This document shows, in pieces, positions 1 to 64,000 of a stretch of 64,000 nucleotides of DNA. Position 1 is the stretch's first letter. Each line of letters opens with the position of its first letter. The notes beneath the pieces are model-generated. The model had not been told where the DNA came from. It ran no database searches and saw only the letters and a list, made by a program, of their open reading frames with translations. The position numbers and the translations under genes are program-made. Source of the DNA: Nymphaea colorata (lineage: Eukaryota; Streptophyta; Magnoliopsida; Nymphaeales; Nymphaeaceae); assembly GCF_008831285.2 (NCBI RefSeq), contig NC_045138.2:31653934-31717933 (forward strand), read 5' to 3'.

Positions 1-356
1 AACTCTCGATGTTCCTAGATGAATTTTAACCTCTCCAGTTGTAAATCGTAAGTGGTATGTTGCTTTCCATTTGAACTTTTATAGTTCAGTGGACCAAGGG
101 AAAATATAGATGAGAGCTCTGGTCAAATTTCCCTGCACCATCTGTTAAAAAAATTTTCAAACTGATTTTAACTTGTTGCAAGCTCAATTTTAACTGAAGT
201 TTGATGAAAATGCAGGCTTATTTTTCCCTTTTCTTTTGGTCATATTAGTGTGACTAATTTTAAACTGGATGAACCATTAGATGCTTGTGAGGCTGGGATT
301 ATGCCAAATATGTTACTTCTGGGAGATTTATTATCTGTCAATCGTTTTTCTTGCAG

Positions 357-1471
357 TTGCAGACTGGGCTAAAGAAGCACTTGCTGGATTGAGCAAAGGT
401 GCTCCTTTTTCTCTTTGCTTGACAGAGAGATACTTTTCCAAGGTGGCATCTGCAAAAGGGATCGCCGGACATCATCTTTCTACAGTGAGTTGAAACTGGG
501 TTGATCATTTTCACTCTCTTATGCCACATTATTCAGTCTACGTGAACCCTGAAGATCAGATTGTTATTCTGAACTTTTTCCTTTCTTTCATCCGTTGGTA
601 ATTATTTTCTTAGTTAACGGGTGTTATGAAGACTGAATATCGGATCGCTCTGAGGAGTGCTGTGAGGGATGATTTTACTGAAGGTGTTCGAGCAGTCCTT
701 GTGGACAAAGACCAGGTTCTGCATTCCATTATATTCTGAGTTATGAGCATGTAACTGTTGTATGATTGCATGAATGTTGATCGGTTGCAGAACCTGCTTT
801 TTTCTTTAAGAACTTTCAAGCGCATCTTTTGAACTATATTTTCCATTCTGCAGTTGCAGTCACATCCCAACATTTTGGTCAGCAAGCAAAATTCTTTAGT
901 AGCTCTCTTTTCTGGATGGTCTCTTGCTAGAGAGCTATGCTATCTGCCTATCCATAATAATTATGGTTTTCTGTAATTACCAGTTCCTCTTAAGACACTC
1001 CATATCCTCCCTGAACTTTCTTTGTCATTGTCTGACCTTTCCCACTTTGCGTAGGTTGCTTGTTTTGATGATCTAGGAGCAACATTCATGTCCTGTTCTC
1101 ACTGTTCTGTGATCTGCCTCCAGATGTGTTGTTTCATTAGCTTGTATGGAGGGAAAGCCTGATAATTTCATGTTTATAGCTAATTTCATGCTTGTTGCAA
1201 AATTCAATTTGGTCGCATTGTATCCAAGCGTGATTCTAATGAAGCTTCTACATCAGCATTAGATGGAGTTTTTTTATTACGTTTTTCATGCTTTGAACGT
1301 TTGCCCTGTTGCAAAGGCCATGAACTATTTTCCTGAGACTAACCTCGTGATTTGAATTTGATGATATCACAGAACCCAAAATGGAAACCTTCTGCATTGG
1401 ATGATGTTGACATCAGCGAAGTGGATTTTCTTTTTGAGCCATTATCTGGCATTAACGAATTAGATGTATGA
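357..1471 (+). CDS. 3-hydroxyisobutyryl-CoA hydrolase-like protein, 3' end (partial)
   Basis: Three exons on the + strand: 357-484, 614-715 and 1373-1471, with TGA at 1469-1471. Spliced, they give the C-terminal ~108 residues of an ECH_2/crotonase-superfamily protein of the plant mitochondrial 3-hydroxyisobutyryl-CoA hydrolase-like group. Diagnostic pieces are [20 protein letters not shown], then [20 protein letters not shown] and [20 protein letters not shown], which are C-terminal signatures of the family. Known family members cleave 3-hydroxyisobutyryl-CoA in valine catabolism; the substrates of the plant mitochondrial paralogues are less certain. The crotonase core and targeting peptide lie before the window or in exons I could not recognise. 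The first exon could also begin at 363, because two CAG acceptors lie six bases apart. The introns are 129 and 657 bp. The gene converges on the Nudix gene downstream. Confidence 0.85.
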
Positions 1472-3463
1472 TCTTTATTGTTTCATGTAATAATTGTTAA
1501 TAAGCTTGCGGACGGCTTGGACATATAGTACAATAATATTCATGTAAAAGGTTACTGTTGTAAACTGGTAATAATTGGCTTACGGATAGCAACGTTCTTC
1601 TGTCGGTTCGTATTACAATTGTTACTTGACTTTATGAATGGGAATGCATTTTTTTCCAATTTATTTTTCACGTCAAATGGGAATCTAGACATTTTCTTGT
1701 GCATTTTTTTGCCCACAGAAGGTTTGTGTTGCAATCTCCTTGTTCACATTGCCATGTATATTGGTATTCTTATTTGATTTATGACTATTTACGGATGATC
1801 TTTGACACTCAGTTGGGTCTGCTGACTTGATTTTGTGCGTATATGTCCTGTTTCAGAAACTTTCGGAGTTTTGATTAGTATTCTTGTTTGGCATCGAGTC
1901 GTGAATGTCGATAAGTGGAGAAAGTGTTCCAAACAGGAAAAAGGTCAGTCGGTGGACCAACACATGGACTAGAAGGGTGCGCAATTCTGTCTAGTTTTAT
2001 CAGCTGCAGAATCTTGTTTCTACATATGATCTAAGCCTCATTAGAATTGTTGAAACTGAATGTTCTTTATGCAGAAGAAGCTGAACAGCTTCTTTGAGGG
2101 TTGATCGGGATTTCTTTTTGACGTTAGACAGAAAACCAATGGTTCTACTGTCCTTGTCTTCTTTAAGCAGGCATTTAGGTGGTGTTTGGGTGACACCTCA
2201 CAACCAGGTTTTGGAGTTTGGAGGTCATCAAAATTGGTTTGAAGAGGACCTAGTTTTGACAAAACCAGGTTTTGTAAAAAAGAGTGAAAAACCTGGTCAC
2301 CTTTGGCTTATTCAAAAACCAGGTTCTGGTTTTGGATGTGTCACCTAAAAGAAAAAAATTCTAAAACTCGTGAAAAACACTTGGTTTTCATAAAACCTAG
2401 GTTTTTATAAAACTGGGTTAAAAGGAGTGTGACAGCCAAATGCCCTCATCTAGTTCAGATGAATGCAGTTAGTGGAATAATTTAAAGTAAAAAGTGGAAG
2501 GCGACTCGGGTGTTAGCGGGAGGCGTGAAAGAGCCTCCCACTGTTGACATGTAAGCCCTTCCAGGCTACACGTCACCAGGGTTCATGCCTCCTCATTAAA
2601 CATAACCTGCTCGGCCTCCCCATAACACATAACCTGCTCAGGTAGAAAGTCCAAGTTCAAAACAAAATTCATAAGCTAAATCTGTAGTCATAAGAACCCC
2701 CATTTCCGTGTCATTCTCTAATATACTTTGGTATTGGATACCATTCTTAAGTTCTATTCTTTATTCTTTACAAGTTTTACTTATTATTATTTTACATGAT
2801 TCAACATATTATTTTTTTTCTTGACTGATTTTTTTTTTGGGTATATTATTTTAGGATGTCCTCTTGTACATTTGATTAGGAAGAATTTGGACCTTGTAAG
2901 ATTATGGCCTTTTTACAACTGAAAGTCCTCAAGACTATATTAGTGCAGACAGGGTGTCGGCTATTTGGTTTATTAGCTTGAAATCTAGGAAAAATCACAC
3001 GACTATATTTGCAGGGCCTCAGAGTCAGAACTCAGGAAAGACCATCACCTGCAAACTCGACAATGCTCCTTGTCCATTGATGAAGTGCTGTTATGCTAAA
3101 TTTACAAGCGTTCAATGCCCCTCAGACAAAGGCAGATCCGCTGAAGATCGTGGGTTAACTACACAATCAACCAAAAACAAAGATAGTTTTAGACAACTGG
3201 ATCGAGTGACCCGGGTTGTTGTTATAGGTCATACAAAAGCAATGAGCCAAGATAATAGCAAAAGCTTCATTAGATTGAAGTTGGGTCCTGTCAAGTTCCA
3301 TGGCAAGCGATGATAAAAAGATTAAAGAAATGCAATAAAATCATGCTTAGCCAATTCTTATAATAACTGGTACAAAGCAGGCCACGAAAGACTTAAGGCC
3401 AATTGGATCTTGTTATTCTAAATTACCGTGGAGGCAAGAGACAACGGAAATATTGATGAAGAA
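1472..3463. other. intergenic region between two convergent genes
   Basis: This is the tail-to-tail spacer between the crotonase-family gene and the Nudix gene and must contain both 3' UTRs. It holds a candidate MITE (2179-2446) and a possible alternative last exon of the upstream gene (1857-1874). An open frame at 2954-3313 shows no recognisable domain and is not called. Confidence 0.6.
2179..2446. mobile_element. MITE-like foldback element, family uncertain
   Basis: The left end GTTTGGGTGACACCTC (from about 2183) matches the inverse of the right end GAGTGTGACAGCCAAA (2425-2440) with few mismatches. The interior repeats an AAACCAGGTTTT-like motif several times. Possible target duplications are CATTTAG (2172-2178) and CATCTAG (2447-2453), 6 of 7 identical. 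The length of about 270 bp and lack of coding capacity fit a non-autonomous DNA transposon. The class cannot be assigned from one copy. Confidence 0.45.
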
Positions 3464-5155
3464 TCATGTGCACTCTCCACGTCTCAAACTCTGGAGCAGC
3501 TCCAAGTAACCAGAATCGTCTGGAGTTATTAGCCTGCATAAGACATCACATTTTTGTTTTACACTAGTAGCAGAAGGATTGGCATACGTGATCCTTTTTT
3601 CTTTTTATAGACCATACAATAATTGATATTAGTGCGGAAGAGAAAAATCCAACGCTTTTCTATCAGTAGTATTTTTCTTGTTGTTGCTGTTGTTGACAAT
3701 GAAGAAAATTCACCCTTGCAGGGCAGTCAGAGGTGGATTAGTAGCAGATTGCCAGTGGCCTCTCATGATTATAAAATCTAGGTCTTGTCTGCTTCCTAGG
3801 AATGCCTTCCTATTATTTTTGGCCTTGCAGAGGATATGCGACCTCTGTACCAAACTCCTACTTTTCCATCTAGAAGGCCTGTAAGGCTCTAACTGGCTGC
3901 CTAGCCAGTGCTTTAGAGAGTTTGAAAAAGTCGAAATAAAGAATGCAAATTATTTGGTTGAAACTACCAAAATTTCAATGCGTTGAACCAAAATTGGAGC
4001 CTAGATGAAGGGAACTTGCTAAATCATTAGCTAGCAACAGGAACCAAGCTGCATTCTGTGCTGTTGTATTTAAGGGACCTGGTTTAGATTTACAGGTGAA
4101 CAGGGACACTACTCGTTTGTGCAACTCCTGACATTTCTTTTTTCAGTGAAACCACGGAATTGAATAAAAGCTTACCCATGGCGGAACAAGAAATCAATAA
4201 TCACCAGAGCACAATTTGGCTTGAAGAATTCTGTTCTCCGAATAATATTAGCAACTTGGGTCACTGGGATAAGTTTGAAAGAGCTGACCTCTCCATCTGC
4301 ATACAAAACTCAAGTCAATGTTTTAAGAAAGGTGAATTAAGATAGATGATCACTTAACCACTAAGATCTGTCAACAATCATAAAACTGCCGGTATTTCTT
4401 GCATTCAGTTCATCGTCAAGTTGGAAAAATAAACACCCAAAAGAAAAGTTGATCACCCTCAAGAGATTTTCACTGAATATGCCGTTAAGCTGCAGATAAG
4501 TTAATATTTGACATGCTGAATAAAAAAAAATACCGACTTTGATAAGAAAAAAATTGGTACGGACATCACTGGATGCCCTTTCCTATTCAAAAAGTTTAAC
4601 TTTGAAGATACACATAGAAAAACATCATTGCACATAGAAGTTGATGATTACCACATGCAAGCATGAACATAAAGTGCTCTGGGGCTTCAAAACCAGCAAT
4701 CTTGAACAGATTGAACACCAAAAGGAATGTTCTGTTCCTTGTTTGTGTTAAGTTTGTTGCTGCTGATACAGAAAACAAAAGATTGGCTAGACTGCTTGCT
4801 TATGAATGCGAACATGTATGCCAGCCCAATGACAAATTGACAATTGTTTGGTTAAACTGGGAGTATCATTGACCTATGGAGACAAAGTGCGTTTACACAA
4901 GATAGTTTCTAGTAGTGGCAATGCATAGGCAAAGGACATCTCTCAAGACAGAGGGAAGTGGCAAGAACATCAGGTTTTGGCATAGCCACTGCCAGAAGTT
5001 ACAAGGTTGTACGGGATAAGCTATATGTTGAGTATATTGAGTTCCATGCAAGAATTCACAGACATGAGTTCATATCCATTATTTACTTCCACGTGTTTTA
5101 TAAATCTACTAATATGACTGAGTCACCATGACATTGTATGCTTGTTCTCAGACAG

Positions 5156-5219
<64 letters not shown>

Positions 5220-7762
5220 GGAAGCTTTTTTTTTTTTGGTTGGGGGTGGGGGGGGTGGGGGTGGGGGTGGGGGTTATGACAAAGACAAGCTTAGGTTCAA
5301 ACTTCAAAATAAGTAAGAAAACCAACTATGTGTTATGTCTCAAGAAACCAATTTGGATCCAAAGTAAGAAAAGCAAATTACAATCTCCTCATTTCTGAGT
5401 TTTTGCAGAAATTCCTGTCAAGTTCTGAATAAGGGGCTACACAGTCAAACTTAGCTGCTCCCAAGATTTTAAGCTTTTACAATTGTCAAAGTGTCTGTCT
5501 GATATATACCTTGATTGTTTGGAATAAAATCATCAGGAAGCTTCAAATCGTAGCAGAAAAGAACATCTCTCTTGAGTCTATATCCCTCAATGTCCATATA
5601 GGAAACGGCACTGGCTGCAAGAGCTCTGCAGTATCAAATCTTCAGAAATACATTCAATTGTTGCAACATAAATGTGAAGAAGTAAAACAGAGAAATGATT
5701 CAACAGTTTCAATGCCTTCACCAATGACAGAAAGCGTTTCAAAGCATCATTTCCGACAATCTCCTCAAGATTCTTTTTCCCCCAGAGAATAGGATTTTCT
5801 CCTGTTTTAGCTCTCAAATATTTCTTTTTTGATCTCATCTTGAGTTTTTTCTAGTCTTTCCTATTCATCATGTTTCTTCTGAATATTATAACCCTAAGAA
5901 AATAGGAATTTTAACCATTGTCACAATATTCCGAAAATAGCGTGATATTAATGTTAAAAAAGAGAAAAAAGAAAAAACAGGAAAAAACATGTCTTTTTAA
6001 ACATGAAAAGTAACTTTATCATGTTTTTGTTTTGCTTTTTCAGTTTGCTTTTCATATTTTTCCTTTTTCTCTTTCTTTAATGTTAATATCATCATGTATT
6101 CAAATTTAAGTTTAATTCATCACCATTGTTATCATCATTAAAACATTACTTTTATCATGTTATCTAGTTTTTTTGTCTTCTTATTAGTTTCTCGCTTTTT
6201 ATTCTTTTTACTTAATTTTTAATTTTTTTCCATTTTCAAACATTTGCCTACATTTGCTCGAGAAAAAATTTTTTGCTCAAAAATACCCAAGGAAAACCTT
6301 GCTGTAAAAAATATCCAAATTCTTGCCATATGCTGCGATCTTCTAGCTATTTTTTATTACTACAAATTTTTAGAATCTGATTTAGAAGCTTAACTCATTT
6401 ATAATTTGAGAATTCAGTATCTAAAAACTTCATTGAGACAACAGCCGTTACAGATTTTTTTTTCCAAGATGTTCGTTTCTTAATATTTCTGCTGTAAATT
6501 TTTTGGGCCTATTCTTATGAAAATGAAACATGGAAGTGAATACGTAGGGCTGCTAAGATGTTTGTAAAGGACTAGAAATTTAGAAACGAAAAGGAAACTG
6601 GAAACCTTAAATCAGAATCTGACAATGGGAAATATGCCTATGTAATGTATACAACTATTGGCATCTACTTGTGAACTTAGGATTTCTTTTATTTATTTGC
6701 AAAATGAAAAGACCAAAAGACTCAAAACTTCATAATAAGTTTATAAAATTCAGATTGATAATTACACGATATTTTCCTAAAAAAATCGTTGCTGAAACTT
6801 GAGCTTTTTTTTTTGGGGTTATTTCATCCTTTACAAGGCCTCAAGTGTTTTTTGAGATTCATTCAAAATAACCTGTGTTTTTTATTAACTCTGCTGTTGT
6901 CATTGCAACACTTCTGTCACGCACAAAACTCAGAAACAACCTGCCAACTTTCTCACGGCAAGAGAATGAACCGGTGCATTTATCCTCCTACATAAGTAAT
7001 CTAGCTTGACATAGTATTGAACTATTCAGTTAAAGGGTATGAAGATTCCTTTTTTACAAATTGTCTTGGTACAATTTTAAGGTCGACACTCTTTAACACA
7101 TATCATGCAACTTCTAAGGACCTTGAGATATGCTCATCTTTTCTGCTACCACAGTGTCACATTTTCTGTAATTCAATCCTTGGCAACAAGATTTTTTCAC
7201 CTCAAACTACCTTGATCTCCATGATAAAAGGCAATTCCTTCGAAAATCATTGGCATAGCAGGGCCTTTACACTTAGAATAACAAATATCGAAAGGTAGGA
7301 GTCAACATTTAGTATATTTATTAAGTTAGAAAACAGTAATAGTTGTAGAAAAAGTGACCTGTTTCCCTTAACCACAACCCTGTGTTAAATTATAAGTAGC
7401 TGAAGGTGCTTTCACAGCTCAGAAAGGAGGTGAAAAAACGGACGCTTGATGAATAAAACATCAAAGGGAAGGAACAGATAAATCATGGTTGAGAAACATA
7501 CTCATTAGCAATATTCCTTGGGATTCCTGCTTCTTCTTCACATTCTTTTAGAAGATTATCTTTGCAAGTGATTCCATATGGCTGCAATAACCATGCCCTT
7601 CAATATCCAGTCATGAAAACTGAGACAAAAATATACTCAACATTATTAATGCTAGTTTTCTAGAATAAAAAGTCATTAAGCTGTTCATCATAACAGGCAG
7701 GCAACACATATGACATACAGACTTGCTCAGTTACAGCTTGCTGATGTATGTATGCTCTGGAC

Positions 7763-7825
<63 letters not shown>

Positions 7826-8321
7826 TTTAAACTAGTAGAACTTATTGAAAGTGGTATGGTGATCTTATGTGATGGCATATCACTTCTTTTATGTTGTTAC
7901 CATAAAAGGTGTTCCACATGTGATGGAGCCAGAAATATACACTATGTGGCATTGAAAGTGATGAATACCAATCCGAATTATATATCAGTAAGGAAAATTC
8001 TTGTGAGTTAATGGTTTTCGAGTGTTTCATCAATAGATCATCTATATTTGGTCTCTGAAATTATACGAGAAAACATTCTAAATTTTAGTGTTGATATTAT
8101 ACTTATTTTTAAGGCATGCAACGCCAATGGCATAAATGTTTACAATGTAAAATTACAAAGCACCTTCATTTTCTTGTTTGACAAAGCCCCCAAACCCCAT
8201 GGAAACATATGATGACCTAAAACATGTTACTTCTTAGTCGACTATAGATAGATAGATAGTGTCCCCTCCTTTAGTTGCATCTTTCCCTTCTTCTTCTTCT
8301 TCTTCTTCTTCTTCTTCTTCT

Positions 8322-8357
<36 letters not shown>

Positions 8358-8552
8358 ATACACACACACAAGGGTGGAGCTAACAAATTTTTCGTTGCAG
8401 GGGCCGAACTATAGTTTCAAAATTTTAACAAGGGCCAAAATATAATTTTTCAAATTTATTATATAGGTTGTCAAACTAAAATTTTTAAAATTTACATGTA
8501 AAATTTTGAATTTTTAAAATCCGAGGAGGGGCCATGGCCCCTGCCTCTGCCC

Positions 8553-8601
<49 letters not shown>

Positions 8602-11600
8602 TCACTGTCACGAAAAACGCATCTTATTGGAAAAAGATGCGTATAATACTCCAAAACATAGTCAGTCGTATAATACCTGTGCAAAACATGTTTTTTTAAA
8701 AAAACGGCATAAAATAAAAAACGTGAAAAAAACGCGTATTATACGCGTAGTATATGCGTTTTTCATATTTTTTATGATTTTTTATTTTTTTTATAATTTT
8801 CAGGATTTATTAAATGTTTTAAATTTTTTAAAAATTTGAGGAGATTTTCCCGTTTTATTCCCAAGATATACAATTTTGCCGTATTAAACCCGAGAAATTC
8901 CTCGATAGACATATCATTACAAATGTCATGCCATTTACAGCTTTCTGTATTGCAATATGAGCACTGGGCAAGCCCTCTAAATGTACTCCCGTGAAAGCAA
9001 AGAACTACTTAAGGATTTCTAACCGACAAATGATGGGGTAGGCATGAATTTTTTTAATAAAATTTATGTGGTGCAGCTTACTAGACAAATGCAGAAGCTT
9101 TATTCCTTCAATAGATGCCTGATGTAATTCCTGGATGTGATTCCCTTCCATCTGACTACATTGAACTCCTCCTAGAAAAGAAACCCACCTTCCTCAACAA
9201 GTGATGGCTGCTTAATATAATTCTCACAATATTGGGCTGATTTAGAATAGTATCTTGGCGTATAAGGTACAATTAGCATGCTGACAATATTCATTTTTGC
9301 AAAATTAACCTCCTTCAAAACTTAGAAATACTTTCTTTGTGTAGGTTTACTTTCATGCATCAACTATTGGTTATATTGGCATTCTGTGAAATACAATGAC
9401 GTGTGCGTGTGTATGCGTACATTCTGCAGATAAAATTCCATTTCCAAAACTATATGTGTGTCTCTGAGCAGTTACAAGACAAAGCCAAAAAAAAAAAAAA
9501 AAGAAAAAAAGAAAAGAAAAAGAAGAGACACCTACCAGTCCCCCAGCAACGAGATGATCAAGCATGCCTGGAAATGTGGGCTTCTCATAGCTTCTTTTTC
9601 CTATCCAAAGGTACTTTTTGCCTTCTTTTTCTGTATAGCCATTCATATGGACACCATAGGCCTTTAAAAATGAGGTGAACAAAATGACCAGTATGAGTTG
9701 AAGTTATTCTAGAGAATCATCGACAATCAGCACTAACTGTATCGAGATTTGGAAAGGAAAATAGAGTATGTGACCAGTTAGGAAGTCACATTAAGTAAAT
9801 ATAAACACCATCATGCAAGTACCTCACTGCAGGATGGGGAAAATCAAATCATTATGGCAGATGACAGAAAAACAAAGTTGGGGGTTTAGGTGCAGTATTT
9901 CTAATTAGCATTGCAAAGGAAATTTGTGTAGCTCAGAATTATGACACAGTAATCTGCTAAATCAACAACGCTTGCCAATATCAATGGAAGCATGATCATT
10001 TTAGAAGCCATATTAAAGAATTTGACCAAAGAAAGTGACACGAACTCTTCAAGAAGGCTGCTACTGCACATGAGTTGACATGACTCATGTGAGGGTGTGG
10101 TAACTGACAATTTGCTTTCATTTTCATTGAATCATTGATAAAATCATAGTTTGTTAATTGTTAATTTTATTGTTTGGCCCCCATAAAAAATTGCAAATAT
10201 CATTCGCCCCTATAAAAATTTTGAAGAATATAGTTCAGGGCCCCCAATAAAAATCATTGATAAAATCATAGCTTGTTAATTGTTAATCACTTTAGCATCA
10301 TTAAGAACGTCTTCTAACCTGTCCAACTTGTGACCCCTTTCACTGTGTTAAACCATGGTCAGCAAGGTCATCCTCAAAAGCTTGGCAACTATGAAGTAAG
10401 TATTAGGTAGAAGTGCATATACCTATGTTTATAGTTATTAGATTCGCAGTGGAGTCGTGGATGTTAAAATGGAAAAAGCAAAATAACCAAGTAGACATGT
10501 CTTTGGTAGTTGTGCAAGAAATGCATGATTATTAACAATCAAAAGGTTACTAAGGAAAATAAGAGGACCAAACTAAGAACATCAAAATTGGCAGCAGGTT
10601 TTAAGAAAATAAATAAGATAACAGCTACTGGAAGACTTGACACAGTAACTTAATGTGAAATAGACACCCTAATGCTGACAGAAGAAAAATCTAAGAATAT
10701 TAGTGGATAACTAAAGCTCAATTTCAATATTCAGGTCATAGTACATTATTCAACTCAATCAAAGTCTAGAAACAACAAAACTTCACTCTACCAAAGATAT
10801 CTCAGTGTCATTTTTAATGCCATGTCATTTCATTGAGATAGTAATTTTCCTAAGCAACAAAAAAATGACAAAGGGGACAAAACCATTTCCCCTTCCTGTC
10901 TGAAACCAATGTGCATCACTATTTCCAAGATTACAAACCTTAATGCCAAACAAAGGGGCTGCAGCACGCTCCAAAGAGAAGAAAACTGGCATCCCGAATG
11001 CTGAAGTTACAGGGTACAACTGTTTGACATTTAGTGTGACAAAGAGTTAGTAGAAAGAACAGCAGTGACAAAGACAAACCTGACTGGGAAATGTAACCAA
11101 TGTCCAGATATCTACAGTGACTATATGAAGAAAAAACAATTTCAGAAAGTTCAAGCATCAGGACTCCAGTTAAACAAGTTCACAAACAAAAACAAAAAAA
11201 ATGGATTTTTACATGATGCTTTTCAAGATACATAAATCAAGTTCAGAATCTCAAAGTCCTGAGGATTCATCTACTTGCAAGTGCATTTTATAACTGGATA
11301 TGCCATAGGCAATCTTTTGGTTACCAACTTCAGATTAATTAATTGAGAGCCTTGGCAGAATGTTCGCCATCTGACAGATGCCTAAAGTCATTAGGATAGT
11401 CAACTGGCAATGAAGATATGATGAGCAACCGTAGATAATGAGCCATGGTGGGTTAGATGCAGATGGAGATTAGATCTAGATCCAATGGTTGCATAATAGA
11501 TACTATTAAAAATGGGGTATATTTGTATGGGTATTGATGTAATCATGATTTATATCGCAGGGTATAATTCAAAGATATTAGGTAATTTTTTCCCATTAGG

Positions 11601-14523
11601 AATCATGACAAATTGCAGCCCTTCTTTCTGTGACTTCTCCTCCTCTTTTTGCTGACTGAATCTGATGTGGTATTAAAGCACGATCGAGTCTAGGGTATTT
11701 AATACACTCCAAAAATGTATGTTCGTAAAGATCATTGTCTTCTTCAAGACAGGAAAACGTTTCTTCTTCAAGTCACCCCTATCCTTTTCCTCCAGTCCTT
11801 TGTATTTTCTTCCGTCTTCCTTTTCTAATTAAATCTTGGTTCCTGATTGTGAATATCTGCTACCTTTGCGGTCTCCTTTGTTTCTTAAGATTATTCAACA
11901 AGACTTGCTTTCTCCCAAGATAAACTATATTTTCTGTCATTTGTTATTTCTATCATCTTCTCTTCACTTTCTTCTCTTCTCATCTCTGTTTCTGCTGCAC
12001 AAGCCAGCATACCTCCCTTTGTCATTCAGTTCCTATATTTCATTTTATGCTCTACTTGCAATCTGTAGGTCTAGTTCTAATCTTGCATTGTATCGGATAA
12101 TTGTTACAACATGATTAAACCATCAAGTTTCATAAAATATACGGAAGTTCCTAATTATATGGAAGTGTAGACGAGGACACAAGCTATGACTGTTTTCCAC
12201 CATCAAGTTTATTGAAGAATTTTGGTGGCTCAGGAATAAGAGTAAACTGCATTCTTAGTCATCTGTACAAGAGTCTAAGCAATAAATATCAGAATACTCC
12301 TAGCCCCATTAATACAACCAATTTGTGCTGATGATATTTGTTTTGACTGAATGAAGGTGCCAAAGTCCCACATACTACCAAGAGCATTTGGACAAATATA
12401 AGGTGCTTCAAGAAATAATGAACAGTGAATAAGTTATGGCAGGTAACAATATATACCTCATTGCGTATACCCGGAACAATAGATTCACCGAGACATTTGA
12501 TTGTATCACCCACCGTATCTGTTCTATCATCAGGCGATCTAAGTGATGAATGTAATGTGACATAGCTATCACCACTGTTGCCATGATTATTATTCTGATC
12601 AAGAGAAAAAGCATCTGGAAACTTCTTCAGGTGGTCTATGATACTGCATTCAGTACGCAGCCAAGTTAATTTGAAAACTTCCCATACATAGATTACAGAC
12701 ATCAGCTAATTGTTACCCAATCATGTAATACTTGTTTGTGACCAAAATTAAGAGACAATCACATTAACATAAACTCTCAGAGACAAGGCTCGATTGGTTA
12801 CAATTTTCCACGCATTATTGGGTATCTCTGGCTATGGGCATCAAGAATTCAACCACACAAAGTAAAACCACAGTTATTAACTTATTAAACTGAGTTATGA
12901 GACAGGTGAACACCAAATATGATTACACACAACATGGAGCGACAGAAACTCATTAGATTTTAGATCCATGTTATAGGTCTTATCCATACACTTCAATAAA
13001 AATTGAAAGTTTTTGTTATTTGCACCTTTCCAGAAATGTCCAAATACCAAAATCAAACCAATAGAAAAGAAAACGTACCGCAAACAGGAACATATCAGGA
13101 TTGATTGATATCAAACAAATGCTGATGTTGCGTCATCCTATATATTTAACTGCACATAACTAACATTTACATGAAAGACTAGAAAATGATTCATGTTAAC
13201 AATAACCCACAAGTTTATTGCTGTACCTAATACAAATCTTTGTTAACATTAATGTACACAGTCATATAGGTGAAATTTATCTAACTTGTGCATGTTGAGT
13301 ATTGGCTACAATTGCACAAAATAGAACCTTGTAAGCTCCAGTTAGGATAATACACTCATCAGAGTGTTAAATACGCAAAATCTTAAAAAATTGGTCTATT
13401 TAGTGCATTTGTACAAGGTAAGATTACAGATGCGCGACCATGTATAAATTTATACTATATAAGCCATACTTGGTTGATTACTCAAATAAGAAAAGGAAAA
13501 ACTTATGCTACTGTATCAGGCTCTGCAGATATGAGAAATGGTAATCCAGGTGAAAAAAATTTCTCCAACCAGAACTTAACCTTCAATATTGCGTAAAGCA
13601 AATTGAACCAATTACAAAACGACAAAAACACTTTGAAATCAGAGAGCTTACCATGGGTGGATGTACCCAACAACTTGGCCTTCAATAACAAATGGTAGGA
13701 AATCGGATAGCAACCCCTACAAGTTAAACGCAACGTCCTTTTTGATAAGTAAGCAGATACTACAAGTCACCATGAAGAAATTTCTCCATATGAAAGCTTG
13801 TAAAGAATACAAGCTAATAGAAGAACAGAAAACCGTTTTCTTGAGGGACGAATTGACATAGAAAATGCTGACGAGTATGAAAGCATTTAAGATAGAGAAA
13901 CAATATTGGCGTTTTGACATATCAAATGGGAAAAGAAAACAGGTGGGAAGTGGGAACTTCAAAATCTTCAGAGCTATACCTATCTGGCTTGGGTTAACCA
14001 GAGCTAAATGACTTGAATGGAGCAAAAAGATGGAGATTCTCCACAAAACCTTCTAATTTTTCGCCACCCATCACGACTCTAGCCGTCAATTAGCCCAGAT
14101 ACGAAGAATCCGGCGGGGAGGGAAGATAAAGATCCAAAACACGAAAATTTTCGAGAAGGAACTAAAGCAAGTTTTCGGCATTGAGGAGAAATTCATGGCG
14201 TCTGTCTCGGGAAGGGGGAGAGAGAGAGAGAGAGATCTTACGGAACCACGGTTGCACTTCTGGACTTTGTGAGCGTATCCTTGGAGGCCTGGCAGCTCCC
14301 CGGGCCAATGCTCCGCCTCCGCAGCTCGGAGAACGTCGTCCCACGTGAAGTTGGGAAGATGATGACGACTGCTCGCCGGCGTCGTGGTGGTGGTGAGGGC
14401 CCGAGCAGCAAGAGGACGAGGAGAGGTCCCCAGGAGCTTCCATGGAAGTGAGGACCGAGCAACTGGCTGCCAGCAGGAAGCAGCAATACTTAGCGGGAAA
14501 CACGAACGAGCGTATGCCCCCAT
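3464..14523 (-). CDS. NUDT20: Nudix hydrolase 20/24-like (DUF4743), complete, 9 exons
   Basis: Exons on the minus strand, 5' to 3': 14523-14242, 13716-13652, 12643-12457, 11019-10939, 9661-9536, 7581-7502, 5625-5510, 4296-4176 and 3533-3464. They join in frame to 1,128 bp, 375 aa. The N-terminal ~48 residues are rich in Ser, Ala, Arg and Thr with no acidic residue, like an organelle transit peptide. Residues ~58-200 form the DUF4743 region (FTWDDVLRAAEA, KCNRGS, SDFLPFVIEGQVVGYIHP, PVFFSLERAAAPLFGIK), followed by the Nudix domain (AYGVHMNGYTEKEGKKYLWI, core KECEEEAGIP at ~259-268) and a conserved tail (VSYMDIEGYRLKRDVLFCYD, VIIDFLFRHG). Length and order match Arabidopsis NUDT20/24 (about 375 aa). 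Relatives of this family hydrolyse damaged forms of thiamin diphosphate; that function is inferred here. The gene spans 11 kb because its introns (525-1,954 bp) carry repeats. The symbol marks the family; orthology to NUDT20 rather than NUDT24 is not settled. Confidence 0.93.
5154..5274. repeat. (GATA)/(GA)n tract followed by G-quadruplex-prone G tracts
   Basis: GATA repeats and then an uninterrupted (GA)n lie at 5154-5212. After a short T run, 5242-5274 holds five runs of five or more G separated by single T bases. The tract lies in intron 7 of the Nudix gene. The G-rich strand is the non-template (+) strand, so the transcript would be C-rich here. Confidence 0.9.
7766..7822. repeat. (TA)n microsatellite
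   Basis: About 57 bp of pure TA in intron 5 of the Nudix gene. The open frames across it, encoding runs of Tyr-Ile, are artefacts. Confidence 0.97.
8287..8357. repeat. (CTT)n then (CT)n microsatellite
   Basis: About 40 bp of CTT repeats passes directly into about 30 bp of CT, then a short (CA)n up to ~8370. It lies in intron 5 of the Nudix gene and abuts the element at 8372. Confidence 0.97.
8372..8553. mobile_element. CAGTGGCGGAGCC-family hAT-like MITE, degenerate copy
   Basis: The left end GGGTGGAGCTAAC and right end GCCTCTGCCC are imperfect inverted repeats matching the family defined by the copies at 43377 and 58075. The interior has the typical AAAATTTTAA-rich body and GGGGCCATGGCCCC near the right end. 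Microsatellites border it on both sides: (CA)n on the left and (TA)n at 8556-8598 on the right. No clean target duplication can therefore be read. Confidence 0.55.
8600..8910. repeat. dispersed AAAAAACGTG-type repeat, copy 1
   Basis: This AT-rich stretch contains AAAACGTGAAAAAAACGCG and ends with GAGATTTTCCCG and TTTTGCCGTATTA. The same segments occur in the same order at 38885-39175, so the two are copies of one repeat. It lies in intron 5 of the Nudix gene. No ends or coding capacity could be defined. Confidence 0.6.
10130..10287. repeat. 36-bp direct repeat bracketing an 86-bp insert
   Basis: 10130-10165 and 10252-10287 are the same 36 bp with one mismatch. The insert contains GGCCCCCATAAA and GGGCCCCCAATAAA, the GGGGCC/AT-rich style of the hAT-like MITE family elsewhere in the window. 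It lies in intron 4 of the Nudix gene. Confidence 0.85.
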
Positions 14524-14576
14524 GGTCGTCCCCAGAGAGGAATCGCGAAAGACTGAATGAGCCTGAATCTTGATGG

Positions 14577-14754
14577 TTAAGGCATGGTGCTCCGAGTCAG
14601 ATGGTGCCGGTACGAGAGTATGTGTACACGGTAAGTTTTAAGCACGGTACCCTAAGCCACCGGTGCCGGTACGACTGTGGCGGCGGTAAATTTTAAAGCA
14701 GGGTGCTCTGAGCCGCATGGTAAGGTAGGAGTGTGGGTGTGAACTTGGTAGGTT
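14577..14754. repeat. three imperfect tandem repeats of about 55-62 bp
   Basis: Three units start with TTAAGGCATGGTGCTC (14577), TTAAGCACGGTACCCT (~14638) and TTAAAGCAGGGTGCTC (14693). Each continues through a GGTGCCGGTACGA-like core (decayed in unit 3) and ends near GGTAAGTTTT, GGTAAATTTT or GGTAGGTTTT. They start about 54 bp upstream of the Nudix start codon. Confidence 0.8.
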
Positions 14755-15289
14755 TTGAAAATATAAGTATGTACCCTAAGATATATAACGTTAATTTTCA
14801 TTGTTGTTTTTGCTTATCTTATAATGTAGCATTTTTAAGATGAGTAAAAGTTGACAAAGAAAAACAAAAAATAAAAGTTTTAAAAATAGATGAAATTGTC
14901 AATTTATCATACAGACGTTTGAATCGAATTTAACGGGTACTCCATCCAAAAAATACATTTTCGTAAAATTCCTACTACTGCCCTTATTTTGGCGCATCAA
15001 ATAATGAGATCATCATGGCTATTCGGGCTAAGTGACATGCTGATGGATTGTAAATAAGAACTCAAATTGAAAGGTGATGCTCCCATGAATTGACCCGCAA
15101 TAATACTTACTTCTTCTCCTAATTCAACCAGTCACTATGAATGGGGGCTCTGACCATAACATAATCGACAGATTCAAGATGCACTTCGGCAAGAGGTCAT
15201 GAATTGACACAAACCTAGATATACATCATTCAACAATACGCTACCTATTAGCGTTTAGATAGAAAATTCTTTCTGTCATCCCTTTTCGT

Positions 15290-15630
15290 AAGCCTGGGCA
15301 TTGGGTTGGCCCGATAATGAGTCGGGCTCGGGTCGGCCTGACACCCTAAACCTGAGCCCGGTCCTCACCTGACAATTAAAACCCAAGCCCGAGCCTTGCC
15401 CGGACTCGGGCTCATCCTGATTAAATTAAAAAATATTTTAATATAAGCTAATATATAAATATAATTAATCATAATAAAATATTATAATTATATGTAAATA
15501 TATTAATGGGGCCCACCCTAGACAGCTAGATAAATTATCGGGCCAGCTCAATGCCCTTTCTTCGGGGCCAGGCCAAACCCAAGTCAGGCCGAGTACCGGC
15601 TACTTACCGGCAGCCCGACCCGATGCCTAA
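15290..15630. mobile_element. GC-rich foldback element (GGGCATCGGG ends)
   Basis: The left end GCCTGGGCATTGGGTTGGCC mirrors the right end GGCAGCCCGACCCGATGCCT. The interior alternates GGGCTCGGGTCGG-like tracts with an AT-rich core (ATAATTAATCATAATAAAA). This is the structure of common plant non-autonomous hAT-like elements. An exact target duplication is not clear (CCCTTTTC on the left, CCCTTTCA on the right). Confidence 0.6.
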
Positions 15631-15850
15631 GTTTTACCCTTTCAAAGGCTCACAGAAATACCTTGGGCACTTCCACGATTGTTCTAAGTACAACAATATG
15701 TCGAACTACTTCACCAAGTCTACATGTCAGGTATCAAACATTTGACATTTATATAGCAATAACTCTAGACCCTAGATGCAAAAGTAAGAAGAGAGAGTTG
15801 TGAGATTCCCTTCGCTTATTCTGGTATTCGACTCGGGCCAAGCTCAAAAA

Positions 15851-16030
15851 TTAGGCACTGGGTTAAGATAAGTCACTTTTAATATTTTTACTAATGTATA
15901 TATAATTATATATATTTTATTGCGACTAATTATATTTATGTATTATTTTTTATTTAAACTTATTTTTACTTTAACCAGGCAGAACTGGGCCGAGCTCAAC
16001 TTTCAAGTGTCGGGCTAGATGCCTAGGCCT
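15851..16030. mobile_element. second, degenerate GGGCATCGGG-type foldback element
   Basis: The left end TTAGGCACTGGGTTAAG and right end GTCGGGCTAGATGCCTAGGC are imperfect inverted repeats around an AT-rich core. It is shorter than its neighbour at 15290 but has the same ends, so it appears to be an internally deleted relative. Confidence 0.5.
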
Positions 16031-16574
16031 AGATCCAATACCTCAAACTCGTTTTATTGTTATTAGATTCTCAAAAATATCCAAATTGGAAGAGGATCGA
16101 TAAATGTGCCTTTAAACCATTTGGGTATTTCTTGACCTTTATTCGATCCAAAGTGTGTGACTGATGTTCCAATGAAGAATTCAGGTTAGATCTAACGGTC
16201 TGATGCATCTTTAGTTTTACCAAAATCTAAAATATAACAAAAGTCCAGCAGAAGTTCATAAATCTATCAAATTGTCGGATGTTGTCTGACAACTAAAAAT
16301 TAAAAATTCATCGTTGAAAGCATTATAAATCATTATTAAAAGCATCATGAATCATTGTTGCATCATAAACTATAGTAATATTTTTTGTAGCGACTATTTT
16401 TTAACAAGTTTTAAATTTTTAACTATGCATGTCATCAGTCAAATAGTTGGACCAGCAATGATATGCTTCTTGGGGTATAAGTTGAAGATGTTGAATCAAA
16501 TGTCACTAATAATACTGTAGTTCTTTGTCCTTTCTTTGGCTCTTTTTTTTTTGTATAGCTCACCTTAAGGCCCC

Positions 16575-16705
16575 GTCGCCTCAAGGGGCATAGCGTAGTT
16601 GGTATCGCTGACACCGACGCAGCTCAAAACCCCGGAGGCAAGAGGAATGGGAGGGCCTTCGGGCCTTGTTTGGGCGGTGGGGGTTAACACCTCTCGCTCA
16701 CCCAA
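16575..16705 (+). mobile_element. tRNA-derived SINE with 14-bp target duplication
   Basis: The 14-mer CACCTTAAGGCCCC occurs at 16561-16574 and 16706-16719, flanking 131 bp. Inside is a pol III A-box-like TAGCGTAGTTGG (16591-16602) preceded by GGGGCA, and a weak B-box-like GCTCAAAACCCC about 20 bp further on. The 3' half (TTTGGGCGGTGGG, CTCACCC) resembles the SINE at 46030. No poly(A) tail is visible at the 3' end, which is odd for a SINE. Confidence 0.7.
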
Positions 16706-17950
16706 CACCTTAAGGCCCCTTTTGATGCACAAAAAAAATAATGTGCAAAGTGGATTTTTTTAAAAAAGTTTGTACGGTTTTTTCTGCAGCATCAAACAAA
16801 AGAAATTTTACCATGCATTTTTCATAAGAAAACTGACTTTTTTTCCACGAAAAATTCTCCTGTCTATACAGTGGTAGTTTTACCTGGTAAAAAGCTTCAT
16901 GGGAATCAAACGTTGCCTAAGTTTTGCTTGTTGAAGAAGTTTGTAGCCAGGAAAGGGCAAAGGAAAATAAAAAATAAACAAACTAGTGACCTACTTCCAA
17001 TCTCATGAAATTAAAGCAGACCAAGAATGAAAGGTGGTAACCTCAAAAGTGTCTTAAGTTCTGCCTACTCATAGGAATTTGACTTAGAATGCAAGCATTA
17101 ATGCCCTCCAAATGAAGTCATCTACATCATCACACAGAGCTCATGGAAAATATATGTATAGGTGTCTACCAGCTCAAGATCATTACTGTGATTACTTTTG
17201 ATTTTTTGAGAAACTACTCACCATGAACTGATTATGTTGAAGTGATTTCTCATGGTGGTGAATATAAATCTTAACAATTCTAGAAACAATTTACATATTT
17301 ACACATATATTTCATAAAACATGTGGATCGAGTAAATACTAAAATTATTTGAACTGAGTTCTCATGAGTGAACTTGATTTATGGTTAACAAGATGCTACA
17401 TACAAAATTGCTTTTTTTTTTTTCAAAATGATCAAACTGTATTTTATCATTTAACTTTGGAAGAAGACATTTTATGTATGATACTGGGATAAATTAAACA
17501 AGCTGAAAAAATATGCCTTATTAAAGCACATAATTTTCATATTTACATAGTCCACATATTTTATGAATTATATATATAGCTTGTAATTTATATTTGAAAA
17601 AAAGTCGTTTTATCCTAAACATATACATGCATTTTCTTCATTACGGACTATCCTGATTTGGTTTGAATAAAATTCTACAAGAAAATGATTGATCGTTGGC
17701 TTGTTAAATATGAATAATTCTTGTTGTACTTGCTCAATTACTACTGCAGCAACGTGTCACTTAATGAAAATGCCTTTAATCTGCTACAAGCAACCATCAA
17801 TTCACATTCATTGACAATTATTTTGAATAACAAGTAGTGCGATTGCTAATCAAATATCAGTTTGGTATCATTCTATGGTAGACCAATGTATAGATGTGCA
17901 TGTTATCTCAAACATAACTTATATATTGCTCATTGATATAACTCAATTAG

Positions 17951-18053
<103 letters not shown>

Positions 18054-18456
18054 CTCTATCTCCCTCTTTCTTTCTGCCTAGATAAGACTATGCAAACTGT
18101 AGGTATATACAACCTTGCACTACTGTTTCATACTCGGGTACACATTGGCAGCCACATAATACCAAAAATATGTATTTCATTATCATTAACAAAAACCTGA
18201 AAACCCCAAGATAGGAATCACGCCGGCACCGGCGAATCTTATTTCACCGGAACAATCCTAGGAGTCGACGGCGGTCCGGTCTCCCCGGAGTTAATTCACT
18301 TTCCGGGGAAACTGCAGTTACGAACAGACAGGTATCTAAGAGAAGCACAGGAGATGATTTCTACTCTTGAGTTCTATTTCTTCGCACCATAAGTTAGAAA
18401 CTGAAGAAGAGCTCCAGATTCAAGCCAGGAAGCAGGAAGCGCTGCGCATTGTTCCG

Positions 18457-18867
18457 TTAATGGTCTGAGTTTCCCTTAGCCAAGCAGGCTTCCCAGAAGA
18501 GCCTGCTCTTCTCCATCTCCAACTTCTTGAAATTGAGAACTGCTTGGCCTTCTGTTTCCATTAGTGATGAAGCAGTCACGGCCGCGTAATCTTTTAATTC
18601 TTCAGAAATTGATGCACCATATTGATCATCTTGCTCCACCGCCTCCCCACCATTCTGCTCATGATCATCTTCATCCCGAACATCACCGCCATCATCAGCA
18701 TCTTCGTCAGGACATATATTCAGGTCCACGCAACCATCACTGCATGACTCAGCATCATCTTCCGAGATGAAGGTCGATGATTCCCCACCTACCACCACCA
18801 TGGATGGAGTCTCTGAGTCCTCACTCGCTTCCAATCCAAAGAGGTAGCACTCCTGCTGCTTCTCCAT
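18457..18867 (-). CDS. small acidic plant protein of unknown function
   Basis: A single uninterrupted frame of 136 aa runs from ATG at 18867 to TAA at 18457-18459. Residues ~35-85 are strongly acidic (runs such as DDAESCSDG and DEDADDGGDVRDEDDHE). The C-terminal 40 residues look ordered, with a probable amphipathic helix (ELKDYAAVTASSLMETEG, AVLNFKKLEMEKSRLFWEAC). Codon use and GC content are higher than the AT-rich flanks, and the frame is bounded by a normal start and stop, which supports a real gene. A GAGAGAGA tract lies just upstream of the ATG and a (TA)n tract upstream of that, fitting a plant leader and promoter. I recognise no domain. A second exon is not needed, but 5' or 3' UTR introns cannot be excluded. 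Confidence 0.7.
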   Translation of the reverse strand: MEKQQECYLFGLEASEDSETPSMVVVGGESSTFISEDDAESCSDGCVDLNICPDEDADDGGDVRDEDDHEQNGGEAVEQDDQYGASISEELKDYAAVTASSLMETEGQAVLNFKKLEMEKSRLFWEACLAKGNSDH

Positions 18868-20756
18868 TTAGCTACGAGAGAGAGAGAGTACATGTGTGAA
18901 TATATATATATACGTGTGTGATATTTGAGTGCTGGGAAGGAATCAAATGTAGCATATTAGTGAATGAACGATGACTTTGCCTATCAAATCACTCAAACAT
19001 TTAATATTAAGATATTCATTTGACAAAAATAAATGGTGGAGAGAAAAATAATAGAAAAAAAAGATATGAACCAATACTAAATGACGGAAATGTTTATCAT
19101 CATTTTCTTCTTGTTTGCTTAAATTGTTGGGTAGCTTTTATATATATATATATATGTGTCAATCAACTCGCAAAATGAGACATAAAGTGGAAAGCGTGCC
19201 ATTTTCTAGATGGTCGATGTGCCAAAGGCTAATTCTCATGGTTACTGGTTAGGGTTCCCATTGCTGTCTTTTATATGAAAAGTTTGGTAGCATATGGAAT
19301 GAGAATATTTTGTAAGATCGTTCACAGAAGAATGCTTGGATCTTTCTAATAATAATTTAACCTTTGGATGCTCCATGCGAAGCCCATACAGTTGTGGTTG
19401 TTACCAATGTATTTATGGTTCATCAAACTAAGGATCTAAGGTCGGACGTATCATCATTACTACATTGAGAAAATGTAGCGTTTGATTTCAAAATTGTGAT
19501 TCTCAAATCCTGAGGATCTCGAATCCGAGGCTATCAAATGTTCCTTCAAACAAACCATGAAAGTGCATTCAAACAAGTGAAAATCGTGTCCTAGTCTTGA
19601 AATTTGTTTGCAAAACTACATGATCTCTACCTTGTTTAGCAAGTCCACATCTATGATGGTATATCCCTAGACTGTTTGATTCTGACAACTATCTACTGCC
19701 TAAGTTATCAAACTACTAATAGGGTTGCTGGGTTGTTGGGATGCAAATGGGTTAAATACATGTCCAATCATGTTCGATCCGAAGGTCTGATCGTGTACGT
19801 CACAAACTAGATCCAAGTGCGGACTAGATCTTACGTTATATTGAATCTAATAAAGTCAGAACAACATCAAATTAGTTTTCACACATTATAAACTATGGAT
19901 CTTGAGAAAGAAATTGAATGGTGACTCTGGCTATCAAGAGTCATCCAGCTCACGCACGAGAGATCCACTATGATGGATGGTTGAAAGAAAAACAAGAAGA
20001 AAAAGTGATAGACATTTTCATTATAGAGTATTAGTACACACTTTTTTTTTTCTCTCTCGACTGTTCATCACAATGGATCAGACAACCTTCATGAGTGAAC
20101 TTGGCGACTTTGGCTCGCTCACTCTGAATGCATAATCACTAGATCAGTAATAAAAGCACAAATTTCTCTAAGCACGACTAGTTTAGACCCGTACCCGACT
20201 AAGATGTCTATCAGGTAGTATTTAGGGACTACAAGAGAGAGTAGATTGAGAAACCAGAAAGATCTAAAACTTGGAGTTAGATTGCTTGATTTAAAATGCA
20301 CATACTTTTGTGAAAAAGTTCCTTGTCTTTGTGGCATTATATATTAGCCCTTGGCCTAACAGATACAGTACTGAATTGAATGTACAAGCTATTTGTGGAC
20401 CCACTACTGGTTTCTGTCCAGTCTATGTCTTATGAAATGCAGTTTTTATCTTATTTATCTATGAAGTTGTATAGTCCAAATAATTTTAGAAATTTGTCAC
20501 TATGTAGACATTCTTTACAAAATTTGGCAAGTCATCTTCAAAGTTTGTGCTCAGGTTTGGAGTCAGGTAATTTGCATAAGTACCTCCAAATCCTGCAATT
20601 AACACTTTTATCATGTGAAAATTTCGGCCTAAGCCAATATTTATCAATACCAGCAAGTGGTAGTCTTTTTTTTTTTCCTTGGCAGGTTAGATGTGCTAAG
20701 GGCACATGCACTGTTGGCCCCCTTACGCCACGTGCCCCTGTCGGGTGGCATTACGG

Positions 20757-21180
20757 ATGTCAATAGATCTGATTTAAATGTGATATTGGGCCGAAGCTCA
20801 TAAAAAAAAGTTGGATGTGAAACAAAATTGATATCTGATTAAGAATTCAGATCAGATTCAGATATAAAAAATGATAGACGGTTGAGTTTAGATTCATATT
20901 TAAGTAAATGTTTGACCTGATTCAAATTCTTATCCGGATCAGACATAGGCTTGAATCAATAACATATATCCAATGTCTATAATGTAGTTTGGATTCAATT
21001 TAAAAGTCAGATTCAGATGCTAACTAAAAAGTCAAATTGGGACTATGAATTCAGATTTTGGATTTGGATATGGTATAATTCTTTTTTGTCCAGTTCAAAT
21101 TTGAATTCGACTTTGAAGATATAAATATCCGAAAAAACTGGTATGGTGAAATGTACAGATTTGAATTTGATCTACTTGGC
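20757..21180. mobile_element. degenerate GGATTCAGAT-rich foldback element
   Basis: The left end GATGTCAATAGATCTGATTT and right end AGATTTGAATTTGATCTACT are partly inverse to one another. The body repeats TCAGATTCAGATAT-like and GGATTTGGATATGG-like words. This is the common plant repeat style built from AT-rich hexamers, strongly mutated. Boundaries are approximate. Confidence 0.4.
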
Positions 21181-21322
21181 ACAATGATAGGAGGCAAACA
21201 ATGGTTTGAAACTTAATTGATATGGATTTTGATCTAATTTCAAAATTGCATAAGCTTTGATGTATTTACGATGATCTGTCTAGTGTTTGAATAATTACAA
21301 ATAACTACCTAGGTTCAGAAAA

Positions 21323-21428
21323 TAATTCATGAGCACACATGCTTCAATTAAAAATATTATTTTAGGTCTAATAAACAATAGAATCCCTATAACTAAGGAG
21401 TTTAATTCATGAGCACACATGCTTCAAT
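21323..21428. repeat. 26-bp direct repeat, copies 80 bp apart
   Basis: 21323-21348 and 21403-21428 are identical (TAATTCATGAGCACACAT plus GCTTCAAT). Nothing coding surrounds them. Confidence 0.9.
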
Positions 21429-22906
21429 CGTTTGCTCCACATTTTCCCCTTTTCTTTTTAGTCTAATTATTGGAATAAGTGATAATGCCAGAAAACTCCG
21501 GTTGAAGGACACTAATACATAGTAGCTAAATTTTTTACCCTTCAAAAAATCGTGGACATTACTTATTAAAATGATTAAAGTCTATGAATATAAAGACACC
21601 AAGATGTAAAGAAACAAATTTTATGGGAACGTGTGGGCAACTGCCCACAAAAAGCAGAGGAAAATGAGGTTTGTGAAAAATTTTCCTTTTCATTAAGATA
21701 AAAAATAGTTTTCTTAAGTATATTCTAGCATTTTCTATTTATGAAGCATGTATTTTCGAAGTACCTTATAAGCTTAAGCAATTATTTATAAATTCTCAAA
21801 CATTAGATGGATATTCTATTAGCATTATCTGCGCGGTTCTCTATATTTGCAAATTTCTCAACAAAATATTAACTTTGTCCTATCGTTGCCAGGAATCGTG
21901 CATGAAATCTGTAATATTTATTTTGAACATGCTCCTACGGCAGTCTATATTTGAATTGATTTTGAGTTGGAGCGAAATAATTAAACACCAACTAAATGAC
22001 TCTCGTACTATATTAACAATAAAATAAATAAATGGTCATTACTTGCGGCGCACCTTTTTGTTTAAGGGTTAACTAGAGTATCATATATATACCGCTTGCA
22101 GTCTAAAAATGTAGCACTGATGACCAAACTTTTATTGTCCTGCCAATTCGACCAGCTACGCTATACACCCCCTCAAAGCATAAGAAAAGTTTTCAAATAC
22201 CAATAAAAGGGTTTAGAGGGAGGAAAATTTATCAAAGATTTAAAAGGGTTTGGTGTGTGTCCGTAGATGAAAAGTAGGAAGGGTAAGATAAAATAGAGAA
22301 GGTTGAAGAGTAAACATAGGTAAAGTCGGTGTAAAAAGTAGAGATGCCATTCACATCATTAGACAATATTGATATGAAATTATTTGGATTAGTTCTCCCG
22401 TAGTGTTTCGTTTATTTATTTATTTTGCAAGCAGGGAAGAAGCACTTTAAGGTGTCGGTTATTTATACATATAACGTGCAAAACATCAAATCGAATTTCT
22501 GGTAATGAGAATGAAGTTAGGCAATGTGGTGCATTTACATTTTCATTAGACAATTAAGTGACTCTTTTGGTCCTAATAATTAGTTCTAATGTTGAAGGAA
22601 GGATAAAGCTGACGTTTATGTAGACCTTTTAAGGCAGTTTCTCCGAAATAAACATCAAACTGATTTCAATGTCATGAACATAGATGTTTATCCGCCCTAT
22701 AAGCAAATATGCACAGTATCAACCACTCCCCCCAACAAAGGTTGATTCAGACCCTTCAAAATATTGGCGGATTCACGGCGAATTTATGCCATATCACCAT
22801 GTATTGCCTCAAAGACCAGGGTTTTGAAGTGTTTTGGGATTCACGAATGTTTATATGGCATGCTTCGACAGATAGTTTGAATCTCGTTGGCTCTACAAGG
22901 GTCTAC

Positions 22907-23075
22907 AAGGGCCATGGCCCCACATCAAAAAAAAAAACCACTTAAAAAAAAGTTACATGTAAACTTTTAAAATTTTTCACTCTGTTTTATATAAAAATTT
23001 TGAAAAATGATATTTTGGTTCACATTAAAACATTAATTCAGCTCCTCTTATAAAAAATTTCTAGCTTTCTTATGC
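22907..23075. mobile_element. CAGTGGCGGAGCC-family hAT-like MITE, degenerate
   Basis: AAGGGCCATGGCCCCACA is followed by the AT body shared with the copy at 8372 (TTACATGTAAACTTTTAAAA, TTTTGAAAAATGATATTT) and an eroded right end AAATTTCTAGCTTTC. Terminal repeats are decayed, so the boundaries are approximate. Confidence 0.45.
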
Positions 23076-23737
23076 CAATGTGTTTTGTTAGTTTATTGGT
23101 TCCTTGTTAGTTTATTGGTTCCTGGTTTGGCAATAGAATAACTTTGGGAAGCGTGTATTCAGGTTGTACACGATAATAACGTGATTTTTACAATTTTCTA
23201 TTAATTAATCTGGCTTTATGCTTTTATGTATGCCAGTCTATTTTTCTTGTTGAGTTCGACTTGAAAAACCAAATTCCGAAGCACAAGATTTATTATGGAC
23301 ATTTGCAAAATCAACATTTAAATAAATTCACAATTTTTGAAAAATAAAATTAACATTATTGCTTTTTTTTTTTTGCAGACAAAAAGAACTTAAAATAGCG
23401 CGTCATTTACCCCGAGATTTTCCGGTGAAACACGCTGCAGTTATGCCCATCAAGCGGCGGCTCTGCTGCAAACAAGTGAGGTCGGAAGCCGTTCACCCCG
23501 AGCCTTTCAATTCATGGCTTTCGGCCTAAATATTTGATCGGAAATCTGAAAAGTTTTGGTTCCCGATTGAACATTGTCCCTGCTTTACTGCGTTTTCGTC
23601 GCTCTATTCAATGTAAGGCGAACTATTCTTGGCTTGTCTCAACATCCGATTTCCATGAATGAGTATCATGATTCTTGGGGAAAATCAGGGTTTACCCTAA
23701 AACCCTGAACTTTTTGTTCTTTTGAACGAATCTCTTG

Positions 23738-25615
23738 ATGGGGAGCAGGAGAAGATGTTCCGGAGGTTTGCTTAAGGTTCTTAATGTAGGCACTTGTTCT
23801 TCATGCCAATCAATGAGTTCTTCCACATTTTACCGCTTCACTAATTTCCGGGTTCAGAAAATCGGGCTATTCCATTTATGTGATCCCAAAACAGGAAGCT
23901 TTCAGCCATTTGGGATACAATTTCGTGATTTCTGTTCTAGCCGCACTTTATATAGCCCTTTAGGTTGCAGTCTCGCCCATTCTTTTAGTTGTAATCCGAT
24001 CAGGTTATGGAATAGATGTGGAGGAATCGACATTGCCCACGATGCTGAATCGAGATTTCATATACTCAAGTTCGCGAAATCGTCGATTTCATTGCATTTG
24101 GACAGTGCGCCCTTCTGTTCATCTTCGCTAGAGCAAATTGATGGCTGCAATATTGATGATATCCATGAAGGGTATTCTTGGTCTGAGGATTGTGAGAAGT
24201 TGTTTAGAGCTATAAGTGAGAATTCTGAAGCTGATCAGCGTATGGAGGATGCTCTTGAATCAGCTGGTGCATCAGTGACTACTGAAACTGTTGGAATGGT
24301 GCTTCACCGGCTTCGGTTTGATGAAAAATCAGCGCTGAGGTTCTTCATATGGGCTTCTCAGCAAGAAGGTTATAGCCACCAACCGCCGACGTATAATGCG
24401 ATGATCGACATACTTTCTTGCACAAAGTATAAGGCCAAACAGTTTGGGATCGTCTGTGATCTCTTGGATTACATGAAACGGAAGAAAAGGAACTATGTAC
24501 CAATCGAAATGCTTCTCGAGATACTCCGCAAGTACACTGAGAAGAATCTCACGTCCCTTGGGAAGTTTGCAAAAAAGAAGAAGATCAGAGTCAAGACGAA
24601 GCCGGAGATCAATGCATTCAATTTACTGTTAGATTCTCTGTGCAAGAGTGGACTGGTCGGTGAAGCCGAGTCCATGTTTAAGAAGCTCAAAGCTAAGCTT
24701 CCCCCTGACGCAAGGACCTATAACATACTGTTTTTCGGGTGGTGCAGAGCGAGGAAGCCTACGAAGGCCATGGAAGTGTTGGAAGAAATGATTCAGATGG
24801 GGCATACTCCTGAAAATTTCACCTACAATGCTGCCATTGATGCATTCTGCAGAGCTGGGATGGTTTTGGAGGCTTCTCAACTGTTTGAATTCATGAGGAC
24901 TAAAGGATCAACCATGTCATCCCCCACAGCGAAAACTTATTGCATCATGATTGTGGCATTGGCGAAGGCGGATAGGATGGACGAGTGTTTTCAAGTCATT
25001 GCAGATATGAGAAATAGCGGTTGTCTTCCTGATGTTTCGACTTATGTAGGATTGGTTGAAGGAATGTGTTCTGCAGGTAAACTTGAAGAGGCTTATAAAT
25101 TCTTGGATGAGATGGCAAACAAGGGCTATCCGCCTGATATTCTTACTTACAATTGTTTCCTGAAGGTTCTCTGCAACCGTAGACAGGTTGATGATGCTTG
25201 TGCTCTGTTAGAAAGAATAAAAGTATCAGGTTGTTTGCCAAGCGTGCAGACTTACAATATGCTGATTACCATGTTCTTCAACGTGGGCCAAATCGAGAAG
25301 GCTACTGAATTATGGAATGAAATGAACAAGATTGGTTGCCCACCAGATATTGATTCTTATTGTACAATGATCGATGGACTGTTCAAATCCGGTGACTCTG
25401 ATAATGCTCGCCTTTTTCTGAATGAGATCATGGAGAAGAGAATTAAACTGCCATATCGAAGATTCGATTCATTTTTAATGAGGCTGTCAGCCCTTGGTGA
25501 TCTGCAAATGATTCATCAGTTATCTGAATACATGCGGAGGTTCTACAACCACGCTATGACAAGGCATTTTGTGAGAAGTGAGAAGCGGAAGAGTATGAGC
25601 TTGAGAAGAAAATAG
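23738..25615 (+). CDS. P-class pentatricopeptide repeat protein, intronless, 625 aa
   Basis: This is a single exon from ATG at 23738 to TAG at 25613-25615. The same frame is open for one more codon upstream, but that codon is TTG, so 23738 is the start. The N-terminal ~70 residues are rich in Arg, Ser and Cys and nearly free of acidic residues, as in organelle-targeting peptides. From residue ~216 there are about nine 35-residue P-type PPR units, for example TYNILFFGWCRARKPTKAME, TYNCFLKVLCNRRQVDDACA and TYNMLITMFFNVGQIEKATE. The protein ends in a basic tail (SEKRKSMSLRRK) with no E, DYW or SMR domain. P-class PPR proteins bind organellar RNA base by base and act in its stability, splicing, processing or translation; the target here cannot be read. 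A lone intronless gene is normal for this family. Confidence 0.93.
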   Translation: MGSRRRCSGGLLKVLNVGTCSSCQSMSSSTFYRFTNFRVQKIGLFHLCDPKTGSFQPFGIQFRDFCSSRTLYSPLGCSLAHSFSCNPIRLWNRCGGIDIAHDAESRFHILKFAKSSISLHLDSAPFCSSSLEQIDGCNIDDIHEGYSWSEDCEKLFRAISENSEADQRMEDALESAGASVTTETVGMVLHRLRFDEKSALRFFIWASQQEGYSHQPPTYNAMIDILSCTKYKAKQFGIVCDLLDYMKRKKRNYVPIEMLLEILRKYTEKNLTSLGKFAKKKKIRVKTKPEINAFNLLLDSLCKSGLVGEAESMFKKLKAKLPPDARTYNILFFGWCRARKPTKAMEVLEEMIQMGHTPENFTYNAAIDAFCRAGMVLEASQLFEFMRTKGSTMSSPTAKTYCIMIVALAKADRMDECFQVIADMRNSGCLPDVSTYVGLVEGMCSAGKLEEAYKFLDEMANKGYPPDILTYNCFLKVLCNRRQVDDACALLERIKVSGCLPSVQTYNMLITMFFNVGQIEKATELWNEMNKIGCPPDIDSYCTMIDGLFKSGDSDNARLFLNEIMEKRIKLPYRRFDSFLMRLSALGDLQMIHQLSEYMRRFYNHAMTRHFVRSEKRKSMSLRRK

Positions 25616-26190
25616 TAATCAGCATACACTAAAATGGTATACTTGGTCACATACAGTTTGGTAGGGCAAGCTTGATGTATCATCTTCTTGGGTATTGGAA
25701 AACTTACTGCCTTATTGATGAAAAGAATGCTTCATCAGCACATGCACTTCACATCTCGCATATTATGCATTGCTTGTTGAGTGGTTAGCTATACAATAGC
25801 ACTAGTTGATTGCTTCTATCTGCATATTAAGTTCCACTTTTGAAGCTCTCAAATTTTGATCACTCATCTGTCCCCTACCAGTCAGCAAACAGCAGTAGTT
25901 GATTGATATATCTATGCATCGGGTTGCCTGCTTAGCTTCTTTCCTGGTGAAAGAAAGAACCGATACAACTTTTGTTCAGAAAGTCGGCTGTTTCAAGGTG
26001 CAGAATTGTCAATTTCAAGTTGCGTCATTTTGCAGGTTAGAAAGATCGAGCTTGTTAGTTTATCACGGTATTTTGTTGGAAAGATCAACTCTCTACATGT
26101 TCTAAAAATTGAGCTGCTGTCTATTTTATGGTGGAGCGAGGCAGGTGCTTCTGAGGCTAATTTCTCTCTTATTGGAGCACAGCTTTTCGC

Positions 26191-26300
26191 TTTGTTTTTT
26201 TGAAGACAAGGGTGAGCGCTGACCACCAAGCCTTAAGAGGCAACACCGTGGGAAAACTCAGGCAACTGGGTCGCAGGGTTGGGACTTGATCCACGGTTTT
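26191..26300 (-). mobile_element. candidate tRNA-derived SINE fragment
   Basis: Read on the minus strand, GGATCAAGTCCCAACCC (B-box-like) is followed ~75 bp later by GGTGGTCAGCGCTCACCCTT and an A-rich end (AAAAAAACAAAG). The CTCACCC-then-A end resembles the SINEs at 16575 and 46030. No convincing A box is seen, so it may be 5'-truncated. Confidence 0.3.
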
Positions 26301-29300
26301 CAACTCGGCATTCTTCACATTCCTGTTACCACCTGCCATCAACATCATTCATGCTTGCTGATAGCACACGAGAAGCGATTTTTTGTTTCTATTTTAATTT
26401 CCCTGTCCTTTTTCTGTTCAGGTTTATTTATCATATTCCTTTGGGTGTGCATGCACTATCGAAGAAAACATGGCGGCTGGGGAGTGGGGAACCTTGTTCT
26501 GACAAATCCTGTAGTCTCAGCATAAAATGTTTGTGCTTCTTTGGGAGGCTGTTTGACATAAACTCCTGTGAGTCGACCAATGCAGATGCACAATTATGAA
26601 CATGAAAAAGAGATGAAGAAAGGTCGGTTCGTTCTTGCACTTGTTGTTCTTTACTGTTCAAGAAATAGAAGTCCTTCCAAGGCAATTCTTGTCATGATCA
26701 AATTATGGCTGCTCTTTTATTGGATGTTGTATGCCTTGCTATTTTCCTGTTCTTTTCTGTTGATTAATCTTTTGATGCCCTTTGATAATTTCTTACAAAA
26801 TGTCACTAAAGTTCATATTGTTAGGCTGCTGAGAGTGGTGCAGTTTCTGGTGCTGCAGAGATGGCTGGTGCTGATATGAACCTAACAGGTCTGAGAATAC
26901 TGAGGATATGGTGGCATTGTCTTGGTTCACTTTCCATGAAGTCCGTGTAGCATCGCCGGTTGTGGACTTCAATGTAAAATGGTGGCCATTCGGATTCAAG
27001 TCTTAAATACATCTTTTATGAGGTTATTCTTTAACAATATCTTTAACCATTAATCTACGTGCTATAGCGACAGAAATTATTGTATTACATCCAAAGGGTC
27101 ACATCGTCTTCTTTTCTTTCGTTTCTCAGATTAGTGGAGAACCACGTCGGCTAAACATGATTATGATGCACGGATGTAACTGTCATTAGTCTACTGTATT
27201 CTCCGGGATCTCTTTTTAATGAGAACCCAAAAGGCACCCAACCTACAGTTAAATTGAGCACCTAAATTAAGACGTGTCAAATACACTTCAATTTTTTGAT
27301 AAGAACTAATTTATGTTGAAGCAGTTTAGTTATTTTCAGCTGAAATTGGTGGTAGTTGGTATTTGCTGTTTGCTAATCAGTTGACTTGCCTCAACTCCAT
27401 CACCAAAATAGAAGTACTGTTCTTGTTCCAACTGCACATAATTGAAGAAAGATACAAGTGAATTCTTCTTCTTATAGGATCTAGATAAATATCATTGAGG
27501 TGCCATGTCCGATCCATAAGGAAAGGTTCTCAATTGTAGCAGGAGAAAAGGTTTTCAATTGCTGCGACCTGAAACCAAAAACTTCAGTACATAACAAAAT
27601 TTTGATGGAAGATGCGAGCCTTGTAAATAGAATATATTAAATACATATGCACGTAACATGTATGCTTTCAAATTCATCAGGTCAAGGACTTCCCTTGAAG
27701 TTATGAGATGCTGCAAGTTCCGTTGAAAAGCACAAAGTTTGATTTTACGTGATTTTCAGTTTCCTCCTTGTGTATTTGTGAGCAAAAACATATAATCAAT
27801 ATACACCTTTGATCGATTGCTTGTTGAACCATGTGAATCACGTGAAAGCAGGACACTCCAAGTTTGGGGTCAAGGAGTTTCACAAAACATTCTTGGTGTA
27901 GTGAGAAATCTTGATCTCTCTCAATTAAAAAATACAGTATTTGAATTGACGCTGTTTCATTGATTTCTCGTTTGCGGCATTCTGCACGCATCGTGGCAGG
28001 CAAAGATAGTTCTTGTTCCTACTTGGATGCACACATCTACTGCAGCCTTTAAGCATTTGCTGACCTCCCATCGTTTCCAAACTTGAAATGGTGAAACCAT
28101 CAAGAAAACTACCCTGCTTGTCAGTTGGTGTTATGATCCAGGCATCTGACTGCTCAGATCGATTGACAGTTCTGTGATAACACATGGCAGTTCGGTGATG
28201 CTGTTCATGAATATCTAGATAAAGATAAACTAGCAAAGATGCTAACAACCATAAAAAGAAAGAACATACCAGCAGCTGAAATGCAGACTTTGTTGATCGG
28301 CAATGGCTTGAGGGAGTCTCTCATGTTTGATCTTCTGTCTGGTTCATTGCCCATATGCTTCCTCATCCTTAGCTTTTTTCCTACTCGCGTAATGCAAGCA
28401 GCCTTTATTTCCTTGTTCCTACTTCAATCTCTCGTACAACCAGCCTTTGTTTATCTCCCTTTCTTTCTCTCCTAACCAACACTGGCCTTCATCATTCCTT
28501 CATCCTCTTTTAATACTACAATTATTGAAACTGTTCATTGACTGTTTGAAACACATCATTAGATCCACTTGCTTCAACTTTCATTTTGATAACAGCCTCT
28601 GATTGTGGACTAAGCAAGGGATATTTTTCTTTTCCCAAAGTTAAATCTTTGGTTATGGCTTTTTCTTTCTGATGGTTCTTTTGACAGTCCATGTCTTACG
28701 ATCAACATTACAAAACCATCCTGCCAAATTGTCTGCAAATGGGTCTTTTATTTTTACGCTAGATTTTTATCAAAGAGCCCTTGAGGTTAACGATTAATAA
28801 TTGACAGTCAATAAATTATGATTCTATTAATGATCCAACTGAAAATTTCAGATGCAACACCTGAGCTTCGTCGACTCAAATGCAAAAACCTGTAATTTCC
28901 TTAGATGGTTGGGTAAAAAAGAGTATTTCATTCCAGGGCCCAACAAAAGAGTAGAAGCCCCCATCCCTACAAGGAACCAAACTTGCTTGTAATATCTCGA
29001 GCTAATGCTTCTGTTATACTTCAACTTGATCATGAAATTCAACAAACAAATGTACTTTTATTTTTTTAAAGAATTACTTTGAAGGCGTATGCTTTGGTGA
29101 CAAAGTGTCATTGGTTCACTTCAAAAATCAAGAGTTAGCTTGTTCAGGATTGACCCATGCACCCTAGTTCTACAGAACGAGCTGGGCAAAAATTTGGCCT
29201 AAGCTCCAGCTCAAACATTTACGGGATCTTTACGAAACTTGAACATTTCCAACTTTTGAAGTTGAGAAAAAGATAATCTTTGTGTTGGTATTTAGGTGTT

Positions 29301-29444
29301 GCATAAGGAGACTACAGCTTACACTTTGGTTTGTGAAAACATATTATAAATATGAGCTTTAAGTGGCGGATGTTGAAGCTCCTCTCTCCTTTCCTCTATT
29401 CTTAGAGTTCAAGGTTGCTTTGGGATATGAAAGCAAGACATTAA

Positions 29445-29644
29445 GTCTGGGCACCGGGTTGGGCAGCTGCCAAATACCTGACACTCAGCCCCGAAAAAAT
29501 GAGATCCGGGCCAGCCCAACTAGTTATCGGGCCAGCCCAGGTGGGCTCGATATGCCCGGATCTATATATTTTTAATTTAATCATGTTGGACTTGGGCCGG
29601 GCCCGGGCCAAAGTTTTAGATGTCGGGTGGGCCTGATGCTCATA
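29445..29644. mobile_element. GC-rich foldback element, relative of 15290
   Basis: The left end TCTGGGCACCGGGTTGGGCA and right end GATGTCGGGTGGGCCTGATG are imperfect inverted repeats. The interior has GGGCCAGCCCA, GGGCCGGGCCCGGGCC and an AT core. The ends match the elements at 15290 and 15851. No clear target duplication can be read. Confidence 0.5.
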
Positions 29645-30763
29645 CTTACATGACACTTGCCAACTAAAGTGCAGTATATCTACTGTTTGCAGTTCAAAAG
29701 AGTAATACCAATGAACATTGAATTGATGACCGAACTTTTACCAGTTTGTGAGCTAGATCAGTTATTCTACACTCACCTAAATGTTTTACCCACAAAGGAC
29801 ATTAACCATTTTCCTTATGAAAGTAAATCCATACAAAGTACTTGGTTTGGGACAATCATCTTCGAAACAACATTTGTTCAAAAAAGTGCTGACATAATTC
29901 AACATGAAAATCAAACATGTCCAATTCATTTACATCTCTAATCGTCATGCTTATTTGGGTGAAGTTAACGTTCAAAGGGCTTGAAGAAATTGAATGTGTA
30001 AGGGGTGGGTGAGTTTTCATTCAGAATAAAGAGCCTGAGGGCACCCCCGATGATTTCTTTTCCCACCCATCAAACAAGTCAAAGAGATTTATTTTTATTC
30101 CGCGTAAAGAGATTGCAGGCACCCTGGATGACTTCTTCTGCTTATCAAACGCCCGAAAAAAGATTCATTGGGGTTGAATTTCTCAACCAGAATAAAGTGA
30201 CGAAAGGAAACGAAAAATATGACAAAACTTATTATAAAAACTTTTTTGAATAGGAAGGAAAGAAGAGTAATTTTTTTTAATGCCAAATAAAAAAAATTTA
30301 AACACTATAAAACTTATTATCTAAAGAAAATCCTTTTTGTTAGACTATATGGATTCAAGAGTGCCGCATGTCAAGTTTTGAAAAAGCTATTTTACATGTA
30401 AGGTATTTTTTTATTTTTATTTTTCAAGTTTTTTTTAAATAACTACTAAATATTTTATCACATAATTTTCTAGTAAAAAGGAAAACTAATAATGAAGCTA
30501 ACTATTAACACAAAGAAATAGTACAAAATAACGATAACAATACAACGAACAAATTTTCTTCTGGATTTGGGAGAGCTCTACCATTTTACTGTCGTACAAT
30601 TTCTTTTTCCTAAAACTTTTTCAAGAATATTATTAGAGCGCCATCAAACGCTATGAGTCCAAACCGAGTCCGAACCGTTAACTTCTTTCTTCTTCGTCTT
30701 CCTTTTCGCCTCCCTTTCTTCTTCGACTTCCTTCTGACCTCGTTCTCTGTAGGAGAGTAATCG

Positions 30764-33700
30764 ATGGCTTCAGAATTCCCGGATATAGAGCCGTCCCAAT
30801 TCGACCTCATTGTCGTTGGCACCGGCCTCCCGGAATCCATCCTCGCCGCTGCTGCCTCTGTCGCCGGAAAATCTGTCCTCCATCTCGACCCTGCTCCGTT
30901 TTATGGCTCCCACTATGCCTCCCTCCCAATCGACGACTTTACTTCCTTCCTCAATTCCCACCAAGAGACTTCTTCTACACTGAATGAGTCACCGTCGGCC
31001 GACGAAGAGAGCGCATTCCTCACGGTGGGTCTGCAGAAGCGGCCGCTATACTCCTCCGTGGAGATCTCCTCTGGCGATATTGGTTCTCTTGGCCGACCCA
31101 GAAGCTTCAACCTGGACCTCTCCGGCCCTAGACTTTTGTTCTGCGCAGACTCAATGGTGGACATGATCCTGAGGTCCTCGGCTAGCCACCATCTCGAGTT
31201 CAAGAGCGTTGAAGCGAACTGCATTTGGGTCGGGGGAGAATTGAAGCCGGTGCCCGACTCGAGAGCGGCCATCTTTCAGGATCGTAGTCTGGGGTTGATG
31301 GTGAAGAACCGGTTGATGAATTTCTTCAAGCTCGTACGTGGTCATTTTGATTCTGAAGGGGGAGAGAGGATTTCGGACGAAGATATGGAGAAGCCGTTTG
31401 TCCAATTCTTGACCGAGCAAGGACTGCCCGACAACGTCAAATGGTACATATCGTCCTCTGCTCTTCTTTTTTGTTACTAAATGTGTCCGTTTTCCTTGTT
31501 TTGTTTCCTCGATGGAGCAAATTGTTTCTTCTTCTCCTCTTTTTAATTCAAATTGGGCGTACACAACTTGTACTTTGGATTTTTTTCTGGAATTTTTGCT
31601 GAATTTTGTTGAGGGAAAGAAATGAAGAGATGATTTTCGGATATTTCCCTCCTTTTCTGTTTCTCGTACTGCCCTTTCAGTTTCCTTGGTAATTTAAAGT
31701 CTTTCCTTTCCGTGAATAGAAGTGAAAACTAAGCCTCATCTGCATTTAGTTCTTTGTTGATCATAGCTGGAATACACCGTTTAAATTTGTTTTCTTAGGA
31801 GTGTTCCTTTTTTTTTCTTATCCCGGCAGTACCAATTTCTTGGCTTTTACATTTTGAACCGTGCGCGTCGAAATCACATTACTGTTGACAATAGGAGTAT
31901 AGGACTACCAACAGTTTCCAGTTTATTCAACTCTAGCTAGGATCGATGCTTAGAGAAGTTGTTGTATTCCTTTTCCTGAAGCATTCTTGTGTTGGTAAAC
32001 TTGTTTAGTATTATTTTGTACGCAATAGCGATGGTGGACTATGATCAAGACAATGCGGAGGCACAGAATCTGATCAAGACCAAAGATGGGATAGAGAATT
32101 TGGCTCTCTATAACGCGTCCAGTGGCAGGTAATCTGTATTTGGTTGCAGCAACTTTGTTAGTCTTCTATAGTTGACCTTTTATGAACTTGTTTTTTTGGG
32201 GCAGTTTACAGTTTTTCTTTGAATTATCCTTTCTAAGGGGTAGAACCAGACATGAAAATAATTGTTAAACTATGGCTAGAGTTGATTTACGTTGGGTAAT
32301 TGATGGCATAATTTTGGTGCTAAATCATGCAAAGGCTTATTTTGCTGAAGACGCTCAAGCATAGAATATGCTGCATTATTATGTTGCATTATTATCTTCA
32401 AATTGATTAATTTACTTGACTAATCAAGACCAATACAAGAATAGGGTTCCAGAGGTCCAAAAAAGGTTGTAGTGGGGTGAGACGGGCTGTTAGACATGGG
32501 CGTCACTCCTTGTGCAAGCTGATGTAAACGTGTAACATTTGATGTCAGAGAGCTATGAGGTGTCTGAAAATAGAAACAAATGGGATGAGAAGATATTTAT
32601 AGAAAATTCTATACAGACCAAGATTTACACCTAAAATGGCTATCCATATCCAAGAGCTTGGTGCTATGCAAATTCTTGTGTGGTCCACTAAGCCACTCAG
32701 GCTTGAGAGGTTAGTGAGAGAAGGTTTAATGATCTTGGTGATGTTCTGAATCGTGAATTGGATTCATTTCTAAAGTTCTAGCTCATAACATAGAGATGGT
32801 GAATTGCATGAGCAGTTTTGCTACACGTAGAAGAAAAAATTTTCTAGAAGGCTTAGGTGGCTTGCGACCTAATGAACAAACTTGAACCTCTGTCATGGCC
32901 TCATGAAACACTCCACTTTGCCTCCCATTATGTATTCTCTTATATAGAAATATATTGGGAAAATCCAATAAACATGGTCGTATTCCCATATTTTCAGCTA
33001 TATCCTTGTGATGTAGGTCTTAACTAGGCCAGCTCAACTGGCTTCCCTTGTTTACTAGCTCTACCAAAAGTACCATCTTCTCAATGTCAAAATGTCCCTT
33101 TTTCTCTTCTCCAGAAAGTAAGATTATAGGCTTCCAATAAATGGAAGTTGCAGGACTGAATTGCTTCAGGTCACCTGTACTCTATCTGACATACCTGGTC
33201 ACTCGGAGATTTCCTTTATTTCACTTCATATCTTATGTTGCAGAAACTGAAACTAGAACAATGGTAGTGTCTTAAGACTGTAAGACATCCTAATACCACT
33301 CAGAATGCCTGAGTTCTTTTTCTTTTTCTTTTTTCTTTTTTTCTTTTTTTTTTTTTCTGTGGTCCTTGCCAGTTTATGTGTCTTTGTGCACCTATTCATA
33401 GGACTGGCTGGGAAACAATCTGAACAAACAGAACAACGCTGTTTGAGCCATTTGAATAGCTCATGCATATCTTACATGTCATAATCAAAGCATGACTCAT
33501 TTTAGTAACAAACAAGCTTGTTCAGTTTCTATCCATGAACTGTTAGGTTGATATGATGATCTGAGCTAAAACTTGACAAGCTAGAGCTTGCAAGGTTGTG
33601 AATGCGCTGTATCTCACATGCTGATAACAGCCCAACTTGTGCTTTTAATGACAAGTCTCATTGGGCTCACAAGTTTGTAGAAGTTGATTTAAGCTTATAG

Positions 33701-36700
33701 ATAAAGCTAAATAACAAATAAATTTAAGCTTATCTTACATATATCATGATCAACAATATCAAACAAGCAAGCTTGTTCAGTTTCTATCCATGAACTGTTA
33801 GGTTAATTTGCAGCACGTAATAACAGAAAATTTAGGGCTTGTTTCGTACATATATGGACAGGTCATTCTGCTTGTCGGCAGCTGGTTTGGCTAATGAGTG
33901 AAGCCTGGATGAACACAACCTTTTCATACTTGATTCGCTACTTTTACCAAGCCAGCTTATTTGACCCATTAACTTGTTGAGCCAGCTTCTTGGTTCAATG
34001 CCTGCCCCATGCATAGACCTGACCAGAGTCTTTCTTAACTTCCTGCTATGGTAAGCATGCTCCTTGTGACTATTACCAGATTCTCCATGGCATATTAGTG
34101 TGACTGCAAAAGTTAATGCAATTATTTATTTCTGAAAAGATTGATCATTTTTGTCTTGAAGTTGGTATAAAGGCAGCAAAGCTTTTAAAGCCTGCACTGT
34201 TTGGCTACTTGCAATGACTCAAGTTCAGTTAGAAAAATCTTGCAAATTCTCAACCAAGTACTGTGATATATTGCATGTTCAAAGTTCGGACTGTTCTCAT
34301 AAAAAATAATTGTTAGCCTATGAGTGATTTATCATTTTGCAACTTTTTGCTAGAAAAATTTTGAGATCATATAAACTGTCAGTTTAGTCAGTTTTGGTTA
34401 TTTTTTCATTTGGTACAATGATAGTTGATACAATTTATCTGTGTTAGCTGATCCTAGAAAATTTTGCTTTTAGATTTTCCAACACAGTGGGGTCATTTAT
34501 CTATCCACTCTATGGCCAGGGAGAGCTGCCTCAGTCATTTTGTCGATGTGCAGCAGTTAAAGGTGCTATTTATGTAAGTCAAGCTGATTTCACTGCCGAC
34601 TTTTATACTGTCTATGGGATTTAAGGTGTTGTCCAAAACCAAGATTACATCCTTAAGCAGTTCTAATGATTTTAATGGGTCGGGTGGTGGATCATCAATT
34701 GCTTCACGGTAGACAAAAGGCTTCTTTTTAGATGGTCTCTCTTAGATGTTATGCAAATGAATGTAAATTGACCATTTGATTCTTGATACTTCAGGGTTTC
34801 ATAGTGCTTAGTTACAACACTTGCCATTTATATGGTAGTTGTTTCTTAACTCTTATGTATTGGATAATCTCTTTGGTTTCAGATTCTTCGTATGCCAGTG
34901 ATGGAGATAATCTGCGACAAGGTATTTGACCACACCTGATCTTTTGTTTCATAAAAGAGTAATTTGTCATTCCTTGAGAATTTTTTTTGAAGGGAACTAT
35001 TTAGTTGTTCAGGAAAATTTTCTTTGATGGCTTTTCCTGAGAATGGAGGTACCAGTTGCACCTTGTCTCCGGATCAATTCTAACGTTTTTTGTTACAACA
35101 TGTCTTCACTGGAATACTCCTAGAAAGCACAATATTTCTTTAGTTGACTGCTTTTAGGAAGCATGTTCATTGTAAGTGCTGGTTAGGTATGATTTTTGGG
35201 CTTTTGCTTTTCTACCTGAATGTGACCTAGACTACATTTGGGAACCACAATATTATGGATGTTGGTTCAGTGTAATTTAGCTCATCCCATTCTGACCTGT
35301 TGGTACTTCTAATTATACGGATTGTGGAGGGTATTGAAAACACAAATGGTAATATCTGCTTATTAGCAAGGTTGACACCTATGTGATGACTTGTGTAAAT
35401 ATGTAGGAAAGCAGGCACTACAAGGGCATCAAGATAGCATCAGGACAGAAATTGTTGAGCAACCATCTTGTCCTGGATCCTTCATTTACAGATCCTGCAT
35501 CAGCCTTCAATTCTCCCTCATACGGGCAAAATAATGAGAACCAAAGATCATATGTGGAAGTGGTTGATGGTGTTCAATGTATCAAGCAGAAAGTTGCTCG
35601 AGCAGTCTGTGTAACAAGCAAGTCGCTGCAGTCAGATTTATCAAATGTCCTTCTGGTTATTCCTCCGAAATGTATGAAACAACTGTCCAACTATGGGACC
35701 GATTTCCCCCAATATCCTATGATACAAATACTTTTTTTTTGGATAACATATTAATGACATTGTATTCTTAAATTGCAGCCTTATACCCAGAGCAGCAGGT
35801 GTGCATTCGAGCACTTCAGTTAGGTAGTAACTTATCTGTTTGTCCACCAGACCTGTAAGTTGCTACTGTATTAATTATCAATCAGCAATGATACTATTGA
35901 TGTTTGAAATGTTTCTGTGGGTTGAAGTCCCACTCTAATTGAAATTTTTGAATTTTTCTTTCTTCTCAGTTTTATTGTATACATTTCAATGTTATGTGAT
36001 GAGGCTAGACAAGGAAAAAATGCAATATCTGCAGCCATGAATGCACTTTTCATGCTTCCTGTTTCTGAGAGTGCTGAGAATGATACATCACTACAAAGTG
36101 AAAGCAGTGAGTCCAAAGAGAAGCCAAAACTTTTATGGCATGCAATACATGTTCAAGAGCTAACACAGGTACCAAATTCCTTTTGCTTGATAAGGAATAG
36201 GAGCTATAAGAATTCTGGTTTTGGACGCTGCTTGCTTATTGCATGGTCTTCTGAATATTGTTTCTGATTAATGCAGCATAAATTGACTGAAGGTATTGTC
36301 TCATGCCCCATGCCCGATGGCAAACTGGACTACAGAGATATTCTACAATCAACAAGAGAGGTGATTGATTTAGTAAACTTTTAAATACAGAAAGTGTCAG
36401 ATCTTTTTGTACAAAAGTAATACAGAACTTGAAGAAAATGCAATTTTGAAATAAAAGCTTTGAAAGGATAAATTGAAAAATAGGTTGTTTTGGTAAGTTT
36501 TCAAAATGTTTAATTTTGGTTTTTTTGGAAGAGAAACATCAAGGAAAGTGGCGAGAGGAGAGGAGGGCCCACTTGGGAATAATCTTTGCTTGTGCTAGAT
36601 GCTAGCTTACCAGTAAAATGACTCTTTATTCTGAGTGGCTACCTTTGGTTTGTGTTTTCCAGCTTTTTCAGAAGATGTATCCAGATGATGAATTTTTTCC

Positions 36701-36737
36701 AGAGGTGGCAGCTACAGAAAATGTGGAGGATGATTGA
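30764..36737 (+). CDS. REP: Rab escort protein (Rab geranylgeranyltransferase component A), complete
   Basis: Nine exons: 30764-31443, 32009-32128, 34474-34573, 34883-34921, 35407-35671, 35779-35854, 35970-36168, 36277-36360 and 36663-36737. They join in frame to 1,638 bp, 545 aa, close to Arabidopsis REP (about 563 aa). The protein presents newly made Rab GTPases to geranylgeranyl transferase II and belongs to the GDI/CHM family. The N-terminus carries the dinucleotide-fold-like [20 protein letters not shown] (~13-32) and [15 protein letters not shown]. Later come [26 protein letters not shown] (~231-241), [18 protein letters not shown] (~273-290), [23 protein letters not shown] and [10 protein letters not shown], all hallmarks of the family. 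The C-terminus is acidic ([10 protein letters not shown]). Exon 4 is only 39 bp. Intron 2 (2,345 bp) contains a 37-bp direct repeat. No frame break is seen, so the gene looks functional. Confidence 0.95.
33513..33804. repeat. 37-bp perfect direct repeat in REP intron 2
   Basis: 33513-33549 and 33768-33804 are identical (CAAGCTTGTTCAGTTTCTAT onward to TGTTAGGTT). The ~220 bp between them contain CAAGCTAGAGCTTG and AGCTTATAGATAAAGCT palindromic words, reminiscent of the AGCTCGAGC foldback family but decayed. Confidence 0.85.
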
Positions 36738-38439
36738 AAGTGCTGAATTGGGAACGGGAAATGTCTTCAACAAAAGAAAACGTGTGCCTTTAATTTCAGA
36801 TTTTGCAGATCTTTAACAGGTTCTACATTGCTTGTCGCTCCTGTGGAATTTGCTGATCTACTGACTCATGCTTTGTTATTTAGGCCCTATAGATTGGCTG
36901 GAAGGTTATTTCTTCATGTATCTATATAGTTTTTCATGATTTTCAAAATTTGTTGTTCTTTAAGATGTTGCCCGAACAAAACGTTGACCGTGAGCCTGAC
37001 TTACTTTGTCAGGGATGGCAAACAATTTATAGAGTTTCTTGCGGTATTGGACAATTTTCTTGTACATCACATGAAATCCAAAGCCTATTTTCTTTACATC
37101 ATCTCAGGAATAGGCATCATTGGAGCTCAACGGTCCTACGCTTCTTTTTTACAAGATGCCCATGCAGTGGCTAAAACTTTGAGTGTCTTCGGAGAATTTA
37201 TTGCATGTAATGTAACTGAGTGGCTATTGTATGTAAAATCTTTCCTTTCATCTGCCAATTCTATTTTGATGATTTTGCGCTTCAGTATTGCTTGTAATAT
37301 AACTGAAGTGACTATCGTATAACTTCTTCAATTTTCTTGACAGGCACAAGTAAGTTTTGTATAAAGGACATACTTAGGTTGTTGATATCATATTTGTATT
37401 GGCCCGGATCGGGTGATAGATTGTACATCTGCTCCTCACTGAAATGATGCAGGGGCTGATACCTTATGCAAACATTCTTAAATATGTGCCGAATAACATA
37501 TTAGCCTTCTTGTTATAATAATGAATTGATATATTATTTTTTTAATTTATACATAACGGTCGGTAGATCTCCGAATTCAGTATTAACAGCATTTGATTAC
37601 GTCACATGATATCAGCAGAACGAATCATCCTTGGGACAGCATGAAGCTTGATATTAACACTAAATTCAGGACTAAAATGCCTGCAGTTGGGGCCATAAGA
37701 TGGCAAATGGGTTGGCTCTGTCAGGGTTTTGCCCTTTTCACTGACTAGATAAATATAGTTGGCTCTTCTAGATAAGGTATTCTAGTTATGGTGCATGCCC
37801 TCAAATATGGATTGATCAATCTTGTGTAGTCATCAAGATTTTGAATGCAAAATAAATCCACTAACTATATCAAAATGTAACAAGGTGATGTCTTTCGTAA
37901 GGCAAAACTTCTCTTTTTGGTTTCTTAACTGTACATGATCGATCTTTCGCTAGATGCTTAAGCCTGCAAATCCCATTTTTCTTTGTGGCAATTATCTGTG
38001 GCAGTTCTATGTAACAATTGCTTAAGAAAAGTTTCTATTTTATTGCAGTTTGATAAATATTAGTTTTTTTTTTTTTTTTGCTTTGAAAGTAGTTATACAG
38101 TATTAAGTGGTTTTCAGATAATTTTGTTTATCATTTTATTTGTATATTATTATATATGTTGTCTTCTACCTGCTTCTCATTGAAATAAGGGCATGGTCCA
38201 TATGACTTCTCTTGGTCCTAATCAAGGAGCTGGTAATTGAGTCAAATGATCTAAGCTTAACATGTTCTAGCTTAATTTTGACAGCCGAATGTTGAACCTC
38301 ACTAAGAAACTGAGTGAAAAAGGCCTATGTCGATCATGCTAAGCTGAAAACTAACTTGTTCATACTGGAACTTAAGCTTTATATTAATTCATTTGCAACA
38401 TGTGCAGTACTTCATCATGTTGCTTTACATCAACTACTG

Positions 38440-38810
38440 CTAGGGCTGCACTGCTAGGGCTGCACAGGAGCTGAGTTGAGCTCGAGCTGAGCCAGAGCTC
38501 GAGTTCGACCGGGATCAAAAAACTCGAGCTCGAGCTCAGCTCTAGTTCAAGCCCCATAGAGTAAGTCGTTTATGCTAACCTGTCTTGTTTGTTTTAACTC
38601 GTCTAACTTGTCAACTAATTTAACTTGTCAACTTGTTTAACTTGTTAGCTCATTTAACTAATTCAACTATGATGCAGCAGTTTTACATAGTCAAGCAGAG
38701 TTGAGTTTAAATGAGTCCAGCTCTTACAACTCAAACTCGACTTGTTAACTAGTTGAGCTCAAGAGTATGTTTGAGTTGAGCTGGAGTGGCCTGTCTCATT
38801 GTGCAGCCCC
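38440..38810. mobile_element. non-autonomous hAT element (GAGCTCGAGC family) with 8-bp TSD
   Basis: The 8-mer AACTACTG flanks it at 38432-38439 and 38811-38818. Terminal inverted repeats are CTAGGGCTGCAC on the left and GTGCAGCCCC on the right. The interior is built from GAGCTCGAGC and TTAACTTG-like words. The left terminus is present twice in tandem (CTAGGGCTGCACTG, then CTAGGGCTGCACAGG). The element has no coding capacity. The 8-bp duplication places it in the hAT superfamily. Confidence 0.85.
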
Positions 38811-38884
38811 AACTACTGCAGCAGATACCATTTGATTGAGCGATGCCAATAACCTATCATTCATTCTTGGTTTATCAAACTCAT

Positions 38885-39175
38885 TTTTCGAAAAAACCGT
38901 GTATAATACCCGAGAAATAAGTCAGCCATATTAAACGGCAATTAGACGTGTCTTTTTTAAAGAACACATTAGAAAATAAAAACCATGAAAAACACATATT
39001 ATACGCTTTTTTCACGTTTTTTTGTATTTTTTATTATTTTTTTACTTTTTATAATTCTTAGGATTTATTAACTATTTTAAATTTTTTAAAAAATTGCTGA
39101 GATTTTCCCGAAATATTCTCGAGATCTATAACTTTGCCGTATTATAACTGAGAAATTCATCGTCGTATAATACCC
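38885..39175. repeat. dispersed AAAAAACGTG-type repeat, copy 2
   Basis: It shares with 8600-8910 the order GTATAATACC, TATTATACGC, CACGTTTTTTTG, AGGATTTATTAA, GAGATTTTCCCG and TTTGCCGTATTA. Weaker relatives lie at about 5940-6240, 40800-41090 and 53700-54000. No coding capacity was found. Confidence 0.6.
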
Positions 39176-41112
39176 GTACACGATATATGTGACAATGGTT
39201 GCGTGATGCTTCTGATTGAGCATATCTTCATTCCAAATCCCTTCATTCCAAATCCCATCCAAATGCAGCCAAAGATAGAATGACCCCACTGTTGATTCTT
39301 GAGATGGTGATGCACATAAGAAATATTTATGTAGTTGAGATCTTGGGAAAAAGAAGTCCATATCAGGAAGCATTTTCATAAAACAATGACATTGTCAAGT
39401 TCATATCACATTGTCCAACAGCTCTACATAGATAATTTACAACTCGCATTTCTTAATAACTGAAATTACAAAGATAGGGCATTCCTATGAAAGCCAATAA
39501 GACACTTGATGTTTCCATCTGAATGTAGACATTAACAGCTACACAGCTTAGCGAGCACATTTGAATGCACCTTTCGACCTTCTGCCAAACTTGAAAAGGC
39601 TAAACTCTTGGGCATATGTCAGTATGCTATTCTGCATGCTTGTTTGTCAAATATAACTATTTTCTCTGCATGCTTGTTTTCAAATATAACTATTTTCTTG
39701 CTTTTCTGCTAACTTCTCAACAGTTTGTACAAGAATCTCTCGCTGCTCTTCTTTTTTCAAACACATCATTATCCTGTTGTCCAAATTTAGTGTCTCTCTG
39801 TAAAGAGATAGCATCAGCTTATCAAATTATTATCATCTCGATGTTGATGTGTTTAAATCCACCGGTATTTTGGTAGCAACATAATTTTGACATTGACTTG
39901 TCAAATATAAAATGATTTTTTTGGTTGCTACCTACAATAGAGATCTTCAGTTGATGTTGTAGTCCAGGCACTCGAAAAATCAAATCATAAAAAGATGTGT
40001 GAAAGTACTAACACCTAATCTAAACATATTAGAACTGATCCCCTGCAGTCTCTTGAAGATGTCAATAGCCCATGAGCAGGAAACCTACTGTCGAAGCACC
40101 ATAAATGAACAACTTGGTCACTGAGAATGGCTTAATTGAGTTCAAATCCAGTCCTCCAGTAGAACTGCTGCATATATGCTTGACTGTGGAAGTCATGTCC
40201 AATAACAAAGTATCAATTTGGATGATTCTATTATTGATTTGTCTTTCATCCTCCCTGCATCAAGATGATCACATAAACTGCAAACTTTTAGCAACTAGTG
40301 AGATTCAATACAAGCAGTTAGTGAACTGATGTACAGAATTCAACATTCAATATAATTAATCAGAAAGAGAACCTGACACTCAAGCGGGAGAATGACACAA
40401 TCGAGATTGACAATGCAACGGTGAGGAATTCAACTACCCATTGTCTCTCTTCTCTCGTCTTGCATTCTAAGTAATGGCTACACATCCTTCATCCCCCTCC
40501 TCTTTAAATACTACTGCACAGGAAAAGAAAAGCCACACGAAATTACGAATGAAATGAAATTTTTGTTGCCGAAAAGCTGTCGAAGCCCATGTGCTTACAC
40601 TTTGAATAATGGTTTTTCTTTTTCAAAGTTGAGCCATTCTCTCTCTAGTCCTCTACAACTTTGTTTCTCTGGAGTAGCGCTTTTACCAAGTGGTGCATGC
40701 ATTGCGGCAATAATGGAAAATAGCTCAAGAACCGTCAAGTTTAGAAATTGTGCCGCATTTTTTTGGTTAATCTAAGCATGTGATGAATGTTACAAATAAC
40801 GTCTTCGGGTTTTAAATGGTGAAGAAAAAGGAAACATAAGGTAAATTTTTTAAAAATTTTAAAAAACTGAAAATAACTGAAAATAAAATAAGTGAAAAAC
40901 TAATAATACAAACATGAAAAAAAAACTGTTTGACAATAAAAAACTGAAAAGAAATGAAAAAAACTGAAAAAAACGCAAAAAAGCGTGATCGTTTTTAACT
41001 TTTTTATTTTCAAAAAACGTGTTCTTTAAAGTTTTAAACAACCAGTTAATTTATCATGTTTTTTTCGAAAAAACACATTTTCTGTGACTATGATGAAAAC
41101 ATTTACTTATCA

Positions 41113-41289
41113 CCAGGGTAGAGCCAGAAATTTGTTACGAGGTACACTAAATTAAAGTTTCTAAATTTTGAGTATGGTAGAAATATCATTTTTCAAACTT
41201 TTTATATAAAAGAAGTGAATTTTTTTAAAATTTACATGTAAATTTAGAAAGTAAAATAAGGTGGCAGGCCGTATCTTAGCTCCGCCCTT
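41113..41289. mobile_element. CAGTGGCGGAGCC-family hAT-like MITE
   Basis: The left end CCAGGGTAGAGCCAGAAATT and right end TTAGCTCCGCCCTT are inverted repeats. Imperfect 8-bp duplications ACTTATCA (41105-41112) and ACTTATTG (41290-41297) flank it. The AT body includes TTTACATGTAAATTT. Confidence 0.65.
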
Positions 41290-42138
41290 ACTTATTGCAG
41301 TTGTCATCTCAATATATATATATATATATATATATATATGGTAAAACTGAAAATCTCAAGAAAAATTTAGTAATTTTTTTTGAAAAAAATCCTAAAATGT
41401 TAGGAAAAAGACAAACAAATATAAAACTAACGGCAAAGCTTAAAAAAACAACTGCTTAAAATGATATTTTAGTAACGACCGAAATGAAAATAAATGTGAA
41501 TCTCATGAACGATTATCTCACTATCTCTCTATCTCGATTCTCAATTCTCCTTTCTAAAGGTAACATCATGAATTTGAGTTAAATGAGGAAACTTAGGAGA
41601 CAATCACATGTAAGATTTTATCCGACCATAAATTAGATGGGGGTTATTATCTTTATCTTTCACATATGAATGTTAATCTTTTATACACAGTAGGGGTAGC
41701 TAGTGCAGGTTAAAGTGATCTCTATAAGTTAAAGTCAATGTTTAGAAAGAAAATTAAGTCTCCATTTTATAATGAATCAATTGTAAGTTCATACTAAGAG
41801 TTCTTATGGGCTTTTTTTGGGTTGGTTAGGGCCTGATCTTCCATTAAGGTTTATGATCCTTCTTTACACCGAAATCTTTGCGTAGAAATTTTGGATCTTC
41901 CGCGTGATATTTGGTTACTCTTGGTCGACTTTTGATACAAGATCCTCAGTATTTGAGATTCAGTATTTGAGATCCATGAATTTAAGATCCGACCATCCTA
42001 TTTGCTCTTAGATTAGACTTTTTCTCATTCCAAACACATCTTTGATTCAATGAACTTTGAACTTTAGTGCCCACTTTTTTCTGCATCAACAAATGCATGC
42101 CAGATCACATTTGGTGGACTTGAAAATTTCAAGTATTC

Positions 42139-42276
42139 GTTGCATTTGATAGCCTCGGATTAAGTTTTAAAGTCGGATTAGGAGGGGAGAGAGGAAAGAA
42201 TGGGAAGGTCCGACCTTAAATCTATGGATCTGAGATCTTAAACGGATTTCAAATCTATAGTGAAACAAACACAACC
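42139..42276. mobile_element. Tourist-like MITE (GGTTGTGTTTGAT ends), degenerate
   Basis: The left end GTTGCATTTGATAGCCTC and right end GAAACAAACACAACC match the inverted ends of the copies at 52024 and 57026. The interior has GATCTGAGATCTTAAA and ATTTCAAATC words shared with the copy at 52024. The 3-bp duplication is not preserved. Confidence 0.5.
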
Positions 42277-43376
42277 TCAATGTGTTAGAAAGAGTTTTTT
42301 TTTAATAATAATCCTTATCTTAAAAGCTATTTCTAGAGTAATCACTCCTTTTTACCTATTTTCCAAAATCATCCTTCCTTTTGCTTTAAGCTGGCAAATA
42401 GGTGCCTGAAGTTATCAACATTAAAAAATCACTACCAAAAGCGTGTCATACCTTAACAAACAGGGGCTGGCTCCCTTCAAAATTTCAAACAAAAAAGAAT
42501 TTTACATATAAATTAAAATAATTTATAAAAAAATTTAAAAAATTATATTTTGGAATTTGTTAAAATTTTAGAACTATAATTCCATCCTAACTGTGCCCGT
42601 ATTAACCGACAACGATGGACTTGTTTGTGCTTGTGCAATCTTGTCATAAAAGTTTAAATTGAATCAATTGTTTGGAAAAGAAGAAAAATCTTTTCAAAAA
42701 TGACCAATTTGCCCTTTCTTGGAGGTGAAGTAAAGATGAAAAGCAAAATGAAATAGACGGACATGTCACGAAGGAATATTACCCCTTGGTCTTTAATTAT
42801 TAGCTGCCGACTCTTCTTTTCGTCTTTCCGCGTTTGAATGATGAGGTAAGGTTGTAACTTTTCCTGTTTCCTTACAGCGTGCCGTCATTTCCAAGAGTAC
42901 CATCTTGGAATAATAATCCCAGCTCCAGTTTGTCTTCGTGTTTGATAGTATAAGATTTTGATTTTATAATTAAAAATAACTTATTTGATGAAAGGTAAAT
43001 CAAAAATTTTAAAATTCATGAAATAAAGCCTTCATACCTTTAAAAAGGAAATAATTTGGAGAGCATTTTATACATTATGCCCCCCAATATGAACCGTGCA
43101 TTGGGTGTAAAAAATGAACAAAATGCTTAGGGGCAACACATCAAAAGCTTTTTAATTATTTATTGTAGGTTTGTTAAAAAAAAACTACACTTCTTATAAA
43201 ATCTGTCAAGTAAGAGAATAAAGTGAATATTTGTTAATCCTAAAGGCTAAACTATTAGCTATTTTTTTTTATAAATATTATTTTTCTCTATTAAATTGCA
43301 TTTTATCATCGTAGTTTGCTTAACGCTGCTCGATGCATTAGTCAGTATGCATGCTTTGAAAGGCCCGAGGATACAA

Positions 43377-43557
43377 CACGAGTAGAGCCAAAAATTTTTT
43401 TTTTTGGTGGGGGCACCCATTGAATACCTTCAATTTTTTTGAGGTACTTATGTGTATAACAATCAATGTATTAAAACATTAACATATATATTAAACTAAT
43501 TTGGTAAGGCTAGTGTGTGCAACTGCCTACACTAGTCACCATGTGGCTCCGCCACTG
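43377..43557. mobile_element. CAGTGGCGGAGCC-family hAT-like MITE with perfect 8-bp TSD
   Basis: GGATACAA occurs at 43369-43376 and 43558-43565. The left end CACGAGTAGAGCCAAAAATT and right end GTGGCTCCGCCACTG are inverted repeats with a few mismatches. Near the right end lies the palindromic word GTGTGCAACTGCCTACAC. The element is 181 bp with no coding capacity; the 8-bp duplication indicates hAT. Confidence 0.85.
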
Positions 43558-44261
43558 GGATACAATATTTAAAAGGTACATGTTTGAGTAACACCTTCTT
43601 TTATTTAATTGTAAGCAATATGGTGTAATTGTTGTAAAATGTTTCTTGTAAACTGTGTTTTTGAAATTATGTTGAGAGAGAGAGAGAGAGAGAGAGGCTA
43701 TTTAATCTATAATTTGGTATAGATTTTACTAAAATTACGGGACGAATATTCAAGAAGTTTCATGCAACTGATTCGAACCACATATACCATGAAAACAGAT
43801 ATAAACCGTTCATCTTCAAGCCAAAGAAGTTCAAGAAGCTGCCAATCTTGGATTGTAGCAACACTCGGTCCTTACATACACACAACCAATAAATAAATAT
43901 ACGTATATAGTAATTGATGAATACCAGACTGCTTAGGTAATTGAAAAAAACCGGATCCCTTCATTTTGTGTTTGAAAAGTATTATAAGCAAAATGTGAAC
44001 ATCGATCCTATTTAACGTAACATATTTTACGTCAAATTACTTTTGTAAAACACTTGATTTTTCTACTATCAAAATTTTGATGTTATAAGATTCATTCATT
44101 TTCTTTAATAAAGTCAACAAATGACTAATTTATTATATATTCCTCATCAAAACACTCTTGAGATCATAGCTATAAGAGTAGATTGTAAAAAAGAACACTT
44201 TAATAATTTTTTTTTAATGGGTCTAATTTTTGTCTTCTAATTAAGTGTTATGGTATTTACC

Positions 44262-44264
<3 letters not shown>

Positions 44265-44348
<84 letters not shown>
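44265..44348. repeat. (TC)n-(TA)n compound microsatellite
   Basis: About 30 bp of TC runs into about 52 bp of TA. The Glu-Arg and Tyr-Ile frames across it are artefacts. Confidence 0.97.
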
Positions 44349-44349
<1 letters not shown>

Positions 44350-44953
44350 CCAATAATTGAAGCCCATGAGGGCCAAAGAGATGTGTGGTGTGTTCTTGAT
44401 GACCTCTCCTGACGAAGAACATGAGAGAAGTTCATGATTTGTATGATGCAGACATCCTCCCTCTAAGTTGGAGAAATAGAGAATGCATCCAATTGCATTT
44501 ATGTAGGGTTCTTATTGGCCCTACATTTTTTGTCAATTTATTCGAAAGTTGTGACTCTTGATTTGAGCCTCAAGTGTATTATTGTCTTTCGTTTATTTCG
44601 TACTTCATACGCGTGTGTATGTGGTTGCGGTTCTTGTGGTGTGGGCCAACGAATGGCCTTTTTTGCGCTCACCACAAATGGCTTGGGTTCAATTGCTACC
44701 ACATCTTTCTCACTTCCCCATAATATATGCATTATTTAATATAATACTTTGAAGAAAATTTATTCCATTAATCTAATTTGTTAAACATTCTGCATGGTTG
44801 TGATCTAACTTCTTTTTTTTTAAAAAAAATGAACTGGTTCAGAATTTTACAATCATGCATATATGTTTATTTTAGTGATTTTGGTAGCACTAGGGTTCCC
44901 CAAAATGTAGCTCTTTGACACAATATGTGTCAACAAACTATACTTAACAGGAA

Positions 44954-45163
44954 AATTAAAATCAATCGGTTGCCTCTATGGCTGCATGGTTTGTTTTTCA
45001 TTTTGTGTCGCAAAAAAACCATCACAAAAGGTATACTGTATCGTCAAAAACTGTAGCCAAATAACTAGATGTCGCCAATGCATATTTTTCGATGGTTTAT
45101 AGCGACATAAAATTACCGGAAAAAAACCATCCGGCCACAGAGGTAGTTGATTGATTTCAATTT
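44954..45163. mobile_element. foldback MITE with long (~70 bp) inverted repeats
   Basis: The left arm AATTAAAATCAATCGGTTGC...GCCTCTATGGCTGCATGG mirrors the right arm ending CCATCCGGCCACAGAGGT...GATTGATTTCAATT. Inside each arm a TTTTGTGTCGCAAAAA-like word continues the pairing, so only a short core is unpaired. It shares ends and arm motifs with 52910-53116. Long arms would fit a Mutator-like or similar foldback; no clear target duplication can be read. Confidence 0.65.
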
Positions 45164-45248
45164 CTTTGCTTAAGAATATTTTCTTGTCCGGCTGTAACAA
45201 ACCCTCCTAGTAGTTTTGAACTTAAGAGATTAAGTGACTAGCCGTTAC

Positions 45249-45451
45249 GAATGCACAACGAGTCAAGTAAGCTCGTTTCGATCAGCTTGTTTAATAAATG
45301 AGTCGAGCTTGAGCTTGAGTTAAAACTTGAATTATAAAGGAGTAGAGTTTGAGTCATAGGAGATAAACTCGGCTCACGTTTTTTCTGTTTGTTAATCTTC
45401 CGCGATATGTCGGTAACTTTTGAAGAATGTTAATGTTTTTTGTACTTTCGT

Positions 45452-45489
<38 letters not shown>

Positions 45490-45613
45490 TACAAGCTTAA
45501 ATGAGTCTAGCTTGAGATCAGCTTGGGTTTACTGAGTCGAGCTCGAACTCATCTCAATATGTGACTCGAGCCAGGCTGAGCGTGAGCTCGGCATGCTCGT
45601 TGTACATCTCCAC
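45249..45613. mobile_element. GAGCTCGAGC-family element, no clear TSD
   Basis: The left end ATGCACAACGAGTCAAG and right end GCATGCTCGTTGTACATC are inverse. The interior has GAGTCGAGCTTGAGCTTGAG and CGAGCTCGAACTC words as in the copies at 38440 and 51480, plus an internal (TA)n (45456-45486) that has probably expanded after insertion. Confidence 0.55.
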
Positions 45614-46029
45614 CGGCCACCTACATGCTGCCAGCACAACCAGATATGCCATTTCATCAACATAGGAGCATGTACAAATTAATTCCAATACACTGCATGT
45701 GTGGTGTCATGGATACATGCAACACATGATGATGATGATACACCTGCACATCTATATGCTTCCAAATACCTCTAATTTGGTACCACATATATGAACATGA
45801 CCAAGTTCATGAGCTGAAGTACTTGCATCTACCATGTCCCTGTGTCCATGCAGACCCAAACTCCAGGGTGAGCTTCATCTGTATCCCACACTTCTTTGTC
45901 TCACATCTTAGCCAGGTGAGTGGAACTTGGGTGGGTATAATGGAACGTTTTTCATATATATTTTTAATACAAAACTATTTCAGTAACATTTGGTATTATT
46001 TTGAGTTAAAAATAATCTTTATTTTAGTC

Positions 46030-46260
46030 AATGAGGGGTGGTAGCGTAATGGGCGGAAAGGTGATCTGGCTCTTCTAAGGACTTGTGTTCGAATCTTGAA
46101 GTGGTCACTATCACGTTCCAACGCACTCTACCTCTGAACTGTAAAAATTTCTGAAGCATGCTCTGTAAACCGAGAGGACGGGCATTGCGGGGGAGAGTGT
46201 GACATCTTTTATGGGCGGTGAAACGAACCTCTCACCCTTGAAAGAAAAAGAAAAAGAAGG
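46030..46260 (+). mobile_element. tRNA-derived SINE, plus orientation
   Basis: A-box TAGCGTAATGGG (46042-46053) and B-box GTTCGAATC (46087-46095) have tRNA-like spacing. A body then runs through GTGGTCACTATCACGTTCC, GGACGGGCATTG and GGGCGGTGAAACGAACC to CTCACCCTTG, with an A-rich tail AAAGAAAAAGAAAAAG. It shares this order of motifs with the minus-strand copy at 47304-47535. Confidence 0.8.
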
Positions 46261-46675
46261 TGAACCAATTATTAAAGAGTATATGAAGGTGAGTGAGGGC
46301 AGAGCTAGAACATTTTGACTAAAGAGCACTAGATAAAAAATTTTTAAGTTTTTAAAGGTACTTTTTAAAAGGTACAAACAACTTGTTCAAAGATATTAAT
46401 ATAAAATAAGAACTTTTCTGTGTAGACAATTACCCACACTTAACCCACATCAGCCTCTGCCCCTCGAGGTAGGTTTTGAACTTGTGAAGGGGAGAAGGGG
46501 GAAGATGGGAGAGACTTCGGCTTCTTCGAGGTACCTCATCCATGTATTGCAATATTCTTACTTCGATATTCATGAAGATGTCGAAATATTCTGGACCTTT
46601 CCTCTTTAAAAAAACTAAGAAATCATATTCCCCTTCTATAGTATGAAGCAAACCATGCTTGGGCTCATTGCAGTG

Positions 46676-46812
46676 GCGTAGCTACATGTGGGCTAGTGTG
46701 GGCAACTGCCCACATCAGCTCTTTAAAATTCCTTTATTTTCATGTTGAAAAATTTAATATTTACTTTTATACATATATAGGTGCCCCTCCAACTAATTTT
46801 TCTGGCTCCGCC
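46676..46812. mobile_element. CAGTGGCGGAGCC-family hAT-like MITE, short copy
   Basis: The left end CAGTGGCGTAGCTACATG and right end TCTGGCTCCGCC are inverted. GTGTGGGCAACTGCCCACA lies near the left end. CTCATTG and CTCATTT beside the two ends may be a decayed duplication. Confidence 0.6.
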
Positions 46813-47303
46813 TCATTTATTTGAGACTTGCTCACATAATTCTAAGTGACCAACTAAAACATGAAGAGAAGAAAAAATGTCAAACAATAATGAAGTTCAA
46901 AATAAAAAAAAAAATCACATTCAGTTATTCAAGTAACATTAGAAGGAAGATGGAGATTATAGCTGCCTAACATTTACCAAGTGTAATTGATGTGAATCAG
47001 AAAAGTCTAAGAGCCTAAAAGCATTTTGAGTGATTTATTGGGAGAGGGCAATGAAGCAAAAGAAGACAGCTGCAGGTCTAAGGTAGCACATCCACCATGT
47101 ATTGATTCAATCAACTAGACAGACAATCTCTTTGACAAGAAAGATGTGGTGTCTGCAACAACAACCCCTCAACCAAAAACATGAGAAATGTTCATGGAAT
47201 CATAATGAAGCATCCGCCACTCTCACAACTTGCAAATTAAGAAGTCCAAATTGGTGATCCCAATTGCACTCAGTCCTACTGAAGTTGTGCTTCAATTATG
47301 TGT

Positions 47304-47535
47304 ATGTGTGTGTATATGTAGTTTTTTTTTAAATTTTTTTTTAGAAGGGTTAGTGGTTCATTCCACCGCCTGCCCCTCCCTCTCCTATGCCCGCCTCCTT
47401 GGTTTTCACATAGCATGTTTTGGGATCTTTTTAGGTTCATAAGGTAGAGCGTCTGGGACGTGACAGTGACCACTCCAAGGTTCAAACCTGAGGCGTTAGA
47501 GGAGCCGGACCACCTTGTCGTCTAGTACGCTACCA
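47304..47535 (-). mobile_element. tRNA-derived SINE, minus orientation, with probable 14-bp TSD
   Basis: Read on the minus strand: GTGGTAGCGTACTAGACG (A box), GGTTTGAACCTTGG (B box), GTGGTCACTGTCACGTCCC, GGAGGCGGGCAT, GGCGGTGGAATGAACCAC and an A-rich tail. This order matches the copy at 46030. Flanks CTTCAATTATGTGT (47290-47303) and CTTCAATCATATGT (47536-47549) agree at 12 of 14 bases and sit where a retroposition duplication should. Confidence 0.82.
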
Positions 47536-47859
47536 CTTCAATCATATGTTTCTCTTTTCTTTATTTGACAGACTTTTCATTATTTTCACCTTGCTGTTGG
47601 GTGAGTAGAAGGGAATTCAACTGCCCAAGTGAGAGGCTGAAGCCCCCTCCTTCCCAGCCTGTGCCCATCAAAATCCTCATTAGCACGCACACACACACAC
47701 ACACTTGTAGAGAATATGCATTTCATGCAAACAGTAGGTGCACAATCAAATTGGAACTATAGAATCACTATAGAATCTCTGTTGTTCTATTCCAATCAGA
47801 CTGGAGTATAACTCAAACCTTTATTTTTGTTTTTGAGTGTTTTATTTTCGGGCTTGGGA

Positions 47860-47910
<51 letters not shown>

Positions 47911-49383
47911 AAATCAGCTGACCAATGTCCATTGTTGAAATGGGTAAAAATTAAATTTTGCAATGTTAGAAACTGCTGCAAATTGTGCATTCCATTGGTC
48001 ATAGTTTCTAGCCATAGAATGTACTATTTGCGACGTTTTTTAGTGTTGCAAAATTAATCTGTATTGCTGAATTGGTAGTTCATCTAAACATTAGTGCATA
48101 AATGAGCAAAATTTTTAATGCATCAATATGAAAAATAAATGGTTCGTGTGGGGTCCACACCAGCCTCTATGCAGCTCCGCCACTGCTCCTAGGCCCCTTA
48201 AATGAGACTTAACCATCCTCTATTTGACCTACCAGAGAAAAAAAAAAAAAGAAAAAAAGTTAAGAGAGAGGTACAAAGAATCTAGAAACTAACATCCATC
48301 TTCAATAAGAAATTCTTGAGCAAGTTCAAAGGGGACAACCATGAACAACTCCATGCATGTTATAATTATACCTCAAAGATGAAAATGCTCCGACTTAGAG
48401 ACATGCATATGATTCTGGATGAGCAGGAGGAGTATTTGATCTTACAGTCCCGCCAAAAGCTAAAGCCCCCGCCCTCTCCCCCATTGAAGACAATGTATAT
48501 GATTGGTTTACTCTTGTTTGTATGGAATCAAAAGACAGTGATTTAGAAATGACTTATTTAACATGCGACCAAGTTCGATTAACGATATCAAATCACATTT
48601 TAAGATGGTAAACATCAACACTTTATCATTTTGACATAGATGGCAAGGGCAAGCTGATCTAAAGGGTTGGGCAAATGCAATCGGATGTCTTATAATAAAT
48701 GATCTTTACCTTCTGTGTAAAATGTAATAATTCATCTAAAGAAATCGATCAGAGGGCTTGTTCCCGTGAGTTCTCCTAATGGTATAATTTCAAGTATATC
48801 TAAGAATCCTAAAGCAAATTCGGGCTTAATGCATGCAGTATTTGCTTGAATAGGATATTATTAGAAAAAATAAAACTAGCAATAATGAAATTTTATTATA
48901 CTCAGAAAGTTTATAAGCCTCTCCCTCGCACATTTTTAGGAGTAATTAAGTGAATTAACTCAACAGAGAGGCATGGAAGAGCTTGGTTTTCAATATTTAA
49001 AGCTATTAGGTACATAATATATATTACGTTACTAAGAATGATGTCGTTTTATGCATGTCCATTTCCTTGTTGTGGCACCTTCCATTATTTGCAAATAATA
49101 TATTAGAGATGCACTGTTCCCGTCTATTGTGCACATCATCTGTACACATTCGCTCTAAACATGCATAGCTTGTTTAATAGAAACAAGGACTTGTCATGAT
49201 CCACTATGAGGAGTTTTTTATTTTTTCTTTCTTAAAAATATTTTTATGACATCTAATGGAAGCAAATAATATTCGTTGGTATTTGTCCTCCATTTATTTT
49301 TAGGTGAGTAGGAGGAATATTTTATCCTACTTTTCGAAGGAGAGCCGAAGCTCCTACTTACCATTCGTGTTCTTAGGGTGAAG

Positions 49384-49569
49384 GCAGAGGTGGGGCCCGC
49401 TTGGGTCCTGGCCTGACCTCATTTTTTTGTTTTAAAAAAAGAATCATATGTCAATTTCAGAAAATTTCACTTGTTTTATACAAAAAATTTTGAAAATTGA
49501 TATTTCGGCTCTAGTTAAAATTTAAAATTTTATTTTTTTATTGTGAAAAATTTCTAGCTCTGCCCTTAG
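49384..49569. mobile_element. CAGTGGCGGAGCC-family hAT-like MITE, degenerate
   Basis: The left end GGCAGAGGTGGGGCC and right end TTTCTAGCTCTGCCCTT are inverted. The AT body has ATTTTGAAAATTGATATTTC as in the copy at 22907. A possible duplication, TTAGG, lies on both sides. Confidence 0.5.
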
Positions 49570-50346
49570 GTTCAGGGTCTGCTTTCGGTGTCACACTTCA
49601 ATATGCCTCGATGAACCCCAAACCCCCTCCTCCTCTTTTGCAGTATAAAGAGTCGATGACTTGAGAATTCAAAATGAAAATTGGTCGCCTACCAGCCTCT
49701 ACACCATGTCTCTTACATCAACTCCCTCACGAATTTTGTTCTATATTTATTTATAGAACAGTTATTCGTCACAGTTATGTGATCCATATGTCATATGATT
49801 AATTTAATTTTATATATTAAACATGGCGCAATAATGTGATGGAGATATGCCCTCTACAGTTGAGGGATATTCTTTTGCTCCAACTTGATCAAAAAGCATA
49901 CATGAAAAGGATAATACGCTTTTCTAGTTCTAGTTTAAGTTGCACATTAGGTGGAAGTGAAGAAGATGATCTCCTAATTAATTTTGTTATGACTCCTAAA
50001 TAAGCTATGCATGTGGCCCACGTTGAGGTGCTTAGCGTGGTAGACCTGAACTTTGTCTAAGGCCATATTGCATGTTATATGCATGTTCGATTCCACACAC
50101 AATCTTGTGGAAGGGTATTTTGGTCATTTTCTAAAAAAAATATTTATCACTTTGAAGAAAAACTTTTTTTTTTAATTTTGCCATTTGAGATAGTTTTTTC
50201 AAATTTGAAGGGAGTTTATCGACACACGACTTACATGTTTAGGCCCGAACATATAACCATCTTCAAACTTGGTTTGTAAACAAGTATGGTTTGCGGTCCA
50301 AAAAAATACTATTGACCAAGACCTTTCTTGATAGCATGTGATTTAA

Positions 50347-50382
<36 letters not shown>

Positions 50383-50930
50383 CCCCTTAAAGATACTTAG
50401 AACATATTCACGAAACACTTGTTATAATGTTTTATGAATCTGCCTCATTTTTTTAGTGAATAGTCATGAGACAAGTAACAAAGTGTAAGTGTTACTACTG
50501 CCAAACAACCCTTAAGATCTTTAAAAGTACTTTGAATCTCAAGAAAAAGACGGTTATAAAGTTTTCTTCATATATGAAATGTGATACATATGCATGCATT
50601 GTGGGGTTTCATTCCTTACGTACTTGGCATTTTAATTTCTTACGTAAATTTTTTGTGGTATTGCCATTGGACTAAATTGTCAGACACTTTTTCAGTCAAA
50701 AATTCCGTCGGCTAATCCGCTCCGAAGATTAATCCACGTGTTACTCAATGATAATGTCGTCGGAAAAAGGATCTATTCGAGATTGGTGACCCAGACGAAT
50801 CAAAGAGCAAGAAACCAGCCACCCCAAATCAATGGGACTCATGCAAAATCATGGACCACTAGCAGTTGATGCTACCATGCATCCCCAATCTGAATCCTTC
50901 CATTCAAATGAGAAAATGCCTGGAAGGAAC

Positions 50931-50970
<40 letters not shown>

Positions 50971-50971
<1 letters not shown>

Positions 50972-51082
50972 CGTGTAGCATAGCTGGTTGAACCTGCAGC
51001 ACGTGAACAACATGTCTCATGTTCGATTCCCATTAGGGTAAGTGCTAAAGGTGAATTCCAACAAGGGTTGTGATTGTGCCTT
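50971..51082 (+). mobile_element. tRNA-derived SINE between two (CT)n tracts
   Basis: A-box TAGCATAGCTGG (50976-50987) and B-box GTTCGATTCC (51021-51030) are near consensus with tRNA-like spacing, followed by ~50 bp of unique body. Immediately upstream is a (TC)n tract (50935-50966) and downstream another (51083-51102). It does not fold as a full tRNA by eye, so a SINE head is more likely than a tRNA gene. Confidence 0.6.
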
Positions 51083-51479
51083 TCTCTCTCTCTCTCTCTC
51101 TTTAATTTCTCTAGCACACACCCTAGACTGAGCATTGAACTATTCATCTTCTGCATAACTGCTGCCATGAAGGTTTTTGAGTACTTAGACCTCTAGTTAG
51201 GTGAACTGTACTCTTGTTGGCATTGTTGGCACATTTAACTTTAGTGACAGATGCCAACTTTTCTATTGGTTCCTGCAATTACATGAACCACACACACCCA
51301 CTGGCCTACATGTCCTAACCTTTGAAAAAATTGGCGCTACAAAGACTTTTCTACATACCCAACTTGAAACTTCTTAATCACAAACCTAAATCTTGTTTTC
51401 TCAAGAATATCCAGGATTATCCCACTACAAACAAGAAACAAATTAATCAAAGTTGCAATGTTCCTCTTGCCACTTATTG

Positions 51480-51890
51480 CTAGGGGTGAACAACGAGTTG
51501 AGCTCGGCTCGTGAACGAATTTGAGCCGAGTTATTTGCTTAACGAGTCAAGATCGAGTTTATGAGTTGACTCGTTCAAATAACCAAGCTGAGTTCGAGAT
51601 CCATACGTAATTGTCAAGTCAAGCTCGAGCCTTAATCGAGTTTGTCGAGCCTTAATCAAGTCGATATATTCAAACGAGTTTACGAGTTTGTCAGGCTCGA
51701 GTTCAAACCGTAACGATGAATACCAATTCTATTCAAACGAGTTTGTCAAACCTTAATCGAGTCGAACTCGAGCTCAACACAAAACTGCCGAGGAGTTGCT
51801 TCCATTGAGCTACTCGAGCCCAATCGAACTCAAGGTTTCATTAGTCGAGCCGAGATCGAGCTCAGTGAACTCGGGCTCGTGTTCACCCCT
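51480..51890. mobile_element. non-autonomous hAT element (GAGCTCGAGC family) with perfect 8-bp TSD
   Basis: ACTTATTG occurs at 51472-51479 and 51891-51898. Terminal repeats are CTAGGGGTGAACAACGAG on the left and CTCGTGTTCACCCCT on the right. The interior is filled with GTCGAGCTCGAG and AACGAGTTTG words. The element is 411 bp with no coding capacity. It appears to be the best-preserved copy of this family in the window. Confidence 0.9.
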
Positions 51891-52023
51891 ACTTATTGAT
51901 ACAACCACTACCAAAAAGTGGGTATTTACTGACACGTTAACGTTTTAAACAAGAGAACTATGCACCACCTCTCCATTATTTATAAGCATGATGTATTTAA
52001 TTTGAAGAGTTGGAAGATCTTTA

Positions 52024-52259
52024 AGTTGCTTTTGATTCCCTATAGATCTCAAATCCGACGGAATCTCAAATCCATGATAGTTGAAATCCACAGTTGCATC
52101 AAACTATGAACTTCAGCTTCTAACTCGCAGCGTAACGTGGATTTCAAATCCGCACTTTACTGTAAAAAGTATGGATTTGAAATCGGATTGGGGAAAGCGA
52201 GGAGGGGGGTCGAACTTCAAAACCGTGAATTTCAAATCCGTGGTAATCAAACACAACCT
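52024..52259. mobile_element. Tourist-like (PIF/Harbinger) MITE with TTA duplication
   Basis: The left end AGTTGCTTTTGATTCCC and right end GGTAATCAAACACAACC are inverted repeats, with TTA at 52021-52023 and 52260-52262. The interior repeats ATCTCAAATCC and GGATTTGAAATC words that pair with each other. The TWA target and ~236-bp size fit the Tourist/Harbinger group. Confidence 0.7.
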
Positions 52260-52526
52260 TAAGAAATTTAGGCAAAAGTGCTGCTGTGGGGATCTGCCTA
52301 CCTTGTAGGCCACAGCGTCTTCCTTGTCTTTTTCTTCTCCTCCTCCCTTCATTTATTTTTTATAATTTACACATAGAGGCCTAACCTATGGCGAATTTAT
52401 TTTAAGCAGTAAAGCCCACTGAGAAGTTGTTGCAGTAAATTGAGTGAGAAAAAACAGTCATTTGTTCAATTTCTAGGGGCAGTTCATAAGCCTATACAGA
52501 AATAGGGGAAATGCGCCACTAAAACT

Positions 52527-52695
52527 ATTGGCAGAGCTAGAACTTTCTAGTTAAAAAGTACAATTGTTTTAAATTCAACTTTTAGAGGACACTCTTATGC
52601 AAAATAAAAAAAAATTAAAAATATCGTTATGTAAATGAAGTAAATTTAGTAGACTGGTGTCGGCAATTGCCCACACAAGCCACAACATGGCTATG
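52527..52695. mobile_element. CAGTGGCGGAGCC-family hAT-like MITE
   Basis: The left end TTGGCAGAGCTAGAACTTTC and right end ATGGCTATGCCACT are inverted. GTCGGCAATTGCCCACAC near the right end is the family's palindromic word. The duplication is not clear. Confidence 0.55.
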
Positions 52696-52909
52696 CCACT
52701 CATGAAAACTGCATTAAGGCGAGTGCTCAAGGCGTGAAACGGCCAAAATGCCCTCATTCTTAAGGAAAAGAAAACCTCGTTTCTGTGGGCAAAAGTGGAA
52801 GGAAAATGTTGTTCTTTATAAAAACCCTTGTTTTGAAGGAAACCACTATGTATTTCATTAAAACTGTATTTAAGCTAAAAATTTCTCTTTCTTGCAATTT
52901 CATATAAGA

Positions 52910-53116
52910 AAATTCAAATCAGTCAGCCTCCGTGTCTAGATGTTTTGTTTTTTCTTATGTCGTTAGAAACCCTTGCAAAAGGTGCATTTTATTACTAAAG
53001 TTGTAATCAAGCAATTGTCACTGTTACTAAATCTTTTGCGACAGTTTTTCGTTACACAAAGTAAAAAAAAAAAAATCCATCCAACCAACAAAGTTTGTCT
53101 GGCTGATTTTAATTTT
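52910..53116. mobile_element. foldback MITE with long inverted repeats, copy 2
   Basis: The left arm AATTCAAATCAGTCAGCCTC and right arm GTCTGGCTGATTTTAATT are inverse, and inner words ATGTCGTTAGAAACCC and TTTTGCGACAGTTTTTCG extend the pairing. It shares ends with 44954-45163. A short (TA)n follows on the right. Confidence 0.6.
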
Positions 53117-55670
53117 ATATATATATATATAATACTGTGAAAAGTAATTTTCTATTACTTGCTAGCTTTCCTCATTCTTGTATTGTCTTCTAGAGAAGAA
53201 CAATAACCTCACAGGGCAAAGGCAACATATGAACATATATGTGAAATGTAACAAACTCATAAAAGGCAGTACATTTTCAGCCTACTGCCTACACTGTTCA
53301 TCTTTTCTTGAAGCTTAAGCTCCGCGCACTCTTCCGTCAAAGACGTATGAGAAACGCAAACATTGGTGAGAATCCAACACCCCGAAGGAACTGTTTGTCG
53401 TAGTTCACGGACTGGGCACCATCGCCATCAATTCATCGCCATCTTATTATCAAATCTAATCTGTAGGGAAAAAAAAAACATTCTCCACATTTTACTGATA
53501 TAATCTATGAAGAACATTAGAACATCATATCAAATCACCTAGAGCATGAGCATGGAGCAAAATTGCAAGAAAAAGTTAAAATATCTTAAGTTTGACCTAA
53601 AAAAAAGGGTAGATTTTACATGCAAATTGAAGCATGCACCGGTTCCATCACCTGATCCCAATGGAGCTTTGAATATTATTAATAAGATAGTGACAAAGAA
53701 CGTTTTTTTTTTTGAAAAGGACGCAAAAAATGCAATAAACTAAATAATCATTTAAAACTTAAAAAGAACGTGTTTTTTTTAATGTTAAAAAACAAAAAAA
53801 CGTGTTAAAAACTACTGTTTTCGCTTTTTTTTATTTATTTTTTTATGTTTGTGTTATTAGTTTTTCATTTATTTTATTTTTCTCCTATTTAGGTTTTTAA
53901 AAGTTTTAAAAAATATCATATTTTTCTCATATTTTTTTTTCTTTCAAGTTTTCAATATTATACTCAAGAAAACCTTGCAGTTTAAAACTCCAAAACGTTA
54001 TTTGGGACTCTGAGATAAGGAAAGAAGCTTTGACTCTCATTTTAAACGATGGGATAACATCACACTCATCTAAAAAAATATAAAGACAAAAATAGGTCGC
54101 ATCTAATTAGAAGTTGGCCATGTTGTTGTATCACTTTCATTCACCAAGTTAGTGTTTGCTATGTGACAATATTTCAAATATCTAGAAGTGCCTAAGCTTT
54201 CAATATAATTGGCAGCAAAGTGTTGAACACTTGAAGAAGTCAAAGATGGCACCTTCATCATCACCTTAACTGTTATGTCTCTAAAATTGACCAACACCGG
54301 AAACACATTAAAATATCTAAAAAAAAAAGGAGGCCGAATTATATTTTCAAAATTTTGATAGGGGCCATAATATCATTTTTTTAAATTTTTATATAGGATA
54401 AATACAAATTTTACAGTTTTATGAGCTTACTCAATATTTAGGACATATTTATTGGAGGGAGTGTTCTTCTTACCAAACGACCTCTTATAATTAAAAAAAA
54501 AAAAGACTTGGGAAACATTTAAAAAAATGCTATAAAGCAGGATGATCAAATATGAGCTTACAAAATTATTGTATAAATTAAAAACTAGTAAAAAAAAAAA
54601 AGCAACATTAAGAAGTAAGGATTGGAATGAAATCAACAGTATTCTAAATTTGTATTTATGATAAGATTTGCAAACATACACCTGTGAGCACAAAATGCAT
54701 AGAGGGCAACAACAAAAAACTAAGACAATCAACCAAGAGAAAAAAAAAATAGTAAACTGCATGTCCAGCATATATTTTCAGTTATAAAAAGGCATTTCAT
54801 GAGACTAAAATTTGTGTTTTTTAAACAATAGCAAATTGCTGTTTTCATAAAATATAATACAATTTTATATATCATTTGTATTTTCGATCTAAGAACAATA
54901 ATAATCGATCATGTTTCTCTATGGTGTTTTGGAATATGTGTTTTCCGAATACAATGTTCTTATATCAAACATTACTTTTAAAGTGGGAAAACAAGGAGCC
55001 GATACAGTTTTGTATCGGCCTATATATTAATAAAATAGTATTATTTTTTAAATTGAAAAGGCTTGATCAATACATTGTATCGAAGATTTCTGATACAAGT
55101 TGAAAATCCATATTTAGAACAAAGCTTTGCCTACTTCGAGCTTGGGACATTAAATTTATATTTTTTTTGGAAGTGGTACTATTCCATTAATGTTGGGGCC
55201 GACCAGACCAAAGTGAAAAAAACTAACCCCTCTTTTTCTCTCTCTAAAATTTCTTTTGCCATTGCTTGTAAAATGTTCTTTCTTCTCTCTCTCTCTTTTC
55301 TCTACTCTCTCCCATTAACCATGTACAACGATTGAGTCGAGCTCGAACTCTACTTGAATCATATATTAATCGGCCCCAGGTGGACTCAAGCTCAACTTGT
55401 TTAAGCTGGTGTCGCTTAATACATATTTATGCTTGAAGTTTTCACATTTTTATTTAAGTCAGTTTAAGTTTTTGAAATTACAAAAAAAAGTATTAATGTT
55501 CAACAAGTATTATTCAGTTTAATTCATCTCACTCGAACCTGACTTGTTTACAAATTCTAGTTACCAATTGAGCTCGCACCGAACCAATTCTTATAGCCAC
55601 CTCAAAAGATACTTTTTTCTCTCTCAATTTTACTTTTCTCTCTCTAAATTTCTTGTACCCACCTCAATTT

Positions 55671-55705
<35 letters not shown>

Positions 55706-55718
55706 TCTCTCTCTCTCA
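55671..55718. repeat. (TC)n-(TA)n-(TC)n tract upstream of the DVL gene
   Basis: CT repeats, ten TA units and CT again end about 43 bp before the TATA box of the peptide gene. CT-rich blocks close to the start site are common in plant core promoters, so this may be part of it. Confidence 0.9.
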
Positions 55719-55760
55719 TATTAAAGTGTTTGGACTCAAGGGACCCACTGCCCTCGCGCC

Positions 55761-55767
55761 TATAAAT
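55761..55767 (+). promoter_or_regulatory. TATA box of the DVL/RTFL gene
   Basis: TATAAAT lies 54 bp before the ATG at 55821, in a GC-rich context just after the (TC)n/(TA)n block. That spacing leaves a leader of roughly 20-30 bases. Confidence 0.6.
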
Positions 55768-55820
55768 TCGGAAGCACCCTCCCGTAAGCGGCACCGCGAC
55801 CAGCCCCTCCACTTCCACCA

Positions 55821-55994
55821 ATGGCAACCATCACTCCATTTTCCGGCGCCACCGGATCCCGGCGAGCTCGCCGGAAGATCGTCTCCGGGAGGCGGTTCTC
55901 CGAGGTGCTGAAGCAGCAGAAGACCAGACTCTACATACTGAGGCGTTGCATAGTGATGCTTCTTTGCTGGCACGCTCACGCCCTCCCCGACTAG
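55821..55994 (+). CDS. DVL/ROTUNDIFOLIA-like small polypeptide, 57 aa
   Basis: ATG at 55821 to TAG at 55992-55994, 57 codons, intronless. After a basic stretch ([14 protein letters not shown], ~12-25) comes the family domain [20 protein letters not shown] followed by [10 protein letters not shown] (~24-53). The FxxxLKxQ(K/R)xRxYIxRRC(I/V)xMLxCW pattern is diagnostic for DVL/RTFL peptides. They are plant-only, lie at the plasma membrane, and restrict cell proliferation when over-expressed, shortening leaves, pedicels and fruit. Codon use is GC-rich compared with the flanks, and a TATA box lies 54 bp upstream. Three longer minus-strand frames overlap it, but none has a domain. The basic N-terminus and the hydrophobic MLLCW segment agree with membrane association. 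Which DVL/RTFL member it corresponds to cannot be said. Confidence 0.88.
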
Positions 55995-56834
55995 GCCTCG
56001 CACCGACACTCTCCCGTCGAGATTCCGGCCGTTCATAGCCGGGAACCGTCCTCCAGTCGTGCGCCGCTAGCTTCAAGTCTGTTTTTCCCCTTTGCAGAAC
56101 CCGCTGCGGCCGATCCGAAACTGCCGGAATCTTCTGCGCCCCCGGATTCCGGCGAAGTTGGAAGGAGCGGCACGCTCCGGCTTCTGAGTTTTGGAGAGGA
56201 CATGGCCACCGCACGTGCTTGCAGGTCGAGGAGGATTGAGGGGTATTTCGGTAATTTTACAAGAGAAGCGATGTTCTTGCAATCTGGACCATTTATTTGA
56301 CAACGAGCGGCCAAGATTGCTTCCAAGATGAGTGGTTTAAGCCCCTTTGTATATTGTCCTCCATTTATCGACTGTACAACTGGTCAAATCAAATGCCTTT
56401 TCATGGTTAATTTGGATATGGGTCGGATATCTGGTCGGATCCAAATCTGTTGATCAGATTATTCAGTGCGTTTACAAGTCGGGTTTGGCATGCGTTGGCT
56501 TGTATCCCGTCGAAAATGAGTTGATCATAATTTGCCGTGTCCAATACAGCACTCACCATCAGCGTATATTGGATACTTTTTATTTTTTATATTTAAAAAT
56601 GATTATAAATGTGTAACAAAGTAGAAATGCTTAGGCGGGAAATTACTTAGATGCCGAAGCTTAAGCTTATGAGTTGGCTTCGTTATGGAAATTATTTCTC
56701 TACCTAACACTACAAGTTCAAGATTGGTGACATCTTGTCAACTTGGTGATATTGATATGAGAAAAGCCCCTATAACTTCTAGACTCATGACGTCTTGTCA
56801 ACTTGCTGATGTTGATACAATCATATATGTAAGC

Positions 56835-56990
56835 AGCGGTTGAGTCAGAAATTTCTAGCTAAAGGGCACGTTGAGGCGCACTTGGATCTAATAAGACAGC
56901 TCATGTAGCTACACCCATGACGTAAGTAAATCTTTCATTTAGAATCCACACGCAGTGTGGGCAGTTGCCCACGTGTAGTCCCACCATTGA
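56835..56990. mobile_element. CAGTGGCGGAGCC-family hAT-like MITE, degenerate
   Basis: The left end CAGCGGTTGAGTCAGAAATT and right end GTAGTCCCACCATTG are weak inverted repeats. GTGTGGGCAGTTGCCCAC near the right end identifies the family. No target duplication is readable. Confidence 0.5.
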
Positions 56991-57025
56991 TCTCAAACTT
57001 TATGAAAAAGAGAAAAAAAGTTTAA

Positions 57026-57175
57026 GGTTGTATTTGATAGTCTCAGATCTTAGATCCGACAATGGGTTTGGGAGATCATCAGTTTAAACAAACCAGATCA
57101 CTGTAGCATAGACTTTAAATCCATGCTACATGTTAAAAACAATGGATTAAAGTTATCTGTAAAACAAACACAACC
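57026..57175. mobile_element. Tourist-like (PIF/Harbinger) MITE with TAA duplication
   Basis: TAA at 57023-57025 and 57176-57178 flanks inverted ends GGTTGTATTTGATAG and AAAACAAACACAACC. It is 150 bp long, with GATCTTAGATCC inside. It has the same ends as the copies at 42139 and 52024. Confidence 0.75.
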
Positions 57176-58074
57176 TAAGTGATTGACTCTGCAATCTTTA
57201 TAGTGTAGGGAAGATGCCCTGTCATTGTGGTGGAGTATTTGTGATATTCATTTACTATTATGCCTTCAAGGAGCTGTTTGAGAACAGTAATGGTTGGTAT
57301 TTCATGCATCTATTCCAAAAAGTGAGGTAGATTCATAAAATACTTTTGAAAGTTTGAATCTGACCAAATTTTAAGTTAGATATATGAAATACTAACATAA
57401 TGTTACTTTTTCCAAACAACTCCTAAATGCACGACAAAAATAAAGTTAGTGACAAACTTAATCAATTCAGTGGCCAATTCAAGAGTTGCATGTGTCATTT
57501 TTATTTATTTTTTACGACCAAATTTAATTCCGCCAATATGCAATTTCACTGATTCAGTTCAAAAACTTAATTTACAACATGTGCTATATGCAATTGACAA
57601 TAAACTAATATCTCTCGGTCTTGATTTCCGAACATATGTTTATCAGTTGACAATAAACTAATATCTTTAGTAGTACCAACGATGCAAAGATTGGTCCTGA
57701 AATACTTCTACATGCTAAGTGCAGAGCCCTTTTTTGGGTTTATTTATTTTTAAATTAACATTTTTAAATCTGGTCTTTTATGTATTTTATGTATATGAGT
57801 GCCCCTTCATATATGAAAATATATGAAAAGTGTCCCTATGAATATGAAAATATATGAAGAATGACAATTTCATAAAATTTTTCTGGCTTCACCATTCCTG
57901 AAGTACATGATTTGATGTTATATGCAATGCTTAAAAAGTTGTCACACCATAATAACGGTGTTTGTGTGACAAACTAACTTATGTGAGTATACCAAGCTCG
58001 TGGCGGCTGCTTGAGGCTGTAAATAGCTTTGTCTAACTTACACACATGGCGGGGAAACTTAAGATGTTTGTAAC

Positions 58075-58252
58075 CAGGGGCGAAGGGAAGGGGGGGCGCC
58101 GCCTAGGCCATGGCCCTACCCCAGCCAATGATTTTTTTTTTTTTACTTAATTACGTAATGTATTTTATGTATTAGAATTCAGTTTGACACTACCCGAATC
58201 TAGAGGTCAGACTGTCGGCCCGCCCCTGAAAAAGATCCTCGCTCCGCCCCTG
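58075..58252. mobile_element. short hAT-like MITE with perfect TIRs and 8-bp TSD
   Basis: TTTGTAAC occurs at 58067-58074 and 58253-58260. The ends are CAGGGGCGAAG and CGCTCCGCCCCTG, inverse over the first eight bases and nearly so beyond. GGCCATGGCCC lies near the left end. It is 178 bp. These ends are a CAGGGGCGGAGC variant of the family at 43377. Confidence 0.88.
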
Positions 58253-58573
58253 TTTGTAACCTTCTGGTTGCAACATATATATGCCTTTAAATAGAACTTT
58301 ATTTAAAAAAAGCATTATCAAAACCCAGTTGCCGACGAAGTCTCAAAATGAATGTATGTTTGATGTCTCTAAGAAATCCACACTAGGTGAGCTTTTGATT
58401 AATTACCTTTGGTATGAGAATCATTTTCCGGAGAGTTTGGCTTGGAAATTTTGGCCGGAGGGATACTAATTCAATAACTTCGATCCTTTTCGGGCCACTT
58501 ATATATACACATATCAAATATTTGAAGACAACAATGTAAAAATAAACATATTTTGTGAGATTGGTGTGGGCTT

Positions 58574-58810
58574 CTATGTCACCAGGGTGTGGCAACCCTG
58601 GTGACGCACCTGCATCAACACGATGCGGGTGCGACCCAGATTCGCACCCAAACCGCATCCTATTGATTTCAGTTTTTTTTAGTTTTTTTTATCAAATTTG
58701 ATACTATTAATATATTATATTAATAAATTAATAATAATAATAAATACCCTCGCCGCACAGTCGCACCGACACCCACATCCGCACCCCCACCCCGCATTCT
58801 AGTGACATAG
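58574..58810. mobile_element. CTATGTCAC-ended GC-rich element with internal hairpin
   Basis: CTATGTCACCA on the left and TAGTGACATAG on the right are inverted ends. The flanks GTGGGCTT and GTGCGCTC agree at 6 of 8 bases. Next to the left end, GTCACCAGGGT and ACCCTGGTGAC form an 11-bp perfect stem (58578-58605). The interior alternates GATGCGGGTGCGACCC and CGCACCCCCACCCCGC words around an AT core. It resembles a non-autonomous hAT element. Confidence 0.6.
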
Positions 58811-60168
58811 GTGCGCTCAATATGGGTCAGCCACTGGCCATAAATGCATCCCGACTAGTTTCCAATGAATCGGTACCATTTGGTTTCATAATGTGAAAAC
58901 ACTTTTCTTGATTAAGAAACAAGTCGTACATGTTGGAAAATGTTAATATCTGGATATTGATATCAAACATGCTTTGAATCAATCAAGTTGTTTTTACGAA
59001 AAAAAAAAAAGATTTTTCTATTATCAAAATATTGATTTCAGCCATTCGTTTTTGCTTATTATAAAAACACTATTAAACGTGAAATTTGATCAACTTAATA
59101 TATATTTTGCATCAACCTATTCTTAAAATCATATCGATTAGCTTAAGTTAAACAAAAAACTTTAAATATCACATTTAAAGAGTCTGGTTTTTGTCCCTGA
59201 CCTATTGGTCTGGCCTTCTTAAAATAATATGATTTAGGTACAGGTTGGGTTTCGTCTTTAATTTTCTGTTTATTCTAATTATGTAGACGAATTAAAATGA
59301 TATTGATCCAGATCTTTCTTAAAGTCATATTTACAAGTTTGTCATGGAAATATATATAAAATTAGCCTGAAAACTTTGTAACAAATTATGCAAATAACAC
59401 TGGATTTGTGTTACTGCAGGCCATTTCGAGGATTGTTAGTAAGAAATTCACTTTTGATCCAGACTGCACTTACATCTCATTTTGTAATATTTCTAAATTG
59501 CTTTAAATAAAAAATAATAAAAATGCAATCCCGACCAATTTTGAAATTTTTCGTAAACCAAATCGATTGTGAAAAAACTAAATTTCTTCAACATTGCCCA
59601 CCGTATTGGATTTGGATCTGGATCTCGTCTCGGATTTGGATTGTCCAATGTCGGCCAGCTTTGACTTGCACCTGCTTGGAATCTCGGACCTTCCAGAACT
59701 GGACCCGTTTGGTCCCACTCAAAGTGTTTAAAACGTTTAATTATCGCTACCAAGTTCTCGTGAAATTATAGAAGGATATTTCTATTCAACTTTCATAAAA
59801 AAAAATGTTAATTATAGAAACTGAAATACGATGTCAGAAAATATCTTTTTGAAAAATTAAATAGTAAAGGAAAATTATTTTCTTGATTTTAAGTTCTCAA
59901 CGACCTGAGCCAATTTCACGTTTTTTTCCCTTGTTCTTGAAAAAAAGGTACCGACATTTATCACCCGGGACCCGTTCATCGCGGATGCTAACGAAAAGTC
60001 CATCTTGAGTAACTTATTTACGAAACTGCCCTCCTATTTCACATTTGCTTGCCTGCTGCTTCCCATTTGGGATCTGATTCATCTCCCTCTCTCTCTGTCT
60101 CTCTCTTTCTCTCTCTCTGTGGTTGATGTATCGATGTGCCTCTTCTCTCTCGCTTGTCTCCGGCGGAG

Positions 60169-61195
60169 GTATGCGCCCCTCGACCACTCGATCTCGATTT
60201 TATTTTTGCCTCTTAAATTTCTATTTGGTTCCTTCTTTTTATATATAATTGTCCGCATTTCCCGTCTTGTGGTTGCTCGGAATCTCAAACTTTCGTTTAA
60301 TGTGATAAGTTTCTCCCTGGATGGAAATGGTAGCTCTTGCCGTGGCAATTCCATTCCGGGGGTTACGACGCTGTCGGTATTGAGATAGATCTAGGGTTTC
60401 TGAATAACTGCGTTCGTCGCTTTTTTACGTAATTTGATGATCAGAACTGCGTTCGTCGCTTTTTACGTAATTTAGTTATCTAGCTCGGAATCTGCGTTGG
60501 ATTTAGCAGGAAACCCTTTTTGGCTCCTAATTTGCAGGGGAATTCTTCGGAAGAGAAAATTCGGATATCTTGTGCGGGCTCATTTTTCGCGATCTACTCT
60601 TCGGGGTTTCTATCCCGGATTGACCGACTTGTGTGTGCAAATTATTCTGCGCCATGATCTGCATGTCGTAGGTTTTGCACATTCACGCGGGAGTGGGATT
60701 GTTCGTTCTGAGATCTGCTTTCTGCCGTATCCGATCTAATGAAGTGGGCGTGTGATACGTGAATACTGTACATTAAGAAATTTTCATAACCAGCTCACAG
60801 AGGAATGGGAATTAGGAGTATTCGTGGCAGATGCCCAGAGTTTCCTTACGTTCCACTTAGTTAGGAAATTAATTGCCGTTGAAATCGATTTTTCAATCTT
60901 GCTTTGGTATAAAGGGAGCTATTTTAATATCCGTTTAGTTATTCCTTCCAAAAATTAAAATAATGGTGGCTTATTTTTAGAAGAAGCCAATATTTCTTTC
61001 TTTGCTGGGTTGATTTGTTGTCATTCAAATACGAGTGAATTTAACTATGGTAAGCGGTTGGGATGTTTGAATATTCTAAATTCCAACTGGTGGATGCTTC
61101 TTGTCTGAGTGTGTGTGTGTGTGCGCATTTCTTTTCCATGCGTCACTCGTAGATGTTCAACTTACATATATGTGGAACCCTTTTTTCCCTTTCAG
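60169..61195 (+). other. probable 5' leader intron of the syntaxin gene
   Basis: A donor CGGCGGAG/GTATGC at 60168/60169 and a pyrimidine-rich acceptor TTTTTTCCCTTTCAG/GTGACG at 61195/61196 bracket 1,027 bp. The proposed first exon is CT-rich (CTCTCTCTGTCTCTCTC). The coding start follows 96 bp after the acceptor. Leader introns are common in plant housekeeping genes; this one is predicted from splice signals alone. Confidence 0.5.
60406..60483. repeat. 39-bp tandem duplication in the leader intron
   Basis: 60406-60444 and 60445-60483 both read AACTGCGTTCGTCGCTTTT, then TACGTAATTT, and diverge slightly only in their last ten bases. No gap separates them. Confidence 0.9.
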
Positions 61196-61291
61196 GTGAC
61201 GTGTAAGTGGATGTTGGAAATTGGGTATTGATGTTGATCTCGTAGAGGTTCTAGAACATAACTTTTCCAATTTGAAGGAGTTTAACCAGAT

Positions 61292-61526
61292 ATGCCGATA
61301 AAAGCTGTTCAATCTTCTTATAGAGATCGAACAAATGAATTTTTGACGGTAGCAGAGAAACTTAAGAAGTCTATTTCATCCACGGCTAATGGTCCCAGCA
61401 CTGCAAGTTCGAAACCTGAAGGGCCAGAATCTGCTATTTCTATTCAAAAGGAATTTAACAAAAGGGCCTCCAAAATTGGATTTGGGATTCATCAGACATC
61501 ACAGAAACTTTCAAAGCTTGCTCAAT
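61292..61526 (+). CDS. Sed5/SYP3-type Golgi syntaxin, first coding exon (partial)
   Basis: ATG at 61292 opens 78 codons plus one base, ending at a donor AAT/GTAAGT (61526/61527). The sequence has the N-terminal signature of plant SYP31/SYP32: SSYRDRTNEFLTVAEKLKKS (~8-27), a Ser/Pro-rich linker, and EFNKRASKIGFGIHQTSQKL SKLAQ near the exon end. These proteins are Qa-SNAREs of the cis-Golgi that drive ER-Golgi and intra-Golgi fusion. The SNARE helix and membrane anchor are encoded by later exons. I searched the remaining 2.47 kb for the expected next segment and did not find it, so intron 1 probably runs past the window edge. Whether this is the SYP31 or SYP32 orthologue cannot be decided. Confidence 0.88.
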
Positions 61527-64000
61527 GTAAGTGATTCTTATTATGATTTTTTTTTTTGTATACAATTGTTTCCTTTATTCATGTTACTCAAAGTGCTTCC
61601 TGATGTCATGGAAATGTCAGCACCAGTTTATGATGGATGGTTGCATGCATTTTTCGAGTGGTATATCATTTTCATTTATTAATAAGCATCATAGTGATGT
61701 TTGCAAAATCAGTTTCCCCAAGTATTCGGAGACGATCACCAAGTAGGAAATGAAATTATATGTTGATCGGATTGATTAAAAGTGTTTTTGATTAAAAAAA
61801 TTATATCTGGAAAGAAATCAGGAAAACCGAGAAAAATGGGAAACACAATGTAAAAGCATAAATACTTTAAGCAAATAAAAGATGACAAAATTTGAAAAAA
61901 AAAAGGAAGAAAAGTCTAATGTAAAATCAGATTTAAGTTGAATATCGAAAATAATATGTACTTAACAAGATTATGTGATAACTGATTGCTGGATGTCAAG
62001 ATACAATATACCCTGGATGTCCTTTTCTTATGGTAATTCTTAGATTTCTACATGAATCAGAAGAGACTGAGATCTGTGTAAAACTTTCAACAGAGGTGAA
62101 TCTAAAATCCTTTGTGCATTCCCCCAAAAAGATGTAAGACACATCTGAGACTAGGAAAATTCACATGGAAGCAAAAGAATCACTGCTGAAGGGAGCAATA
62201 TTAATATTCTCTCAGGCACAAGATCAGAAAACCAACAAGTTTCAAATTTACAAAGCGATTGATCAGTTACGTTTAGATATGGATGCTGTGGGTTCCATCT
62301 GATGAATAAGGAAATGAAACACAGAAAAAAAAAAGAGTAGAACAGAACTTGAAGATAGATCTGTCAAGTTCCTATGGCAGAAGAAGAAAGAAATACCTTC
62401 TTTGGCAACCTCATGACCTGAATCTTTCTACTCAGTGGACGGATGGCTGCTGGAGTGCTGCTTTGCTGCTTCTGGTGTAAGTAATGCTTGTGAGGTTTCA
62501 ATTTAGGTGAAAAGACCTACAAGGTCATCAATGCGATTTTTATATTTTATGGGCAAAATTGGCAAATCAGGCTGAATGAGAGATTCAGATGATCAAACCT
62601 GTTCAGGTGAATCGGCAAAAGTTGGCTGATCTTTTAAGACCCCTGGCTTGACACGTGCACCAATTAGGAAAGGGTCTGATTTGATTCGAATTGGTGATTT
62701 GTACAACGGTGGATTGTGGAATCTTTTGTTGCTAGATTGTTGTACATTAACTTGGTTGGATGTTGTAGAAATTTGAGCCAAACTGAGACTTGATTAAAGA
62801 TAGTAAATCCATCTCTTATTAATTAGTTCTGCTGGCCGTGTTGCAATGTGATACTGCAAGCAAATGCCTGTTTTTTGTCATGCTTTTGCCAACAAGATAA
62901 CAGTTGTGATTTATTCTCTTTAATTTACAATTCAATGTCATATGGAACTGGATAGACCTTTTCTTTTGTATGAAAATACTTCTTACAATTTTGAATATAA
63001 GAATGTGCTAGCCTTGAACTAACAGAGGGAAATTACTCACACACACTGCTCTTGCGAAAGCCCAGCCTTCACACCTTAAAATTGATAATTCTCTTGGTAA
63101 TTAGGGTTAACTCCCTTAACGACCTTATATACTGCTATCCTATAACATGGGGTGGGTTACTGAGACCTACCATCCACCTGACCCAGTTCCTAAACTGACT
63201 CCACGCAGGGCAGATCCTGCCTCTGCTGATCCGACTATATGGACCTAATAACAGACTTTCCCGACCCACTAACTTCATGCCTAACAGAATGTTATTACAT
63301 TGGTCCAGATACAATATTTCTTCTTCAAGATAGCTAAAGCATTCATGCCAACCCTTTTATCATAGAATTTAAATAGTTTCTAGATAGGTTGTTGAGGCTA
63401 GATCTCCCTTGACAGTATGAAATTGATGAAGCTTGTATTTAGTTTATACTTCGTAATTCGGATTTCTGTTACCTATTATTGGTGTTGTCGGCTGTTAACA
63501 AGAGCTTCCTGTTAAACTTGTCCGTGTCTTAAATGAAAAAAAATTGTTTTCCTTGGTCAACAAAAATGTTCTGACAACAAAAGTTGGCTGTTCAATGGAT
63601 TCCAATGAAGAAAAACAAAGTCATCTATGGTCACCCTAAGGTTTATACAACTTTAGATGACGGGAATCGATAGATTTTACTCAGCTGGATATGATCTTGA
63701 TGTCGAGCTCTACCTCCATAAAGGCACAGGGGAGTAACACCAGGAAGGGAGCAAATAAACACATATATTCATTGTTTATATTTATAAAATATAAATTAGT
63801 AAACAAAAAAAAAAAGCCAAAGAGTACAAAAAATACGAGCTTGACATAGGTGTGGGGCCAGCACCCTTCCAATGGTGTCCATGTAGCATAGATTGGCATA
63901 GGTTGAACCATTGAAGGAATGCAAGAAAGAAGGTTAGACATGGGTAATCAATCATGCAGAACACAATATTACTTTTGGCAAATTAGTTCCTGAATAGCAT
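61527..64000. other. start of a long first intron of the syntaxin gene
   Basis: The interval from the GTAAGT donor to the window end contains no exon I recognise. Short open frames at 61531-61746, 62593-62781 and 63681-63964 have no domain. It is plain AT-rich sequence. Confidence 0.5.

Follow-up and report, generated by a model that had tools for sequence, protein, structure and literature searches.

The stretch of Nymphaea colorata DNA analysed here (the window; 64,000 nucleotides) corresponds to C1:31653934-31717933 of a 407.8-Mb assembly consisting of 783 contigs. A frame of 57 codons lies on its plus strand at window positions 55821-55994, open throughout from an ATG start to a TAG stop, and its coordinates and sequence are exactly those given in an earlier note on this DNA. 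The start is well bounded, since a stop occurs in frame 11 codons upstream of the ATG. The deduced 57-aa peptide matched the Pfam DVL profile (PF08137) with 42.5 bits against a curated cut-off of 19.6 (E = 5.4e-11); the hit to the DVL family on which the earlier note had made its reading depend was therefore obtained at more than twice the cut-off. The match extends over residues 31-49 (55911-55967, plus strand; C1:31709844-31709900) and covers the whole profile from end to end (positions 1-19 of 19), in agreement with the complete RTF domain claimed for the peptide. Based on the sequence and the Pfam match, the RTF domain occupies residues 24-51 (55890-55973, plus strand), near the C terminus. 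The length of the peptide is inside the range reported for Arabidopsis family members (40-144 aa; PMC4408365). A six-frame search of the window for a DVL-like motif pattern gave a single occurrence, and 50 first-order Markov windows gave none.

The peptide has a net charge of +10 and contains two cysteines only, Cys43 and Cys49. The Cys49 codon (55965-55967, plus strand) is, judging by its spacing, the putative counterpart of ROT4 Cys42, i.e. of the S-acylation site described in PMC10897394, a cysteine found in most but not all family members. At the N terminus, no hydrophobic stretch or signal was recognized by eye. A PDB sequence search gave no match up to E 1, three family octapeptides were not found in the text of published papers, and neither Rfam families (gathering cut-offs) nor tRNAs were detected within the window. 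Two ATP-synthase alpha matches of P0001, to PF00306 (16.1 bits; cut-off 27) and to NCBIfam NF009884 (13 bits; cut-off 554), were below the cut-offs and were taken as chance.

A TATA box (TATAAAT) is present at 55761-55767 on the plus strand, 60 bp before the ATG when counted from its first base and 54 bp when counted from its last, the latter being the distance that had been noted before. The same heptamer is found at 16 plus-strand sites in the window, and 0.008 occurrences are expected per 31-bp stretch. A scan for bacterial promoters and terminators, which is not relevant to a plant gene, gave 1 and 0 sites, respectively, against 0.8 and 1.0 in shuffled sequences.

Other open frames noted in the window are a PPR frame (23726-25612, plus strand; 629 codons open), a frame with a Pfam match to the Rab GDP-dissociation inhibitor (30761-31477, plus strand), and, at the right-hand edge, a frame matching the N-terminal, Sly1p-binding domain Syntaxin-5_N (61286-61531, plus strand; 19.1 bits, cut-off 16.6), which is probably exon 1 of a SYP3-type syntaxin. 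The DVL frame had been regarded as the only supportable coding gene between 36.7 and 61.3 kb. The region 36.6-61.4 kb contains 90 stop-to-stop frames of 60 codons or more. Pfam was run on 21 of these (three of them from the start codon only), and the DVL frame and the edge frame were the only ones that matched; this result is compatible with the claim but does not prove it, as short exons escape such a survey.

Paralogues and coding strand

The DVL genes most closely related to the window gene, identified by alignment with its peptide, are two divergently oriented paralogues separated by 5 kb on C6: L019 (C6:2884300-2884470, plus strand) and L020 (C6:2879196-2879366, minus strand). Both align with all 57 residues of the window peptide, at 72% and 65% identity. 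When window positions 55700-56400 were compared with the genome at the DNA level, these two copies were the only other matches, and the matching segments (window 55817-55992, 81%; 55842-56027, 78%) correspond nearly to the coding frame alone. In the C6 minus-strand copy, TATAAAT is likewise found at -59, and the C6 plus-strand copy has a TATAAG variant (CTATAAG) at a similar place, which is outside the stricter pattern used for counting. A tree was constructed from the 24 DVL peptides in this genome having a Met and the conserved end. Only 6 of its 21 inner branches are well supported, because the peptides are short; the window gene and the two C6 genes are grouped with a support of 99/100.

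The idea that the C1 and C6 copies arose from a duplicated segment was considered and is not supported. The Rab-GDI-like frame had no second genome match at E 1e-6, the syntaxin-like frame had a single other match at E 0.001, situated 13 Mb away from the C6 pair at C6:16.0 Mb, and among the many PPR matches in the genome, the best one for the PPR frame other than itself was on C7. A C6 segment of approximately 20 kb surrounding the pair matches the window at the DVL gene alone (blastn, E 1e-5; tblastn with 712 window frames, each 40 codons or longer, E 1e-4).

In the sense frame, the dN/dS values (Nei-Gojobori) of the three pairs of copies were 0.31, 0.56, and 0.30, which are rough estimates from 57 codons, and the changes at codon positions 1/2/3 were 10/7/16, 14/10/15, and 9/6/18, respectively. 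The third-position excess is almost nil in the pair of the window copy and the C6 plus-strand copy (dN/dS 0.56; 14/10/15), which is weak evidence. The remaining two plus-strand frames gave values of 0.73-2.01 in the three pairs. The window peptide is thus encoded by a constrained frame with homologues in the same genome, and the earlier reading of the plus strand is borne out by two paralogues in which this frame is preserved over its whole length, dN/dS being below 1 in each of the three pairs.

The earlier note had also described three longer minus-strand frames overlapping the gene. Among minus-strand ORFs of at least 30 aa with an ATG, GTG, or TTG start that overlap 55821-55994, longer ones do exist, but two rather than three: a 106-aa ORF starting with ATG (55716-56036) and a 127-aa ORF starting with GTG (55831-56214), the other two being 30 and 47 aa in length. 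A 97-aa minus-strand ORF at 56033-56326 does not overlap the CDS. On the plus strand, the CDS is also overlapped by a 61-aa ORF with a GTG start (55726-55911). Were one of the antisense frames the real gene and the DVL-like frame a chance reading, the greater length of the former, 106 and 127 aa from the start codon (116 and 141 codons from stop to stop), would be accounted for; however, neither of the two ORFs matched any Pfam family up to E 1, and neither phase is constrained. The phase of the 106-aa ORF, which is directly opposed to the sense frame (antisense phase 0), gave dN/dS values of 1.26, 0.80, and 1.18 in the three pairs and is closed by one stop inside the CDS of the C6 minus-strand copy, whereas that of the 127-aa ORF (phase 2) gave 1.73, 1.55, and 1.94 and contains two stops in each C6 copy. 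The third antisense phase (phase 1) showed lower values (0.39-0.67), but it is interrupted within the CDS by three stops in the window copy and one in each C6 copy and is therefore not a gene.

Like the window copy, the C6 plus-strand copy has the directly opposed phase open over the whole CDS. This is unhelpful to the plus-strand reading, but it needs no gene as its explanation. None of the 57 codons of the window CDS is TTA, CTA, or TCA, the codons that produce stops in the directly opposed phase, and when the peptide was recoded synonymously at a GC3 of 0.7 or 0.8 (observed, 0.75), this phase remained open in 17 and 33% of 5000 draws, respectively, so that a long opposite frame is unremarkable. 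Antisense frames of varying extent were found at all three copies. The gene lies in a GC-rich stretch (55721-56220), in which every 100-bp bin between -100 and +400 relative to the ATG has a GC content of 0.59-0.64, compared with about 0.34-0.38 in the surrounding sequence; the same bins in the two C6 copies range from 0.50 to 0.65. The long antisense frames can be attributed to this composition, and the longer opposite-strand frames look like by-products of GC-rich sequence. We therefore judged the 106-aa and 127-aa ORFs not to be genes and consider an antisense gene very improbable; the DVL match, the conserved plus frame, and the unconstrained antisense phases together indicate that the plus-strand peptide is the gene. 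A short gene lying under longer opposite frames can thus be separated from them by comparison inside one genome, without RNA data.

The same frame is open for a further 101 codons past the TAG (55995-56297, plus strand), and readthrough of this stop would yield a 159-residue protein. Both C6 copies, however, have a TGA after 57 codons, with frames closing 14 codons further on, the extension has no Pfam match, and long open frames are common in the GC-rich stretch, all of which makes readthrough extremely improbable. Somewhat less remote, though still improbable, is that the window gene is a DVL pseudogene or silent duplicate in which the frame is intact and expression has been lost. Within its three-gene group, the window copy sits on the longest end branch (0.36 vs 0.15 and 0.071), and a DVL-like frame lacking Met is present elsewhere in the genome (C2:34233899), which would be in keeping with such decay; against this, the start, stop, and full domain of the window gene are intact, dN/dS is below 1 in both pairs containing the window copy, and the TATA box has been kept.

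The locus is thus best explained, with a probability of roughly 95%, as a nuclear plant DVL/RTFL gene on the plus strand with a TATA promoter and apparently one coding exon, acting by a mechanism that we infer from its relatives.

Predicted mode of action

By sequence criteria, the window peptide belongs to the RTFL/DVL (ROTUNDIFOLIA4-LIKE/DEVIL) family. On this basis the gene is real and ordinary, one more member of a large, well-known and well-described group of plant peptides that regulate growth. It shares with the family (PF08137) the complete C-terminal RTF domain, the short length, and a variable N terminus. Signal peptides are predicted in none of the family peptides, and the overexpression phenotype is reported to have been obtained with the RTF domain alone (PMC4408365). 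Arabidopsis ROT4 is described as non-secreted and S-acylated mainly at C42; S-acylation is required for it to localize to the plasma membrane, and it interacts with BSK5 (PMC10897394). RTFL18/DVL1 is likewise reported at the plasma membrane, binds BSK3 and BSK6, and lowers brassinosteroid signalling in shade, and the modelled RTFL18-BSK3 complex makes contact through one long helix (PMC10613268).

The mechanism published for these relatives is the most likely one for the window peptide, by analogy. The 57-residue peptide would not be secreted and would form a single helix; Cys49 of its MLLCW motif would be S-acylated, attaching the peptide to the plasma membrane, where it would bind BSK receptor-like cytoplasmic kinases. 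Such binding may dampen brassinosteroid and growth signalling or alter immune signalling, and the expected net effect would be to limit longitudinal organ growth. A single-sequence AlphaFold2 model consists of one helix (residues 14-54), with pLDDT block means of 82 and 90 for residues 31-50, but its overall confidence is low (mean pLDDT, 65.8; pTM, 0.35), the first 20 residues averaging below 50. This agrees with the long helix that RTFL18 is reported to form in the modelled BSK3 complex (PMC10613268). In hydrophobic moment, the RTF segment does not stand out from its own shuffles (reached by 1962 of 5000), and amphipathicity therefore adds no support.

The two domain cysteines are spaced six residues apart in both the window peptide (Cys43 and Cys49) and ROT4 (C36 and C42), from which Cys49 is inferred to correspond to the S-acylated C42, whereas the additional C9, C12, and C19 reported in ROT4 (PMC10897394) are absent from the window peptide. 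With respect to RTFL18, the hydrophobic, Arg, and His residues reported to contact BSK3 appear, by position counting, to be kept in kind; the counterpart of D51, however, would be Ala52, in an alignment that follows the positions given in PMC10613268. Because this Ala stands after WH, one reported BSK3 contact may be missing.

The tail following CW is a possible further difference: it reads HAHALPD (WHAHALPD with the Trp), and among the 24 aligned members such a tail is found elsewhere only in the two C6 copies, as W(H/Q)AHALSD. The other 21 members end in WHD (6), WYIHG(D/E)D (8), WRDY (2), or other sequences (5). A tentative and rather unlikely proposal is that, in the group of three genes sharing the tail W(H/Q)AHAL(S/P)D, membrane anchoring through Cys49 is kept and BSK binding is altered or directed to another kinase; if this were true, the altered choice of partner would stem from the Ala at the reported contact position. 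Asp is likewise lacking at this position in at least nine other members (WYIHG or WYIQG); its absence is therefore not peculiar to the three-gene group and marks no special loss.

DVL genes elsewhere in the genome

In total, at least 25 PF08137 matches were found in this genome, all above the cut-off, and none in 14 control genomes. In 24 of the 25 matches listed, the frame has a Met and the conserved C terminus; the exception (C5:2486131) lacks a Met and covers 10 of the 19 profile positions. In other plants, too, DVL genes have been detected by homology, 117 of them in four cottons, and in cotton nearly all are credited to whole-genome or segmental duplication (PMC10816595).

Eight intact DVL genes (L014-L017 and L023-L026), all on the minus strand, are arrayed within 77 kb at C2:34198212-34275228, and the Met-less frame at C2:34233899 mentioned above lies in the same interval. 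The pooled pN/pS of the eight genes is 0.31 (28 pairs). The size of the array looks unusual in view of the duplication modes described for cotton, and no account of large DVL arrays was found among the papers listed in literature searches. A second tandem array, of five genes (L012, L021, L022, L027, and L028), also all on the minus strand, spans 21 kb at C11:18244141-18264712; three of the five were compared and gave a pS of 0.375 and a pN of 0.035.

Substitutions at the position matching the S-acylated ROT4 C42 were observed in two members. L026 of the C2 array (C2:34228662-34228718) has MLVRW, with Arg replacing the Cys, and RTFL13, for which Arg is reported at the same position, is described as spread through the cell (PMC10897394). 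L031 (C11:10816067) has Ser at this position.
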